Shown here: in pieces, positions 1 through 64,000 of the stretch
Layout of the letters: the number at the start of each line of letters is the position of its first letter
Position numbering within the stretch: position 1 is the first letter of the stretch
DNA from: Seleniivibrio woodruffii
Lineage (GTDB): Bacteria; Chrysiogenota; Deferribacteres; Deferribacterales; Geovibrionaceae
Assembly (NCBI RefSeq): GCF_004339245.1
Contig: NZ_SMGG01000003.1
Span: forward strand, 1,054,770-1,118,769
Length of the DNA stretch: 64,000 nt
Direction of reading: 5' to 3'
Notes under the pieces: model-generated
Told to the model about the DNA's origin: nothing
Database searches by the model: none
What the model saw: the letters and a program-made list of their open reading frames with translations, nothing else
Position numbers and translations under genes: made by a program

Positions 1-2
1 TG

Positions 3-986
3 GCGCAGGAGGGCTCGTCCATCGTGCGTGAGGCCACCGAAAAGGCCGAGCATGTTAAAGAGGTTGTAGCCTCCCTTGCAGAGGACATAAACTCGCTCAC
101 GATCAATGCGACAACCATAGGCTCCGTTGTAAACGTTATCAACGATATATCCGAACAGACCAACATGCTGGCTCTGAACGCAGCCATTGAAGCAGCAAGA
201 GCCGGAGAGGCGGGCAGAGGATTTGCGGTTGTTGCAGACGAAGTGCGCAAGCTGGCCGAAAAGACCCTCTCGTCCACGAACGAGATTGAGAGGATAGTCA
301 AGGTCATTCAGGAGAACGTCAAAAAAGCGAACAGCAACGCAAAAATAGTTGAAAACGAGATAGGTGCGCAGGTGCATGCAACGGAGAACGCAAACGAGCG
401 TTTCAACGAAATCCTTCACTCCGTAATGGATCTGAACGCACTGCTTCTCAACACCTCCACAGCCGCAGAACAGCAGTCGAAAGCCACTGCCGAAGTGGCC
501 GGGAATATTGAGAAGGTTGCGGAATCCTCCAGAGAGTCCAGAGACAGGGTCGAAAACCTTATGGATGCCATCGACAAGCTGATGGAGGAACTGAGCAATA
601 TCGAAAAAGATCTTATTCAGTATGAGCTTACATGTAAGTCACTTCTGTTTGTAAAGGCGAAGATGGCTCATGTGAAGTATCTGAAGAACGTGTTCAACGC
701 ATATATGAGAGGCGTGCCGCCTACCCATCTGAAAGAGCATACAGCCTGCGATTTCGGCAAGATGTACTACGGCAAGGAGGCTCAGGCTCTGTTCGGAAGC
801 GATCCGGATTTCAAAGCCATAGAAAAGCCTCACTCCGAGGTGCACAAGCTGTCCCATCAGGTTGCGGATCTCATCAAAGCCGGAAATCAGGACAAGGCTC
901 TGGTAGTTCTGAACGAAATGCGAAGAAACGTGGAGCACCTTATAGGCCTTCTGGACAGAATGTTCGAAAAGGCGAAATGTCTGTAA
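3..986 (+). CDS. Methyl-accepting chemotaxis protein, C-terminal part, with CZB domain (5' end outside window)
   Basis: Chemoreceptor signalling protein that would control CheA and CheW. The frame is open to the window edge, so the sensor and membrane part is missing; the first possible start codon inside the window (GTG at 24) is not the real start. The conserved MCP hairpin tip is clear ([20 protein letters not shown], about residues 50-70 of the visible part), followed by the long return helix. The last 110 residues form a CZB (chemoreceptor zinc-binding) domain, with the CDFGKMYYG block and spaced histidines (AHVKYL, PHSEVH, VEHLIG). CZB domains bind zinc and in known cases respond to hypochlorous acid or zinc. 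Whether the receptor is membrane-bound or soluble cannot be judged from this fragment. Confidence 0.95.
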
Positions 987-994
987 TCTTTAAT

Positions 995-1103
995 GGCGTG
1001 CCGGAATGATCTACCCGTCATTCTGAACGAAGTGAAGAATCTGATTGAGATCCTTCGCTTTGCTCAGGATGACATATCCAATCATTCAGGCACGCCTTTT
1101 TTT
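995..1103 (+). terminator. Rho-independent terminator with a palindromic repeat in its loop
   Basis: The outer stem pairs GGCGTGCC-GAATGAT (995-1010) with ATCATTC-GGCACGCC (1081-1096) with one mismatch, followed by seven T. It starts 8 nt after the MCP stop codon. The loop is about 70 nt and holds a second, independent palindrome (1017-1073). Confidence 0.8.
1017..1073. repeat. REP-like palindrome, family 2, copy 1
   Basis: A 26-nt arm beginning GTCATTCTGAACGAAG is followed by a 5-nt loop and an arm that is its imperfect inverse, with several G-T pairs. A related copy with the same first arm lies at 38169-38228. Palindromes of this general sequence are common as dispersed intergenic repeats in many bacteria. 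Confidence 0.75.
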
Positions 1104-1139
1104 CCTTGATTTATATCAGCAACCTGCGATGTTATATCT

Positions 1140-2042
1140 ATGAATATTGATGAAGCCTCAGCTCTTTACCTCGATTTTATGCTGAACGAGAAGGGTGCGT
1201 CCCGCCACACCCTGATAAACTATTCCCGTGACCTTGCCGACCTCTGCTCTTATCTGGAGGAGTCCGGAATAAACACCATTGAGGATGCGGACTTTTTTAT
1301 GCTCCGTGGTTTTGTTGCGATGCTCTATGAAAAAGGGTTTTCAAAGTCCACTGTGGAGCGGAAGATAGCCTGCCTGAAATCATTCTTTAACTTTTTGCAG
1401 AGAAAGAATAAATCCGAAGATAACCCCGCCCGCATGCTGAAATTTCCCAAAAAGGAGAAGAAGGCGTTCGGTGTGTTCAACATTGATAATATGCTTACTT
1501 TGCTTGATCTTCCGAAACAGGATGAACCGTTCGGCATGCGTGACGCTCTGCTTCTGGAGATGATGTACGGCACAGGAGTACGTGTCAGCGAGCTTGTTGG
1601 GCTGAACGTAAGCGATATCGATTTCAACGGAATGCGCATCAGGGTGCGGGGCAAAGGAAAGAAAGAGCGTATCGTTCCGCTGGCGGACATGCATATCGGA
1701 ATGATAAAGGACTATCTGGGCAGGCGTGCCGACGACTGCGGGGGCTATGTTAAAGACGGGGAGGCGCTGTTCATAAACAGGCTCGGAACAAGACTGACAG
1801 ACAGGTCTGTGAGGCGGACTGTTGAAAAATATCTGCTTCAGGCCGGACTGCCGCTGGACTATTCGCCTCACTCTTTCAGACATACCTATGCGACACATCT
1901 TTTGGAGGGCGGCGCAGACCTGCGCACCATCCAGACCCTTCTGGGGCATGAATCCCTCTCAACCACCCAGAAATATACCCACCTGAATCTGGCGGAACTT
2001 CTTAAGGTTTACGACAAGACCCACCCAAAAGCCGGGAAATAG
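1140..2042 (+). CDS. xerC: Tyrosine recombinase, XerC/XerD type
   Basis: Site-specific recombinase of 300 residues, the normal Xer length, likely to resolve chromosome dimers at dif. It has an N-terminal SAM-like core-binding domain (residues 1-90) and a C-terminal catalytic domain. The full catalytic set is visible: R148, K172, H244, R247, H270 and nucleophile Y279. The C-terminal tail (VYDKTHPKA) resembles XerC more than XerD, but the two are hard to separate without a tree. The ATG has no clear Shine-Dalgarno sequence upstream. The gene stands alone after the MCP terminator, with no integron or phage genes beside it, so a housekeeping Xer is more likely than an element integrase. Confidence 0.9.
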   Translation: MNIDEASALYLDFMLNEKGASRHTLINYSRDLADLCSYLEESGINTIEDADFFMLRGFVAMLYEKGFSKSTVERKIACLKSFFNFLQRKNKSEDNPARMLKFPKKEKKAFGVFNIDNMLTLLDLPKQDEPFGMRDALLLEMMYGTGVRVSELVGLNVSDIDFNGMRIRVRGKGKKERIVPLADMHIGMIKDYLGRRADDCGGYVKDGEALFINRLGTRLTDRSVRRTVEKYLLQAGLPLDYSPHSFRHTYATHLLEGGADLRTIQTLLGHESLSTTQKYTHLNLAELLKVYDKTHPKAGK

Positions 2043-2090
2043 AATAATGGGTTTCAGTTACTGTTCAGATGCCAAGCATATGGACGGTAA

Positions 2091-2717
2091 CTACGCACCG
2101 ATGAGTTCGAACTCTTCCGTCTCCATATTATAATTATAAACTTCGCCTGTGCCTATAACGTAATACCAGCCGTAGAGCTTAAGCTCACCCTTCTGATATT
2201 TTTCGGCTATCAGCGGATATGTGAGGATGTTCTTCATCTGTTCAACTATGTTCAGCTGTTCGGTGATCCACTCCCTCTCTTCAGGCTGTACGTCGGGAAA
2301 GTTTGCCTCCACCTGTTCACGGACATATTGTGCCTGATCCAGCCAGTGCTCAACGTTGGGTATGTTTGCCATCTCCTCTTTGGATTTGAAGAGTGCGCTG
2401 CATCCTCCGCAGTTGGAGTGGCCGCAGATTACGATGTTTTCCACGCCCAGAGACAGAACCGCAAATTCGATTGCGGCTGTGGTTGCGGCATATTCTTTAG
2501 AGATACGATATTTGGGGACGATGTTTGCTATGTTGCGTACGACAAAAAGCTCGCCGGGCATTGCCTTTGTGATGAGTTCGGGGACAACTCTGGAATCGGA
2601 GCACCCAATGAAAAGAGTGTGGGGTTTCTGCCCTTGTCCGAGTTTTTTAAAGAGTTCCTTATGTTTTTCGAAGCTGCGCTGGCGAAAACGCACAGCACCT
2701 TTAAAAAGCTGTTCCAT
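2091..2717 (-). CDS. can: Beta-class carbonic anhydrase
   Basis: Zinc enzyme interconverting CO2 and bicarbonate in the cytoplasm; 208 residues, a full-length beta-class protein. The zinc ligands and catalytic dyad are visible: C39 and D41 in GCSDSR, then H100 and C103 in CGHSNCGGC. It lies downstream of pckA on the same strand, which makes sense because PEP carboxykinase produces or consumes CO2. An AGGAGA ribosome site (2721-2726) precedes the ATG. A strong terminator ends only a few bases before that site, so expression must come from read-through or from a promoter within pckA. Confidence 0.95.
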   Translation of the reverse strand: MEQLFKGAVRFRQRSFEKHKELFKKLGQGQKPHTLFIGCSDSRVVPELITKAMPGELFVVRNIANIVPKYRISKEYAATTAAIEFAVLSLGVENIVICGHSNCGGCSALFKSKEEMANIPNVEHWLDQAQYVREQVEANFPDVQPEEREWITEQLNIVEQMKNILTYPLIAEKYQKGELKLYGWYYVIGTGEVYNYNMETEEFELIGA

Positions 2718-2736
2718 CAGGTCTCCTGAAAAAAAA

Positions 2737-2764
2737 GGGTCTGTACCTTTCCGGTTACAGACCC
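2737..2764 (-). terminator. Terminator between pckA and can
   Basis: On the minus strand, GGGTCTGTA pairs with TACAGACCC around a 10-nt loop, followed by eight T. It ends pckA transcripts. The T tract runs into the ribosome site of the carbonic anhydrase gene, an unusually tight arrangement. Confidence 0.85.
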
Positions 2765-2784
2765 TAATAATTTACGTTAGATTA

Positions 2785-4374
2785 TCAGATAACGGGGCCG
2801 CCCGCAATAATTTCTGCGGAAGTAACGGCTTCGTACTTCTTAAAGTTCTCTTTAAAGCCTTTGGCCAGAGACTTAAGTTTTTCCATGTATTCGTCTTTGT
2901 CTTTCCAGCTCTCAACGGGGTGCAGAACATCCGTGGGGATGTCGCCCAGAGTTTTGGGGATTCCGAATCCGAATACTGAATCAGCTATAAACTCTGACTT
3001 GTTGATCTCGCCGGAGAGGATAGCTTTTATTATTTTACGGGTGTATTTGATCTCAAATCTTTTGCCCACTCCGTAGGGTCCGCCTGTGAGGCCTGTGTTC
3101 ACAAGGTAGCAGCTTGCGCCGTGCTTAACGATCTTGTCGCCGAGCAGTTTGGCGTAAACTGAGGGGTGCCATACCATGAAGGGTTCGCCGAAACATGTGG
3201 AGAACACTGCTTTAGGCTCGGTGACACCTTTTTCAGTACCTGCAACTCTGGCTGTGTAGCCGGAGATGAAGTGGTACATTGCCTGAGGAACTGTCAGTTT
3301 GGATACGGGGGGCAGAACGCCGAAAGCATCGTATGTAAGGAAGATAACCACGTTGGGGTGTCCGCCTTTTCCTGACTCAACAATGTTGGGCAGAGAGTCT
3401 ATGGGGTAGGATGCTCTGGTGTTTTCAGTGTAAAGATCGCTGTCGAGGTCGATCTGTCTTTTTTCGTCCATCACAACGTTTTCAAGGATAGTGCCGAACT
3501 TCTGTGTACAGGCGTAGATGTCGGGTTCCTGAACGGGGGACAGCTTGATAACTTTTGCGTAGCATCCGCCTTCGATGTTGAAAACGCCTTCGTCGCTCCA
3601 GCCGTGCTCGTCGTCGCCGATGAGTGCTCTTTCGGGGTCAGTGGAGAGGGTTGTTTTACCCGTTCCGGAAAGTCCGAAGAACAGAGCGGTGTTGCCGTCT
3701 TCGCCGATGTTTGCTGAGCAGTGCATAGACATGATGCCCATTTTGGGAAGGACATAGTTCATAACGGTGAAGATGGATTTTTTAATTTCGCCGGCGTACT
3801 GTGTTCCGCCGATGATAACGAGTTTCTTTTTGAAGTTGAGCAGAATGAAGGCTTCGCTGTTTGTGCCGTCGTCTTCGGGGTTGGCGTGGAAGCCGGGGCA
3901 TCCGATAACAGTGAAGTCAGCGGCAAAATTCGCAAGCTTGCTTTCATCTTTCTCTGTGATGAACATGTTGCGTGCGAACAGGTTTTGCCATGCAGAGTCG
4001 TTGATAACACGTACTTTCAGTCTGGACTTTTCATCCGCTCCTGCGTAGCACTCCTGAATATAGATATTTTTGCCCTGCATATAGGCTTTGAGTTTTCCGA
4101 AAAGTCTTTCGAATTTTTCTTCGGAGATGGCAACGTTTCCTTTTCCCCAGTTAACGTCTGCCTTTGTGGTCTCTTCCTCAACGATGAACTTGTCGTTGGG
4201 TGAGCGGCCTGTGCATCTGCCCGTAAGGGTAACTACAGCGCCTTTATCAGCGATCTTTCCTTCGCCGTTTTTTACAATTTCTTCATACAGTTCTGCTGCC
4301 GTCAGGTTCTTTTTGATTTCACCGAGGTTGGTGAAGCAGTAGCCGTCCAGCACGCACATTTCTGCTTTGCTCAC
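2785..4374 (-). CDS. pckA: Phosphoenolpyruvate carboxykinase (ATP)
   Basis: Converts oxaloacetate and ATP to PEP, CO2 and ADP in gluconeogenesis, or runs in reverse for anaplerosis. At 529 residues it has the usual length of the ATP-dependent family. The family P-loop GLSGTGKTTLS is at about 234-244, followed by the metal and ATP block GDDEHGW (about 253-259); the oxaloacetate-binding region TGRCTGRSPND is at 51-61. The ATG is preceded by a perfect AGGAGG (plus-strand 4379-4384). Its own promoter is recognisable 50-80 bp upstream. No other TCA or gluconeogenesis gene is adjacent. Confidence 0.97.
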   Translation of the reverse strand: MSKAEMCVLDGYCFTNLGEIKKNLTAAELYEEIVKNGEGKIADKGAVVTLTGRCTGRSPNDKFIVEEETTKADVNWGKGNVAISEEKFERLFGKLKAYMQGKNIYIQECYAGADEKSRLKVRVINDSAWQNLFARNMFITEKDESKLANFAADFTVIGCPGFHANPEDDGTNSEAFILLNFKKKLVIIGGTQYAGEIKKSIFTVMNYVLPKMGIMSMHCSANIGEDGNTALFFGLSGTGKTTLSTDPERALIGDDEHGWSDEGVFNIEGGCYAKVIKLSPVQEPDIYACTQKFGTILENVVMDEKRQIDLDSDLYTENTRASYPIDSLPNIVESGKGGHPNVVIFLTYDAFGVLPPVSKLTVPQAMYHFISGYTARVAGTEKGVTEPKAVFSTCFGEPFMVWHPSVYAKLLGDKIVKHGASCYLVNTGLTGGPYGVGKRFEIKYTRKIIKAILSGEINKSEFIADSVFGFGIPKTLGDIPTDVLHPVESWKDKDEYMEKLKSLAKGFKENFKKYEAVTSAEIIAGGPVI

Positions 4375-4426
4375 ATTGTCCTCCTAGTGGCTTGAAAAAT
4401 GGTGTCTAAGTCTTGCAAACGCGGGC

Positions 4427-4455
4427 ATTCTACACGATTGCGCAGAGGTGTTCAA
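4427..4455 (-). promoter_or_regulatory. Sigma-70-type promoter for pckA
   Basis: Minus strand: TTGAAC (4455-4450), 17-bp spacer, TAGAAT (4432-4427). Transcription would start near 4420, leaving a leader of about 46 nt that carries the AGGAGG site. Confidence 0.6.
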
Positions 4456-4651
4456 GTTTTATTTGACATTTTTTTTAACTGTTCATTTTGCACTAAAGTT
4501 ATTCATAATTAAGGATTTAACTTCCGAATGCCGCTATAGAGTATTTCTATATCAATGTTTAATCAATATATGATTTCTAATAACCGAGTAGGTTACAGTG
4601 ATTTAAAAGCCGGAATGTCAGCATGGAAATATTTGTTTTTTTGATAGTTTC

Positions 4652-4680
4652 TTGCATTTCGCAAAACAGATATATATAAT
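4652..4680 (+). promoter_or_regulatory. Sigma-70-type promoter for the HNH-alaS unit
   Basis: TTGCAT (4652-4657), 17-bp spacer, TATAAT (4675-4680). The HNH gene ATG is at 4690, so transcription would start at or within about 3 nt of the start codon, giving a leaderless or nearly leaderless mRNA. The rest of the gap between this promoter and the pckA promoter (4456-4651) is AT-rich with no other feature that I can see. Confidence 0.65.
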
Positions 4681-4689
4681 CCCTGCACA

Positions 4690-4986
4690 ATGGATGTATT
4701 CTTTATCCCCGCCGACGACAGGCACATTAAAAAAGAGAAAGAGAAAGCAAGGGAACTGCGGCAGAAACAGTGGTGGAAAAACAAGCTGGCAGAGGGTGTA
4801 TGTCATTACTGCGGCGAAAAATTCCCCCCTTCAGAGCTGACCATGGACCACATTGTGCCCATAGCAAGGGGAGGAACGTCCACCAAGGGCAATGTCGTGC
4901 CCGCATGCAAAGAATGTAATAACAAAAAAAAATATCTATTACCCATAGAGTGGGAAGAGTATCTGGATACTCTGAAACGGAGCTGA
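4690..4986 (+). CDS. Small HNH endonuclease-domain protein
   Basis: A 98-residue protein, mostly one HNH/zinc-finger nuclease fold. It has two CxxC knuckles (C38/C41 and C73/C76) around the HNH core: H54 in MDHIVPIARGG, N68 and the terminal NN pair. A basic N-terminal helix (residues 12-31) precedes the fold. Single-domain HNH proteins of this kind are widespread; some nick DNA, and most have no assigned role. It lies one nucleotide before alaS, so the two are almost certainly co-transcribed and translationally coupled. No upstream Shine-Dalgarno sequence is visible and the promoter sits right at the start codon. No methylase or phage gene is nearby. Confidence 0.85.
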   Translation: MDVFFIPADDRHIKKEKEKARELRQKQWWKNKLAEGVCHYCGEKFPPSELTMDHIVPIARGGTSTKGNVVPACKECNNKKKYLLPIEWEEYLDTLKRS

Positions 4987-4987
4987 T

Positions 4988-7615
4988 ATGACAGGTCACG
5001 AGATACGCAGGAAGTTTCTGGAATATTTCAAGCAGCACGGACACGTTGTGGTAGGTTCATCCTCCCTTGTGCCTGCAGACGACCCCACGCTGCTTTTTAC
5101 AAATGCGGGAATGAACCAGTTCAAGGATACGTTCCTCGGCAGAGAGACCAGAAGCTACACCAGAGCCGCCACATGCCAGAAGGTTGTCAGAGCGGGCGGA
5201 AAACACAACGACCTTGAGAACGTGGGCGTTACATCACGTCACCACACATTTTTCGAAATGCTCGGAAACTTCTCCTTCGGCGATTACTTCAAAGTTGACG
5301 CTATAAAATTCGGCTGGGAATTCCTCACCAAAGAGATGGGACTGCCCGCCGACAAAATGTTCGTATCCGTATATAATGACGACGACGAGGCGTTCGCCAT
5401 CTGGCGTGACGTGATCGGCCTGGACGAGAAAGACATAGAGCGCAGAGGAGAGAAGGACAACTTCTGGGCGATGGGCGACACAGGCCCCTGCGGCCCCTGC
5501 TCTGAGATTCATATAGATCAGGGCGAGGGTACAGGCTGCGGACGTCCCGAATGCGACCGCAACTGTGACTGCGACAGACACCTTGAGCTGTGGAACCTTG
5601 TTTTCATGCAGTTCGAACGTTCGGCTGACGGCACACTGACACCCCTTCCCAAACCCAGCATCGACACCGGAATGGGGCTGGAGCGTGTTACATCGGTTGT
5701 TCAGAAGGTAACCAGCAACTACGAGACCGACCTTTTCAAACCCATCCTTAACTATATATCCGAGCTTGCCGGACACAAATACGGTTCCGACCCCAAAAAG
5801 GACATCTCCGTCAGGGTTATAGCCGACCACAGCCGTTCGACCACCTTCCTTGTGGGTGACGGCGTTCTGCCTTCAAACGAGGGCAGGGGCTACGTCCTAC
5901 GCCGTATCATGCGCCGTGCAATGCGCCACGGAAAGATGCTCGGATTCGAGGGAGCTTTCTTCCATAAGGTGTGCGAGTTTGTAGTGGATTTCATGAAAGG
6001 TCACTACGTTGAGCTTGCTGACAAGAAACCCTTTATCTCCAAAGTGGTTACAAACGAGGAGCAGTCTTTCAGCAGAACGCTGGGCATCGGACTTAAGATA
6101 ATAGACGAACTCCTTGAAAAGCATAAAGAATACAAGGTGATAAGCGGAGAGGACATCTTCCGTCTGTACGATACCTACGGATTCCCTGTCGACCTTCTGA
6201 CAGATATTGCAGAGGATGCGGGCTACGGGCTTGACACAGTGGGATTCGAGCAGGAGATGCAGGCTCAGCAGGAGCGTGCGAAAAAGTCATGGGCGGGCAG
6301 CGGCGAGAGCAGGGTTGCCGACATCTACATCCAGCTTGCCAGCAGACTCTCCACAGAGTTCACAGGATACGACAGCCTGAAAGAGGTCACCACTGTTGCC
6401 GCCATCATTAAGGACGGCGCAGAGGTCAGCAAGGCCGAAGGCGAGTGCGACATAGTGCTTGCGAAATCCCCCTTCTATCCCGAAGGCGGCGGCCAGACAG
6501 GCGACTGCGGATATATCAAGACAGAATCCGCAGTGTTTAAGGTTACTAAAGCGTCCAAGTACGGCGACGGCATGATAACCATGCACGGAGTTGCGGAGCT
6601 TGGCACAATCATAAAGGGCGAAACCGTCACTGCAGAGGTGGACAGAGCCGCCAGAAAAGCAACGGAGAAGAACCACACAGCGACCCACCTTCTGCACAAG
6701 GCATTGCAGGAAGTTCTGGGCGACCACGTCCGTCAGGCGGGTTCAATGGTCACCCCCGACAGACTCCGTTTCGACTTCAACCACTACGCACCAGTTTCTC
6801 AGGATGAGATGGAGCGCATAGAGGAGACGGTCAACTCCGTCATTCAGGAGAACACAGAGGTTTCCAAAACATACATGAGCAGAGACGAGGCGGTTCAGGC
6901 CGGAGCAATGGCGCTTTTCGGCGAGAAATACGGCGAGAGGGTGCGTGTTGTCAGCGTTGAGAATTTCAGCCTTGAGCTTTGCGGCGGATGCCACGTTTCA
7001 AGAACGGGCGACATCGGCTTTTTTAAACTGGTGAGCGAGGCCTCGGTTGCCTCCGGAGTGCGCAGGATAGAGGCTGTGACAGGGATGAACGCCGTTGCAT
7101 ATGCCCAGAAGGCCGACAGCACGGTGAAGGATGCTGCCAGACTGCTGAAAGCGTCTCCCGACAATGTTATTAGCAGAATCGAAGAGACCGCAGAGGCTCT
7201 GAAAGAGCGTGAGCGTGAGCTTAAGAGACTCGGCGACAGGATAGCTTCCAGCCAGTCCGAAGGACTTCTGGACAGTGCTATCGAGGTTAAAGGGGTCAAG
7301 CTCCTTGCTGTGACACTTGAAAACGCAGACACTGAAGCTCTCAGAAAATTTGTGGACACCGCACGTGACCGCATGCAGAGCGGTGTTGTTGTTGTGGGTT
7401 CCGTTAACGACGGAAAGGTCATGTTCGCATGCGGAGTGACAAAAGACACAATGGGCAGGGTCAAGGCCGGCGACGTTGTGCGTGAGGTTGCAAAAATTGC
7501 CGAAGGCTCCGGCGGCGGCAGACCCGACATGGCAATGGCAGGCGGAAAGAACCCCGAAAAACTGGGCGAAGCCGTTGCGGCAGTGCCCTCGATCGTGGAA
7601 AAGCTGATTGGCTGA
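4988..7615 (+). CDS. alaS: Alanyl-tRNA synthetase
   Basis: Attaches alanine to tRNA-Ala and hydrolyses mischarged Ser- and Gly-tRNA. At 875 residues it is full length. The order is N-terminal class II catalytic domain (TSRHHTFFEMLGNFSFGDYF near residues 80-100), tRNA-binding middle, editing domain with zinc ligands HTATH (about 563-567) and CGGCH (about 664-668), and C-Ala domain ending in GGGRPDMAMAGG. Insertion CGRPECDRNCDCD in the catalytic domain is Cys-rich. The ATG is one base after the HNH stop codon. The downstream Nudix gene overlaps its end by 8 nt. Confidence 0.98.
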   Translation: MTGHEIRRKFLEYFKQHGHVVVGSSSLVPADDPTLLFTNAGMNQFKDTFLGRETRSYTRAATCQKVVRAGGKHNDLENVGVTSRHHTFFEMLGNFSFGDYFKVDAIKFGWEFLTKEMGLPADKMFVSVYNDDDEAFAIWRDVIGLDEKDIERRGEKDNFWAMGDTGPCGPCSEIHIDQGEGTGCGRPECDRNCDCDRHLELWNLVFMQFERSADGTLTPLPKPSIDTGMGLERVTSVVQKVTSNYETDLFKPILNYISELAGHKYGSDPKKDISVRVIADHSRSTTFLVGDGVLPSNEGRGYVLRRIMRRAMRHGKMLGFEGAFFHKVCEFVVDFMKGHYVELADKKPFISKVVTNEEQSFSRTLGIGLKIIDELLEKHKEYKVISGEDIFRLYDTYGFPVDLLTDIAEDAGYGLDTVGFEQEMQAQQERAKKSWAGSGESRVADIYIQLASRLSTEFTGYDSLKEVTTVAAIIKDGAEVSKAEGECDIVLAKSPFYPEGGGQTGDCGYIKTESAVFKVTKASKYGDGMITMHGVAELGTIIKGETVTAEVDRAARKATEKNHTATHLLHKALQEVLGDHVRQAGSMVTPDRLRFDFNHYAPVSQDEMERIEETVNSVIQENTEVSKTYMSRDEAVQAGAMALFGEKYGERVRVVSVENFSLELCGGCHVSRTGDIGFFKLVSEASVASGVRRIEAVTGMNAVAYAQKADSTVKDAARLLKASPDNVISRIEETAEALKERERELKRLGDRIASSQSEGLLDSAIEVKGVKLLAVTLENADTEALRKFVDTARDRMQSGVVVVGSVNDGKVMFACGVTKDTMGRVKAGDVVREVAKIAEGSGGGRPDMAMAGGKNPEKLGEAVAAVPSIVEKLIG

Positions 7616-8171
7616 AACCTGCGACATATCAACGATACAGAGTAAATTATCATCATATAAACGCAGAACTCTGGCGGCGACCCCTCGTGTTGCCGCCGTT
7701 CTTCTGCTTCTTATCCCTTCGGAAGATGGATTCAGAGTTATCCTTACAAAACGTGTCAGAACACTGGACAGCCACGGCGGCGAGGTATCTTTTCCCGGCG
7801 GCTCTGTTGACAGCGGCGAAAGCCTCTGCGGTGCGGTTCTGCGTGAAACCTGCGAGGAGATAGGGCTTTGCGGCGACAGTGTGCGTCTTCTGGGAATGCT
7901 GGACGACGAGATATCCCGCTGGGGACACAGGGTCACCCCTTTTGTTGGTGTTGCGGAGAGTGCCGATTTCAGAATTCAGGAGTCGGAAGTGGAGCAGATA
8001 TACGATGTTCCCCTTGACCATTTCATTTCAAAAACAACATATTGGACAGAGGTTTGGTTCAGAGGCGATGATCACCGCACGGTGCATTTTTATAAATGGC
8101 AGCGGGATATAGTCTGGGGGCTAACCGCCCTTATTATTAACAAGTTCACGGACATTCTGGCAAAAGAATAA
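7608..8171 (+). CDS. Nudix hydrolase, CoA-pyrophosphatase type
   Basis: A 187-residue enzyme with a complete Nudix box (residues 65-87: G65, E71, R79-E80, E83-E84, G86). The segment LTKRVRTLDSHGGEVSFPGG just before the box resembles the NudL/PCD1 CoA-diphosphatase signature, so coenzyme A or acyl-CoA is the likely substrate; other nucleotide diphosphates are possible. The best start is TTG at 7608, inside the last codons of alaS, which implies coupled translation. The protein has no signal peptide. Confidence 0.85.
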   Translation: MAETCDISTIQSKLSSYKRRTLAATPRVAAVLLLLIPSEDGFRVILTKRVRTLDSHGGEVSFPGGSVDSGESLCGAVLRETCEEIGLCGDSVRLLGMLDDEISRWGHRVTPFVGVAESADFRIQESEVEQIYDVPLDHFISKTTYWTEVWFRGDDHRTVHFYKWQRDIVWGLTALIINKFTDILAKE

Positions 8172-8236
8172 GATTGGACAAAAAGACTGATTTGCATTAT
8201 TCTGTTATTTATAAAATCGGATGAGCGGAGGCATAT

Positions 8237-8704
8237 GTGAAAGCTGAGTATATCAATCCATTTATAGCCTGTACCATCAATGTTTTCGAGACTATGACAG
8301 GCATGAAGCCGATCAAGGGCGACCTCTATATCAAATCCGACGAAAACCTGCATTATGACGTCTCCGCCGTAATTGGTATAGTGGGCGATGTGGTGGGCTA
8401 TGTTTCCGTAAGCATGCCCGAAGGGCTGGCCATGAAGGTAGCCTCGATCTTCCTTATGGAAGAGAAAGAAGAGGTCGACACCGACGTGGGCGATGCAATC
8501 GGCGAACTTATCAACATGATAGCCGGAAGCACCAAAAAAATGTTCACCGACAGAGGCCACAAGTTCAGCATCTCCGTTCCCAACGTTGTTGTGGGCAAAG
8601 GACACACCATCCAGCGTCCCGCACACATCATCTGTGTCGGCGTTAAGTTCAAACTGGAAAGCTCTTCTTTTGTCATTGAGATAGCACTGAAAGACAAAAG
8701 CTGA
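8237..8704 (+). CDS. cheX: CheX-type chemotaxis phosphatase
   Basis: A 155-residue protein of the CheC/CheX/FliY phosphatase fold. It carries a single active-site motif, E90 and N93 in DAIGELINMIAG, as CheX does; CheC usually has two. CheX dephosphorylates CheY-P and so ends motor signalling. The GTG start at 8237 follows a GGAGG at 8226-8230. The gene is monocistronic here, away from any che cluster; an MCP fragment and motAB lie elsewhere in this window. Confidence 0.85.
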   Translation: MKAEYINPFIACTINVFETMTGMKPIKGDLYIKSDENLHYDVSAVIGIVGDVVGYVSVSMPEGLAMKVASIFLMEEKEEVDTDVGDAIGELINMIAGSTKKMFTDRGHKFSISVPNVVVGKGHTIQRPAHIICVGVKFKLESSSFVIEIALKDKS

Positions 8705-8770
8705 TAAACTAAGACACCCATCTAATTATTTTATCCACAGGGTTGACATTGCAAAATTCAGGAGGCTAAC

Positions 8771-11700
8771 ATGCTCAATCCATCCTTATTTAATTGTGTA
8801 ACCAGAACAGATTTCGGTCAGAACCGCCTTTCTATGCTGAAAAAACGCCACGAGGAGCTTTTCGGAAAATATAAAACCGAGCGCCCCGTGTTCTATGATT
8901 TTGCGGGACTTATGATGAACCACATGCCTGCAAACCTCCTCAGCTTCCTTGCGGACGAAGACCTGAGCGGGCTTATCGCCTATCTTTTCGGGATCTTTGA
9001 CGGCAGAAAAAAGAAAAAAGTATCCATCAATGCTGACACCCTTGAATCGAAACCCTTTTTCGTGGGCAATTTCAGTTTTATAACAATAGTCACCGACGAC
9101 CGCCCCTTTCTGTATGACAGCGTTTGGGCATATTTTCAGGAGAAGGAGCACAAGAACCTTTTCATAGTCCACCCGATTTTCAGCGCCGAAAGGGACAAGC
9201 AGGGCAGCCTGATAAAAGTGTCCGACACCACCATCGGCTCCAGAAACGAGTCGTTTTTCATAATATTCCTTGAGAACACAGAGATAAACAGGCTTAAGAG
9301 CACCGCCAGAGACCTCGGCGAAATATATGAGGATGTTATCGCCGTTGTGGACGATTTCCGACGAATGACGGAGCTGATGCATAATCTTGCCACCGAGACC
9401 CGTGAGAGCGGTCCGGAGGTTTCAAAATTCATCCACTGGCTGCTTCAGGATAATTTCATTTATCAGGGAGCACGCATAACCAACATAAAAACAGACGACA
9501 GAACAGCAGTCCACACCGACATGGGCATATTTAATCTGACAGGCGATACCCCCGATGAGGAGGCGCTGCTGAGTGTTATAGAATCCGGCAAGCTGAATTA
9601 TATAGACGGTCAGCCAGTTGTGGTGGACATCTCCCTTATGAAGTCCAAGGTTAAGGTGCGCAGCTATCTCAACCGGATAATGTTCATTGACAGACACGAA
9701 AAATTTGTCCGTGTGATAGAGGTTCTGGGTCATTTCACATATAAGGGGCGCAAATGTCCTCCACATGAGATCCCCATTGTGCGGGATAAGGTTAAGCAGA
9801 CCCTCGACCATTTCAACTTCGTCCACGGCTCACACGATTATAAATGGGTACGCTCCCTCATCGACGATTTCCCGAAGATTGAGCTTTTCAATTTCAGCAC
9901 AAGGCTTCTGATAGAGACGCTGGAGCTTATCCTCGCCATGCAGGGCGCAGGGCAGATACGCATCTGCTACCGTGATTTCAGGCCGCTGAATAACCTCTTT
10001 TTCTTCGTGGCTCTGCCAACGGATAAGTTCTCCACAGAGCTTGTTCAGGAGATGAAGGAGTTTCTGGCGGAGATCTTCGATGCTGTTCTTCTGGATACCA
10101 GCATCCGTGAGGACGAGCACAAACGGTATTTCCTGCATTTCCATCTGTTCCTCAGAGACACAGAGAAACTCATTAAAATAGACGATAACGCCCTTAAGAA
10201 CGGAATCCTGTCCATGCTGCAGAACTGGGATGCGAACCTGTATGACCTGCTCTACGACAGACTGGATGCGCCGGACATAGAAAGGGTTTACAACAGATAC
10301 ATCGATGCTTTAAGCGAGGTCTATAAATCCAGAAACACGCCTGAAGCGAGCTTTTCGGACATCATGATGCTTGAGAAGCTGGAGGGTGGGGTCAAATCCA
10401 GAATATACACCGACCACGGCAGGGCGATTCTGAAAATATACTCACCCACAAGGTTTCTGCTGACGCAGCTGATGCCCGTTCTGGACAATATCGGCCTCAA
10501 GGTTTACGAGGAGGACACCTTCCGCCTCGCACTTGACGACGGCGATAAATACATCAACGCCGTCTATTTTGCCGACATAGAGAATCCGGAAGATTTCTGC
10601 GAAATGTACAAGGAGAACCTGCCTCAGCTTATGGTGAACGTTCTGAACGCAGCAGCGGAGAACGACAGGCTGAACGGGCTTGCCATTCTGGCGGGGCTTA
10701 AATACCGTCAGATAGCGGTTCTGCGTGCACTGCGAAATTTCATCCGCCAGATAGACACCAGTTTCACCCTGCTGACCCTCGTTAACGCACTTATAAACAA
10801 CCCTGAGATAGCGAAGCTGTTTGTAAAACTGTTTGAGGAGCGGTTCGATCCGGCGGTGAAAAAACCTGCGGTTGAGCCTGTGATAGAGGAGATAAACAGC
10901 CGCATAGAGAAGGTTGCCTCAGTTGCAGAGGACAAGGCTCTCAGATACTACCTAAAGGTGCTCGGCGGCATAGTCCGCACGAACTATTTCAGAAAGCCCG
11001 AAAGAGCTTACATATCGTTCAAGGTGAAAAGCCGTGAACTTGACATAATCCCCGACCCCAAGCCGCTGTATGAAATTTTCGTACACTCCGCCCAGATGGA
11101 CGGAATACACCTGCGTGGCGGCAAAGTGGCAAGGGGTGGTCTGAGGTTCTCCGACAGACCCGACGACTACCGCACCGAGATTCTGGGGCTTGTGAAAACC
11201 CAGATGGTAAAGAATGCGGTCATAGTTCCCGTGGGTTCGAAGGGTGGTTTCATCGTGAAAACCCGCTATAAGGACAAGAATGCAGACAAAGAGAACGTAA
11301 TTGCTCAGTACAAGAACTACATTCGAGCCCTTCTGGATGTCACGGACAACCTGAAAGGCGGAAAAACCGTTCATCCTGACAACGTTAAGATATATGACGA
11401 AAAAGATCCCTATCTGGTTGTTGCCGCAGACAAAGGCACGGCGGCTTTCAGCGACATAGCAAACTCGGTCTCCCTTGAGAGGGATTTCTGGCTGGGCGAT
11501 GCTTTCGCATCCGGCGGCAGTGTGGGCTACGACCATAAAAAAGTGGGTATCACCGCCAAAGGCGGCTGGGAATGCGTTAAGCGGCATTTCCGCGAGATGG
11601 GCAAGAATATCCAGAAAGAGGAGTTCACCGTCTTCGGTATCGGCGATATGGGCGGAGACGTTTTCGGAAACGGAATGCTCTTGTCCCGCAAGATACTGCT

Positions 11701-13486
11701 TCAGGCGGCGTTCAACCATATGCACATCTTCCTCGACCCGACACCCGATGCCGAAAAATCGTTCATCGAGCGTCAGCGTCTGTTCGCCGTGGGGCCCGCA
11801 GGCTCGTGGGCGGATTACGACAGAAGCATAATCTCCGAAGGCGGCGGAATTTTTGAACGTGCCGCCAAAAAGATAGAGCTGTCGCCGCAGGTTCGCAGAA
11901 TGCTGGACACCGAAAGGCAGTTTGCCACAGGCGAAGAGATAGTGGTGATGATACTTAAGATGCGTGCCGAGCTTATGTGGAACGGCGGCATCGGAACCTA
12001 TGTCAGAGCCACCACCGAGACAAACCCGCAGGTTGGCGACCCCGCAAACGATCTGGTGCGTATAACGGCGAAAGAACTTCGTGCGGTTGTGGTGGGCGAG
12101 GGCGGAAACCTCGGTTTCACCCAGAAGGCACGCATAGAGTATGCCGAAAACGGCGGCCGCATAAACACCGATGCGCTGGACAACTCCGCAGGCGTGGATA
12201 TGTCCGACCACGAAGTGAACCTGAAAATAATGTTCTCAAAACTGATGAAGGACGGACTTATCAAAGACGAGGCCGACCGCAACAGATACATCAAAAAACT
12301 CACCTCTCAGGTGGAATCCCTTGTCCTGCGTGACAACTATCTCCAGTCCGGCTGTGTCAGCATGGCGCAGAGAGGATTCGAGCAGAACTCGGTGGTCTAT
12401 CGTGAGTTTGCAAAATATCTGCGGGACAAAGGACTTCTGGACTTCCGCATCGAAAAGATAGAGTTTGTTGACAGCGACAAACCCGCCACAAGGCCGGAAC
12501 TTTGCGTTCTGCTTGCCTACTCGAAAATATTCCTCTACGGAGAGATAGAGCAGGGGCTGGACGTTGAGAACGAGCTTGTTAAGCGTGAATACATGAGCTA
12601 CTACCCGCAGGATATGCAGGAGAAGTTCGGCGAAAAGCTGTACGACCACATACTGCGCCGTGAGATAGCCGCAACTGTCATAGTTAACAGGCTTATCAAC
12701 CGCACAGGCCCCGTATTCTTCTATGAACTTTACAGGAACAACAACATAGATTTCGGCAGGCTGGTGAACGGCTACATGCTTGCAGAAGACGCCCTCAGCC
12801 TGAAAGAGCTTCGCAGAGAGCTTGAGGCTCTGGACGGCAAAGCCCAGTCCGACGGCGTATATTTCGCCATGAACGAGCTTGAAAAGAGCATGAAGGTTGC
12901 AACCGTGCGCATCTGTGACGAGAGCAGGGCAAAGGCTCTGAAAGACAGCAGGGATGTTTTTGTCGAGATAGTTAAGAGTATTCCGAAGTATCTGTCGGAC
13001 GATCTTCAGGCGAACTATGTCCGCATGTGCGAAACCCTCACCGGAAGCGGAATACCGAAATCTCTGGCGGTGCGTATAGCAGCTGTTCGCTATTCAAAAG
13101 CGGCGTTCGACATTTTTGACATTCACCTGTCCACAGGCAAACCCATAAAGGATATCCTGACCGCATATTATGAGGCGGACAGCATTTTCAGCATTACAGA
13201 GCTGACAACGGGTATAAAATCAGTTAAGATACGAACTGAATGGGAAAGGGTGAACATGGAGAGCCTTGTGAACCGCATCAAAGGGATACAGAAGAGTGCC
13301 GCTGCGTTCTCCTGTCTCAGAGGAAAAGGCGCACTGGCGGCTCTTAAATCATCCGAACGGACGTTTTTCGAGAACTATAACGCATTTCTGGTGTCAGTGA
13401 GAAGCAGGGACATTGACAGTCTCGTGCCCTATAACGTTGTGACGGACATGTTCTCCCGTCTGGTAGGGAGCTTCGGAGAAAACTGA
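8771..13486 (+). CDS. NAD-specific glutamate dehydrogenase, large (about 180 kDa) class
   Basis: Oxidises glutamate to 2-oxoglutarate and ammonia with NAD, a catabolic reaction. At 1571 residues it matches the giant bacterial GDH class, in which a catalytic core is flanked by long N- and C-terminal regions containing ACT-like regulatory segments. The catalytic part has the recognisable glycine-rich and lysine blocks GGLRFSDRPDDYRTE (about residue 790) and VPVGSKGGF. The ATG follows AGGAGG by 6 nt. It ends in TGATG overlap with the M16 peptidase gene, and the TPR gene follows, so amino-acid catabolism and two envelope or regulatory genes share a transcript. In characterised relatives this class is allosterically controlled. 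Confidence 0.95.
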   Translation: MLNPSLFNCVTRTDFGQNRLSMLKKRHEELFGKYKTERPVFYDFAGLMMNHMPANLLSFLADEDLSGLIAYLFGIFDGRKKKKVSINADTLESKPFFVGNFSFITIVTDDRPFLYDSVWAYFQEKEHKNLFIVHPIFSAERDKQGSLIKVSDTTIGSRNESFFIIFLENTEINRLKSTARDLGEIYEDVIAVVDDFRRMTELMHNLATETRESGPEVSKFIHWLLQDNFIYQGARITNIKTDDRTAVHTDMGIFNLTGDTPDEEALLSVIESGKLNYIDGQPVVVDISLMKSKVKVRSYLNRIMFIDRHEKFVRVIEVLGHFTYKGRKCPPHEIPIVRDKVKQTLDHFNFVHGSHDYKWVRSLIDDFPKIELFNFSTRLLIETLELILAMQGAGQIRICYRDFRPLNNLFFFVALPTDKFSTELVQEMKEFLAEIFDAVLLDTSIREDEHKRYFLHFHLFLRDTEKLIKIDDNALKNGILSMLQNWDANLYDLLYDRLDAPDIERVYNRYIDALSEVYKSRNTPEASFSDIMMLEKLEGGVKSRIYTDHGRAILKIYSPTRFLLTQLMPVLDNIGLKVYEEDTFRLALDDGDKYINAVYFADIENPEDFCEMYKENLPQLMVNVLNAAAENDRLNGLAILAGLKYRQIAVLRALRNFIRQIDTSFTLLTLVNALINNPEIAKLFVKLFEERFDPAVKKPAVEPVIEEINSRIEKVASVAEDKALRYYLKVLGGIVRTNYFRKPERAYISFKVKSRELDIIPDPKPLYEIFVHSAQMDGIHLRGGKVARGGLRFSDRPDDYRTEILGLVKTQMVKNAVIVPVGSKGGFIVKTRYKDKNADKENVIAQYKNYIRALLDVTDNLKGGKTVHPDNVKIYDEKDPYLVVAADKGTAAFSDIANSVSLERDFWLGDAFASGGSVGYDHKKVGITAKGGWECVKRHFREMGKNIQKEEFTVFGIGDMGGDVFGNGMLLSRKILLQAAFNHMHIFLDPTPDAEKSFIERQRLFAVGPAGSWADYDRSIISEGGGIFERAAKKIELSPQVRRMLDTERQFATGEEIVVMILKMRAELMWNGGIGTYVRATTETNPQVGDPANDLVRITAKELRAVVVGEGGNLGFTQKARIEYAENGGRINTDALDNSAGVDMSDHEVNLKIMFSKLMKDGLIKDEADRNRYIKKLTSQVESLVLRDNYLQSGCVSMAQRGFEQNSVVYREFAKYLRDKGLLDFRIEKIEFVDSDKPATRPELCVLLAYSKIFLYGEIEQGLDVENELVKREYMSYYPQDMQEKFGEKLYDHILRREIAATVIVNRLINRTGPVFFYELYRNNNIDFGRLVNGYMLAEDALSLKELRRELEALDGKAQSDGVYFAMNELEKSMKVATVRICDESRAKALKDSRDVFVEIVKSIPKYLSDDLQANYVRMCETLTGSGIPKSLAVRIAAVRYSKAAFDIFDIHLSTGKPIKDILTAYYEADSIFSITELTTGIKSVKIRTEWERVNMESLVNRIKGIQKSAAAFSCLRGKGALAALKSSERTFFENYNAFLVSVRSRDIDSLVPYNVVTDMFSRLVGSFGEN

Positions 13487-14784
13487 TGGTAAATAAAAAA
13501 CTGATTTGTGCGATTATTACTTTTATACTCTGTTTTGGAGGTTCTGCATTGGCGAAAGAGATGACGAAGCTGGACAATAACGTTACGCTTATTTACAAAT
13601 ATATTCCCGGCATAAAGGTTGTTTCCGTGCAGACATGGATGAAGACCGGATCGGTGAACGAAACGGAAAAGGAGAGCGGAATCTCCCATTTTCTTGAGCA
13701 TATGGTGTTCAAGGGAACCAGAAAATATGCACCCAGCGAGATAGACACCATAGTCGAGGGCAAGGGCGGGGTGATGAACGCCGCCACCAGCAAGGACTAC
13801 ACTTATTACTACATCAACATCCCCTCATATAATGCCGAGGTTGCGTTTGACACCATCAGCGAGATGGTTTTCCGTGCGTCCTTTATCCCCGAAGAGATAG
13901 AGAAGGAGAAACCCGTTGTCGTTCAGGAGATAAAAATGGGCAAGGACAGACCCACCTCCGAAATGATGACCACGTTTTTCCGTGAGATGTTCAAGGGCAG
14001 TCCATACGAAAGGGAGATAATAGGCACTGAGGACACGGTGAACTCATTCACCCGTGAGATGCTGGTGGACTATTACAACAGATACTACCATCCGGACAAC
14101 ATGACTCTGGTGGTTGTGGGCGACATAGCCTATGACGAGGTTCTTAAACTCGCAAAACAGTATTACAGCGACAAGAGGAGCGTTCCCGTCGGGAAAAGAT
14201 ATGAGGACGACAGGCTGAACAGCTTCGACAAACCTGTGGATATCGTTGTTAAAAAAGATATAAATCAGGAATACGGAGTGGTTGCATTCCCTGCGCTCAG
14301 CATATTACAGATAGACGTTTTCGCTATGGAGATTCTGGGCGAGATAATCTCCGGAGGCGAGTTTTCGGTGCTCAACCGTAAGTTCCGCCACGAAAATGAC
14401 CTCGCAAACAGCATAACAGGTGGCTACTACGGCATGAAGCATGCCGGAACCTTCCTGTTTTCATACAACTGTCAGGCGGGCAAGGGCGATGCCGTCCGTG
14501 ACGAGATCCTGAAGCTCACCTCAGAGATAGAAAAATATCTCACCGATGAGAACATCGAAAAGGCGAAGAACAGACTTCTGAGCCAGATGATGTTCCAGAG
14601 GGAGAAGGCATCCAGCGAGGCAAACGACATCGGATACTCATATACGGTGGAACAGCCTGAATATTATGATAATTTTGTTGAAAGTATCAGGAAAACAGAT
14701 AAACTTGAAATAATGACTTCAATTAAAACTATTTTTTCATCCCAGTATGTCCGGGTGCGGACACAGCCGATGGAAAAAAAGTGA
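13486..14784 (+). CDS. Secreted M16-family zinc peptidase
   Basis: A 432-residue single-chain M16 protein, similar to PqqL/mitochondrial processing peptidase-beta. The inverted zinc motif HFLEH (H68, E71, H72) and third ligand E148 (EKPVVVQEI) are all present, so it should be the active half. The N-terminus (KKLICAIITFILCFGGSALA) is a Sec signal peptide, predicting a periplasmic enzyme. The start codon overlaps the glutamate dehydrogenase stop by one base. No inactive M16 partner is visible beside it. The natural substrate is not predictable from sequence. Confidence 0.9.
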   Translation: MVNKKLICAIITFILCFGGSALAKEMTKLDNNVTLIYKYIPGIKVVSVQTWMKTGSVNETEKESGISHFLEHMVFKGTRKYAPSEIDTIVEGKGGVMNAATSKDYTYYYINIPSYNAEVAFDTISEMVFRASFIPEEIEKEKPVVVQEIKMGKDRPTSEMMTTFFREMFKGSPYEREIIGTEDTVNSFTREMLVDYYNRYYHPDNMTLVVVGDIAYDEVLKLAKQYYSDKRSVPVGKRYEDDRLNSFDKPVDIVVKKDINQEYGVVAFPALSILQIDVFAMEILGEIISGGEFSVLNRKFRHENDLANSITGGYYGMKHAGTFLFSYNCQAGKGDAVRDEILKLTSEIEKYLTDENIEKAKNRLLSQMMFQREKASSEANDIGYSYTVEQPEYYDNFVESIRKTDKLEIMTSIKTIFSSQYVRVRTQPMEKK

Positions 14785-14790
14785 GATGAC

Positions 14791-17427
14791 ATGAACTTAT
14801 CCGACCTCATCCCCGTCAGACGGGAAGGCCTGCTGGACACTGTCCGTGAGGCTCTGGAATCCGATATCTCCGAAACCTACCGTATATTCAGCATATACGG
14901 CCACAAAGGAACGGGCAGAACAGTTTTCGCCGATTTTCTGAGAAAAGAGCTGAGCAAAGACTCATACCTTGTCATGTACATGGATGCGGAAAAAGCCTGC
15001 TCGTGCTATCCTGAGCAGGGGCTTATAGAGCTTCGGGACTGCGTTTCCGGCGAAACGGCGGACTATTTCGCACTGTATGACATCTCCGTTCTGGTTCGCA
15101 GCGAAAAGATAAACGGAAAGCTGAAGACCGAGTCCGAGTGCTATTTCAGAAACAATTCCCCCATGATGAGCGAGGTTATATCAAAATCCCCTTCAAAATA
15201 CACCTTCACCAGAAGCATGTACGACGAAGTGGGCAAGTCCTTTTCCGAAGAGTGGTTCAACAGGGAAGTCCGCCCGCAGATAATCAGAATGTTCAAAGAA
15301 CCCAACCATATGAACTGGCAGATCTGTATGGACAGCTTTGCGGCGTGCCTTGCCGCCGTAAAAAATACTGCGAACCTCGAACCCGTTCTGATAATCGACA
15401 ACGCTGAAAACCTTTTCGATGCCTATGACCACGGCGTAAGCTGGGTCACAAAACTGGCTGAAAAGGCCGGATGCTCAACTCTGATATATATTTCAGAAGA
15501 TCAGATATCGTCTGATAAATACGGCTACGTCTCCACTGAGATAAACATAGACACTCTGTCCAAGTCAGAATGCGCCGCTTTCTGCCGCAAAAACGGACTG
15601 GAAAGGGATTCCATGGCGGAGCTGATATTCGAGAACACCGATGGGCATCCCGCTCTGACGGCGTTCAGCCTTGAGACCTATAAACTGGTTAAGAGCAATG
15701 AGGGGCACGAACCCGGCCCCGAAGTTTTCGAAAGCAACCCCCAGAGCATAGTCCACATGAGCCTGAGCAGTCTGAAAAGCACGGAATCCATCATGGCGAA
15801 GCTTTTAAGCTGCTGCCGTGTGTTTGATGAAGGGCTTTTCAAAGCGGTTGCACAGGAGTTCACAGGCACAAAGGACGCTTCGGAACTGTTCCAGAGCCTG
15901 GTCTCACGCAGTTTCATAACCGATATGGGTGCAGGCTTCTTCTGCGTTCATCCCCTTTACAGGATGCACAGCCACTCTGTTCTGGATTCCGACCTGCTGG
16001 AGAACGTAAACTACGCAATCTACCGCTACCACATAGGTTCGGCAGAGGCGGCATGCGACTATAAGGAACTGACATATCACATAAAAGAATCTGTGCACCA
16101 CGCCATGCACATAATGGAGATAGAGGGCTTTGTCGAATGGTTCTCAACACTGGAGAAAAAGTTCTACACTGTTGAGTTCTTCAACTTCTGGCTGGATATG
16201 CTGGATGCGGCAAAAAGCCACATAGCGGGCATTCTGGGCGAGACTCATCCCCAGATTGCTTCATATTTCGATAAACTGGCGTTCATGTATCTGAAATCAG
16301 GCCGTCAGGTCTCCGCCGAAAAGGTACTCCACGAAAGACTGGAGGCCGAAGAGGCGAAGTCCGGCAAGAACTCTTCGGATGCAGTTCCCTTCATGAACAA
16401 ACTTGCCAACTTCTACATAGACACGGGGGATTTCTCCGCCGCCGAAGCCATCATGAAAAAAGGGATGGAGATTCGGGAGCAGTTCCACGGCAAGAAGAGC
16501 GCAGACTATGCAGACAGCGTTCTGAAGCTGGGTAAGCTCTACCACATGGCGGGCGACAGAGAGGGTGCAATTCAGATGCTCGGCGAGGCCGAAGAGATCT
16601 ATAACAAAGCTCTGGATGTTAAGGACACTGCAAGGCTTGAGGCGGACGAGGTCATGGCCTCGATATACAGCGCCGCAGGGCAGATAGCAAAGGCCGCACT
16701 CATCTATCACAAGCTCACCACTGTGCGCAATGAGACCATGGGTCCCATGAGCAAAGAGGCCGTTAAAAGTCTCGGCGACTATGCAAAGGTGGTGTTTAAG
16801 AACGGAAACAGCCGTAAGGCCGTAAAACTGTACGAAGACCTGATAACCAAAACAAAAAAGATATACGGCGACAACAGCCGCATGACAGCCGCCGCCGCAA
16901 ACGACCTTGCCGTGGCATATCAGCGGGTTCAGGAGTTTGAAAAATCAGAGAGCATGCATAATGAGGCTCTGAACATCAAGCAGAACATATACGGCACCAA
17001 CCACCCAAGCACAGCAGTTTCATGCACCAACTTCGGTCAGCTGAAATATGCCATGGGTGATTTGAAAAATGCCGAGCCTTACTATTTCAAAGCGTTGCAG
17101 ATATACGAGACCGTGTTCGGCGACCGCCACGAAAAAACAGCCGTGGGGCTTAACAACATGGGTTTCATAACCTCACGCATGGGGCAGTTCGAACGTGCGC
17201 AGGAGTACTATGAAAAGGCTCTGGACATCAAAAAGGAGATAGGGGGCGAAAGGAGCATCTCCGCCGCCGCCGCAATGAACAACCTCGGCGAACTTCTTTT
17301 CAGAATCGGCAAGAAGGACGAGGCGAGGGAATTTCTCACCACAGCCCACGATATTTATAAAGAGATATACGGCGAGGAGCATGAGTATACTAAGCTGGTA
17401 GCCAAGAACCTGGCCGCCGTGAGTTAG
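14791..17427 (+). CDS. STAND-like P-loop protein with C-terminal TPR repeats
   Basis: An 878-residue soluble protein. The N-terminal third resembles a STAND/AAA-type NTPase: P-loop IYGHKGTGRT (residues 35-44), Walker-B-like LIIDNAEN (about 201-208) and a GxP-like DGHPALTAF (about 284-292), a motif of NB-ARC/STAND proteins. The usual P-loop lysine is arginine (R43), so ATP hydrolysis is uncertain. From about residue 490 to the end there are roughly nine 42-residue TPRs of the kinesin-light-chain type, with recurring A..L..LG.LY...G and IYG..H..TA. No effector domain (nuclease, TIR, protease) is visible. The start is 6 nt after the M16 gene, so it is probably co-translated. Function unknown; a signalling or scaffold role is inferred. 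Confidence 0.75.
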   Translation: MNLSDLIPVRREGLLDTVREALESDISETYRIFSIYGHKGTGRTVFADFLRKELSKDSYLVMYMDAEKACSCYPEQGLIELRDCVSGETADYFALYDISVLVRSEKINGKLKTESECYFRNNSPMMSEVISKSPSKYTFTRSMYDEVGKSFSEEWFNREVRPQIIRMFKEPNHMNWQICMDSFAACLAAVKNTANLEPVLIIDNAENLFDAYDHGVSWVTKLAEKAGCSTLIYISEDQISSDKYGYVSTEINIDTLSKSECAAFCRKNGLERDSMAELIFENTDGHPALTAFSLETYKLVKSNEGHEPGPEVFESNPQSIVHMSLSSLKSTESIMAKLLSCCRVFDEGLFKAVAQEFTGTKDASELFQSLVSRSFITDMGAGFFCVHPLYRMHSHSVLDSDLLENVNYAIYRYHIGSAEAACDYKELTYHIKESVHHAMHIMEIEGFVEWFSTLEKKFYTVEFFNFWLDMLDAAKSHIAGILGETHPQIASYFDKLAFMYLKSGRQVSAEKVLHERLEAEEAKSGKNSSDAVPFMNKLANFYIDTGDFSAAEAIMKKGMEIREQFHGKKSADYADSVLKLGKLYHMAGDREGAIQMLGEAEEIYNKALDVKDTARLEADEVMASIYSAAGQIAKAALIYHKLTTVRNETMGPMSKEAVKSLGDYAKVVFKNGNSRKAVKLYEDLITKTKKIYGDNSRMTAAAANDLAVAYQRVQEFEKSESMHNEALNIKQNIYGTNHPSTAVSCTNFGQLKYAMGDLKNAEPYYFKALQIYETVFGDRHEKTAVGLNNMGFITSRMGQFERAQEYYEKALDIKKEIGGERSISAAAAMNNLGELLFRIGKKDEAREFLTTAHDIYKEIYGEEHEYTKLVAKNLAAVS

Positions 17428-17428
17428 G

Positions 17429-17548
17429 TTGCCGTTTATATACGTCGCATTACTGCGTCAGTTTTTTTCGGAACTGCTCACATACTGCAACGTATGCTCG
17501 CAGCCCTCTCAAAAAGCCTTCCTTGTACTGCTCGTGTCTTAACAGCAA
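17429..17548 (+). repeat. 120-nt covarying hairpin element, copy A
   Basis: Begins one base after the TPR gene stop. Basal stem TTGC..GTT..ATACG pairs with CGTGT..AAC.GCAA; then GCATTAC with GTACTGC (one fixed mismatch), an asymmetric loop (TGCGTCAG opposite CCTT), then upper stems TTTTT/AAAAA, CTGC/GCAG and CATAC/GTATG. It belongs to the same family as 30514-30633, 38023-38143 and 48621-48740. Confidence 0.8.
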
Positions 17549-17575
17549 TTAATAAAGAATTCAGAAACAAAAAAA

Positions 17576-17595
17576 ACCCGCTCGGCTGAGCGGGT
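17576..17595. terminator. Bidirectional terminator between the TPR gene and the superoxide reductase gene
   Basis: ACCCGCTC-ggct-GAGCGGGT with T's on the plus-strand side and a run of A's on the other, so it can end transcripts from both converging genes. Confidence 0.85.
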
Positions 17596-17625
17596 TTTCT
17601 TATAATATCGTATCTTGTTTCTTGA

Positions 17626-18012
17626 TTAGAACGCTACAGTCGCTTCGCTTTCCCACAGGCCGTGGATGTTGCAGTAGGAAGTGGCGATTAGTTTGCCGGG
17701 CTGAGTCAGTTTCAGCTTGAAAACCGAGCAGGGGTCTGCATATGCGGGTCCCTGATTTGCTCCTGCGGCAGATTCGCCGTGTGCAAGGTATTCGAATCTT
17801 GCAACGTTTATAAGGTTGCCTGTCTCAGGCTTGAAGTAGACTGATATCCAGTTGATAAAATGCTCTGTTGTGTTGGGGTGGGCGATCTCTTTCCCAACGG
17901 AAACTTCCACTGTGAAAGCCTCGCCTGCAACGATTTTTTCGGGGAGCACAAGAACAGGAACGTGCTTCTCTGATTTGAAATCTGCGGATTTAACAAGTTC
18001 TCCAATAGCCAT
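17626..18012 (-). CDS. Superoxide reductase (neelaredoxin class)
   Basis: Reduces superoxide to hydrogen peroxide without producing oxygen, a defence typical of anaerobes. Its 128 residues form the single catalytic iron domain, without the N-terminal desulforedoxin centre. Iron ligands and near-site residues are complete: E15-K16-H17 (EKHVPV), H45 and H51 in AHPNTTEHFINWI, and C114 and H117 in SYCNIHGLW. It is monocistronic, with its own promoter and the shared terminator. The ATG follows AGGAGGAC. Electron donors such as rubredoxin are not encoded nearby. Confidence 0.95.
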   Translation of the reverse strand: MAIGELVKSADFKSEKHVPVLVLPEKIVAGEAFTVEVSVGKEIAHPNTTEHFINWISVYFKPETGNLINVARFEYLAHGESAAGANQGPAYADPCSVFKLKLTQPGKLIATSYCNIHGLWESEATVAF

Positions 18013-18045
18013 GTCGTCCTCCTATTTGTTATGGTTTATGTTTAG

Positions 18046-18074
18046 TGTATACCATAAGTTTTATATTAAATCAA
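18046..18074 (-). promoter_or_regulatory. Sigma-70-type promoter for the superoxide reductase gene
   Basis: Minus strand: TTGATT (18074-18069), 17-bp spacer, TATACA (18051-18046), about 34 bp upstream of the ATG. Confidence 0.5.
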
Positions 18075-18124
18075 ACTAATTTTGTCTGAATTGAAGAGTT
18101 TGACAAAAAATACATATTAGTTAT

Positions 18125-18200
18125 GAGATTGCCACAGCCCTTGTGTGCTTCGCAATGACTGAAACAGTCACTGCGAGGAATGTAATGACGCAGCAGTCTC
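18125..18200. repeat. REP-like palindrome, family 3, full copy
   Basis: Arm starting GAGATTGCCACAGC (18125-18159) pairs imperfectly with the arm ending GCAGTCTC (18167-18200) around a 7-nt loop. Half-copies of the same sequence occur at 23398, 30650, 38333 and 48762. It separates the superoxide reductase promoter from the metH end and may act as a metH 3' hairpin. Confidence 0.7.
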
Positions 18201-18210
18201 ATTCTTCATT

Positions 18211-18266
18211 TGTTGTCAAACCACAAAATACTCAGCCGTGTTGTCAAACCACAAAATACTCAGCCG
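18211..18266. repeat. Exact 28-bp tandem duplication including the metH stop codon
   Basis: Two identical 28-bp units, 18211-18238 and 18239-18266. The second encodes the last residues and stop of metH; the first is an untranslated copy of the same end. It looks like a recent slippage or repair event next to the REP palindrome. Confidence 0.9.
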
Positions 18267-21200
18267 TAGGGTTATGAACAATTATAGCACAGGTTGAGTA
18301 TTCCGGCACCATTTCGTAATTTTCGGTGAGGTGCACGCCTATTTCCTCAAAGTTCAGGAAACTGTCGAGCTGTGCGTTCTGTGCAAGGTCGGGGCATGCC
18401 GCATAGCCGAAGCTGTATCTGCGGCCGCTGTATTGCAGAGAGATGATTCCGTGGGCGGATTTTGCGTCTTTACCGCCGATTCCGAGTTCAGCCCTTACCT
18501 GTTTGTGGAAATATTCCGCCAGTGCCTCCGTCAGCTCCGTGAAAAAGCCGTGGTACTGGTAATATTCTTTGTATTCATGTGCTTCGAACAGCTGTTTACA
18601 GAGCTTTTCGGCCTTGTGTCCCGCTGTGACCAGATGGAAGGCCACAACGTCCTTTCTGCCTGATGAAACGGGCAGGAAATAGTCTGATATGCACACTCCG
18701 CCTTCGATATTTTGTCTGGGAAATTCGAAAACAGAGAGCACTTCGTCCGTATCGTCTTTATATACTATCAGTCTGTCGCCGTCGCTGTTGCATGCATAAA
18801 AGCCGTATCTGGCGGACAGTTCAGCAAGATTTTCCGCTTTGACACGGGCGACAGTCTTTTCGTATTCGGGATAAACAGTCTCTTTCAGCATTGCCGAATA
18901 TTCGTTCTCTGCCATGTTCTTGCGGCTGTATCCCCATCTGTGGTTGAAGAGCGCCAGCTTATTCATATACTCAAGCACTTCATCAAGGCTGATGTCTGTG
19001 ACGGAGCGTGTGCCGTAGAAAGGAACGGCGGGGATATCGCCAAGCTCAGGTCTGCGTACTTTTGAAACCTTCTGAACTGCCTCTTTCATGGGTTTTTCGG
19101 ATGCCTTTGCACCGGATTCGCCGCCTCCGAGCACTTTGAGAGCATCAAAAGCGTCACGGCAGTAGTGCACCATGCCGGGCATGATGGGTTTGCAGTCCTG
19201 ATCCACAAATTTCTCTGTGAGAGCCGCACCGCCCAGAAGCACCTTCGTGCTTACATTCTGGCGCATCAGCTCTTCAATGTTCTCTCTCATTATGTTCGTG
19301 GACTTCACCAGCAGACCGCTCATTCCGATTGCGTCCGCCTTGACCTCAACAGCCTTTCTTATCATCTCTTCAACAGGCACTTTTATGCCGAGGTTGTGTA
19401 CTGTAAAACCGTTGTTCGAAAGTATGATATCCACAAGGTTCTTGCCTATGTCGTGCACGTCGCCTTTTACGGTGGCAAGGACAACAGTCCCTCTGGACTG
19501 GGCATCGCTCTTCTCCATGTAAGGCTCAAGCAGTCCCACTGCGGCCTTCATTACCTCTGCTGACTGCAGAACGAAGGGAAGGAGCATTTTGCCTGCACCG
19601 AACAGTTCGCCCACCGCCTGCATTGAGGGGAGCATTATGTCGTTTATTATGTCTATGGGCTTGTGGGTCTGGCGCAGTTCGTTCAGAACAGTGTCCAGTC
19701 CGGCCTTCTTGCCCTTCATTATGTGCTGTTTGAGCATCTCGTCTGCGGGGAGGTTAAGCTTTTCCTCCTGCTTTTCAACGCCCTCTTTAGATGAAAAATA
19801 TTCGATGAAGGCGTTCAGTGCGCCCTCTTCGCCGTTCAGCAGAGCCTTGCAGTGCTTCATATCGTCTGCGTCTATCATTGATTCGGGAATGACTTTTGAT
19901 GCATGGACGATGGCCATGTCAAGCCCTGCGGCCACCGCATCGTGGAGGAAGACGGAGTTCAGCAGAGGCCGGCTGGCGGCGGACAGACCGAACGAAATGT
20001 TAGAGAGTCCGAGCACAGTTTTTGCGCCTTTCAGCTCGGTTTTTATCCTGCGGATTGCTTCGATTGTCTGAATTGCCGCATCGGTGAGGGTTATGTCCCC
20101 GCTGCCTATGGAGAAGGTGAGGGGGTCGAAGATTAGGTCTTCGGGTTTAAGTCCGTACTCTTCGGTGAAAACCTTGTATATTCTTTCAGCTATTGCGAAT
20201 TTTCTGTCCGCTGTCATGGCCATTCCCTCTTCGTCGATGGTGAGGGCTATGACTGCTGACGGGTGTTTTTTAACAGTTTTCAGTATTTTGTGGAGTTTTT
20301 CGCCGCCGTCCTCGAAGTTGATGGAGTTTATGACGGGCTTTCCTGCATAGTGTTTCAGTGCCATCTCAACAACGTCAGGTTCTGTGGAATCTATCACTAC
20401 CGGGGCTGTGAGGGTTTTGTTCAGAAGGAGCATGAACTGTCTCATGTCCTCCTTTTCGTTCCTTCCGGCGTATGCCACGCAGATATCGGTGAAGTGCGCT
20501 CCCGTATCCTCCTGCTCCTTTGCAACCGCCAGCATGCCCTCAAGGTCATCTTTGAGGAGCAGTTCACGGAAGGCCTTGCTTCCGTTTGCGTTGGCACGTT
20601 CGCCTATGAGAGCGGGTGCGGGGGACTGGGTAATGGTCGTTGAAAAATAGAGGCTTGCGCATTCGCCTGTGTATTCAGCGGCGGCTGGCGCGAGGGGTTT
20701 GTATCTGTCCGCAAGGGGACGCAGAGCTTTTATGTGGTCGGGTGTGGTTCCGCAGCATCCGCCCAGAACCGACACGGGAAATTCTTTGATCAGCCCCTCC
20801 ATGATCTCCGCCATGCGTTCGGGCGTCATGGAATAGATCATTTTTCCGCCCCTGTTTTCTGGCAGTCCTGCGTTTGGCAGACATGAGATTCTGCCGCCGA
20901 AGTTTTTGGAGAGGTTTGCAACGGGATGGTGCATCAGGTCGGGGCCTGTTGCGCAGTTAAGACCAAGCGAGAAAACGGGATAGTCACGGATCACGGCGGC
21001 AACGGCCGAAAGGTCGCTTCCCATTAGCATCGTACCGTTCTGCTCAACGGTCACCGACACCATAACGGGGAAGCCCGCAGGTGCAGTTTCAAGCACGGCG
21101 TTCAGAGCGGCCTTTATCTGGAGAAGATCCTGACAGGTCTCTATTATGAACAGGTCGACCCCGCCCTCAAGAAGAGCCGCCGCCTGTGACCTGTACATTG

Positions 21201-21588
21201 TGAACAGCTCATCATAGCTTATCTGGCCGAGACTGGGCAGTCTGGTTCCGGGGCCTATGGAACCTGCAACGAATTTTCCGTATTTGTCGGCGGCCTGACG
21301 GGCAATCTGTGCGCCTTTCAGGTTCAGCTCATAGGTCATGGCCTCCAGTCCGTATTCGGACATTACAAGCTCGGTTCCGCCGAAAGTGTTGGTCTCGACA
21401 ACGTCAGCACCCGCCGTCAGATACTGCTCGTGTATCTCACGGATGATATCCGGAGCGGCATGGTTCAGCCATTCGCTGCAACCCTGCTTTCCCTGCCAGA
21501 CTTCGTCGGAAATCTCATATTTTTGTATGGAGGTGCCCATTGCACCGTCGAAAAGGATTATCCTGTCTTTTGCGTATTGATTGAACAT
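18244..21588 (-). CDS. metH: Cobalamin-dependent methionine synthase
   Basis: Transfers methyl from methyltetrahydrofolate to homocysteine through B12. All four modules are present in order over 1114 residues: homocysteine/zinc domain (LNCATG near 209, GGCCGTTPDH near 277), pterin domain, B12 domain with the cobalt-binding DxHxxG in KGDVHDIGKN (near residue 709), and the AdoMet reactivation domain with RxxxGY (RRYSFGY). It is about 110 residues shorter than the E. coli enzyme, with no module missing. No B12 or SAM riboswitch is evident in the 150 bp upstream. The stop codon lies inside a tandem 28-bp duplication. Confidence 0.97.
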   Translation of the reverse strand: MFNQYAKDRIILFDGAMGTSIQKYEISDEVWQGKQGCSEWLNHAAPDIIREIHEQYLTAGADVVETNTFGGTELVMSEYGLEAMTYELNLKGAQIARQAADKYGKFVAGSIGPGTRLPSLGQISYDELFTMYRSQAAALLEGGVDLFIIETCQDLLQIKAALNAVLETAPAGFPVMVSVTVEQNGTMLMGSDLSAVAAVIRDYPVFSLGLNCATGPDLMHHPVANLSKNFGGRISCLPNAGLPENRGGKMIYSMTPERMAEIMEGLIKEFPVSVLGGCCGTTPDHIKALRPLADRYKPLAPAAAEYTGECASLYFSTTITQSPAPALIGERANANGSKAFRELLLKDDLEGMLAVAKEQEDTGAHFTDICVAYAGRNEKEDMRQFMLLLNKTLTAPVVIDSTEPDVVEMALKHYAGKPVINSINFEDGGEKLHKILKTVKKHPSAVIALTIDEEGMAMTADRKFAIAERIYKVFTEEYGLKPEDLIFDPLTFSIGSGDITLTDAAIQTIEAIRRIKTELKGAKTVLGLSNISFGLSAASRPLLNSVFLHDAVAAGLDMAIVHASKVIPESMIDADDMKHCKALLNGEEGALNAFIEYFSSKEGVEKQEEKLNLPADEMLKQHIMKGKKAGLDTVLNELRQTHKPIDIINDIMLPSMQAVGELFGAGKMLLPFVLQSAEVMKAAVGLLEPYMEKSDAQSRGTVVLATVKGDVHDIGKNLVDIILSNNGFTVHNLGIKVPVEEMIRKAVEVKADAIGMSGLLVKSTNIMRENIEELMRQNVSTKVLLGGAALTEKFVDQDCKPIMPGMVHYCRDAFDALKVLGGGESGAKASEKPMKEAVQKVSKVRRPELGDIPAVPFYGTRSVTDISLDEVLEYMNKLALFNHRWGYSRKNMAENEYSAMLKETVYPEYEKTVARVKAENLAELSARYGFYACNSDGDRLIVYKDDTDEVLSVFEFPRQNIEGGVCISDYFLPVSSGRKDVVAFHLVTAGHKAEKLCKQLFEAHEYKEYYQYHGFFTELTEALAEYFHKQVRAELGIGGKDAKSAHGIISLQYSGRRYSFGYAACPDLAQNAQLDSFLNFEEIGVHLTENYEMVPEYSTCAIIVHNPTAEYFVV

Positions 21589-21739
21589 AGAAAAATCTCC
21601 CGTAATCTATAGTTTTTATCCGAAAGCAGGCGGAGTGTAAAGGGTGGATGCTGTTTTTTTGCCATTACAGGCAATAAAATATTGATATTGACCCTGTGTC
21701 GGTATAAGATTTCCCACCGAAACTAAAAAAGGAAGCATT

Positions 21740-22756
21740 ATGCAGGAACAAAAGAGAGTAAACCCCAGAACCATAAACATGACGACTACCATGGAAGTGC
21801 CTATCGCAAAAGGCACCATAGAATATATTGCAGGAGTCAACCCGGTCGAGTCCTGGGCTCCTGTTCTCGTTGAAGGAATGGACGACAACGGACAGCGTGA
21901 GATAGCTCAGAAGAACCTTGAGATCGTTAAAGCAGCCGAGCAGACGAAGGAATATCACGAAAAACTCCATGACTTCATGCAGGAGACCGTAAAACTGTTT
22001 CAGGCAATCACCAGAAGAGATGTTGACGCCATGCGCCCCTATACGGCAGGTAAAAAATTCAACTTCATCCTCGGCATGCCCCGCACAGGCGGCACAACCG
22101 TCTACAACGCAGTGTCCTCCGCATACGGCTGGCCGTGGGAGCGTCTTCTGCTCTCAATGACCCACAACAGCATGCCCAACGCTATCTTCATCCAGCAGAA
22201 CCCTTTTTCAGAGTTTGATATGGGCTGGAGACTGCCCTGGAACTTTAACAATGCACTTTTCGAGCTCTGCCAGTTTCTCGTATACGTAAACCGTGAGGCA
22301 CAGGACTGCGAAAACGTTTTCCTGAAAAGCTCCGCACTGTCATACGGCGTTAAACTGCTGAACTTTCTGTTCGGCAAGCAGGCGAAATATATCGTCACCG
22401 TGCGCCACCCCGGAGCCATAACTCTTACCTCCGGCGTTGAAGGCGAAATGACCAGAGAGAAGCACATGGAGACCATGTCTATGTGGGGAAATCTGTATTC
22501 CTCAATTGTGCGTGACTGCAGACCTCTGGGCGATATCACCGTTGTTGAATACGGCGAGAACATGACCGGATATATCAACAATGTGTTCGAAAAAACAAGA
22601 TACGGCTCCAGAGCTGAGGAGACCTCCTTCTTCGAGTTTGAGGACTATGATAAGGAGTTTTACGACAGCGAGTCCGTTCAGAAGGTTTTTGAGTATGTGA
22701 AGAATTCGTGGAAGCTGTTTGATCTGGATTTCCCGATACCCGATAAATGTATATAG
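21740..22756 (+). CDS. P-loop sulfotransferase-family protein
   Basis: A 338-residue cytoplasmic protein. Residues 112-126 (LGMPRTGGTTVYNAV) match the 5'-phosphosulfate-binding loop of PAPS sulfotransferases, and VTVRHPGA (about 219-226) matches the 3'-phosphate site. The first 100 residues and the acceptor pocket are not familiar to me, so the acceptor (lipid, sugar, small molecule) is unknown. It is an isolated gene, divergent from metH, preceded by GGAAG before the ATG. No PAPS synthesis genes are in the window. The family call is secure; the activity is inferred. Confidence 0.75.
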   Translation: MQEQKRVNPRTINMTTTMEVPIAKGTIEYIAGVNPVESWAPVLVEGMDDNGQREIAQKNLEIVKAAEQTKEYHEKLHDFMQETVKLFQAITRRDVDAMRPYTAGKKFNFILGMPRTGGTTVYNAVSSAYGWPWERLLLSMTHNSMPNAIFIQQNPFSEFDMGWRLPWNFNNALFELCQFLVYVNREAQDCENVFLKSSALSYGVKLLNFLFGKQAKYIVTVRHPGAITLTSGVEGEMTREKHMETMSMWGNLYSSIVRDCRPLGDITVVEYGENMTGYINNVFEKTRYGSRAEETSFFEFEDYDKEFYDSESVQKVFEYVKNSWKLFDLDFPIPDKCI

Positions 22757-22926
22757 TAGTAAGTGGGTGTTTAATACAGTAAGTAAGAGGTAGCGCTGAG
22801 TATACATCTCGCTATAGTTCTTGCAGTCATCTGTAAAGTACTTAGTGTGTAGTATTTGGATAAATGTTCTAACAGTGATATTTTAGTTGACAGAAGCTAT
22901 AGGAAAGTATATTAATTCAGAAGTAA
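22757..22926. other. AT-rich gap without recognisable genes
   Basis: Between the sulfotransferase stop and the hairpin at 22927. It is rich in TA steps and GTA/AGT repeats, with no credible ORF, tRNA or terminator. It forms the left part of an AT-rich island reaching about 23330 whose composition differs from the neighbouring genes. Confidence 0.5.
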
Positions 22927-22950
22927 GGTCGTTGCCTCCTAACAACGACC
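22927..22950 (-). terminator. Possible terminator for the small ORF
   Basis: GGTCGTT and AACGACC pair around a 10-nt loop; on the minus strand a weak T-rich stretch follows (TTACTTC). It lies 18 bp beyond the stop of the 70-residue ORF. Confidence 0.4.
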
Positions 22951-22968
22951 TCTTCTAAGCAAGTTACG

Positions 22969-23181
22969 TTAGTAATTGTGTACTTCTTGTTTGTTGATGT
23001 AGTTGAATTGCACTTCAATTTTATCAACATGAACAAGGCTAGTAGTTATTGGATAAATAGTCATGATAGTAAAGATGACTAATTTTCTTAAAAAACTATA
23101 CATTTTTGCCCCTTTATGGCTTAGCGTTACGTCAAATAGCGTAAAGCTAGCGCTTATTCTTATGTTAATTTCGCATATCAT
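22969..23181 (-). CDS. Small unknown protein, 70 residues, behind a consensus promoter
   Basis: I do not recognise this protein. The ATG at 23181 is 4 nt after a perfect AGGAGG. A second ATG at residue 27 (after AAAGGGGC) would give a 44-residue peptide starting MYSFLRKLVIFTIMTIYPI, basic then hydrophobic, like a signal peptide or small membrane protein. Codon use is AT-rich, unlike adjacent genes, suggesting acquisition. The promoter is the best match to consensus in the window and a hairpin follows the stop. It could be a small exported peptide, or the transcript could be a regulatory RNA that only happens to contain an ORF. Confidence 0.45.
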   Translation of the reverse strand: MICEINIRISASFTLFDVTLSHKGAKMYSFLRKLVIFTIMTIYPITTSLVHVDKIEVQFNYINKQEVHNY

Positions 23182-23199
23182 CTAACCTCCTGTTTTTTG

Positions 23200-23213
23200 G
23201 CTTTTGCCAAACA
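23200..23213 (-). promoter_or_regulatory. Short hairpin in the leader of the small ORF
   Basis: TTGGC-AAAA-GCCAA in the 5' leader, ending about 8 nt before the AGGAGG site. Confidence 0.4.
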
Positions 23214-23220
23214 TTCAAGC

Positions 23221-23249
23221 ATTATAACATAATATTACTTAATTGTCAA
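23221..23249 (-). promoter_or_regulatory. Perfect-consensus sigma-70 promoter
   Basis: Minus strand: TTGACA (23249-23244), 17-bp spacer, TATAAT (23226-23221). Both hexamers and the spacing are ideal. It points at the 70-residue ORF. Confidence 0.75.
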
Positions 23250-23335
23250 GTAACTGCTCATTATTAAACATATCGTTTTATTATCTGTGTTATCAGGAGC
23301 ACTTGTTAATGAATTCATATTCAGCTAAATAAAAA

Positions 23336-23354
23336 GGCAGTCTCTTCGACTGCC
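23336..23354 (-). terminator. Terminator, outer copy of a duplicated pair
   Basis: GGCAGTC-tcttc-GACTGCC with five A on the plus-strand left side (a T tract on the minus strand). It is nearly identical to the stem-loop at 23462-23481. Confidence 0.6.
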
Positions 23355-23397
23355 TTCAGACTGATGACAAACTGAAGTTTCAAGCACACCACCGTGA

Positions 23398-23438
23398 TGA
23401 GACTGCTTCGCTACGCTCGCAGTGACGTGGCAATCTCA
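23398..23438. repeat. REP-like palindrome, family 3, short copy
   Basis: Ends TGAGACTGC and GCAATCTCA pair; the middle (TTCGCTACGCTCGCAGTGAC) matches the other copies. It is enclosed by the two near-identical terminators. Confidence 0.6.
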
Positions 23439-23461
23439 TTAACTTTGTACAAATTAAAAAA

Positions 23462-23481
23462 GGCAGTCTTTTCGGACTGCC
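23462..23481 (-). terminator. Terminator of the M3 peptidase gene
   Basis: GGCAGTC and GACTGCC pair around a 6-nt loop, followed on the minus strand by six T. It lies 8 bp beyond the peptidase stop codon. Confidence 0.8.
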
Positions 23482-23488
23482 TTTTCTG

Positions 23489-25426
23489 TTATCTTATGCC
23501 GTTGACCCTCAGCAGGCTTCTGCTGTCCGGTTCTCTTCCGGCAAATTTTCTGAAAAATTCAATCATATCCCCGCTGCCGCCTTTGCTGAGAACGTTCTCA
23601 AGGAAGCTGCGGCCGACCTCGGCATTGAAAACACCCTTTTCGGTGAATATCCCGTAGGCATCGCATGACAGGCGTTCCGCCCATTTATAGCTGTAGTATC
23701 CGGCCGCATAGCCTCCGGAGAAGATGTGGCTGAATCCGTGCTGGAACTTGTTATACGCCGGCGGCTGAATTACGGTCGTCTTTTTTCTTATGTCATTAAG
23801 AATCCGCTGAACCTCATCCGCTGTGTATGCGTCAGCATGGATTGTCATGTCGAACAGTCCGAACTCGATCTGGCGGAGCATTCCCGTCGCCGACATAAAG
23901 GTGCGCACACCGTCCAGTCTGGCTATCATCTCATCTGGGAGCACTTCCCCCGTCTGCCAGTGCTTTGAGAACATTTTCAGCACATCGGGGTTGAATGCGA
24001 ACAGCTCATAAAACTGCGAGGGGAACTCGATGACATCCCATTCCACACCGTTGACACCGCTGACATCAGCTTCGTCAACTTCTGAGAGCAGGTGGTGCAG
24101 GGCGTGCCCCATCTCGTGGAAAAGGGTAACCACGTCGCTGTGGCGCAGAAGCGAGGGGCTGTCCTCTGTTGCATGGGGAAAGTTGCCGCATATGATAGCG
24201 GTTGCAGGCACAAGCCTGCCTTCTGCGTTTATGCGCCTTGTCTGCCAGTTGTTCATCCATGCGCCGTCCCGCTTGCCTTTGCGGACTTCCATATCGGTGT
24301 ATATCCTTGCGAATACCTCACCGTTTTTGTATATGTCGTAGACTTTTACTGTTTCGTGCCAGACAGGAACGTCAACCTGAACGAAGGAGATTCCGAATAT
24401 TTTTTCCGTAAAGTCGAACAGGCCTTTAACGACACTGTGGTGTTCGAAATAGGGGCGGTATTCCTGTTCGTTGTATCCGCATTTTATGCGGCGCAGTTTT
24501 TCTGCGTAGAATCCCGTGTCGTAACTTGCGGTGTCGGGGAGCTGAGCCAGTTTTTTCAACTCCTCCATCTCCTCAACCGCCTGTTTTTCGGCCTTTTCCG
24601 CAAGCTCCGTCAGGAAAGAGATCACCTCTTCCGGTGATTTTGCGTTCTTGCGCTCAAGGGAAAGGTCGCTGAATCTGCGAAAGCCCAGTATCTCCGCCTC
24701 CTCCTTGCGCAGTTTAAGTGTTTTTTCGATTATTTCGGCGTTCTGCGGCGCACGGGTGGTGAAGGCATGGTAGAGCTTTTCCCGTATCTCTCGGTTGGGG
24801 CCATAGGTCATATAGGCTGTGTAGCTGGGCATTTTAAGGGTGAAACACCAGCCCTCGTCGCATCTGGCGACTTTCAGGTCGGGTTCGGGAATACCTGCCA
24901 CGTCCTTTTCGTCTGTGACGATATATTCAAAAGAGTCGGTGTCTTTCAGTATATTCTGAAAAAAGTCTGTGGAAAGCTGTGTCAGTTCAAGGTTTATCTC
25001 CATGAGTCTGGCCTTTTGCTCCTGCGGCAGGTGAACGCCTGAGAGCCTGAATCCTTTCAGCATGTTTTCCAGAACCTTTGTCTGTTCCGGTGTAAGGGTC
25101 TTCTTCTCGGCTTCGTAAACTGCGGACACAGCATCGTAAATGTCTTTACGCTGTGCGGTTTCCGTGCCGTATTTAGTTATTTCCGGCATGCAGTAGTTAT
25201 AAACTTCCTGCGTCTCTTCCGTGTTATTCACATAGTTGACGTGGGAAACGGGAGTAAAAAACTCGTTGATACGGATATCGGTCTCCATCAGCGGTCTGAT
25301 GAAGTTTCTGTATGTTCTGTTCTCCTGTTTCAACAGGCTGTCGATGGTCTCTCTGTTGCTTTTCAGGATGCTGTCAAGCTCGGTTTTAGCATCAGCAAGC
25401 TGTTCGGGTCGGTAATTTATAAACAT
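23489..25426 (-). CDS. prlC: M3-family oligopeptidase (oligopeptidase A / PrlC type)
   Basis: Cytoplasmic zinc metallopeptidase that degrades short peptides. The start at 25426 (MFINYRPEQL) is chosen because GGGGAG lies 6 nt upstream; a longer frame from 25465 has no such site. This gives 645 residues, close to the family length of about 680. The zinc motif HEMGH is at 437-441 and the third ligand lies in the following EWDVIEFPSQFYE region. The C-terminal YSYKWAERLSCDAYG block is typical of M3A enzymes. It is a single gene with a terminator just past its stop. Confidence 0.93.
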   Translation of the reverse strand: MFINYRPEQLADAKTELDSILKSNRETIDSLLKQENRTYRNFIRPLMETDIRINEFFTPVSHVNYVNNTEETQEVYNYCMPEITKYGTETAQRKDIYDAVSAVYEAEKKTLTPEQTKVLENMLKGFRLSGVHLPQEQKARLMEINLELTQLSTDFFQNILKDTDSFEYIVTDEKDVAGIPEPDLKVARCDEGWCFTLKMPSYTAYMTYGPNREIREKLYHAFTTRAPQNAEIIEKTLKLRKEEAEILGFRRFSDLSLERKNAKSPEEVISFLTELAEKAEKQAVEEMEELKKLAQLPDTASYDTGFYAEKLRRIKCGYNEQEYRPYFEHHSVVKGLFDFTEKIFGISFVQVDVPVWHETVKVYDIYKNGEVFARIYTDMEVRKGKRDGAWMNNWQTRRINAEGRLVPATAIICGNFPHATEDSPSLLRHSDVVTLFHEMGHALHHLLSEVDEADVSGVNGVEWDVIEFPSQFYELFAFNPDVLKMFSKHWQTGEVLPDEMIARLDGVRTFMSATGMLRQIEFGLFDMTIHADAYTADEVQRILNDIRKKTTVIQPPAYNKFQHGFSHIFSGGYAAGYYSYKWAERLSCDAYGIFTEKGVFNAEVGRSFLENVLSKGGSGDMIEFFRKFAGREPDSRSLLRVNGIR

Positions 25427-25647
25427 AATTTCTCCCCTTGATTTGGATTGCTGTTTGGAATACATATAATATCCGGAGGCGGTATTGGAAAGGATAAATT
25501 GCCGTAAATGCGTGCATTTTTACATTACATGGGAAAAGACCCATCCCTACGGGTGTCGGGCAATGGGGTTCAAAACTGATGTGCTGCCCTCTGTCCGTGT
25601 TTATCAGTCATCGGGTGTTCACTGTCTGCGCTTTGTGGAGAAGAAAT
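25427..25647. other. Gap between the Crp-type regulator and the M3 peptidase
   Basis: Non-coding stretch of about 220 bp that should hold the peptidase promoter and the end of the regulator transcript. It contains a GGGTC/GACCC-rich patch near 25530-25575, but I see no confident stem-loop or promoter. Confidence 0.4.
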
Positions 25648-26313
25648 TCAATAAAGAATGACGGGTTCTTTAACCTGCATGCAGTCATCCTTCACTTTGA
25701 TGGCTCCTTCCAGTGAAAGTATCTTCAGACACTTGGTCACAGACTCTCTGGATGCACCGATCATGTTTGAAAGCTCCTGATGGGTGTACTTTCTTATGGT
25801 GAAATAGCCGTTCTGGGGCTCCTGCTCCCCTTTAACACTGTCCAGAAGAAATTTCATTATGCGTTCCTTAACATTCAGAAACGCCAGCGACTCGATAAGC
25901 TCGTCCGCTTTTCTTAGCCGTTCGGTCAGAGTTTCCAGAAGGTAGAGTGTCACATTGAAATCTTTTTGGAGAAGTTCGTTCAGAGCTTTTCGCGGGATGA
26001 GGATTATTTCGGAGAGTTCGTCGGCGATGAGTGTTCCTGTGCGGCCGAGACCGTCTATCATGCTCATCTCGCCCACAACTCCGCAGGGCCGAATGAGCGA
26101 GAGGATTATCTCGTCCCCGTTGCCGTCAACCAGAACCACACGGAAGCTTCCGGATGTGACGACATACAGGTCGGTGCCGACATCGCCTTCATGGAAGACA
26201 ACCTCGTCTTTGGCAAACTTTTTGACCTTGCAGAAACTTGCAAGTCTTTCAAGGTCGTTCTTTTCTGTGGTTTCAAATATGGCGGCTTTGGCCAGCTGTT
26301 CTGCAAGATTCAC
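25648..26313 (-). CDS. Crp/Fnr-family transcriptional regulator
   Basis: 221 residues: N-terminal cyclic-nucleotide-binding-type beta barrel (about 20-130, with the GDVGTDLYVV turn), dimer helix, and C-terminal winged helix with recognition segment LSNMIGASRESVTKCLKIL. The four N-terminal cysteines of an Fe-S Fnr are absent, so it is not an oxygen-sensing Fnr. It is closer to Crp-like or uncharacterised anaerobe regulators; the ligand is unknown. The GTG start follows CGGAGGATCAGA. It is followed by prlC and preceded by ispG on the same strand, with a gap of about 60 bp from ispG. Confidence 0.9.
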   Translation of the reverse strand: MNLAEQLAKAAIFETTEKNDLERLASFCKVKKFAKDEVVFHEGDVGTDLYVVTSGSFRVVLVDGNGDEIILSLIRPCGVVGEMSMIDGLGRTGTLIADELSEIILIPRKALNELLQKDFNVTLYLLETLTERLRKADELIESLAFLNVKERIMKFLLDSVKGEQEPQNGYFTIRKYTHQELSNMIGASRESVTKCLKILSLEGAIKVKDDCMQVKEPVILY

Positions 26314-26375
26314 TCTGATCCTCCGGTTGGAACTGATTTATTCTAAACCATAATTAAACATAAATCAAAGTGAAG

Positions 26376-27434
26376 CTAGCTTATGCCGTCATTTTTTATT
26401 ATTTCGAACAGTTCCCGAACCAGTTCGGCCTCCGGAACCTTTTTAACTGCTTCGCCCTTTTTGAAGATTATGCCCAGTCCTCTGCCTCCGGCGATTCCGT
26501 AGTCTGCGTGTTTCGCTTCGCCGGGACCGTTCACCGGACAGCCCATAACTGCTATGCTGATGGTGTCGTTGAGGACGGATGCCCGCTTTTCAACTTCAAC
26601 TGCAAGTGCTTCAAGTCCTATCTCGGTGCGCCCGCAGGTGGGGCATGAGATTATTTCGGGGCCTCTGCGGCGTATTTCAAGTGCGTTCAGAAGCTGCCAT
26701 GCAACACGGATCTCCTGTTCGGGATCACCTGTGAGCGATACCCGAAGTGTGTCGCCTATGCCGTTTAAAAGCAGTGCGCCTATGCCTGCGGATGATTTCA
26801 CAGTACCTGCAAAAAAGGTTCCTGCCTCGGTGACTCCTATATGCAGGGGATAGTCCGACTGAGCGGCGAACAGCGTATATGCCTGATAGGTCAGGGGGAC
26901 ACTGCTTGCCTTGAGGCTTATCTTCATGTCGTAGAATCCCATTTCCTCAATCTGTCTGATGTGGCGGAACGCCGACTTGACCAGTGCTTCGGCGGTTATT
27001 CCGTGTTCTTTCAGAATGTCTTTTTCAAGGGATCCTGCGTTAACGCCCACCCGTATTGCCGAGCCGTTTGCCTTTGCGGCATCGACAACGGCTCTGACAC
27101 GCTCCGCTGAGCCTATGTTTCCGGGGTTTATGCGGATTGCGTCCGCCCCGTGTTCCATTGAGGCTATGGCGAGTTTATAATCGAAATGTATGTCGGCTAT
27201 GAGGGGTATCCTGACCGCATCACGGATGGTCCTGAAAGCCTTTGCGGCGTTCTCGTCCACCACCGCACAGCGCACTATCTCGCATCCTGCGGCCTCAAGC
27301 CTTTGTATCTGGGCTATGGTGGCTTCCGTGTCCCTTGTGTCGGTATTTGTCATGGACTGTATGCTGACAGGTGTGCCGCCGCCCACAGCCACATCGCCGA
27401 TCTTTATCTGTCGTGTTTTTTTTCTTTCTATCAT
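26376..27434 (-). CDS. ispG: 4-hydroxy-3-methylbut-2-enyl diphosphate synthase
   Basis: Penultimate enzyme of the non-mevalonate isoprenoid pathway, converting MEcPP to HMBPP using a 4Fe-4S cluster. 352 residues, typical of the short bacterial form without the plant-type insertion. The N-terminal TIM barrel has SIQSMTNTDTRD and ADIHFDY. The cluster cysteines are in CPTCGRTE (near 260) and MGCPVNGPGEA (near 295). Its start overlaps the phosphohexomutase stop by 4 nt, so the two are translated from one mRNA. Confidence 0.97.
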   Translation of the reverse strand: MIERKKTRQIKIGDVAVGGGTPVSIQSMTNTDTRDTEATIAQIQRLEAAGCEIVRCAVVDENAAKAFRTIRDAVRIPLIADIHFDYKLAIASMEHGADAIRINPGNIGSAERVRAVVDAAKANGSAIRVGVNAGSLEKDILKEHGITAEALVKSAFRHIRQIEEMGFYDMKISLKASSVPLTYQAYTLFAAQSDYPLHIGVTEAGTFFAGTVKSSAGIGALLLNGIGDTLRVSLTGDPEQEIRVAWQLLNALEIRRRGPEIISCPTCGRTEIGLEALAVEVEKRASVLNDTISIAVMGCPVNGPGEAKHADYGIAGGRGLGIIFKKGEAVKKVPEAELVRELFEIIKNDGIS

Positions 27435-28852
27435 TTCAGTTTTTCCAGTTCTCTGTGGATAATCTCTTTTATTTTGTCAAGTTCTGCGCCGTTCTCAGCC
27501 TCGAACCGTGTCACAAGCAGAGGCTCCGTGTTGCTGGCACGAACCAGTGCCCAGCCGTGTTCAAACTGAACCCTTATGCCGTCGATATCGTTTATGCCCC
27601 TCACTCCGTGTGAGCCCTCTGCAAGGTACTGCCCGAACAGCTTTGAAAGTTCCGTTATCAGACCGAATTTTTTATCGTCCGGATAAGGTTCTCTTATCTC
27701 AGGTGTGTTGACATACTTGGGAATCTCCGCCGTCATATCCGCCGAAACAGAAAATTTCCCGCTCCTTTTGCCGTTAACATAGGCCTGAAGCAGGCGGAGT
27801 GAGGCGTATATCCCGTCGTCATAGCCGTAGTAGCTGTCGGCAAAGAAGAAATGACTGCTCATCTCCCCGCCTATGACGGCGTCCTCCTCCTTCATCTTCT
27901 CTTTTATCATGGAGTGACCGGATTTATACATAACGGGATGCATGCCTTTTGCGGCTATAAACTCATACAGCCCCTGTCCGGCCTTGACATCCGCCACTAT
28001 TCTGTTGCCCTGATTGTCCTTTGCGATATCGTCCGCAAAGATGCAGAGCAGTTCATCGCCCCATATCATCCGGCCTGTGCTGTCCAGTGCACCCAGTCTG
28101 TCGGCATCGCCGTCAAACCCTACGCAGAGGTCGGCCTTCTCTTTCAGCAGAAGCTCTCTGGCTTCGGCCATGTTCTTTTCGACTGTAGGGTCGGGATGGT
28201 GTCCGGGGAAGTTTCCGTCCTCTGTGCAGTAAAGCGGAAAAACCTTCGCACCCAGCCAGCCGAAAAGCTCCGGAGCAATGTTTGATGCCGTGCCGCTTCC
28301 GCTGTCCACAACGATCTTTATATCCATTCCCGCCATATCCGTCTTAAGTCCTGCAAACAGGCTCTTCATCTCCTCAAGATAGGCGGTCACTATGTCAAAT
28401 TCAAATATTTTGCCTTTATATTCCGACACAGGGAATCTTTCCGCCGCTATGTCGTCGTAAATCCGCATTATTTTGTCGGTATGATAGACAGTGTGCTTAG
28501 TTCCAACCTTCAGTCCGTTGAACTGAGGCGGATTGTGACTTCCGGTCACCATGACGTAGCCGTCCGCAGGGGTGCAGTACATGGAGAAATAGGTCAGCGG
28601 CGAAGGACATACGCCCAGAATCTGAACGTCGGCTCCGGCATCGGACAGACCTTTTGCAACTGCGTCCGCCAGAGGTTTTGAGGAAAAACGCACGTCACGA
28701 CCCACCGAAATAAGCGGGTGTTTTTTACCCGTCTCCTGCCGCACATGTTCTGCAAAAACCTTTGCCGCAGCCTCTGCCAGCCCCTCTGTCAGCTTATCTC
28801 CGTAAACTCCCCGTATGTCGTAGCTTCTGAAAATTTCTTTAATTTGTAACAT
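27431..28852 (-). CDS. Phosphomannomutase/phosphoglucomutase
   Basis: Alpha-D-phosphohexomutase supplying hexose-1-phosphates for surface polysaccharide and glycogen. The start at 28852 (MLQIKEIFRSYDIRG) is preferred: the DIRG N-terminus is a family hallmark, while the longer frame adds 18 unrelated residues across the divergent promoter. This gives 473 residues. The phosphoserine loop is TGSHNPPQ (near 104), the metal loop GFDGDADRLG (near 244) and the sugar loop GEMSSHF. It resembles the AlgC type. It is the first gene of a two-gene unit with ispG. Confidence 0.93.
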   Translation of the reverse strand: MLQIKEIFRSYDIRGVYGDKLTEGLAEAAAKVFAEHVRQETGKKHPLISVGRDVRFSSKPLADAVAKGLSDAGADVQILGVCPSPLTYFSMYCTPADGYVMVTGSHNPPQFNGLKVGTKHTVYHTDKIMRIYDDIAAERFPVSEYKGKIFEFDIVTAYLEEMKSLFAGLKTDMAGMDIKIVVDSGSGTASNIAPELFGWLGAKVFPLYCTEDGNFPGHHPDPTVEKNMAEARELLLKEKADLCVGFDGDADRLGALDSTGRMIWGDELLCIFADDIAKDNQGNRIVADVKAGQGLYEFIAAKGMHPVMYKSGHSMIKEKMKEEDAVIGGEMSSHFFFADSYYGYDDGIYASLRLLQAYVNGKRSGKFSVSADMTAEIPKYVNTPEIREPYPDDKKFGLITELSKLFGQYLAEGSHGVRGINDIDGIRVQFEHGWALVRASNTEPLLVTRFEAENGAELDKIKEIIHRELEKLK

Positions 28853-28854
28853 TA

Positions 28855-28884
28855 TTGACCTGCGGAAAATCTTTGTGGTATAAT
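28855..28884 (+). promoter_or_regulatory. Extended -10 promoter at the HATPase gene start
   Basis: TTGACC (28855-28860), 18-bp spacer, TGG-TATAAT with -10 at 28879-28884. The ATG at 28891 begins 7 nt after the -10 box, so the transcript would start at or next to the A of the ATG. Confidence 0.65.
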
Positions 28885-28890
28885 CGATAC

Positions 28891-29718
28891 ATGAAAAAAA
28901 TAGCATGTTTCATCAATGATAGCAACCTCTTGGAAAAGGTCACAGAATTTTGCGGTCTTGAGAGGTTTCAGGAGGAGTGCATCGGCGATCCATCGCAGTT
29001 CGTCTATGACGTTGCGACAGTGCTTTATCTGACGGATGACCCCGCAGCCCTTTATCCGGAAGGCATAAAAGATATCAGAGTCTGCTATGTCGGAAAGGAC
29101 AGGCCGAAAGACTGCGGAGTGTTTTTTCTTCCCGAAGATTTTCAGATGATCCATCTCAGGCTTCTGATAGATGCCGTTATCCATAACGGCTCTTTCGAAT
29201 CCAGTCTGGCCGCCGTTACTCCTGTTTTTCTCAACAAATCATTCAAAATCAAAAACGACATCTTCAACGTTGAGCGCATTGTTTATGCCCTTACGAAAGA
29301 TTTCGTGTTCTTCCTGAATTTTCAGTCTCTGGAAAAGGTCAGGGTCGGTCTTGCGGAGATGCTTACAAACGCAATCGAACACGGAAACCTCGGCATTACA
29401 GGCGAAGAGAAGATGAGTGCCACCGAATCCGGCACCTATTACGAACTGGTCAACTCCAGACTGAACGATGCCGTGTGTATGGCAAAGTATGCTGTTTTTA
29501 AGTTCTACGTTGATGCCGACGGTCTGGAAATGAGTCTGGAGGACGAAGGCGAGGGGTTCGATGTGGACAGCCTGCCCGATCCCACAGATCCCGAAAGTCT
29601 TCTAAAACTCCACGGACGGGGCATTCTTATCACCAGGATGTATTTCGACGAAGTAAAATATAACGATAAAGGTAATCACGTTACCCTTAGAAAGAGGTTC
29701 GGATGCTCTACCTGCTAG
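28891..29718 (+). CDS. HATPase-domain regulator (RsbW-like) with receiver-like N-terminus
   Basis: 275 residues from the ATG at 28891. The C-terminal half is a GHKL/HATPase_c_2 fold: N box EMLTNAIEHGNLGIT (about 157-171), G1 DEGEGFD (about 217-223) and G2 GRGILITRM (about 242-250), as in anti-sigma kinases of the RsbW/SpoIIAB group. The first 110 residues alternate hydrophobic strands (KIACFIND, VATVLYLTDDP, IRVCYVGK, GVFFLP) in a pattern like a degenerate receiver domain. This is my inference from the pattern only. No sigma or anti-anti-sigma gene is adjacent. The downstream hydrolase gene overlaps it by 16 nt. Confidence 0.75.
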   Translation: MKKIACFINDSNLLEKVTEFCGLERFQEECIGDPSQFVYDVATVLYLTDDPAALYPEGIKDIRVCYVGKDRPKDCGVFFLPEDFQMIHLRLLIDAVIHNGSFESSLAAVTPVFLNKSFKIKNDIFNVERIVYALTKDFVFFLNFQSLEKVRVGLAEMLTNAIEHGNLGITGEEKMSATESGTYYELVNSRLNDAVCMAKYAVFKFYVDADGLEMSLEDEGEGFDVDSLPDPTDPESLLKLHGRGILITRMYFDEVKYNDKGNHVTLRKRFGCSTC

Positions 29719-30512
29719 GCACAAGGGGTACTCTGCCCGTTTCGGGGCAGAAATTCGTTAAATACGGCGGAAACACCACCTGCCTGATGGCACCCATCGA
29801 TGAACGCTCATGCCTCATCTTCGATGGCGGCACAGGGCTTATGAGCCTTAATAAATATAACAATTTTGAAGAATTTCATATATTTCTTTCCCACCTCCAC
29901 TGGGATCATATTGTGGGGATGCCTATATTTCAGGCGTTCTATCATGCGGGAAAAAAGATAAACATCTATCTGGAAAACAAGGAGACACTGCACTCAACCG
30001 ATATTCTGGACGTGCTGTTCAATCCGCCTTTTTTTCCGGTGCCCAAAACCAAGCTGAGAGCTGAGATAAAGCTGAACCTCATCGAGGGCGGCGACCAGTT
30101 CTGCTTCGGCGATATCTGCGTACATTCGGCGGAGGGCAACCATCCCGACGGCGTTCTTATGTACAAAATAGTGTTCCCCGATAAAAAGATACTCTACACA
30201 TCCGACTACGAACACGGCACACCCGTTGACGACTTCCTCATAGAGTTTGCCTACGGCTGCGACTACCTCATTTACGACACAACCTACTATCCCGACGAAT
30301 ATGCGGGCGGCAACGGCGCTATGAGCAAAGTGGGCTGGGGTCACTCAACATTTCAGCAGGGGATTGAGTTCGTTAAAAAGGCTAAGGTCAAAAACCTCGT
30401 TCTGGCACATCACAATCCGGATTATGACGACATCATGCTGGATGAGATGCATATTCTGGCGAGGAGGCTGTTCAGTAATACCTATGTTGCATACGACGGA
30501 ATGATCCTATAG
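29703..30512 (+). CDS. Metallo-beta-lactamase-fold hydrolase
   Basis: 269-residue protein with the diagnostic HxHxDH (SHLHWDH; H64, H66, D68, H69), later metal ligands in GNHPDG, YTSDYEHG and LAHHNPDY, and the early glycine loop LGTRGTLPVSG. It resembles the PhnP/RNase Z-like branch, which includes phosphodiesterases and RNA processing enzymes; the substrate is unclear. The 16-nt overlap with the HATPase regulator gene means coupled translation and suggests that the hydrolase acts in the same signalling process. No signal peptide. The 120-nt hairpin copy B begins one base after its stop. Confidence 0.8.
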   Translation: MLYLLGTRGTLPVSGQKFVKYGGNTTCLMAPIDERSCLIFDGGTGLMSLNKYNNFEEFHIFLSHLHWDHIVGMPIFQAFYHAGKKINIYLENKETLHSTDILDVLFNPPFFPVPKTKLRAEIKLNLIEGGDQFCFGDICVHSAEGNHPDGVLMYKIVFPDKKILYTSDYEHGTPVDDFLIEFAYGCDYLIYDTTYYPDEYAGGNGAMSKVGWGHSTFQQGIEFVKKAKVKNLVLAHHNPDYDDIMLDEMHILARRLFSNTYVAYDGMIL

Positions 30513-30513
30513 C

Positions 30514-30633
30514 TTAGTGCTTATATGCATCGCTCTACGGCGTCAGATATCGCTCACTCGCAACACGTACAGAGTACGTACGCTTTTGCTCGTCTCACTC
30601 ATCTTCCTTGTATAGCTTGCATCTAAACACTAA
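30514..30633 (+). repeat. 120-nt covarying hairpin element, copy B
   Basis: Begins one base after the hydrolase stop. TTAGTG.TTA.ATGCA pairs with TGCAT.TAA.CACTAA; the next stem is GCTCTAC/GTATAGC (same central mismatch as in copy A but A-T changed to T-A), then the GGCGTCAG internal loop, GCAA/TTGC, and tip ACGTAC-aga-GTACGT. Confidence 0.8.
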
Positions 30634-30649
30634 CAGAGAAGAACAATTC

Positions 30650-30683
30650 CCGTCACTGCGAGCGTAGCGAAGCAGTCTTCCAA
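30650..30683. repeat. REP-like family 3, half copy
   Basis: Begins GTCACTGCGAGCGTAGCGAA and ends in the GCAGTCTTCC block shared with the other family 3 copies. Confidence 0.55.
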
Positions 30684-30717
30684 GTTAGCAAATGAGGGCA
30701 TTGCCACTTCTATTCGG

Positions 30718-31908
30718 CTACTGATTTACCACCCTGTTTCTTCCGGACTGTTTTGCGGTGTAAAGTCTGCTGTCGGCGGCCATTATGACTGATTCCGCAG
30801 TGTCCTCAGGACGGAACTGTGCCACGCCGAAGCTGGATGTCACGCAGAATGAACCGTCTTTCAGGCTGAAGTTGGTGGCTTCCAGTTTTTTTCGTATCTG
30901 ATCGGATATCAGGGTTGCGTTTCTGACATCCGCATTGATGAGAATAATCACGAACTCCTCGCCGCCGTAGCGGAAGGCGAAATCCGTCTTGCGGATTGTC
31001 TCTTTTATTATCTGCGACATATGTTTCAGCACCTGATCGCCTATCTGGTGACCGTAGGTGTCATTTATGCTTTTGAACTTGTCAATGTCGGCCATTACAA
31101 CGCTGAACGGAGTGCCCATCCTCTTGAATCTGTCGATCTCCTCCGACAGCTTCATATCCAGATATTTTCTGTTGAAAAGCCCGGTGAGGTGATCCTGAAC
31201 GGATTCGTTCTTGTATTTTTCCAGATCGTTCTGGAGCTGGCTCACCTGAGATTTATACTGTTCAAGCTCCTGATTAACAGAAGAATATTCCTTTGCGATG
31301 GTTCCCAGATGATCCTTTTTGGTAACGGTCTTCTGGTCGAAGGTGTTGACGAATGAGGAGAATGAATCCAGCATCTTTGATTTAAGATATTCTATGGAAT
31401 CCTCGCTTCTGAGGATGCGGTGCATGTCCTGAGCCTCATTCAGCAGTTTTTTGTCCATTGCGAGGTCTTTTTCCACAAACTCAATGTTGTGACCCAGACT
31501 GCTGGTCAGCTCCGCCTGAAGGTTTACGAACTTTGAAAAGACGTCGTCTATGAACGAGCTGAATTTATGCTGTTTCTTCTCCAGTGAGAGAAGGTGATCC
31601 GACAATGACTTAAGCAGGGCAGACATTGTCTCGTCATGAGTTTTGTCCGGCGAGAAGACCATCTCCTCAACAGCCTTGAGGTTGTGATCGGGTACAAACC
31701 CGCGAAGAGGGTTAACGTATTTTAAAACATCGGATTTATCGCCGCCCGTCATTGCGGTGTGAACCAGTTTTCTGAACTCCTCGCTGTTATTGAGATAATT
31801 CGATATGGTGGAAGAGGAGACTTTCGACTTGTCCGCCGCCATTTTTTTAAGAACAGAGGTGACAATTTGTCCCAGCTGATCCGCAACATATGCTGATTTA
31901 TCCGCCAT
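30718..31908 (-). CDS. Diguanylate cyclase (GGDEF domain)
   Basis: Makes cyclic di-GMP from two GTP. The start at 31908 (MADKSAYVADQ) has GGGAG upstream; an extension to 32025 is open but less likely. This gives 396 residues: about 220 of mostly helical, coiled-coil-rich sequence without membrane segments, then a GGDEF domain with active site RYGGEEF (near 314) and the inhibitory site RKTD five residues before it, so product feedback inhibition is expected. It probably acts in the cytoplasm. Divergent from the ATP synthase cluster with about 240 bp between starts. The input signal is unknown. Confidence 0.92.
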   Translation of the reverse strand: MADKSAYVADQLGQIVTSVLKKMAADKSKVSSSTISNYLNNSEEFRKLVHTAMTGGDKSDVLKYVNPLRGFVPDHNLKAVEEMVFSPDKTHDETMSALLKSLSDHLLSLEKKQHKFSSFIDDVFSKFVNLQAELTSSLGHNIEFVEKDLAMDKKLLNEAQDMHRILRSEDSIEYLKSKMLDSFSSFVNTFDQKTVTKKDHLGTIAKEYSSVNQELEQYKSQVSQLQNDLEKYKNESVQDHLTGLFNRKYLDMKLSEEIDRFKRMGTPFSVVMADIDKFKSINDTYGHQIGDQVLKHMSQIIKETIRKTDFAFRYGGEEFVIILINADVRNATLISDQIRKKLEATNFSLKDGSFCVTSSFGVAQFRPEDTAESVIMAADSRLYTAKQSGRNRVVNQ

Positions 31909-32146
31909 TGCTCCCACCCTTAAAAGAATTTCACATATTATTTGATAAATTTTGAACTGTTGCAACCATAAAATTGTGTGAATTTTTTTCATGGGGCGGC
32001 ATGGTTTCTCCGCTTGATTTTTCAAGTATAAAAGGGCAAAGTATGTGTTGACTTATACAGCAAGTTTTGATAAAAATTCTCTGACTTGTACACTGTATAC
32101 AGAATACCGTTTTATAAATTCAGACCTATCGGAGGGGATTGCGTCC

Positions 32147-32569
32147 ATGCTGTACATCGACTATACTCTTGCCATTCAAATCGTTCAGTTTCTTGTTATA
32201 ATCTTCATAGCAAAGAAGATGATCCTCGATCCCGTGATGGGCACCGTCAACACCAGAGACTCTAAAATCGAAGGTATGAAGAGTGAGGCTGAGGCTCTTA
32301 AAGCAAAAGTTGAACAGTACAAAGCCGACTACACTGAAAAAATGGTTCAGATGAGAGCCGAGCTTGCAGACTATCACAAAAAGATCAAAGACGAAGCGTC
32401 CAAAGAGGCATACGCACAGGTTGCCGCTGTTAAAGCCGACATCGATGCGAAAATTCTTGCCGCCCGCACAGAGATCCAGGCCGAATCCGCCAAAGCTAAA
32501 ACTGAGATGGATGCCATGGTGAAAGAGATCTCCGATCTTATCGCAGACAGAATAATGCTTTCCGCATAA
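32147..32569 (+). CDS. ATP synthase subunit b' (peripheral stalk)
   Basis: 140 residues from ATG 32147, preceded by GGAGGGG. One N-terminal membrane helix (IQIVQFLVIIFIAKKMIL) is followed by a long charged coiled coil, as in b-type stalk subunits. With the next gene it forms a b/b' pair, seen in phototrophs, epsilon-proteobacteria and several deep-branching phyla. An upstream in-frame extension to 32045 has no coding character. First gene of the seven-gene F1/stalk unit. Confidence 0.88.
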   Translation: MLYIDYTLAIQIVQFLVIIFIAKKMILDPVMGTVNTRDSKIEGMKSEAEALKAKVEQYKADYTEKMVQMRAELADYHKKIKDEASKEAYAQVAAVKADIDAKILAARTEIQAESAKAKTEMDAMVKEISDLIADRIMLSA

Positions 32570-32587
32570 TACCTTTAGGGGGATATA

Positions 32588-33160
32588 GTGAAAAAGGTTC
32601 TTACAGCACTATCGATCGGACTTATGTCCTTTGCTGCCCACGCCTCTGCTGAAGGCGGCGAGCACGCACCGGACATGCACGCACTCTGGAAAAACTTCGG
32701 TTACAGAGCGGTTGTGTTCGTCCTGCTCGTTGTTATCCTTGTTAAAGTCGCTAAAAAACCTCTTCTTGAATTCCTTGACAAGAGAACCGCTGACATCGAA
32801 AAAGCAATCAAAGACGCACAGGATGCGGCTGAGAAGGCTAAGGCGGAGCTTGCCGAGTATGAGATCAAGATGAAAGGTTTCGAAAAAGACCTTGAGACGA
32901 TGAAAGAAAACTCACTGAAAGCAGCTGAAGCAGAAAAAGCTATGATTCTGGAAGATGCTGCCAAACAGGCGGAAAAACTGAAATCTTTCGCTGAGCACCT
33001 CATCGATTCCGAGCTTAAGAGAGCCAAGGTTCAGCTGAAAAAAGATGCCGTCATGGCGGCTATCTCCGCAGCAGAAGCGAAAATCGGCAGAGAACTTGAC
33101 GCCGACAAGCAGAAAAAACTTCTTGATGAATACGTTAAGAAGATCGAGGTGGCAGGGTGA
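32588..33160 (+). CDS. atpF: ATP synthase subunit b, with N-terminal signal-like segment
   Basis: 190 residues from a GTG start. A first hydrophobic stretch ending in ASA (residues 1-22, KKVLTALSIGLMSFAAHASA) looks like a cleavable signal peptide, followed by a short polar segment, then the true membrane anchor (YRAVVFVLLVVILVKVAKK, about 39-57) and the coiled-coil dimer region. Such extended b subunits occur in some bacterial groups. Its stop overlaps the delta gene start (GTGA). Confidence 0.88.
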   Translation: MKKVLTALSIGLMSFAAHASAEGGEHAPDMHALWKNFGYRAVVFVLLVVILVKVAKKPLLEFLDKRTADIEKAIKDAQDAAEKAKAELAEYEIKMKGFEKDLETMKENSLKAAEAEKAMILEDAAKQAEKLKSFAEHLIDSELKRAKVQLKKDAVMAAISAAEAKIGRELDADKQKKLLDEYVKKIEVAG

Positions 33161-33693
33161 AAGAGAATATAGTTGCCGCACGCTACGCCGATGCTCTTTT
33201 TCAGGAGGCAAAGGCTGAAAACAAACTGGAGCAGGTTATTGCACAGCTTTCAGCTGTCAGTGCCGCTTCTGAACAGTCCGCCGATTTCAAAACACTCATA
33301 AAAAGCCCGCTCATAGGCAAAGCCGAAAAACAGGCTGTTGTTGATGTTCTGAAATCCAAAGGAATGATCGATGAATTCCTTTACAAGTTCCTTAAACTTC
33401 TTGTGAGCAAAAACAGGCTCAGCCTGCTTGAGCTTATCTCATCTGAAATTAAGGCAATGGACAGAAAAGCAAAAGGAGAGGCCGAAGCGGTCATCACAGT
33501 TGCAACTGCAATGGATGAAGCATCAAAAAGCACTCTGAAAGCGGTTCTGGACAAAATTACTGGTAAGAAAATTACTATTACGGAAAATGTTGATCCCTCC
33601 ATCCTCGGCGGTGTTATCGCTCAGGTGGAGAGCAGTCTTTATGACGCAAGCGTCAGGGGACAGCTGAATAAGATAAAAGAACAGTTGGTATAA
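33157..33693 (+). CDS. atpH: ATP synthase subunit delta
   Basis: 178 residues, normal for delta (OSCP). The N-terminal helical domain starts AARYADALFQEA, the family's conserved opening, and the C-terminal part contains DPSILGGVIAQVESSLYDASVRGQL, matching the delta signature. It joins the F1 head to the b/b' stalk. The GTG start overlaps the atpF stop by 4 nt. Confidence 0.95.
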   Translation: MKENIVAARYADALFQEAKAENKLEQVIAQLSAVSAASEQSADFKTLIKSPLIGKAEKQAVVDVLKSKGMIDEFLYKFLKLLVSKNRLSLLELISSEIKAMDRKAKGEAEAVITVATAMDEASKSTLKAVLDKITGKKITITENVDPSILGGVIAQVESSLYDASVRGQLNKIKEQLV

Positions 33694-33714
33694 ATAATTT
33701 AAGGAGATTGGCTA

Positions 33715-35223
33715 ATGCAGATCAAAGCCGAAGAGATAAGCCAGATCATTCGTGATCAGATTAAAAACTTCGACCAGAAAGTTGAGATGCAGGAAGTCGG
33801 TACCATCATCACAGCCGGTGACGGTATCGCCAAAGTATATGGTCTCGACAATGCAATGGCGGGAGAGCTTATTGAGCTTCCCGGCGGAGTTTACGGCATC
33901 GTGTTCAACCTTGAGCAGGACAATGTCGGTTTAGTTATTATGGGAGATTACCAGCACATCGGTGAAGGCGACACGGTTAAAAGAACAGGAAGAATCGCTT
34001 CCGTTCCCGTCGGCGAAGCACTCATCGGACGTGTGGTTAACGCACTCGGACAGCCCATCGACGGCAAAGGCGCCATCGATACTAAAGAGTTCGACGTTAT
34101 CGAAAAAGTTGCCCCCGGTATCATCAAAAGACAGCCCGTACATCAGCCTGTTCAGACAGGTATCAAGGCTATCGACTCAATGATCCCCATCGGCAGAGGA
34201 CAGAGAGAGCTTATCATCGGCGACCGTCAGACAGGTAAAACTGCAATCGCCCTTGACACTATCATAAACCAGAAAGGTCAGGACATGATCTGCGTTTATG
34301 TGGCTGTAGGTCAGAAAAGATCAACAGTTGCAAGAGTTGTGGATACTCTGGAGAAACACGGAGCAATGGATTACACTATCGTTGTTTCCGCATCCGCTTC
34401 AGACCCCGCATCAATGCAGTACATCGCACCCCTTGCAGGTACTACAATGGGTGAATACTTCAGAGACAGAGGCAAGCACGCCCTTGTTATCTATGATGAC
34501 CTTTCAAAACAGGCGACAGCTTACAGACAGATGTCACTGCTTCTGAGACGCCCTCCCGGCCGCGAAGCATATCCCGGCGACGTTTTCTATCTTCACTCAC
34601 GTCTGCTTGAAAGAGCGGCGAAACTGTCCGATGCAGAAGGCGCAGGCTCACTGACAGCTCTTCCCATCATCGAAACACAGGCGAGTGACGTTTCCGCATA
34701 CATCCCTACAAACGTTATCTCCATTACCGATGGTCAGATATTCCTTGAGACAGACCTTTTCTACTCAGGTATCCGTCCTGCGGTTAACGTTGGTATCTCA
34801 GTTTCAAGGGTTGGCGGTTCAGCGCAGATCAAAGCTATGAAACAGGTAGCAGGCCGTCTGAGACTTGACCTTGCCCAGTTCCGTGAACTTGCGGCTTTCG
34901 CCCAGTTCGGTTCTGACCTTGATGCGGCTACTCAGGCACAGCTTAACCGTGGTGCTAAACTTGTTGAAATCCTGAAACAGGGACAGTACAAACCTTGTAA
35001 TGTCGCTGAGCAGATCGTAATTATATTTGCAGGTGTCAACGGACTCCTTGACGACGTGGCCACCGCTTCTCTTGCTAAGTTTGAGGCAGAGTACATCTCT
35101 TACCTGAAAAGCAGCAAAGCGGACATCCTTGAAGAAATCGTCACTAAGAAGACAATCTCCGACGAACTGTCAGCTAAAATGAAAGCTGCTGTTGCGGAGT
35201 TTAAAAAAATCTTCACAGCATAA
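33715..35223 (+). CDS. atpA: ATP synthase subunit alpha
   Basis: 502 residues. Non-catalytic nucleotide-binding subunit of F1. P-loop GDRQTGKT at about 169-176, the conserved [11 protein letters not shown] with the arginine finger, and [18 protein letters not shown] near 390-410. AAGGAG precedes the ATG. Regular length with no insertions. Confidence 0.98.
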
Positions 35224-35234
35224 GGAGCTGTTAA

Positions 35235-36098
35235 ATGCCTGGTGTAATGGATATTAAACGGAAAATAAAATCCGTTAAAAACACGCAGAAGATCACAAAA
35301 GCGATGAAAATGGTTTCTGCCGCCCGTATGAGAAAAGCGGAAGAATCCATGACCAACGCCAGAGCTTATGCGAACAAAATCTATGAACTTGTCGGCAGCA
35401 TGGCCGACAGAGTGGAGGCCGACAGCCACCCTTTTCTCACAGCGAGAAAAGAGGTTAAGAACATCTGCCTCGCCATTATAACCAGCGACAAGGGTCTTTG
35501 CGGTGCGTTCAACTCAAACGTGGTAAAAAAGACGCTTGCGTTTGCAAGGGAAAACCAGGGAGCGAACATCAAACTTGTCTGCATAGGAAAGAAAGGTTTT
35601 GATTTCCTCGGCAAAAAACATTTTGAAGTTCTTTCAAAATACGTTTCCTTCGGCGGCAAGATAACTTACGACGAAGCAAACGAAATAGGCGACAGACTCG
35701 TTGAGTTCTATATGAACGAGGATGCGGACGAAGTCCACATCATCCACAACGAGTTCAAGTCGACCGCTTTTCAGGTTGCAAAAGTGACCAAGGTTCTCCC
35801 CCTCTCTCTGGAGAAGAAAGAAGCCGCTGCGGATGAAACGGATTATATCTATGAACCGCAGGCCGAAGCTCTTCTGAAAGAGATTATGCCCAGATACATC
35901 AACTTCACCGTATTCTTCTCAATTCTTGAGTCGATTGCCGGTGAACACGGCTCCAGAATGGTTGCTATGGACAACGCCGCAAGAAACGCTGGCGAAGTCA
36001 TCAGCAAGCTGACGCTGACCTTCAACAAGGCACGTCAGGGCGCAATCACCAAGGAGATTCTGGACATTGTGAACGGTGCTGAAGCACTCAACGGATAG
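35235..36098 (+). CDS. atpG: ATP synthase subunit gamma
   Basis: 287 residues; the central rotor shaft. Both coiled-coil ends are recognisable: N-terminal IKRKIKSVKNTQKITKAMKM and C-terminal MDNAARNAGEVISKLTLTFN. TSDKGLCGAFN marks the conserved central fold. Follows atpA by 11 nt. Confidence 0.97.
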   Translation: MPGVMDIKRKIKSVKNTQKITKAMKMVSAARMRKAEESMTNARAYANKIYELVGSMADRVEADSHPFLTARKEVKNICLAIITSDKGLCGAFNSNVVKKTLAFARENQGANIKLVCIGKKGFDFLGKKHFEVLSKYVSFGGKITYDEANEIGDRLVEFYMNEDADEVHIIHNEFKSTAFQVAKVTKVLPLSLEKKEAAADETDYIYEPQAEALLKEIMPRYINFTVFFSILESIAGEHGSRMVAMDNAARNAGEVISKLTLTFNKARQGAITKEILDIVNGAEALNG

Positions 36099-36116
36099 TA
36101 GAAAATTTTACAATAA

Positions 36117-37537
<1,421 letters not shown>

Positions 37538-37538
<1 letters not shown>

Positions 37539-37963
37539 TGGCAGAGACTGTCAGGCTTGAACTTGTTACTCCGGTGAGACAAATTCTCTCCGAGGATGTA
37601 GACGAAGTGATAGCACCCGGCGTAGAGGGCGACCTTGGTGTTCTGCCCGACCACGCACCTCTCCTTACCGCTTTGAGAGTAGGAGAGCTTGCCTACAGAA
37701 TTAAAGGCAAACTCGAATACGTTGCGATAGTCGGCGGCGGATTCCTTGAAGTGAACAACAACAGGGTAATCGTTCTTGCCGATGATGCCGAGCTTGGTCA
37801 CGAAATCGACCTTGAGCAGGCTGTTCAGCGAAAACTTAAAGCAGAAGCGGCTCTTGAGCGTGAGCGTAAAGCTGACGAGAAAACATTCAAGACTGTGGAG
37901 ATAGAGCTTATGAAAGAGCTCATCAGAGTGCAGATCGCTGAGAAGTACAAAGGAGCCAAGTAA
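37538..37963 (+). CDS. atpC: ATP synthase subunit epsilon
   Basis: 141 residues: N-terminal beta sandwich (GDLGVLPDHAPLLTALRVGEL) and C-terminal two-helix part that can inhibit hydrolysis. Last gene of the cluster, followed by a terminator at 37990. The membrane subunits a and c are not in this cluster and must be elsewhere. Confidence 0.96.
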
Positions 37964-37989
37964 GACTTCTTTAACAATCATATAGAAAA

Positions 37990-38016
37990 GGCAGGCTTTC
38001 GGGTCTGCCTTTTTTT
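37990..38016 (+). terminator. Terminator of the ATP synthase cluster
   Basis: GGCAGGC-tttcgg-GTCTGCC followed by eight T with no interruption. Confidence 0.9.
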
Positions 38017-38022
38017 GTTGTA

Positions 38023-38143
38023 TTAGCATTTATATGCTTCGCATTACGGCGTCAGCTTTTTAATATCTCGGGTCATGTACTTCTGTGTACACTCCCCTTC
38101 GAAATTAAAAACCTTCCTTGTACTGCTTGCATCTAAATGCTAA
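38023..38143 (+). repeat. 120-nt covarying hairpin element, copy C
   Basis: TTAGCATTTATATGC pairs with GCATCTAAATGCTAA (one mismatch); then GCATTAC/GTACTGC, internal loop with GGCGTCAG, TTTTTAAT/ATTAAAAA, GGG/CCC and tip GTAC-ttctgt-GTAC. It starts just past the atp terminator. Confidence 0.85.
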
Positions 38144-38168
38144 GTTTAGGACACATCCTTTATATTAC

Positions 38169-38228
38169 GTCATTCTGAACATAGTGAAGAATCTCATTTT
38201 TCAGACTCTTCGTTTCACTCAGAGTGAC
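38169..38228. repeat. REP-like palindrome, family 2, copy 2
   Basis: GTCATTCTGAACATAGTGAA begins an arm that pairs imperfectly with the arm ending CTCAGAGTGAC. Same family as 1017-1073. Confidence 0.7.
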
Positions 38229-38332
38229 TGCAAGATAGTGTCACAGCTTAGGCTTTAGCTAACTACAGTCGCATAATGATTGATAATCTGTGTGAATGAT
38301 TTAAAATAAACGGTTAGGCTGGTCATATTTGA

Positions 38333-38367
38333 TGAGATTGCCATAGCATTTCAGGCTTCGCAATGAC
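38333..38367. repeat. REP-like family 3, half copy, at the glycosyltransferase 5' end
   Basis: Begins GAGATTGCCATAGC and ends CTTCGCAATGAC, matching the left arm at 18125. It contains an ATG (38363) in frame with the glycosyltransferase. The rest of the 38229-38332 gap holds no confident promoter. Confidence 0.65.
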
Positions 38368-38380
38368 GGTGAAAAACTCT

Positions 38381-39427
38381 ATGAACATCTGTTTTATCAA
38401 CTTCAACAAACGCTGGGGCGGCGTTAAGACCTGGACAATAGACTACGGAACTCAGCTTGTCAGAAGAGGGCATAAGGTCACTGCGATAGTCCGTCCGGAC
38501 ACCCCGTTCGTTCAGAAATGCATAGACGCAGGGTTTGAGACCATCACCATGCGCCCCGGTATGAAGTATAATCCGGTGACAATAGCGAAGATATATTCAG
38601 TGCTCAAAAGCAGAAACATCGATGCCGCAGTGGTGAACATTTCAAAGGATGTCAACATCGGCGCCGTTGCATGCAGACTGGCGGGTGTGCCGGTTTATCA
38701 CCGTGTGGGACTTCCTCAGGACTATAAAAACACTGCTGAGGAAAGATTTCTTCATGGGTTAATAAAAGGAATAATAGTTCCCAGTCAGGGACTTAAAGAT
38801 GATATATCGAAACTGCCCTGGATGCGTAAAGGGATAATCAGCGTGCTGTACAACAGCAAGGACAGAGAGAAATTTGCTGAAAAACAGCACGGAGAGCAGG
38901 AGACTGTGACCATAGGCGTTACCAGTCAGCTCTCTGTTACAAAGGGGCATATTTACCTTATCGATGCGGCCAAAATGCTCCGTGATGCCGGAATGAAATT
39001 CCGCTTAAAGATAGCCGGAACGGGCGGCGGAGAGGCCGATATTAAAAAATATGCAGAAGAGAAGGGTGTGGATGCGGAGTTCTGCGGATTTCAGACCGAC
39101 GTGCCCGCTTTTCTCCAAACCCTTGATATTTTCGCATTGCCCAGTCTTGAGGAGAACTTTCCCAACACTCTGCTGGAGGCCATGTTCACAGGGCTTCCGT
39201 GTGTTGCGTTCAATGCCGGAGCTGTCCGTGAGATGACGGGGGATTCCTGCATCATCCTTGAGAAGAAGGACACCCAGAGACTCTACGCCGCACTGAAAAC
39301 CTTCATACTCAGCGCAGAACAGCGCAGGATATACGGACAGGCGGCAAGGAGAAGATGTCTGGATATGTTTGACATCGAGAAAAATACGTCTAAACTTGAA
39401 AAAATTCTCAGCGGAGAGGTGATATGA
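38381..39427 (+). CDS. Glycosyltransferase, GT4 family
   Basis: 348 residues with the GT-B fold: N-terminal Rossmann half (ICFINFNKRWGGVKTW, with a GG loop) and C-terminal nucleotide-sugar half with the retaining EX7E motif in EENFPNTLLEAM. Likely builds a surface polysaccharide or LPS core; donor and acceptor cannot be read. The start is placed at 38381 because the earlier ATG at 38363 lies in a dispersed repeat. Neither has a strong ribosome site. First of four closely packed genes (4-nt overlap with the next). Confidence 0.88.
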   Translation: MNICFINFNKRWGGVKTWTIDYGTQLVRRGHKVTAIVRPDTPFVQKCIDAGFETITMRPGMKYNPVTIAKIYSVLKSRNIDAAVVNISKDVNIGAVACRLAGVPVYHRVGLPQDYKNTAEERFLHGLIKGIIVPSQGLKDDISKLPWMRKGIISVLYNSKDREKFAEKQHGEQETVTIGVTSQLSVTKGHIYLIDAAKMLRDAGMKFRLKIAGTGGGEADIKKYAEEKGVDAEFCGFQTDVPAFLQTLDIFALPSLEENFPNTLLEAMFTGLPCVAFNAGAVREMTGDSCIILEKKDTQRLYAALKTFILSAEQRRIYGQAARRRCLDMFDIEKNTSKLEKILSGEVI

Positions 39428-40029
39428 CCGTTCAGTCCTCAATAGCGTTTGTGCTTGCAATGTCCCTGTTTGTGGCCAGTCCCGGTCCGGGTGCGCTCGG
39501 TCTGGTGGCCGAAACTATGAAATACGGGCTGAAAAGTGCCGGATTCTACATTTTTGGAATGATTCTGGGTGATATGGTCTATCTCACATTCGCAGTTTTT
39601 GGTCTCGCCGCCGTGGCATCGGTAATGGGCGAGGCGTTCATGTACATCCGCATAGCGGGCGGCATATATCTGCTGTATCTTGGGATAAAGCTCATTCTGG
39701 CAAAGGAATCCAAGCCTGAAAAGACGGTACCCAGCAAGAAGGGCAGATTTCTCGGCGGATTCTTTATAACCATCACTAACCCCAAGGTAATTATATTTTA
39801 CTGCGGTTTCCTGCCGAACTTCATGGATCTGACAAGGCTTACCCTGACCGATGCCATGGTCACGGCAGTTCTGGTGGCGTTTGTAATCAGTGCAGTGATG
39901 GGCTCATATGCGGTAGTTGCCCACAGAACCGGAAAGTTTCTGACGGGCAGAGGCGGGTTGAACCTTAACCGTGCGGCGGGAGCGGCTCTCATCGGCACGG
40001 GTTCATTTCTGATTTTCAAAAGACCATGA
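39424..40029 (+). CDS. LysE/RhtB-family amino-acid exporter
   Basis: 201-residue inner-membrane protein with about six hydrophobic segments. The family's N-terminal motif ASPGPGALGLVAETMKYGLK (residues 18-37) and the ITNPKVIIFY segment near 117 are clear. Exports amino acids or related small molecules; the substrate is not predictable. Overlaps the glycosyltransferase stop by ATGA and the next gene by 4 nt. Confidence 0.9.
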   Translation: MTVQSSIAFVLAMSLFVASPGPGALGLVAETMKYGLKSAGFYIFGMILGDMVYLTFAVFGLAAVASVMGEAFMYIRIAGGIYLLYLGIKLILAKESKPEKTVPSKKGRFLGGFFITITNPKVIIFYCGFLPNFMDLTRLTLTDAMVTAVLVAFVISAVMGSYAVVAHRTGKFLTGRGGLNLNRAAGAALIGTGSFLIFKRP

Positions 40030-40736
40030 CCAACGACAGCATAATAAAGCCTGAAATACTCATCTGTCAGCCGGCCGACGGTTTCCGCTTCGGTGTGGAT
40101 TCGGTCTATCTGGCTTGGTTCGCACAGGTTTCGGGTAAGAAGCGTATTATAGATATCGGCTCCGGCAGCGGGGTTATCTCGGCACTTCTGGCCGGCCTGA
40201 AAAGGGTGGGGCAGATAGATGCGGCGGAGATGCAGGCTCCGATGTTCAGCTGTCTTGAGAGGACTGTTGAGCAGTGCGGACTGGGACATATCATAAAGCC
40301 GCTGAACGTGGATATCCGCAATTACAGACCGGATTTCCAGTATGATGCGGCGGTGTGCAACCCTCCCTACAGAGACCCTTCCAGCGGCAAGGTTCCGCAG
40401 GATGAAACGGAACTGAATGCCCGTTTCACAACAACCATGAATGCGGACCACCTTTTTTCTTTCTGCCGCAGCTTTTTAAAGTTCGGCGCAAGCCTTTTCC
40501 TCAGCTACGATGCGGACATGATGCCCGCGCTGTTCGATGCGGGCTTCAGATACGGTTTCGAGGCAAAAAGGCTGATGGCTGTGTGTCCGGACATCAATAT
40601 CAAGCCCAAAGTAGTGCTCATGGAGTTCCGCAAAGGGGGCAAGCGTGAACTCTCTTTCGAACCGCCGCTTTTTCAGAAGATAAACGGCGAACCCTCCCCG
40701 CTCCACACAAAAATATTTAAAGGTGAATGGGAATGA
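40026..40736 (+). CDS. N6-adenine-type methyltransferase, TrmN6 (YfiC)-like
   Basis: 236 residues, SAM-dependent class I fold. SAM loop IDIGSGSGVISALLAG near 40-55 and the amino-methyltransferase motif NPPY (AAVCNPPYRDPSSGK, near 113). The N-terminal ILICQPADGFRFGVDSVYLA is the family opening seen in tRNA1-Val A37 N6-methyltransferases. A tRNA target is inferred from that likeness. It overlaps the next RNA methyltransferase gene. Confidence 0.82.
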   Translation: MTNDSIIKPEILICQPADGFRFGVDSVYLAWFAQVSGKKRIIDIGSGSGVISALLAGLKRVGQIDAAEMQAPMFSCLERTVEQCGLGHIIKPLNVDIRNYRPDFQYDAAVCNPPYRDPSSGKVPQDETELNARFTTTMNADHLFSFCRSFLKFGASLFLSYDADMMPALFDAGFRYGFEAKRLMAVCPDINIKPKVVLMEFRKGGKRELSFEPPLFQKINGEPSPLHTKIFKGEWE

Positions 40737-41896
40737 CATACGAAACATACATAAAAGACACGGCATACGGCGGCTACGGAGTGGGCACAATGCCCGACGG
40801 CCGTGTGGTGTTCATCCCCCATACGGTGGAGGGCGATACGGTCAGCTATGAAGTGGTTGATGACAAAAAGAATTTTACATACGGAAGCCTTAAGGAGATT
40901 CTTACCGCCTCCGATAAGCGGGGCGAAAAATACTGCCCCCATTTGGGAGTCTGCGGCGGCTGTACATTCGGCCATATAGCTGCGGAGCACCAGACCGCCA
41001 TAAAGAAGAACTTTGTACTGCATCAGCTGAAAAAAGCGGGAATATCACATCCGGAACCTGCCGTTCTGTCGGCAGACTTAAAAGAGTTCAGAAATCGTGC
41101 CACTTTCCGCATCCGGGACGGAAAGATAGGCTTTTTTAAGTTCAAATCCAACGATTTTCTGCCTGTGGACAACTGTCCTGTGATAAAACACGGCATAGTC
41201 CATAAATCGAAAGCACTGGCCTATGGTCTTAAAGGAAATTATGAGCTTTATGTTACGGAGAATGAGAACGGTCAGGCTTTGGGCAGAGTTGACGGAAATG
41301 TTGATAATATCAGAGATTTTGCAGGGCTTGAGACTGAAAACGGCATAAAAGGACTCAGAAATATCCTGTTTGATACCAAATACGGTGCATTCCATGCGGG
41401 ATTCGGTACGTTTTTGCAGGGAAACAGATATCTTTCAGGTCATCTTCAGGATTTTGTATATGATAATACAAAAGGTGAGAACGCTCTGGAGCTTTACTGC
41501 GGAGCTGGATTTCTGACTCTGGCACTTGCCAGGACCTGCAAAAAGGTCACTGCCTCTGAGATTTCCAGAGATTCCATCGCTCTTGCAAAAAGAATGGGGC
41601 TTGAGAACGTCAACTGGATAGCATCTGCCAGCGAAGGGCTTCTTTTCAGGCTTAAAGAGCGTTATGACACTATCCTTGTCGATCCGCCCAGAACAGGGCT
41701 TGATAAGAAAGTGACTGACTTCATAAAGAACAGCGGTGCAAAGACCGTGGTCTATATCTCATGCAGTCCCGACACACTTGCCAGAGACCTGAAAAGGCTT
41801 TCGGAGAAATACAGTGTCGCAAAACTGGATATAGTGGATATGTTCCCCGGCTCATACCATGTGGAGAGCTGCTGTCTGCTTAAGCTCAATGCCTGA
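40733..41896 (+). CDS. RNA 5-methyluridine methyltransferase, RumA/RlmD family
   Basis: 387 residues from ATG 40733 (ATGA overlap; an ATG at 40727 is equally possible). N-terminal TRAM-like beta barrel, then an Fe-S cysteine cluster (CPHLGVCGGCTFGH near 64-77, with a further C in NCPVI), SAM loop ELYCGAGFLTLALA and the catalytic region VDPPRTGLDKK and YISCSPDTLARDL, where the nucleophilic cysteine lies. The target is probably 23S rRNA U747 or U1939; which one cannot be told from sequence. Its 3' end overlaps the convergent transporter gene by 11 bp. Confidence 0.9.
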   Translation: MTYETYIKDTAYGGYGVGTMPDGRVVFIPHTVEGDTVSYEVVDDKKNFTYGSLKEILTASDKRGEKYCPHLGVCGGCTFGHIAAEHQTAIKKNFVLHQLKKAGISHPEPAVLSADLKEFRNRATFRIRDGKIGFFKFKSNDFLPVDNCPVIKHGIVHKSKALAYGLKGNYELYVTENENGQALGRVDGNVDNIRDFAGLETENGIKGLRNILFDTKYGAFHAGFGTFLQGNRYLSGHLQDFVYDNTKGENALELYCGAGFLTLALARTCKKVTASEISRDSIALAKRMGLENVNWIASASEGLLFRLKERYDTILVDPPRTGLDKKVTDFIKNSGAKTVVYISCSPDTLARDLKRLSEKYSVAKLDIVDMFPGSYHVESCCLLKLNA

Positions 41897-42788
41897 GTGC
41901 CAGAAGGCTGTTCAGTGTCATTCCGGCGATTATGAGGACGATGCCCGCCGCACCTGCGTGGTTCGGCAGTGCGTCCCCCAGAAAGATTATTCCGGCTATG
42001 AGGGCGAACACGACCTCTAGTGACTGCGCCGACTCCACAAGAGCAAGCTGTTTAATGTCCGTTTTTGCCAGATCGGTGGCTTTGAAATAGAGAAAGGTCG
42101 CAACCACCCCTGAAAAGAGGGCAACCAGAAAGCTCTGGAAAACCTGATTTGCAGAGGGTGCGTCCAGCTTAAAAGCGCCGTATGCGGCCATAAGGATCCA
42201 CAGCGGCATTGTGCAAAGCGTCATGCCGTATATACGCTCGATGGTTGAGATGTCGCTTCCGCATGCCGCCATCATCTTTCTGTTGCCCAGCGGGTACGCT
42301 ATGGCAGCTATGAGGATGGGAATCAGCGTCAGCAGTGAATTTTCCGGGTCAAAACCGGAAACTCCCTGAAACTGGAGCAGAAAAACACCCGCAAGTATAA
42401 TGAAGGATGCGGCAAGATTCCGCATGGATATTTTTGAGCCGAATAGCGGAGCCATCAGCACGCCCATGACTATCGTAACCTGCCATAGCGCGGCCAGAAG
42501 CCATGCTTCGCCATGGTCGCCTGCGAAAACCAGAAGGGTGTAAAACAGTCCGAAGCCGGTCATGCTCCATGTAAACCATTGAAATGTATTGTTCATTATT
42601 TCGCTGTGTATGTTGCTGAACCCGTATTGCCGTCCCACAATCACTGCCAGCATGGGCAGAGTGAAGAAATAGCGCAGAGATGCGCTCCATATCCAGTGGC
42701 CGCCGGAAAGGTGCATGCTTCTGTTCAGAATGAAGGTGAAAGCGAAGAAGAAAACTCCGGCAGTGCCGTAAAAAAGTGCTTTATTCAT
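41886..42788 (-). CDS. DMT-superfamily transporter (EamA/EmrE-like)
   Basis: 300-residue inner-membrane protein with about ten hydrophobic helices in two repeats of five. Resembles the Pfam multidrug-resistance efflux (EmrE) group within the drug/metabolite transporter superfamily. Substrate unknown. Single gene; its end overlaps the converging methyltransferase gene. Confidence 0.82.
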   Translation of the reverse strand: MNKALFYGTAGVFFFAFTFILNRSMHLSGGHWIWSASLRYFFTLPMLAVIVGRQYGFSNIHSEIMNNTFQWFTWSMTGFGLFYTLLVFAGDHGEAWLLAALWQVTIVMGVLMAPLFGSKISMRNLAASFIILAGVFLLQFQGVSGFDPENSLLTLIPILIAAIAYPLGNRKMMAACGSDISTIERIYGMTLCTMPLWILMAAYGAFKLDAPSANQVFQSFLVALFSGVVATFLYFKATDLAKTDIKQLALVESAQSLEVVFALIAGIIFLGDALPNHAGAAGIVLIIAGMTLNSLLALRH

Positions 42789-42987
42789 ATTGAAAATCTT
42801 CTTTTTTAAGTAATATGTCGGGCAAAACTATACAAAATCTATAGCAGATTTAGGGATAGAATCAATTATTACATTTACAGATATTAAAAAGCGGCTGATG
42901 CTGTGAAGTTTCGCTGAATATTGTTTAATGAAACTGTATTATTATGTCTAGGATTATCAATAAGTTAATCCTATTATTATATAGCTC

Positions 42988-43016
42988 TTGACTGTAAAAT
43001 TAACTTTCTTTATCAT
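42988..43016 (+). promoter_or_regulatory. Sigma-70-type promoter for the liv operon
   Basis: TTGACT (42988-42993), 17-bp spacer, TATCAT (43011-43016). An AGGAGG ribosome site follows at 43046-43051, close to the livK ATG. The rest of the 42789-43054 gap is AT-rich without other features. Confidence 0.6.
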
Positions 43017-43054
43017 CTTGATTTACGCTTGAAGAGATACCATAGGAGGAAAAT

Positions 43055-44233
43055 ATGAAGAAACTGCTTCTGTTTGCCGTTCTTTCGGCAATGTTCGTGT
43101 TCGCAGGATGCAGCCAGAAACCCAAGGAAGAGGCTAAACCTGCCGAATCAGCTCCCGCTGAAGCTGCCGCACCCGCAGCCGCTACAGGCGACGTTATCAA
43201 AATAGGTGTTGCAGGCGCACATTCCGGCGACCTTGCATCCTACGGTCTTCCCTCTGTTAAAGCAGCCGAATTCGTTGTTAAAGCTGTTAACGAAAAAGGC
43301 GGCCTGCTTGGCAAAAAAGTTGAACTTGTTGTTGTTGACGACGTTTGCAAGCCTGAAGTAGCTGTCAGCTCTGCGAACAAACTTGTTTCCGAGCATGTTG
43401 TTGCCGTTCTCGGCCACATTTGCTCCGGCGCAACAAAAGCGGCTCTGGGCACATATCTTGCGGCTAAAATCCCCGTTATGTCTCCCTCTGCAACAAGCCC
43501 CGAACTTACTAAGTCCGGCGAATATCCTAACTTCTTCAGAACAATCGCTCCCGACGATTCTCAGGCAAGACTTGAGATCGACTACATCACTAACGTTCTG
43601 AAACTTAAGAAAATTGCAATCATCCATGACAAAGGCGACTATGGTAAAGGTCTTGCTGAATTTGCGAAAGGTTTCGCTGAAGCTGACAAGAAGCTTGAAA
43701 TCGTTCTTTATGAAGGTATCACTCCCGGTGCGGTTGACTACTCTGCAATAGTTCAGAAGATCAAACAGTCCGGCGCAGAAGCTGTTCTTTACGGCGGATA
43801 CCACCCCGAAGCTGCTAAGATCGTTACTCTTCTTGCTAAGAAAAAACTGAACGTTAAGTTTGTTTCTGACGACGGCGTTAAAGATGACACATTCATCAAA
43901 GTTGCCGGCGCATTTGCAGAAGGCGTTTATGCGACAGGTCCCAAAGACGTGTCTAAAAACCCCCTCGCAATCGAAGCTAACAAGAAGCATAAAGATGCAT
44001 TCGGCGAAGATCCCGGTGCATTCTACCTTAACGCTTACACTGCTATGCTTGCCATCACAAACGCAATCGAAAAAGCAGGCTCAACTGACTTTGATAAACT
44101 CACTAACGCTCTGAGAACCAACGATGTTGAAACACCCATCGGTAAAATCAAGTTCGACGAGAAAGGTGACGCCATCGGTGCGGAATTCTCTGTTTACCAG
44201 GTTCAGAACGGCGCATACGTCGAAGTACAGTAA
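43055..44233 (+). CDS. livK: Branched-chain amino-acid ABC transporter, substrate-binding lipoprotein
   Basis: 392 residues. A lipoprotein signal ends in VFAGC (lipidated C19), followed by an Ala/Pro/Glu-rich linker (about 24-48) and a type I periplasmic-binding fold beginning IKIGVAGAHSGDLASYG. It captures Leu/Ile/Val or a related ligand for LivHMGF; family members also bind urea, amides or aromatic compounds, so specificity is not certain. The terminator right after it will lower expression of the downstream genes, as is usual for binding proteins. Confidence 0.93.
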   Translation: MKKLLLFAVLSAMFVFAGCSQKPKEEAKPAESAPAEAAAPAAATGDVIKIGVAGAHSGDLASYGLPSVKAAEFVVKAVNEKGGLLGKKVELVVVDDVCKPEVAVSSANKLVSEHVVAVLGHICSGATKAALGTYLAAKIPVMSPSATSPELTKSGEYPNFFRTIAPDDSQARLEIDYITNVLKLKKIAIIHDKGDYGKGLAEFAKGFAEADKKLEIVLYEGITPGAVDYSAIVQKIKQSGAEAVLYGGYHPEAAKIVTLLAKKKLNVKFVSDDGVKDDTFIKVAGAFAEGVYATGPKDVSKNPLAIEANKKHKDAFGEDPGAFYLNAYTAMLAITNAIEKAGSTDFDKLTNALRTNDVETPIGKIKFDEKGDAIGAEFSVYQVQNGAYVEVQ

Positions 44234-44247
44234 CACTTCAAATAATT

Positions 44248-44274
44248 GCGGGGAACGCTTGTTCCCCGCTTTTT
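44248..44274 (+). terminator. Terminator inside the liv operon
   Basis: GCGGGGAAC-gctt-GTTCCCCGC then six T. It lies between livK and livH; partial read-through would give more LivK than permease. Confidence 0.9.
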
Positions 44275-44308
44275 TATTCCTGCTTGATTACACCATAAAG
44301 AGGTTATC

Positions 44309-45211
44309 ATGGATTATTTCCTTGAACTGTTCCTCGGCGGACTGACGAGGGGCAGCATATACGCTCTTATTGCACTCGGATACACTATGGTTTACGGCAT
44401 AGTGCAGCTTATCAACTTCGCCCACGGCGAAATCTACATGATAGGTGCGTTCACAGCCCTCATAGTGTCCAGCGTTCTTACAATAATGGGGCTCAACTCC
44501 GTTGCGATATTAGTGATTGCCACAGCGGCGGCCATAGTTTATTCCTCCGCATACGGTTTTACCGTTGAAAAAATAGCTTATAAACCGCTTAGAAAAGCTC
44601 CGAGGCTTTCGCCTCTGATCAGTGCGATCGGTATGTCCATTTTTCTCCAGAACTATGTGCTGCTTGCACAGACATCCGATTTCCTTCCCTTCCCGAGATT
44701 AATACCCGAGTTCGCCTTTATGGAACCGGTTTCACATATTTTCAGTTCCGCTGAGCTGGTCATAGTGGCAACCACCTTCGTGGTCATGATCCTTCTGACC
44801 GTGTTCATCAAATTTACGAACATAGGCAAGGCCATGAGAGCAACGGCACAGGACAAGACAATGGCTCTGCTCATCGGTATCGACGTTGACAGGGTCATCT
44901 CGGTAACGTTCATCATCGGTTCTTCTCTGGCGGCTCTGGGCGGCGTTCTCATCGCAAACCACATCGGCCAGATCAACTTCTACATAGGCTTCATTGCAGG
45001 CATAAAGGCCTTCACTGCGGCTGTTCTGGGCGGCATCGGCTCTATCCCCGGTGCGGTGCTCGGTGCGCTTATTCTCGGCTGGACAGAGAGCTTTGCAACA
45101 GGATACGTCTCCAGTGACTATGAAGACGTTTTCGCATTCGCTCTTCTGGTGCTTATTCTTATCTTCCGTCCTTCCGGTCTTCTCGGAAAGGCTGAAACCA
45201 AGAAGGTGTAA
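44309..45211 (+). CDS. livH: Branched-chain amino-acid ABC permease
   Basis: 300 residues, about eight membrane segments, with the LivH pattern ALIALGYTMVYGIVQLINFA near the N-terminus and AAVLGGIGSIPGAVLGALIL near the C-terminus. Forms the inner-membrane channel with LivM. Two bases separate it from livM. Confidence 0.95.
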   Translation: MDYFLELFLGGLTRGSIYALIALGYTMVYGIVQLINFAHGEIYMIGAFTALIVSSVLTIMGLNSVAILVIATAAAIVYSSAYGFTVEKIAYKPLRKAPRLSPLISAIGMSIFLQNYVLLAQTSDFLPFPRLIPEFAFMEPVSHIFSSAELVIVATTFVVMILLTVFIKFTNIGKAMRATAQDKTMALLIGIDVDRVISVTFIIGSSLAALGGVLIANHIGQINFYIGFIAGIKAFTAAVLGGIGSIPGAVLGALILGWTESFATGYVSSDYEDVFAFALLVLILIFRPSGLLGKAETKKV

Positions 45212-45213
45212 GC

Positions 45214-46428
45214 ATGGGACAGGAAATAATTAAATCACTCAAAGCGGCCGTATGGTTTATGTTCCTTACGTTTCCCATTATGGTCATTAAGGTCAACACT
45301 GTTTACAAAACGATAGAATGGCGATGGATGAACATGGTCTTCATAGGCGTGGGCGTCTTCGTCGGTTCGTATGTCTGGCGTTATATGCTGGAAAGAAAAG
45401 AGAAACAGGCGGCCAAGAAGGATTTTGTCCCGATAGGCACCCGTGTTCAGGCGTATCTGGAGGCGAACCCTCTGGCAAAAAGAGGACTGCAGGTACTGCT
45501 GCTTATAGGCATGCTGCTGTTCCCCGTTTTCATGAACGCTTATCAGGTGAACATCCTGACTGTGGCTCTGATGTATATCGTTCTGGGTCTCGGTCTTAAC
45601 ATTGTTGTGGGGCTTGCAGGTCTGCTCGACCTCGGCTATGTGGCCTTCTATGCTGTCGGTGCGTATACCTATGCACTGCTCAACACCACCTTCGGACTGT
45701 CCTTCTGGATGGTTCTGCCAATAGGCGGTGCTCTGGCGGCTGTTTTCGGTATCCTGCTCGGTTTCCCCGTGCTTCGTCTGCGCGGCGACTATCTGGCAAT
45801 CGTTACCCTCGGCTTCGGAGAGATAATCCGTCTGGTGCTTGAAAACTGGAACGACTTCTCCCACGGCCCCAGCGGTATCGCAGGCATAGACAAACCCGAT
45901 TTCTTCGGGCTTGAGATGAGCCTTAACCACATGACAGATTCTATCTATTATATGATGGTGGTGTTCACCATCATCACCATATTTTTTGTCGGCAGACTTC
46001 AGAACTCCCGCATCGGCCGTGCATGGCTGGCACTGCGTGAGGACGAGATAGCCTGTCAGGCCATGGGTGTGGGACGTACCAGAACAAAGCTTATGGCTTT
46101 CGCACTGGGAGCGACATGGGCGGGTCTCATGGGCGTTGTTTTCGCCGCAAAGACCTCCTTCATAAACCCTGCGTCGTTCACATTCCTCGAATCGGCCATT
46201 ATCCTTTCAATTGTCGTTCTGGGCGGCATGGGCTCAATCCCCGGTGTTATTCTGGGTGCGCTCATCATGATCCTGCTGCCTGAATACATGAGAACCTTCT
46301 CCGAATACCGTATGATAGTTTTCGGCGGCGCAATGGTTGTTATGATGGTATTCCGCCCTCAGGGACTTGTGAGCAATTTCCGCAGGAAATACTCGTTCCA
46401 CGGTGCGGACGAAAGGCTGGGCGGGTAA
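45214..46428 (+). CDS. livM: Branched-chain amino-acid ABC permease
   Basis: 404 residues. Longer N-terminus with extra membrane segments, then the LivM core (GLNIVVGLAGLLDLGYVAFY, FPVLRLRGDYLAIVTLGFGE). The C-terminal VVLGGMGSIPGVILGALIM matches LivH's loop that contacts the ATPases. Followed at once by livG. Confidence 0.95.
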   Translation: MGQEIIKSLKAAVWFMFLTFPIMVIKVNTVYKTIEWRWMNMVFIGVGVFVGSYVWRYMLERKEKQAAKKDFVPIGTRVQAYLEANPLAKRGLQVLLLIGMLLFPVFMNAYQVNILTVALMYIVLGLGLNIVVGLAGLLDLGYVAFYAVGAYTYALLNTTFGLSFWMVLPIGGALAAVFGILLGFPVLRLRGDYLAIVTLGFGEIIRLVLENWNDFSHGPSGIAGIDKPDFFGLEMSLNHMTDSIYYMMVVFTIITIFFVGRLQNSRIGRAWLALREDEIACQAMGVGRTRTKLMAFALGATWAGLMGVVFAAKTSFINPASFTFLESAIILSIVVLGGMGSIPGVILGALIMILLPEYMRTFSEYRMIVFGGAMVVMMVFRPQGLVSNFRRKYSFHGADERLGG

Positions 46429-46429
46429 T

Positions 46430-47218
46430 ATGGAAAATATTCTTGAAGTAAAAGGACTCACCATGGACTTCGGCGGCTTGCGGGCTGTGGATTCTGTGGA
46501 TTTATATGTTAAAGAGAAAGAGATCGTGGCTCTCATCGGCCCCAACGGAGCAGGAAAAACCACATTCTTCAACTGCGTAACAGGTATCTATACCCCCACA
46601 GGCGGCGATATCCTCGTCCGCTCTAACAAGGGAGATGCCGTGCGCATAAACGGCTTCAAGCCCAACAGGGTCACAGAAAGAGGTCTGGGAAGAACCTTCC
46701 AGAACATCCGCCTGTTCCCCAACATGACCGTGCTTGAAAACGTTATGATCGGTAAGCACTGCCGTCTTTCGGCAAAAATATTCGGCGCACTGTTCCGTGA
46801 CAAAAAGACACGGGCGGAGGAGCTGAAAGCCGCTCAGGAGTGCTACACAATTCTTGAGAAGCTCGGACTTGAAAAAACATGTGACGAGCTGGCGAGCAAC
46901 CTGCCTTACGGCGACCAGAGAAAACTGGAGATAGCAAGGGCACTGGCAACAGAACCCAAAATGCTCCTGCTGGACGAACCTGCCGCAGGTATGAACCCGC
47001 AGGAAACAGTCGAACTTACACATCTTATCCGCAGGATAAGAGATACGGAGCAGATAGCCATTCTGCTTATTGAACATGATATGAAACTTGTTATGAACCT
47101 GTCCGAGCGCATCTATGTTATGGATCACGGACAGAGGATCGCCACCGGAACTCCTGTTGAGATCCGCAACAATCCCGAGGTCATCAAGGCATATCTGGGG
47201 GAGGATATTGATGCTTGA
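46430..47218 (+). CDS. livG: Branched-chain amino-acid ABC ATPase
   Basis: 262 residues from ATG 46430, one base after the livM stop. Walker A GPNGAGKTT, Walker B KMLLLDEPAAGMNP and the LivG-specific inserted segment after RTFQNIRLFPNMTVLENV. The signature is NLPYGDQRKLEIARAL, the relaxed form usual for LivG. Couples ATP hydrolysis to transport. Confidence 0.95.
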   Translation: MENILEVKGLTMDFGGLRAVDSVDLYVKEKEIVALIGPNGAGKTTFFNCVTGIYTPTGGDILVRSNKGDAVRINGFKPNRVTERGLGRTFQNIRLFPNMTVLENVMIGKHCRLSAKIFGALFRDKKTRAEELKAAQECYTILEKLGLEKTCDELASNLPYGDQRKLEIARALATEPKMLLLDEPAAGMNPQETVELTHLIRRIRDTEQIAILLIEHDMKLVMNLSERIYVMDHGQRIATGTPVEIRNNPEVIKAYLGEDIDA

Positions 47219-47918
47219 GATCAGCAACATCAATGCATTTTACGGTAACATTCAGGCTCTGCACGATGTTTCGATAAAGATCAAGCCGGGCGAAATCATA
47301 ACCCTTATCGGTGCAAACGGAGCAGGGAAAACAACTACGCTCATGTCCATCAGCGGCATTGTTCAGCCGAAAACCGGCGAGATACGCTTCAACGGAGAAG
47401 TTATCAGCGGGAAAAAGCCTGACAAGATCGTCCAGATGGGTCTGGCGCACGTTCCCGAGGGAAGACACATCTTCCCCTATCTCACAGTAATGGAGAACCT
47501 TGACCTCGGCGCATATCTGCGCAAGGACAAGGACAACGTTAAAAAAGACCTTGAGCACGTTTTCGACCTCTTCCCGAGGCTGCGTGAAAGAAAGAATCAG
47601 CAGGGCGGAACCCTTTCCGGCGGCGAACAGCAGATGCTTGCCATCTCCCGTGCGCTTATGGCCAGACCAAAAATGCTGCTTCTGGATGAACCTTCTCTGG
47701 GTCTTGCCCCTCTTATAGTTAAGCAGATCTTCGATATCATCAAACGTATCAATCAGGAGGACGGCACAACCATCTTCCTCGTTGAGCAAAACGCAAACCT
47801 TGCCCTTAAGGTGGCTCACAGAGGATATGTTATGGAAAACGGACATATCATCCTTGAGGACGAGGCGCACAAACTGCTGGTGAACGAAGACGTTAAAAAG
47901 GCATATCTGGGGATATAA
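47211..47918 (+). CDS. livF: Branched-chain amino-acid ABC ATPase
   Basis: 235 residues from ATG 47211, overlapping livG by 8 nt. Walker A GANGAGKTT, signature LSGGEQQMLAISRAL, Walker B KMLLLDEPSLGLAP. The AHVPEGRHIFPYLTVMENL stretch is the LivF hallmark. The next gene starts immediately after the stop. Confidence 0.95.
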   Translation: MLEISNINAFYGNIQALHDVSIKIKPGEIITLIGANGAGKTTTLMSISGIVQPKTGEIRFNGEVISGKKPDKIVQMGLAHVPEGRHIFPYLTVMENLDLGAYLRKDKDNVKKDLEHVFDLFPRLRERKNQQGGTLSGGEQQMLAISRALMARPKMLLLDEPSLGLAPLIVKQIFDIIKRINQEDGTTIFLVEQNANLALKVAHRGYVMENGHIILEDEAHKLLVNEDVKKAYLGI

Positions 47919-48545
47919 ATGAAAAAACTGTTCATCATTTTCTTAGGAGTAATGTTTATCATGGCAGGAAAAGCAAAGGCTGACACACCCGTCAAAGCAA
48001 AAGAGGCGAAACCCAAAACCGCCACAGAGGCAAAGGCAGAAAAGCCGAAAGCACCCGCAAAACCCAAAGCGGCAAAGGCTCCTCAGGTGGTTTTCGAGAC
48101 CACACAGGGCAAAATAGTTTTCAAACTCTTCCCCAAGGAAGCTCCGAAAACTGTTGAGAACTTCGTCGGTCTGGTTAATAAAGGCTACTACAACGGTGTG
48201 ATTTTCCACCGTATCATCAAAGATTTCATGATTCAGGGCGGCGACCCCACAGGCACAGGCCGTGGCGGAGAGTCGATCTGGGGCACCAGATTTCAGGATG
48301 AATTCAGCCAGCTCATCTTCAACAAAAAAGGCCTTCTGGCTATGGCGAACGCAGGCCCCAACACAAACGGCAGCCAGTTCTTCATAACAACAGTGCCCAC
48401 TCCCTGGCTGGACAACCGCCACACAATCTTCGGCGAAGTTGTTGAGGGATATGATGTTGTTCAGAAACTGGAGAACGTCAGAACCGGATACGGCGACAGA
48501 CCCGTTGAAGAGCAGAAGATCATCAAGGCTACTGTTCTGAAGTAA
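47919..48545 (+). CDS. Exported cyclophilin-type peptidyl-prolyl isomerase
   Basis: 208 residues. A Sec signal peptide (about 1-22) is followed by a Lys/Ala/Pro-rich linker (about 23-64) and a complete cyclophilin domain: [35 protein letters not shown], and NTNGSQFFI. It probably folds periplasmic proteins. It directly abuts livF with no gap, so it is transcribed with the amino-acid transporter; a chaperone role for LivK is possible but only inferred. Followed by a terminator. Confidence 0.92.
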
Positions 48546-48555
48546 CGTCCCGTAG

Positions 48556-48572
48556 GGCGGGTTTGTCCCGCC
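48556..48572. repeat. Short GGCGGG/CCCGCC hairpin
   Basis: GGCGGG-tttgt-CCCGCC, a sequence of a kind often dispersed in bacterial gaps. No T tract follows. Confidence 0.45.
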
Positions 48573-48584
48573 ATTACATATATA

Positions 48585-48619
48585 AGGCTTAGGCGGTTTT
48601 GTCCGTCTGAGCCTTTTTT
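48585..48619 (+). terminator. Terminator of the liv-cyclophilin unit
   Basis: AGGCTTAGGCGG-ttttgt-CCGTCTGAGCCT followed by TTTTT. Confidence 0.85.
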
Positions 48620-48620
48620 A

Positions 48621-48740
48621 TTGGCGGCTGTATGCGTCGCATTACTGCGTCAGTTTTCAATTTCTCGGGTCATGTACATCAGTGTACACTCCCCTTCGAA
48701 ATCGAAAGCCTTCCTTGTCCTGCTCGCATCTACCCACCAA
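48621..48740 (+). repeat. 120-nt covarying hairpin element, copy D
   Basis: TTGGcGG..TATGCG pairs with CGCATCTA.CCACCAA; GCATTAC/GTCCTGC, TTTTCaATTTC/GAAATCGAAAG, GGG/CCC and tip GTAC-atcagt-GTAC. Begins right after the terminator T run. Confidence 0.85.
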
Positions 48741-48761
48741 GTTTAAGACGGCTCTTCTCCC

Positions 48762-49029
48762 GTCTCTGCGAGAAGCACAGCGACGAAGCAGTCTACCACA
48801 TTAAGCGGAGCTGAATCATTTGGCTGTCCGGATGTGGAAGTTCACTTCACCCCTGCGGGGTTCGTGAAGACGAGTGTGCGTCTCTGCGAGGAACAGCGTG
48901 ACGAAGCAGTCTTCCACATTAAGCGGAGATAAATCATTTAGCTGTCTGGATGTGGAAGTTCACTTCACCCCTGCGGGGTTCGTGAAGACGACTGTTGGTC
49001 TCTGCGAGGAACTGAGCGACGAAGCAGTC
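48762..49029. repeat. 118-bp tandem repeat built from REP family 3
   Basis: Two full units (48762-48879 and 48880-48997) plus the first 32 bp of a third. Each starts GTCTCTGCGAG and contains GACGAAGCAGTCT and the hairpin CTTCACcCCtgcGGGGttcGTGAAG. Copies differ at only a few positions. ORFs predicted here follow the repeat and lack ribosome sites, so I treat them as non-coding. Confidence 0.8.
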
Positions 49030-49051
49030 TGCCAAACTCGAAAAACGATAA

Positions 49052-49132
49052 TGTAAATCCACCCTAACCCTCCTTTATTAAAGGAGGGAAAAAAGCCTCC
49101 CTTTGATAAAGGGAGGTTTGGAGGGATTTACA
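49052..49132. repeat. Palindromic CCTCC element, family 4, copy 1
   Basis: Outer stem TGTAAATCC/GGATTTACA; inside are two hairpins, CCTCCTTTATTAAAGGAGG and CCTCCCTTTGATAAAGGGAGG. A second copy is at 62539-62612. Confidence 0.75.
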
Positions 49133-49140
49133 TTAAAAAA

Positions 49141-49160
49141 GCCCGCTCAGTTGAGCGGGC
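49141..49160 (-). terminator. Terminator of lysA
   Basis: GCCCGCTC-agtt-GAGCGGGC with six T on the minus-strand side; 10 bp beyond the lysA stop. Confidence 0.85.
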
Positions 49161-49169
49161 TTTGTGTAC

Positions 49170-50411
49170 TTAGAACTTCAGTGTTGCGAACAGGTCGTCG
49201 TGGGTTTCGGCTCTGCGGATAAGTTCCACATTGCCGTCCTCTTTCAGCAGCAGTTCCGCCGAGCGGAGCTTGCCATTGTAGTTGAAGCCCATTGCGTGGC
49301 CGTGTGCGCCTGTGTCGTGGATAACCACTATGTCGCCCTTGTCGATCTTGGGAAGTTTTCTGTCCACGGCGAACTTGTCGCAGTTTTCGCACAGAGAGCC
49401 GACAACGTCATAAACGTGGTCTTTCTCTGCGTTCTCCTTGCCCATGACGGTGACATGGTGATATGCGCCGTACATGCCGGGGCGCATCAGGTTTGCCATG
49501 CATGCGTCAACGCCGATATATTCCTTATAGATGTGCTTTTCGTGGACGGCAGTTGTCACAAGGTAGCCGTAAGGTCCTGTGATAACCCTTCCGCACTCAA
49601 GGTAGATATAGGGTTTAAGGCCTTTGGATGCCAGTATCTTTTCGTACTGAACCCTTACTTTTTCGCCCAGCTCCTCAAGATTAACTTCGTGCTGTTCGGG
49701 TTTGTAGGGAATGCCGATTCCGCCGCCGAGGTTGATGAACTCAAGGTCGATTCCTATCTGCTCGGCTATTTCAGCCGCCATTTCGAACAGAATGACCGCT
49801 GTTTCGACAAAGTAGTCAACGTTCAGTTCGTTTGAAGCAACCATGGTGTGCATGCCGAAGCGTTTGCATCCCTTCTCTTTCATAACCCTGTAGGCCTCGA
49901 ACATCTGCTCACGGGTAAGGCCGTATTTAGCCTCCTGAGGCGTGCCGATGATCTCATTGCCGCCTTTAAGGGGGCCGGGGTTATAGCGGAAGCAGATTAC
50001 CTCTGGCAGTGTTCCGCATGATTCTTCGAGGTACTGAATGTGAGTGAAGTCGTCAAGGTTGATGATGGCGTTCTGAGAGAATGCCTTCTGGTATTCATAT
50101 GCGGGTGTTTCGTTTGAAGTGAACATTATCTGTTCGCCTGTGATGTCCGCCATTTCACAAAGCAAAAGTTCCGCCATTGAGCTGCAGTCGGCTCCGAACC
50201 CCTCTTTTTTCAGCACTTTCATGATGCTGGGGTTAGGCAGTGCCTTAACTGCGAAATATTCCTGAAACTTAGGTGCCCATGCGAACGCCTTTTTCAGTCT
50301 TCTTGCATTTTCAAGGATGGCCTTTTCATCATAAATGTGGAAAGGCGTAGGAAATTTTTCGATAATTTTCTCGATCTGGTCTTTGGTGAACGGTACTTTT
50401 TTTTCTGACAT
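49170..50411 (-). CDS. lysA: Diaminopimelate decarboxylase
   Basis: PLP enzyme making lysine from meso-DAP. 413 residues from ATG 50411 (GGAAAG upstream; a GTG at 50417 is also open). The PLP lysine is K56 in YFAVKALPNP; the glycine loop LGGGIGIPY binds phosphate; the catalytic cysteine segment reads VGSLCENCDKF, where most LysA have CESGD. Because of that difference and the fairly distinctive N-terminus, a carboxynorspermidine or other basic amino-acid decarboxylase in the same fold type is a lesser alternative. Monocistronic. Confidence 0.85.
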   Translation of the reverse strand: MSEKKVPFTKDQIEKIIEKFPTPFHIYDEKAILENARRLKKAFAWAPKFQEYFAVKALPNPSIMKVLKKEGFGADCSSMAELLLCEMADITGEQIMFTSNETPAYEYQKAFSQNAIINLDDFTHIQYLEESCGTLPEVICFRYNPGPLKGGNEIIGTPQEAKYGLTREQMFEAYRVMKEKGCKRFGMHTMVASNELNVDYFVETAVILFEMAAEIAEQIGIDLEFINLGGGIGIPYKPEQHEVNLEELGEKVRVQYEKILASKGLKPYIYLECGRVITGPYGYLVTTAVHEKHIYKEYIGVDACMANLMRPGMYGAYHHVTVMGKENAEKDHVYDVVGSLCENCDKFAVDRKLPKIDKGDIVVIHDTGAHGHAMGFNYNGKLRSAELLLKEDGNVELIRRAETHDDLFATLKF

Positions 50412-50582
50412 AATCACTTTCCAAGGTAAAATTTTTACACCCTAACATACAAAGTATGCAAATTCAACGGTTATTGAGAAAGTGAGCATAAGTTAAAAGT
50501 TACATTAAAGATACAAAACTATAGAAAACTGAATACATATGATGTAGATTATGTTTAATACAATTGTTTAAAGGTGACTCAG

Positions 50583-51212
50583 GTGAAAAAGAACGCAAAG
50601 CAGAAAATTCTTGAAGCGGCAATGGATGTCTTCGGGGAGCAGGGTTTTCGTGCGGCCACTGTGCGGGAGATCTGCAAAAAGGCCGGAGTTAACATCGCAC
50701 TGGTGAACTACCACTTCAAAAGCAAAAAACTTCTATATATGGAACTGTTTAACGCCATATCGGCGGATATTGACACCAAATATCCCATGAGCAGATATGT
50801 TAATCCCGAAATGAAGAAGGAGGATAAGCTGAAAGGGCTTATCCAGATGTTCGTACACAGGTTTTTCGGTCCCGACGGGCTTGGCAGTTCAAAACCCAGA
50901 CTGAGGCTTGTTAACAGGGAGATGCTGGAACCCACTGAGGTCATGGAGCTTATCATCCTTCAGAAGATGGCGGATATCAAGGCTGTCGGAACGGGAATAT
51001 TCCGTGAATATCTGGGTGAAGATCTTCCGGAAGAACGCATAAACCTGTTTATCATCAGTGTTCTGGCGCAGTGCGCCTATCCAATGTTCGCCTCTGAGAT
51101 TCTGAAAGGGGCCGGGCTTATCAGATCAGGTGAGCCGGAGTTCTGTAAATATCTGGTGGATCATGTATATCACTTTACCGTAAGCGCACTGGAGCAGATG
51201 CGGGGAAAATAG
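50583..51212 (+). CDS. cecR: TetR-family regulator, CecR-like
   Basis: 209 residues; GTG at 50583 has AAGGTGA upstream (GTG 50574 is in frame). N-terminal helix-turn-helix TVREICKKAGVNIALVNYHF. The C-terminal ligand domain and the following HlyD/ABC genes match the E. coli cecR-ybhGFSR layout, in which CecR represses the pump genes. It ends one base before the adaptor gene, so it most likely autoregulates the whole operon. Ligand unknown. Confidence 0.85.
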   Translation: MKKNAKQKILEAAMDVFGEQGFRAATVREICKKAGVNIALVNYHFKSKKLLYMELFNAISADIDTKYPMSRYVNPEMKKEDKLKGLIQMFVHRFFGPDGLGSSKPRLRLVNREMLEPTEVMELIILQKMADIKAVGTGIFREYLGEDLPEERINLFIISVLAQCAYPMFASEILKGAGLIRSGEPEFCKYLVDHVYHFTVSALEQMRGK

Positions 51213-51213
51213 T

Positions 51214-52239
51214 ATGAAAAAAATAATCGCAGCGGCAGTATTGGCGGTTCTGATTGCGGCAGGAGTCTTTTATCTCAGCGGAAAGAGAGGGAACGGAAAC
51301 GAAAACGTTGAGTTCTCCGGCACTGTTGAGGTGACTGATGTCGTTCTGTCGTTTAAAACATCCGGACGTTTAGTGGAGGTCGGCTATAAGGAGGGTGACA
51401 CCGTACCTGCGGGTGCTGTTGCAGCCCGACTGGACGATGCCGATCAGAAACTGGCGGTTAAGACAGCCGAGGCGAACGTTGCCGTAAGCGAGGCGGCGCT
51501 TCAGGAACTGCTGGCGGGAAGCCGCAGACAGGAGATTCAGAACGCAGAGGCCGCAGTGGACATGGCCAATGCCGCCCTGATGCGCTCAAAGGACGATATG
51601 GAACAGGCGAGAGCCGACAGGGCGAGGTTCGAATATCTTTATCAGAACAGCGGCCTGAGCAAATATGACTTCGAACAGATAGACACAAAGTACAACAAAT
51701 CCGTGAGCACCGTAAAAGAGGCCGAAGGTGCGGTGAAATCCGCAAAGGAGAAGCTGAGCCTTGCCCTTGAGGGGACACGGAGCGAGACCATAAAGAAAGC
51801 TTACGCCGCACTGGAGCTTGCCAAAAGCCAGCTTATGACGGCGAAGCAGAACCTTGAATATACTGCACTCACAAGCCCTATAACGGGCAGAGTGCTCACC
51901 CGTGCGGCGGAGCCGGGAGAGTTTGTCCAGACAGGAAGCGCAATCATGAACGTTGCCGATCTGAACGATTCGTGGGTACGGGGTTACATAGGCGAGAAGG
52001 TTCTGGGCAGGGTACATCTTGGCGATGTGGTCGAGATACGCAGTGACTCCTATCCTGACAAGGTTTTCAAAGGCAGGGTGAGCTTCATAGCTGATGAAGC
52101 GGAGTTCACTCCGAAATCCGTCCAGACTCCGGAGGAGCGGGTGAACTTCATGTACAGAATAAAAGTTGTTCTGGACAACGAGGGGCAGATGCTTAAGACC
52201 GGAATGCCTGTGGACGGAACCATTGTCCTGAGCAGGTAA
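51214..52239 (+). CDS. ybhG: HlyD-type periplasmic adaptor, YbhG-like
   Basis: 341 residues. N-terminal membrane anchor (KKIIAAAVLAVLIAAGVFYL), biotinyl-lipoyl-like half (GTVEVTDVVLSFKTSGRL), long alpha-helical hairpin rich in Ala/Glu/Lys (about 85-200), second lipoyl half (LTSPITGRVLTRAAEPGEFV) and beta-barrel domain. It would link the ABC permeases to an outer-membrane TolC. Starts one base after cecR and its last base overlaps the ATPase start. Confidence 0.9.
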   Translation: MKKIIAAAVLAVLIAAGVFYLSGKRGNGNENVEFSGTVEVTDVVLSFKTSGRLVEVGYKEGDTVPAGAVAARLDDADQKLAVKTAEANVAVSEAALQELLAGSRRQEIQNAEAAVDMANAALMRSKDDMEQARADRARFEYLYQNSGLSKYDFEQIDTKYNKSVSTVKEAEGAVKSAKEKLSLALEGTRSETIKKAYAALELAKSQLMTAKQNLEYTALTSPITGRVLTRAAEPGEFVQTGSAIMNVADLNDSWVRGYIGEKVLGRVHLGDVVEIRSDSYPDKVFKGRVSFIADEAEFTPKSVQTPEERVNFMYRIKVVLDNEGQMLKTGMPVDGTIVLSR

Positions 52240-53930
52240 TGGACAGGGCTGATCATGCTGTCGTTGCCGACAGTGTATGCAAACGCTACGGCGCATCCGT
52301 TGCGGCGGACAATGTTTCGCTGAAGGTGAGCCGTGGGCAGATATACGGCCTGATAGGTCCCGACGGAGCCGGCAAGACCACCATGCTCCGTGTGATTGCG
52401 GGAATACTTAAGCCCGACAGCGGCGAGGCGTTTGTCTGCGGACACTCCTGCGAAACTGAACTTTCGGCTGTCAAAAACTCAATAGCCTACATGAGTCAGA
52501 AATTCGGTCTTTATCCCGACATGACCGTTCTGGAAAATATAAAATTCTATGCCGACCTATACGGCGTCGGGAAGAAAGGGATGCGCAGCCGCATCGACGA
52601 GCTTCTCGATTTCAGCTATATGAAACCATTCAAACACAGGCAGGCGGGTAAACTCTCCGGCGGCATGAAACAGAAGCTGCAGCTTATCTGCGCCCTTGTC
52701 CACAAGCCGGAGGTGCTGCTTCTGGACGAACCTACAAACGGTGTCGATCCTGTTAGCCGTAGAGACTTCTGGCGGATACTTTACGGTCTGTCGGCGGAGG
52801 GCATGACGATACTCATGAGCACTGCGTATCTGGACGAGGCGGAACGGTGCGGAGTGGTGGGGCTGATGCAGGGCGGGCGGATAATCGCCGAGGGAACTCC
52901 TGCGGATGTGGTTAAACAGAGCGGGCTGAAAGTGCTGAGTGTCAGAAGCGGCGGGGACAAAGGGCTTGTGAAACGGCTTAAATCGGCACTGGGCGGCGGA
53001 CGTGTGCATGCCTACGGCGACAGGATAAGGGTTCTGTCAACGGACACAGAGGCTGACGGCGTGCGCCTGAAAGAGCTTGCCGGAACTGACTCTGAGCATG
53101 AAAAACCCATGCTTGAGGATATCTTTATGAGCATCGGCGAGGGTTCCGATGCGGATGAACATATCCTTTCGCTCATTGCGGACGGGGCGGGCGGCAACAG
53201 CGGCACAGCCCTTGATGTCAGCGGCCTGACCAAGCGTTTCGGCGATTTTACGGCAGTGAACAACATCAGCCTGACCGTGCCCTACGGCGAGATATTCGGC
53301 TTTCTTGGGCCGAACGGAGCGGGCAAGAGCACCACGATAAAGATACTCTGCGGGCTATTGCCTGCAACAGAGGGGCAGGGCATGGTGGGCGGAATCGACA
53401 TCGTCCATAAGCCGGAGCTGATAAAGTCAAAAATAGGCTACATGAGCCAGAAGTTTTCATTATACGAAGATCTTAAGGTTTACGAGAATATAGATTTCTA
53501 CGGCGGCGTATACGGCCTGACAGGCAGGGAACTGGCGGAAAGGCGTGACTGGTCGCTGAAACTGGCGGGGCTTGAGGACAGAAAAGATATGATGACCTCC
53601 GAGCTTGTGGGCGGATGGCGGCAGAGGCTGGCTCTTGCATGCGCCATTCTGCATAGACCCTCCATAGTTTTTCTGGACGAACCCACCAGCGGGGCAGACC
53701 CTGCCAGCAGAAGGCTTTTCTGGGCTATCATAAACGAGCTTGCCCACAGCGGAGTGACGGTTTTCGTCAGCACCCATTACATGGAGGAGGCGGAATACTG
53801 CGACAGACTTGCGCTGATATTCCGTGGAGACATGATAGCCATGGGCACTCCGGCGGAGCTGAAAAGATCGCTAGACAAGGATAAGATGGAGGACGTTTTC
53901 ATCACTCTGATAGAGAGGGCGGACAAATGA
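52239..53930 (+). CDS. ybhF: Fused tandem ABC ATPase, YbhF-like
   Basis: 563 residues with two nucleotide-binding domains in one chain. First: GPDGAGKTTML, LSGGMKQKL, LLLDEPTNGVDP. Second (from about 325): GPNGAGKSTTI, LVGGWRQRLAL, FLDEPTSGADP. The second signature lacks the serine of LSGGQ, as in E. coli YbhF, so that composite site may be weak. Energises the pump formed with the next two permeases. Confidence 0.93.
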   Translation: MDRADHAVVADSVCKRYGASVAADNVSLKVSRGQIYGLIGPDGAGKTTMLRVIAGILKPDSGEAFVCGHSCETELSAVKNSIAYMSQKFGLYPDMTVLENIKFYADLYGVGKKGMRSRIDELLDFSYMKPFKHRQAGKLSGGMKQKLQLICALVHKPEVLLLDEPTNGVDPVSRRDFWRILYGLSAEGMTILMSTAYLDEAERCGVVGLMQGGRIIAEGTPADVVKQSGLKVLSVRSGGDKGLVKRLKSALGGGRVHAYGDRIRVLSTDTEADGVRLKELAGTDSEHEKPMLEDIFMSIGEGSDADEHILSLIADGAGGNSGTALDVSGLTKRFGDFTAVNNISLTVPYGEIFGFLGPNGAGKSTTIKILCGLLPATEGQGMVGGIDIVHKPELIKSKIGYMSQKFSLYEDLKVYENIDFYGGVYGLTGRELAERRDWSLKLAGLEDRKDMMTSELVGGWRQRLALACAILHRPSIVFLDEPTSGADPASRRLFWAIINELAHSGVTVFVSTHYMEEAEYCDRLALIFRGDMIAMGTPAELKRSLDKDKMEDVFITLIERADK

Positions 53931-55033
53931 TGAACCCCAGACGGCTCAAGGCCGTTGCAGTTAAAGAGTTCATACACATCATCCGTGACTGGCGCAGTCT
54001 GTTTCTGGCTGTTGCTATCCCCGTCATGCTTATCCTGCTGTTCGGCTATGCCCTTAACACCGACCTTAAAAATATCCCCACCGCCGTTGCGGACTATTCC
54101 GATACCCCCCAGAGCAGGGAGCTGATAAGCCTGTTCGACGGTTCGGACTATTTCCATGTGACCGCCCGTGCGGACGGATTCGACGACATTCAGAAGCTCA
54201 TGAGGGAGCAGAAGGCTCTGGTGGGCATCATTATAAAGAAGGATTTCGCAAAAAAACTGCTGAGGCACGAGGCCACAGAGGTTCAGGTGCTTGTGGACGG
54301 CAGTGATGCCAACACTGGACGCATGGCTCTGAACTACGTTCAGGCGCTTTCGGTGATATATAACACCAAGATAACCGCCAAGGCCGCATACATGGGGGTT
54401 CAGCCCCGTGCATGGTACAATCAGGGCATGGTGAGCACCTATATGATTGTGCCCGGGATTCTGGCAATTGTAATGTCGGTCATCGCCGCCATGCTCGCCA
54501 GTGTCACCGTTGCGAGGGAATGGGAGACGGGCACTATGGAACAGCTCATAAGCACTCCCGTAACACAGCTTGAGCTGACATTCGGGAAATTCATCCCGCT
54601 TTACTGCATAGGTCTGGCGGATATTATAATAGCGGTGGGGCTTGGGCGGCTTGTGTTCGACGTTCCCATGCGGGGTAACCCCGCTCTGCTGTTTTTCGTG
54701 GCGACGCTGTTCCTGACGGGTGTTCTGTTCTTCGGGCTGGTGCTCAGCATCAACCTGAAAAAACAGGTTCTGGCCAACCAGATAGCTCTTATCACCGGCT
54801 TTCTGCCGACGATGATACTCAGCGGGTTCGTGTTCACCATATCGAATATGCCCCTGCCAATTCAGGCACTGACATACATCTTCCCCGCCCGCTATTTCGT
54901 TTCGATGCTGAAAAGCATCTACCTGAAGGGAGTGGGACTTGAGATAATTTACGCAAATTTTCTGTTTCTTTGTGCGTACACACTGATAATGATTGTTATT
55001 GCGAATAAACGGCTGAAACTGAGGTTGAACTGA
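53927..55033 (+). CDS. ybhS: ABC-2 type permease, YbhS-like
   Basis: 368 residues: N-terminal membrane helix, large extracytoplasmic domain (about 45-175), then five membrane segments with the ABC-2 region REWETGTMEQLISTPVTQLE. The start overlaps the ATPase stop. Close in sequence and length to the next gene, with which it forms a heterodimeric pore. Confidence 0.92.
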   Translation: MMNPRRLKAVAVKEFIHIIRDWRSLFLAVAIPVMLILLFGYALNTDLKNIPTAVADYSDTPQSRELISLFDGSDYFHVTARADGFDDIQKLMREQKALVGIIIKKDFAKKLLRHEATEVQVLVDGSDANTGRMALNYVQALSVIYNTKITAKAAYMGVQPRAWYNQGMVSTYMIVPGILAIVMSVIAAMLASVTVAREWETGTMEQLISTPVTQLELTFGKFIPLYCIGLADIIIAVGLGRLVFDVPMRGNPALLFFVATLFLTGVLFFGLVLSINLKKQVLANQIALITGFLPTMILSGFVFTISNMPLPIQALTYIFPARYFVSMLKSIYLKGVGLEIIYANFLFLCAYTLIMIVIANKRLKLRLN

Positions 55034-56139
55034 TGGTTACGAAACTGCGGGCAATGCTCGTTAAGGAACTGAAACAGATGCTCCGTGACCCGAAGATGCG
55101 GGTGGTGGTGTTCGTTATGCCGCTGCTTCAGCTTCTGGTGTTCTCCTTCGCCCTTACTATGGACGTTAAGAACATTGACATCGCAGTTCTGGACTATGAC
55201 AAATCATCCGAAAGCCGTGCGGTTGCGGACAGTTTCGAGGCCAGCGGCTATTTTTTCATAGAATACAGACCGGAAAGCATTTCCGATATAAAGCGTCTGA
55301 TGGACAGAGGGGATGTGCGGGGAGCGGTTGTATTCCCCGAAGGATTTGAAAAGGACGTTCTGTCGGGCAGGGGTGCTTCGGTTCAGGTTATCGCCGACGG
55401 AACCATGAGCAACGATGCGGGGATAATCATAAACTATGCATCAGGTGTCGTAAGCACCTATGCGGCGGGCAGGAATATTGGCGTTCGTGACGGGGCGGGG
55501 GTTGTGTTTCAACACAGAAACCTCTTCAACCCGAACCTGCTCAGCAGGTTTTACTATGTGCCGGGGCTTATCAGCCTTATGATAATGGTCACCAGCATGA
55601 TACTGACCAGTATTGCGATAGTTCGGGAGAAGGAGATAGGAACCATCGAACAGGTGATGGTGACACCAATCAGCCGGACGGAGTTCATAATCGGAAAGAC
55701 CCTGCCGTTCATGATCACGGGGCTTTTCACAACCACCATGATGTTCGTTCTGGCACGGATCATCTTCGGGATAAGCATCCGTGGGAATCCGTTTCTGCTG
55801 TTTATTATCGTCCTTTTAAGCATAGTGACCTATCTGGGGCTTGCGCTTCTGGTGAGTGCGGCTTCCAGAACCCAGCAGCAGGCGCTTCTGACATCTTTTT
55901 TCCTGATGATGCCCAGTGCCCTTTTAAGCGGCTATATGTTTCCTGTGGCAAACATGCCGGAGGCCGTGCAGTATTTCACGGCTCTTGTGCCCATGCGGTG
56001 GAGTCTGGAGGGTATCATAGGCGTGGTGGTGAAGGGAGCGACAGCGGCGGAGCTTTCGAAACAGCTTCTCTGGCTGTCAGGGCATGCGCTTTTCTTCTTT
56101 GTTTTCGCATCGCTCAAATTTAAAAAAACTCTGGAATAG
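55033..56139 (+). CDS. ybhR: ABC-2 type permease, YbhR-like
   Basis: 368 residues with the same layout as its neighbour (REKEIGTIEQVMVTPISRTE region). One-base overlap (TGATG) with the gene before. In E. coli, YbhFSR is linked to drug, cation and LPS-related export; the substrate here is not known. Confidence 0.92.
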   Translation: MVTKLRAMLVKELKQMLRDPKMRVVVFVMPLLQLLVFSFALTMDVKNIDIAVLDYDKSSESRAVADSFEASGYFFIEYRPESISDIKRLMDRGDVRGAVVFPEGFEKDVLSGRGASVQVIADGTMSNDAGIIINYASGVVSTYAAGRNIGVRDGAGVVFQHRNLFNPNLLSRFYYVPGLISLMIMVTSMILTSIAIVREKEIGTIEQVMVTPISRTEFIIGKTLPFMITGLFTTTMMFVLARIIFGISIRGNPFLLFIIVLLSIVTYLGLALLVSAASRTQQQALLTSFFLMMPSALLSGYMFPVANMPEAVQYFTALVPMRWSLEGIIGVVVKGATAAELSKQLLWLSGHALFFFVFASLKFKKTLE

Positions 56140-56142
56140 CTT

Positions 56143-56517
56143 ATGAAAAAAATCTTCGTATACGGATCGCTCATGTCGGGGCTTGACACCGACGGCAACA
56201 TGAACGGCGCAAAACTTGTTCATGCCGACTGCCGTACTCTGCACAAGTATGCAATGTATATCTATGAGGACTATCCTTTCATTTTTGAGGGCAGAAGCAA
56301 TTATCAGATTAAGGGCGAGCTTTACGAGGTGCCGGCCGATGTGCTAAAACATCTGGATGCTTACGAAGGGGATTTCTATTTCCGCAAACTTGCTGAGATT
56401 GAGTGCGGAGAAGAGACCGTATCGGCATTCGTATATTTCGGCCGTGGCCACTTTTTCGGAATGAAAGAGGTGAAGGGCGGCGACTACAGAGCATTCCGGG
56501 GGAAAGATGGAAACTAA
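56143..56517 (+). CDS. Gamma-glutamylcyclotransferase-like protein (AIG2/GGCT fold)
   Basis: 124 residues. The conserved substrate loop YGSL (residues 7-10) and the catalytic glutamate E75 (DAYEGDFY) are present, so it is probably an active gamma-glutamylamine or gamma-glutamyl-amino-acid cyclotransferase. It follows the permease by three bases and overlaps queC by 11 nt, which may be translational packing rather than a functional link. Confidence 0.82.
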   Translation: MKKIFVYGSLMSGLDTDGNMNGAKLVHADCRTLHKYAMYIYEDYPFIFEGRSNYQIKGELYEVPADVLKHLDAYEGDFYFRKLAEIECGEETVSAFVYFGRGHFFGMKEVKGGDYRAFRGKDGN

Positions 56518-57184
56518 CAACGCCGCACTGGTGGTATTTTCCGGCGGACAGGACAGCACAACCTGTCTGGGCTGGGCTTTGAAAAAGTTTGAAAAGGTAC
56601 ACACAATATCGTTCGGCTACGGCCAGAACCATTCGATAGAGCTTGTTCAGGCGGAAAAGATTGCCGCTAAGACGGGCGTCAGCTTTAAAAACGTGGATAT
56701 ATCATTCTTTGCAGGTCTTGTGGATTCCGCACTGACCACAAAGGGTGCGGATGTCACCGAACGCCATCCCAGACTTAAAAATCTGCCCGCCTCATACGTT
56801 CCCAACCGCAATGCGCTGTTTCTGACCCTCGCACATGCCTATGCACAGCTTAAGAACTGTGACCATCTGGTGACGGGCGTATGCGAGACCGATTTTTCGG
56901 GCTATCCGGACTGCCGCAAAGTGTTCACCGATGCAATGGAGAATGCGCTGAATCTGGGGAGCGAAACGGAGCTTGTGATCCATACTCCGCTGATGTATCT
57001 GAACAAGGCGCAGACGTTTAAACTGGCAGAGGATTGCGGGGTGCTGGATATTGTTCTTGAGGACAGCCACACCTGCTACAACGGCGACAGAAGCGTGAGA
57101 CACGCATGGGGATACGGCTGCGGGGATTGTCCTGCCTGTGTTCTGCGGGCGAAAGGATATGAAGAATATATTAATGCGTTCTGA
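56507..57184 (+). CDS. queC: 7-cyano-7-deazaguanine synthase
   Basis: 225 residues. Converts CDG to preQ0 in queuosine biosynthesis using ATP and ammonia. PP-loop FSGGQDSTT at 11-19 and zinc cysteines in CYNGD and CGDCPACVLRAKGY near the C-terminus. No other que genes are beside it. Its end overlaps the convergent antiporter gene by 14 bp. Confidence 0.97.
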   Translation: METNNAALVVFSGGQDSTTCLGWALKKFEKVHTISFGYGQNHSIELVQAEKIAAKTGVSFKNVDISFFAGLVDSALTTKGADVTERHPRLKNLPASYVPNRNALFLTLAHAYAQLKNCDHLVTGVCETDFSGYPDCRKVFTDAMENALNLGSETELVIHTPLMYLNKAQTFKLAEDCGVLDIVLEDSHTCYNGDRSVRHAWGYGCGDCPACVLRAKGYEEYINAF

Positions 57185-58874
57185 CGTTCTCTGTCAGAAC
57201 TTTCAGGCTGGAGAGGAACTGGGCGAAGTTTTTTGAATCCACCAGCAGTGACGATGCGTCGGGCTGGTTGAACGTTTTAGCTATTTCGGCAAAAAGGTTC
57301 AGAAGCAGTTCGTTTCCGTTTTCCGGCACAAGAATGGTCAGAATAATGTGTGCGGGTGTCCCGTCGGACGAATCGAAGTTTATGCCGCCCTTGGATATCC
57401 CCACCGCTATCAGTGGCTGTTTCAGCCCCTTTATTCTCGCATGGGGCACAGCGACACCGTTCGAAAGTCCTGTGGGCATCAGCTTTTCCCTTTCTATCAG
57501 CGTCTCTTTTATCATCTCGATATCAAGTCCCGTTCTGGCGAACAGACCGCTCATCTCGCCTATCACCTCAAAGGGGGTTCTGGATGTGATGCTGCTCAGG
57601 AAATATTTATCTGAAAGATAGGATACAAAGAGTTTGCCGGGCTTCAGGTTCAGCACCCTCTTGACCACTGGTCCGCAGAAAAGCGATGTAGCCAGAGCCA
57701 TTACCAGCAGTGAAACAAAAAGTCTTTCGTTGATGATTCCCATTTGCAGAGCAAGCAATGCGAGGATGATCTCCATTGCGCCCCTTGCGTTCAGAGCAAC
57801 ACCGATGGCCACTGATTCCCTGTTGGACATTCCGCTGAGTCTGGCGGTTATTCCGCTTCCCAGAATTTTGCCCGCAAATGCTATTGCTATGATGATAATG
57901 GTCAGCATCAGGTCGAAGTTGGCTGTTATGTTGACCTTAAGGCCGATACTGGCGAAGAAGAGGGGGGCGAAAACGAAGGATACCAGTTGGGTGATGGTTT
58001 TTCTTGTATGTTCGGACAGATGTTTGCTGTCGCCCAGTGCAACACCTGCCAGAAACGAGCCGAAGATGGCATGGATTCCTATAGCTTCTGCGGCGGCGGC
58101 ACTGAGAAAGGTGACCACCAGAACGAAACCCAGAGTGCCCGCAGGCCAGCTGAGATATGCCTGAACCCATGTGAGTCCTTTATCTATGAGTCTTCTGCCC
58201 ACGGTGAGCATCACCACGGAGAAGGCGATTGTCATTATAAGTGTGGCGGCTATTCCGGATGCGCCTGTGTGTCCTATGCCGAAAAGAGCGAGGATCACGG
58301 CGAACACAAGCCAGCCTATAAGGTCGTTAAGAACTGCGGCGGCAATGGTTATCATTCCCAGTTCGCTGCGGTACAGGTTCAGATCCATAAGTGTTCTGGC
58401 TATGACAGGCAGAGCGGAAATGGACATGGCTGTGGCTATGAACAGGGCAAAAATGGCGTTGTAGTGGCCTTCGGTGGCTCCGAACTGCTCAGGGAAGGCA
58501 TATGCGCCCGCAAAGCCGAGGCCGAAGGGAACAAGCAGACCGCCGATGCCTGTTATGGCGGCGATGCGTCTTGCCTTGATGATTGCGGAAAACTCAACCT
58601 CCATTCCGGCAACAAGCAGGAAGAGTGCGATGGATACAGAGGTAATTCCCTCTATCATTGAGGCTGTGTGTCCCTCTGCGGGGAACAGCCAGTGGAGCAT
58701 ATCAGGTGAGAGATATCCGAAAACTGTGGGGCCGAGTATAAGACCGGCGATTATTTCGCCAAGAACTGCGGGCTGGTTGAATCTGCGGGCAAGCTCGCCG
58801 AATCCCCATGCGAAAAGCAGGAGTACGCCAATGGACAGAAAGAGCGGTGCGGCGACTTCGGCAGAACCGTGCAT
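57171..58874 (-). CDS. Cation/proton antiporter (CPA2) fused to a PTS EIIA-like domain
   Basis: 567 residues. About 12 membrane helices (1-400) of the KefB/NapA type, opening with FGELARRFNQPAVLGEIIAGL. The C-terminal 150 residues form a fructose/Ntr-type EIIA domain with the phosphorylatable histidine near 477 (NGVAVPHARI). The fusion suggests PTS phosphorylation controls ion transport; no EI or HPr gene is in the window to confirm the pathway. Whether it moves K+ or Na+ cannot be read. Downstream of motAB on the same strand with a 68-bp gap. Confidence 0.9.
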   Translation of the reverse strand: MHGSAEVAAPLFLSIGVLLLFAWGFGELARRFNQPAVLGEIIAGLILGPTVFGYLSPDMLHWLFPAEGHTASMIEGITSVSIALFLLVAGMEVEFSAIIKARRIAAITGIGGLLVPFGLGFAGAYAFPEQFGATEGHYNAIFALFIATAMSISALPVIARTLMDLNLYRSELGMITIAAAVLNDLIGWLVFAVILALFGIGHTGASGIAATLIMTIAFSVVMLTVGRRLIDKGLTWVQAYLSWPAGTLGFVLVVTFLSAAAAEAIGIHAIFGSFLAGVALGDSKHLSEHTRKTITQLVSFVFAPLFFASIGLKVNITANFDLMLTIIIIAIAFAGKILGSGITARLSGMSNRESVAIGVALNARGAMEIILALLALQMGIINERLFVSLLVMALATSLFCGPVVKRVLNLKPGKLFVSYLSDKYFLSSITSRTPFEVIGEMSGLFARTGLDIEMIKETLIEREKLMPTGLSNGVAVPHARIKGLKQPLIAVGISKGGINFDSSDGTPAHIILTILVPENGNELLLNLFAEIAKTFNQPDASSLLVDSKNFAQFLSSLKVLTENVRTH

Positions 58875-58942
58875 TTCAACCTCTCAGGTCTGAGTTTTAT
58901 GGATTATGGCGTAAAAAGTTTATCTTTGCAACGGATTATGCG

Positions 58943-59698
58943 TTACTGGGCGGGTTTGCGTATGAGAATCTCAACCCTGCGGTTACGCTCTCTGTCGGCA
59001 TCGGTGATGTTGGGTACTATAGGCTGATATTGACCGTAGGATACTGCGCTGAACCTTTCAGGGTTCAGACTGGGGTTTTTCAGAATTTCTTTCATGAAGC
59101 TGATGGCTCTGGCGGATGAAAGCTCCCAGTTTGAGGAATATGTCGAACCTTCCGACGGTTTGTCGTCAGTGTGGCCTGCTATCTGAACCTTCTCCTGAGA
59201 TTTTTCAAACATAATGGACAGGTCATAGGCTATTTTCTGAGCTTCCGGCAGAAGTTCGGAACTGCCCGAAGGGAACAGGGCAATGTCTTTAATGGTTATC
59301 ATAAGCCCTTCATCGGTCATAGAGGTGACCATGTAGCCGGGCAGGTTCTGCATTGTGATATACTGGTTCAGCTTTTTCTGCATGTTTGCCATTTCGCCCT
59401 GAGTGGGTGGAATGAGCTGTCTGGAAGCCTCTCCCTGATCGCTGGTTTTTTCGTTGTTATCAGTGGAGTGTTTCTGGTTTGAAGGCTGGATGGATGCATC
59501 GCCCATGACGCCTTTCTGCGATGTGAAGATGATGCTGAACACTTTGCTCATTTCCATCAGTTTCTGCTTGTCTGTCTGGCTGGTGGCGAAAAGAACGATG
59601 AACAGAGCGAGAAGGAGAGTCAGAAGGTCGGCATAGGGTATCAGCCAGGTTTCGTCGACGTGTTCCTCATGCTTCGGACAGCGTTTTTTCTTAGCCAT
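58943..59698 (-). CDS. motB: Flagellar motor stator protein MotB
   Basis: 251 residues. Single membrane helix with the proton-carrying aspartate D24 (YADLLTLLLALFIVLFA), a plug and linker, and a C-terminal OmpA-like peptidoglycan-binding domain (AGHTDDKPSEGSTYSSNWEL). Two bases after motA. Confidence 0.96.
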   Translation of the reverse strand: MAKKKRCPKHEEHVDETWLIPYADLLTLLLALFIVLFATSQTDKQKLMEMSKVFSIIFTSQKGVMGDASIQPSNQKHSTDNNEKTSDQGEASRQLIPPTQGEMANMQKKLNQYITMQNLPGYMVTSMTDEGLMITIKDIALFPSGSSELLPEAQKIAYDLSIMFEKSQEKVQIAGHTDDKPSEGSTYSSNWELSSARAISFMKEILKNPSLNPERFSAVSYGQYQPIVPNITDADRERNRRVEILIRKPAQ

Positions 59699-59700
59699 GA

Positions 59701-60471
59701 TTAATCTTCTTTTATCTTTCTTTCATGCGCCTGAAGGAAAACCGAGAGTTTGTCCTCCATGGTGCTGACAGAGTCGCCCGCCTGAAGCGACATGATTCCG
59801 GCAAAAACTATTTTTTTGATCTCCGCTTCGTGGTGCGACATTCTTTTAAGCTTGTTACAGAATGGGTGGCAGAGAACGTATCCCACAAAGATACCCAGCA
59901 GGGTTGCGATGAACGCCGCCGCAATTGAGTGACCGAGTTTTTCAATATCGCTCAGGTTTCCAAGAGCCGCAATAAGACCCACCACCGCACCGAGAACGCC
60001 CAGTGTGGGAGCGTAGCCGCCCGCCTGTGAGAAGATGAATGCGAACCCGTGGTGGCGTTCCTCCATAAGGTGTATATCCTGATCGAGAACCGTTTCAACA
60101 AAGTCGGGCTCACGACCGTCGATTATCATCATAAGTCCTTTTTTGATAAAAGGATCTTTCATGTCGGCGGCATGGGGTTCCAGTGCCAGCAGCCCGTCCC
60201 GTCTGGCTATGGAGGCGTAGTGGCAGAACAGCTCGATGACCTCTTCTTCACCCATCAGCTTCTGACCTTTGAAGATCTTTCCCATAAGTTTTGGAAAGGC
60301 TTTCAGGTCTCTGAGAGGAAATGCGTTTAAGATCGCAGCGGCTGTTCCTCCGAAGATGATAAGATAGGCTGCGGGAACCACCAGTGCATGAAGCGCAACG
60401 CCCTTCATTACAAATCCGACCCCGAGAGCTACAATAGCTACTACCATACCAATTATTGTGGACAATTCCAT
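59701..60471 (-). CDS. motA: Flagellar motor stator protein MotA
   Basis: 256 residues, four membrane helices in two pairs, with the MotA segment FIFSQAGGYAPTLGVLGAVV and the conserved cytoplasmic loop. Proton-type stator by pairing with MotB; whether sodium is used instead cannot be decided. Starts after GGGGGGCTGAAAG. Confidence 0.96.
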   Translation of the reverse strand: MELSTIIGMVVAIVALGVGFVMKGVALHALVVPAAYLIIFGGTAAAILNAFPLRDLKAFPKLMGKIFKGQKLMGEEEVIELFCHYASIARRDGLLALEPHAADMKDPFIKKGLMMIIDGREPDFVETVLDQDIHLMEERHHGFAFIFSQAGGYAPTLGVLGAVVGLIAALGNLSDIEKLGHSIAAAFIATLLGIFVGYVLCHPFCNKLKRMSHHEAEIKKIVFAGIMSLQAGDSVSTMEDKLSVFLQAHERKIKED

Positions 60472-60496
60472 CTTTCAGCCCCCCATGATGGAGTAA

Positions 60497-60525
60497 ATCG
60501 GGTTATTATTACTTTTAAACCCGAT
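60497..60525. promoter_or_regulatory. 8-bp inverted repeat upstream of motA
   Basis: ATCGGGTT and AACCCGAT around a 13-nt AT-rich spacer, 26 bp upstream of the motA ATG. It could be an operator for motAB or a weak uup terminator. No clear T tract follows, so I lean to an operator-like site. Confidence 0.35.
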
Positions 60526-60571
60526 GTCTTGCAAGACAATTTATTATTTTATATAAGGACTATACAACTGT

Positions 60572-62437
60572 CTAGTCTTCAATTTGTGCACTAAGGTATT
60601 CCCATCTATTATATTTCTCTGCAATGTCACTTTCAAGCTTATCTACCAGTTTTTGTAGGTCGGCCAGCTTTGAATAATCTGCTATTCCGGAGTGAAGCTC
60701 CTTTTCCGCTTCGGTTTTCTGATTCTCAAGGTCTTCTATGTCCTGTTCGATGGAATCAAATTCCTTTTTCTCGGCGTATGACAGCTTTTTTTTGGTTTTG
60801 GCCTTTTCGGGTTCCGGTTCGGGCTTGCGAACCTCTTTTTCCTGTTTGCGGGCTGACTTTTCCTCCATAAACTCGGAAAAACTGCCGTAGAACATATCTA
60901 TACTGCCTTCGCCGTCGAAAACCATCAGCTTGTCGGTGACTCTGTCCATAAAGCATCTGTCGTGGGAAACCACCGCCAGACAGCCGTCGAAGTCTGCCAG
61001 AAAGTCCTCAAGCACCGAAAGGGTTTTGATGTCCAGATCGTTTGTCGGCTCATCAAGTATCAGAAAGTTGGGATTCTGCATGAGGATTATGACCAGATGC
61101 AGGCGGCGTTTCTCTCCGCCGGAGAGTTTTTTGACGGGGGTACTGTGCATGTATGACGGAAACAGGAATTTTTCAAGCATCTGCCCTGCGCCGATGGATT
61201 TTCCGTTGGGAAGGACTATGTTCTCCTTAACGTCACGGACTATGTCGATTATGCGCTTTTCGGAGTCAAGCTCTTTGCTGTGCTGATCGAAAACTGCGAA
61301 GCAGGTGTTAACTCCTGTCACGACCTCGCCGCCGTCCGGCTGTTCCTGTCCGGTCAGCAGTTTCAGAAAAGTGCTTTTGCCGGCTCCGTTGGGACCGACT
61401 ATTCCCAGCTTCTCCTTGTGCCCGAAAACGTATGAAACAGGGTTTATGACCTTCCGTCCTTCGTAGCTCTTGTGGATCTCCTTTACCTCAAGGATGATAC
61501 CGCCGAGCCGGCGGGTGGATATCTCAAGCTCAAGGGCTTCGGGGCGTTTGTGAACCTCTCTGTTCTGCATGTCCGATATGCGGTCTATGCGTGCCTTCTG
61601 CTTTGTTGTCCGTGCCTTTGCGCCCCTGCGGAGCCATTTCAGCTCGTTGCGGAGAATGTTCTGAACCCTGTCCTCCTCACGGGCGATGGAGTGTTCCATC
61701 TCGGTCTTCTTTTCCAGATAATAGGAATAGTTGCCGCCGAAGGTGTATATGGTTCCTCGGTCTATCTCGATGATATTGTTGCATATCTCGTCGAGGAAGT
61801 ATCTGTCGTGGGTGACCATGAATATGGATTTTGTTGTGCGTTTCAGAAAGGTCTGGAGCCATTCAACCGTTTCTATGTCAAGGTGGTTTGTCGGCTCATC
61901 AAGAATGAGCAGGTTGCCTTCATCTATGAGAGCCTGAGCCAGAGCGACCTTTTTCAACATGCCGCCGGACAGAGCGTCCATTTTCAGGCTGAGGTCGTTT
62001 ATGCCCAGTTCGCCGAGGATGGACTTTATCTCTGATTCGTATGCCCACGCCTCAAGCCTGTTAAGCTCCGCTATGGCGTTGTCCAGCTTCTGTCTGTAGC
62101 TGTCGGAATCCTCCGGCGATGCGCAGAGGCTTTCATATTCTTTAACGAGGCTCACGAGGGCGGAATCGCTTCTGAAAAGGTGATCAAGTATTGTGTCGCC
62201 CTCTTCAAACTGAGGCATCTGGGGCAGATAGTTTATTCTGCACTGCCTGTTCCATGAAACCGTGCCGCTGTCGGGCTGTTCGGCCTTGGCTATTATTTTA
62301 AGAAGGGTGGATTTCCCGCTTCCGTTGATTCCGATGAGGGCTGTCTTTTGCCCCTCTTCCAGTCCGAACGATATATCGGCAAAGAGTTTTTTGTCTCCGA
62401 GAGTTTTCGATATGGAGTCTGCTGATACCAGATTCAT
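60572..62437 (-). CDS. uup: ABC-F ATPase, Uup type
   Basis: 621 residues, two ABC ATPase domains without membrane parts: Walker A GINGSGKST near 35 and GPNGAGKST near 345, with two LSGGxxxK/R signatures. The C-terminal 90 residues are a charged coiled coil typical of Uup, which acts on ribosomes or DNA structures. Followed by motA with a gap of 100 bp; a terminator and repeat lie between it and the TolC gene upstream. Confidence 0.93.
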   Translation of the reverse strand: MNLVSADSISKTLGDKKLFADISFGLEEGQKTALIGINGSGKSTLLKIIAKAEQPDSGTVSWNRQCRINYLPQMPQFEEGDTILDHLFRSDSALVSLVKEYESLCASPEDSDSYRQKLDNAIAELNRLEAWAYESEIKSILGELGINDLSLKMDALSGGMLKKVALAQALIDEGNLLILDEPTNHLDIETVEWLQTFLKRTTKSIFMVTHDRYFLDEICNNIIEIDRGTIYTFGGNYSYYLEKKTEMEHSIAREEDRVQNILRNELKWLRRGAKARTTKQKARIDRISDMQNREVHKRPEALELEISTRRLGGIILEVKEIHKSYEGRKVINPVSYVFGHKEKLGIVGPNGAGKSTFLKLLTGQEQPDGGEVVTGVNTCFAVFDQHSKELDSEKRIIDIVRDVKENIVLPNGKSIGAGQMLEKFLFPSYMHSTPVKKLSGGEKRRLHLVIILMQNPNFLILDEPTNDLDIKTLSVLEDFLADFDGCLAVVSHDRCFMDRVTDKLMVFDGEGSIDMFYGSFSEFMEEKSARKQEKEVRKPEPEPEKAKTKKKLSYAEKKEFDSIEQDIEDLENQKTEAEKELHSGIADYSKLADLQKLVDKLESDIAEKYNRWEYLSAQIED

Positions 62438-62505
62438 GCTGATCCTTTATGTGTTTTTAGGGATGATAGCAAAGGGTTTGAAAGGGGTAAAGGGGAAAAA
62501 GGAAA

Positions 62506-62527
62506 GGGCTTCCTGAGAAGCCCTTTT
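62506..62527. terminator. Terminator between the TolC-type gene and uup
   Basis: GGGCTTC-ctga-GAAGCCC, followed by TTTT on the plus strand and TTT on the minus strand. Positioned to end the TolC-type transcript. Confidence 0.65.
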
Positions 62528-62538
62528 ATGATGGTTAC

Positions 62539-62612
62539 AAATCCACCCCAACCCTCCTTTGGAAAAGGAGGGAGTAAAGCCTCCCTTTTTTAAAGGGAGG
62601 TTTGGATGGATT
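62539..62612. repeat. Palindromic CCTCC element, family 4, copy 2
   Basis: AAATCCACCC...GGATGGATTT with internal hairpins CCTCCTTTGGAAAAGGAGG and CCTCCCTTTTTTAAAGGGAGG. Same structure as 49052-49132. It begins 4 bp beyond the TolC-type stop. Confidence 0.75.
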
Positions 62613-62615
62613 TTA

Positions 62616-64000
62616 TTATTTCTGTCCGCCGCCCAGAGCCTTGTAAAGGGCTATGCGGCTTGAGAGATCCGCCGTGCGCACGGAGATGAGCGCCTGCTGT
62701 GCGGAGAAGAGCGACCTCTGTGCGTCCAGAACGCCGAGGTAGCTGTCCACACCCTTCTCGTATCTGAGAAGTGAAAGCTCATATGCACGCTGTGCGGCGG
62801 CCGTCTGCGCCTTTTGTGCGTCAAACTGCTTGCCGTATGTGGCTTTAGAGGAGAGTCCGTCCATTACCTCTTTAAAGGCTGTCTGGATGGTCTTTTCATA
62901 GGCCGCAGCGGCTATTTTCTGGTTATTGTTTGCGTTTTCCAGAGTGATCTTGTTTCTGCCAGCATCAAATATGGGTAGGTTTATCTGGGGTGAGAAGCTC
63001 CACGCAAAGGCTGAACCGGAGGAGAACAGGTTGCCAAGTTCGCTGCTTGCCACTCCGAAATAGCCTGTGAGGCTGACGGAGGGGAAGAAGGCCGCTCTGG
63101 CCGCACCTATGTTGGCGTTGTAAGCCATAAGGTTCTGTTCGCTCTGTCTTACGTCAGGTCTGTTAAGGAGTACGTCCGAGGGGAGACCCACGGGCAGTTC
63201 CTTAACGAACTCAACGTTGTCCAGATCGCCTTTCAGAAGAGATTCGTCTATCTCCGCACCCGCAAGGAGCGTCAGGGCGTTTTTGTCCAGTTCCACCGCT
63301 CTGGTGTACTGCTGGATGGAGGCCTTCGCCGCTTCAACGGCGGACACTGCCTGCACAAGGTCAAGCTCTGTTCTGACACCTGCATCGAACCCTTTTTTCA
63401 CCAGCGAATAGCTGTCCTGACGGGTTTTCAGGGTGTCTTTTGATATCTGGAGGAGTTTCGCATCCGACAGATATGTGATGTATGCATTCGCCGTTTCGGC
63501 TATGAGTGACATCTGAGCCGCAGTTCTGGCCTCTTCCGTGGCCATGTACTGACGCAGAGCCGCTTCGTTAAGGCTTCTGACCTTGCCGAAGAAGTCTATC
63601 TCGTAGGATGTGTTTACATTCGCCGAGAAGGATGAACTTGTGACGGAACTGCCTGAACTGCTTGCGTTCTCAGGCACAGCCGTTCTGGCACCCTCTGCCG
63701 TAAGGTTTACGGACGGGATCAGGTCGGCCTTCTGAATCCTGTAGGCCGCTCTTGCCTTCTCAATGTTCAGTGCGGCTGTTCTCAGGTCTCTGTTGTTGTC
63801 CAGAGCCGTCTGAATGACCTTCTGCATGTTCTCCGAGCGGAAATAGTCCTTCCATGCGATATCCGAAGCCTTTTTGTCGGCGGATATCTCTGTTTTCGCA
63901 CCGCTCCATGAGTCCTTCACGGGCATGTCAGGCCTCTGATAGTCAGGAGCCATGGTTGCGCATCCGGCCATGACCGTCACTGCGGCCGCTGTGATTATTA
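62616..64000 (-). CDS. Outer-membrane efflux lipoprotein, TolC/NodT family (5' end outside window)
   Basis: At least 454 residues visible. The lipoprotein box VMAGC near the visible start marks the mature N-terminus, so only the first residues of the signal peptide are missing. The two long-helix repeats of an outer-membrane efflux protein follow (AYRIQKADLIPSVNLTAEG and the matching FFPSVSLTGYFG). Probably the outer channel of an RND- or ABC-type pump whose other genes lie beyond the window. It could also serve the YbhGFSR-like pump. Confidence 0.92.
   Translation of the reverse strand, partial: IITAAAVTVMAGCATMAPDYQRPDMPVKDSWSGAKTEISADKKASDIAWKDYFRSENMQKVIQTALDNNRDLRTAALNIEKARAAYRIQKADLIPSVNLTAEGARTAVPENASSSGSSVTSSSFSANVNTSYEIDFFGKVRSLNEAALRQYMATEEARTAAQMSLIAETANAYITYLSDAKLLQISKDTLKTRQDSYSLVKKGFDAGVRTELDLVQAVSAVEAAKASIQQYTRAVELDKNALTLLAGAEIDESLLKGDLDNVEFVKELPVGLPSDVLLNRPDVRQSEQNLMAYNANIGAARAAFFPSVSLTGYFGVASSELGNLFSSGSAFAWSFSPQINLPIFDAGRNKITLENANNNQKIAAAAYEKTIQTAFKEVMDGLSSKATYGKQFDAQKAQTAAAQRAYELSLLRYEKGVDSYLGVLDAQRSLFSAQQALISVRTADLSSRIALYKALGGGQK

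Follow-up and report, generated by a model that had tools for sequence, protein, structure and literature searches.

Palindromic ERIC-like repeats outside Pseudomonadota stand behind genes and are oriented with replication

Why do four elements of about 120 nt in one stretch of DNA each lie 3' of a plus-strand gene and point in the direction of that gene? The stretch, 64 kb long and called the window here (C3:1054770-1118769), belongs to a genome of 11 contigs and 2.9 Mb (G000); an Rfam scan of the 64-kb window gave no match, and its four copies, A to D, were located by alignment (Table 1). A sequence-only reading had described this arrangement, with A and B starting one base past a stop codon and C and D starting past a terminator, i.e., a hairpin followed by a T-run, and the description is borne out in the window. 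An intrinsic terminator also lies 23 nt beyond the end of copy A. The same reading took a loop motif to be conserved, which holds for three of the copies: CCTTCCTT occurs literally in A, C, and D only, copy B carries TCTTCCTT instead, and other subtypes elsewhere in the genome have CCGCCTTG in place of CCTTCCTT. By its interior, copy B is of subtype 1 (GCGTCAG / CGCAACAC..), and both C and D are of subtype 3. The suggested link to the anti-Shine-Dalgarno fails because the CCTTCCTT motif varies between subtypes and is not conserved across them. Please note that four of four window copies on one strand is weak evidence alone, because the window sits in one replication arm, in which the plus strand carries 65% of the coding sequence.

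Table 1. Copies of the element in the window and the genes immediately 5' of them (positions counted from the first letter of the window).
Feature	Position	Strand	Description
Gene 5' of copy A	14791-17427	+	TPR repeats
Copy A	17429-17548	+	One base past the TAG (17425-17427) of a TPR-repeat protein gene
Gene 5' of copy B	29703-30512	+	PF12706, metallo-beta-lactamase fold
Copy B	30514-30633	+	One base past the TAG of a metallo-beta-lactamase-fold protein gene
Gene 5' of copy C	37538-37963	+	PF02823, ATP synthase epsilon chain
Copy C	38023-38143	+	59 nt past the stop of the ATP synthase epsilon chain gene, directly behind that gene's terminator
Gene 5' of copy D	47919-48545	+	PF00160, cyclophilin
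Copy D	48621-48740	+	Directly behind the terminator 3' of the cyclophilin gene

A covariance model made from 22 copies (R1) found 52 copies in the genome, 50 of them with E<1e-6; all 52 are intergenic, and the element is ~120 bp long with a single long stem. Three relatives in the genus (G001, G003, and G004) hold about 40-50 copies each, the sister species (G002) holds only 2, and a broader model (R2) found copies in 5 of the 20 genera of the host phylum. This phylum accounts for only 51 of the 97,973 genomes in the collection, and the host therefore lies outside Pseudomonadota. The sites A-D are empty in the sister species; in the three relatives the corresponding positions are occupied, in some cases by an element of another interior subtype, by tandem elements, or by a remnant, and the outer stem at site C is site-specific and kept between species. 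Given this occupancy and the kept outer stem, the copies are old, inherited insertions in which interior exchange, duplication, or repeated insertion followed. At G000:C5:83717-84084, G003:C13:90856-91214, and G004:C16:29965-30430, 2-4 elements follow one another head to tail, repeating every ~118-124 bp. At site D of G001 (locus L161, near 6440-6640), an element apparently sits inside a broken element, itself interrupted, i.e., the copies are nested or chimeric there. Two copies (G000:C4:733134 and G000:C6:304871) stand behind identical contig-end sequence that resembles the end of an rRNA operon.

The selected structure is the long imperfect hairpin of the bottom strand, which is antisense to the gene upstream. 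Its outer nine base pairs vary between copies yet pair, with 379 of 441 being Watson-Crick compared with 247 (sd 8) when the arms are swapped between copies, and the inner arms behave in the same way in this arm-swap test. In an alignment of 51 copies, two-sided changes are found in 26 of the 30 pairs of the bottom-strand hairpin, 93.3% of the cells are paired, and the bottom-strand covariation is 0.637, compared with 0.204 after shuffling and 0.10-0.15 after sliding. The non-Watson-Crick pairs of the top strand are more often A.C than G.U in each of three helix classes (32:12, 23:1, and 100:47, giving 155 A.C vs 60 G.U over the three), and these A.C mismatches are therefore G.U pairs on the bottom strand. 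The latter is the more stable strand in 94 of 94 copies with DNA parameters and in 93 of 94 with RNA parameters, and a G.U pair at the base of its apical stem is invariant (50 of 51 copies). The top strand nonetheless folds more stably than its shuffled versions (mean z -4.3). For copy B, the sense strand alone folds no better than shuffles (z -0.6), and a no-structure reading of that value is overturned by the covariation together with the bottom-strand fold.

The hairpin was compared with ERIC, whose consensus was confirmed in E. coli (5396 of 5426 genomes), with 80 ERIC loci of Enterobacterales as the comparison set. Model R1 placed ERICs first among nine loci, at weak E-values (best 0.005). 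Model R2, built from the new elements only with no ERIC included, matches ERIC on the expected strand in 12 of 12 enterobacterial loci, with E-values between 7e-5 and 0.11 for 11 of them and a partial match at E=2 for the twelfth (L211); a single additional hit with E<1 (L239:290-414) is possibly another copy of ERIC. A structure-preserving decoy model (R3), built on a reduced set of that alignment in which each pair of columns was swapped as a unit, did not match ERIC in the tested loci; having 22 pairs vs 30, it is a good but not a perfect control. Sequence-only profiles (nhmmer in both directions) gave no significant match at the elements between the family and ERIC, and the pairwise score of the family against ERIC exceeds that of structure-preserving shuffles only to a modest degree (mean z 1.47 vs 0.35 on the wrong strand). 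As judged from these models, the family is a mobile palindromic element of ERIC-like type outside Pseudomonadota.

Genes were called with a dicodon model on ~1.2 Mb, i.e., the stretches around the copies and spaced samples. The gaps that hold copies are tandem in 25 cases, convergent in 22, and divergent in 1 (48 copies), compared with 264, 56, and 107, respectively, among all gaps >60 bp. Genome-wide, the upstream gene is in the same sense in 44 of the 50 copies for which it is known; the consistent orientation that the sequence-only reading had claimed from the window was thereby confirmed by a genome-wide tabulation, and a random orientation was not what we found. The distances are two-peaked, with none at 7-22 nt past the stop: the stop-codon class has 17 same-sense copies (a gap of -3 in one and 0-5 nt in 16), and the terminator class has 22 copies, which begin -2 to +9 nt from the end of the T-run. 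Copies persist at gene 3' boundaries, either directly past the stop codon or past the terminator T-run. A second repeat family (CGTCACTGCGAG..CGAAGCAGTCT and GTCATTCTGA..) is found <=70 nt downstream of the element in 25 of the 52 copies, never upstream and always in one orientation (in the window at 30643-30690 and 48757-48800); it resembles a partner linked to the element or a landing zone that the two share. A GroEL-like C-terminus with GGM repeats is encoded directly 5' of the element at L187 (G009) and directly 5' of ERIC at L268 and L271 (Enterobacter and Citrobacter), i.e., in different phyla.

Replication is a stronger orientation rule than gene strand. Of the 52 copies, 49 are on the strand indicated by GC skew, vs 717 of 1129 genes (64%; p=3e-7). 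Together, the three copy-rich relatives have 37 of 39 copies on the GC-skew strand and the upstream gene in the same sense in 35 of 39. Related copies, here as in the structural counts, are not independent of one another, and their common ancestry inflates the nominal significance. Skew domains were taken as replication arms; dnaA (C3:102884) lies away from the skew switch (near C3:255-270 kb), and the replication-arm step therefore rests on GC skew. One stretch with a strong negative skew and 39% GC (G000:C7:100000-119999) is likely a foreign island. The direction of replication is partly confounded with gene sense, 64% of genes being on the leading strand, and gene orientation as the sole cause was rejected, 42 of the 44 same-sense copies being on leading-strand genes vs 64% of all genes. 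Another intergenic repeat in this genome, unrelated to the element (CGTCACTGCGA / GTCACTCTGA) and counted away from the elements, served as the control: it has the same sense as the upstream gene in ratios of 32:12 and 44:13 (76:25 in all) and shows no replication bias, 23:21 and 31:26 (54:47 in all; Fisher p=7e-8 vs the element). Orientation with replication is therefore particular to the element, and the gene sense, being shared by the control, is partly general for repeats behind genes; a general property of intergenic repeats was rejected as the explanation of the former, not of the latter.

Starting from what was directly observed (copy number, sites, orientation, covariation, strand asymmetry, and similarity to ERIC), our preferred explanation, to which we assign a probability of about 0.5, is that these are ERIC-like mobile repeats of which the bottom-strand hairpin is selected, and that copies persist where the strong folder is kept off the mRNA and off the lagging-strand template. 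If it lay on the lagging-strand template or in mRNA, a strong hairpin would be costly or deleted, insertions of the opposite orientation would be lost, and a polar insertion reaction would possibly contribute. We infer that loss or selection, not insertion chemistry, sets the orientation. ERIC has the same strand asymmetry, yet on two Pectobacterium chromosomes its copies are not clearly biased with respect to replication (24/40 and 16/40, taking the record start as the origin), and a purely retention-based account must therefore differ between hosts; among the 80 loci, ERIC also shows no same-sense preference toward the upstream gene. Retention alone does not account for the exact abutment to stop codons. 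That nearly every copy stands behind a gene and points with the fork suggests that the survival of such hairpins at a site depends on replication in addition to transcription. In the open literature consulted (PMC10969869 among the sources), ERIC is reported from Gammaproteobacteria only, and a recognisably ERIC-like family in another phylum shows that this architecture either is far more ancient or has jumped between distant lineages. The family also provides a first set of copies with an orientation that follows the replication fork, indicates the bottom strand as the structurally selected one in both families, and makes two points testable, namely, which strand constitutes the form that moves or functions and whether palindromic repeats are filtered by replication.

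The main rival, which we consider possible but doubtful, is polar insertion into the single-stranded lagging-strand template (the gene's coding strand in the leading arm), guided by the terminator hairpin and T-run or by stop-codon-adjacent ends. Polar single-strand insertion of this kind is known for EN-less and class IIC group II introns and for IS200/IS605 elements, and it would fit the 22 copies that begin at a T-run as well as the leading-strand orientation of 49 of 52, a pattern that is the same in four species. However, no Y1 transposase (IS200/IS605, RAYT) was found in G000, G001, G003, and G004, and no reverse transcriptase domain (RVT_1) was found in G001, G003, and G004, each with its 40-50 copies; the only such domain of G000 lies at C7 74836-75444, on the same contig as the 39% GC stretch. 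The 17 stop-codon copies have no preceding terminator, the best-folding strand would be on the wrong template for IS605-type joining, and ERIC is without orientation bias, all of which speak against polar insertion.

The sequence-only reading had offered another cause for the orientation, i.e., a sense element of the mRNA 3' end, retained because its transcript would protect, destabilise, or capture the mRNA of the upstream gene; the orientation is real, while this cause of it seems unlikely. It would agree with the same sense in 44 of 50 copies, the 17 copies at stop codons, the top-strand fold being better than shuffles (mean z -4.3), and the orientation-dependent alteration of transcript levels by ERIC located 3' of Yersinia genes (PMC2229807; PMC10969869). 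Yet at least 22 copies lie past a terminator T-run, where little sense transcript is expected, the conserved folder is the antisense strand and the sense strand is the weaker one, and the sites are empty in the sister species; moreover, the replication strand is the tighter predictor, and its 42/44 bias in same-sense copies is not predicted by an mRNA role. A sense-mRNA role may apply to single stop-codon copies, as is reported of Yersinia ERIC, though it would not explain the family as a whole. It is more improbable still that a bottom-strand RNA is the functional or mobile form (an antisense or free small RNA, or an RNA transposition intermediate) and that the orientation is a by-product: the G.U-rich covarying fold with its invariant G.U pair at the apical stem base (50/51) would suit such an RNA, but folding of single-stranded DNA would give the same signal, and nothing obvious transcribes the bottom strand at non-convergent sites. 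Spread from mRNA 3' ends at co-directional transcription-replication encounters, in which both insertion classes would mark RNA 3' ends of genes co-directional with the fork (either the terminator U-run or an end set by a ribosome or nuclease at the stop codon), is very improbable, and we know of no description of repeat insertion in this manner.

Among other known systems, REP/BIME and CGTC-tagged palindromes are similar to the element in being dispersed intergenic palindromes in gene 3' regions; however, the element is ~120 bp, REPs are put at 20-40 bp (PMC3733652), and no RAYT/Y1 gene was found in the copy-rich genomes. Group IIC introns are similar in that the start of the element is directly past the T-run and in the sense of the transcript, but the element is 120 bp, is without an intron-encoded protein, and has no Rfam match in the window. 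The attC sites of sedentary chromosomal integrons are likewise strand-asymmetric palindromes just past stop codons, and attC bottom strands in large chromosomal integrons have the same arrangement, with the folding strand on the leading-strand template (PMC5371416); in contrast, the elements here are dispersed and single, without cassettes, and no attC core boxes were seen by eye.

ERIC (IRU, RU-1), a family of Enterobacteriaceae and Vibrionaceae according to a review (PMC10969869), is also one long imperfect intergenic hairpin present in multiple copies (~127 bp vs ~120 bp here). Both have the apical block GAGY-NTAC..GTAN-RTGA, closed by a G.U pair, and an identical order of the internal-loop blocks AAGGMRG / AACGC or GACGC; in 79 of 79 ERIC copies it is likewise the bottom strand that folds better, and abutment to the stop codon is usual where the upstream gene of ERIC is same-sense. 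Stop-codon abutment and bottom-strand folding are common to both families; replication orientation is not. The ends are TATA..TATA in ERIC, which also has a TA target duplication, whereas here they are TTRG..CYAA, variable and covarying between sites; inspection by eye of the 52 copies showed no constant duplication in the flanks, and the host of the new family is in another phylum, not in Enterobacteriaceae or Vibrionaceae. Because the ends, the target duplication, and the host range differ, we call the family ERIC-like rather than ERIC.
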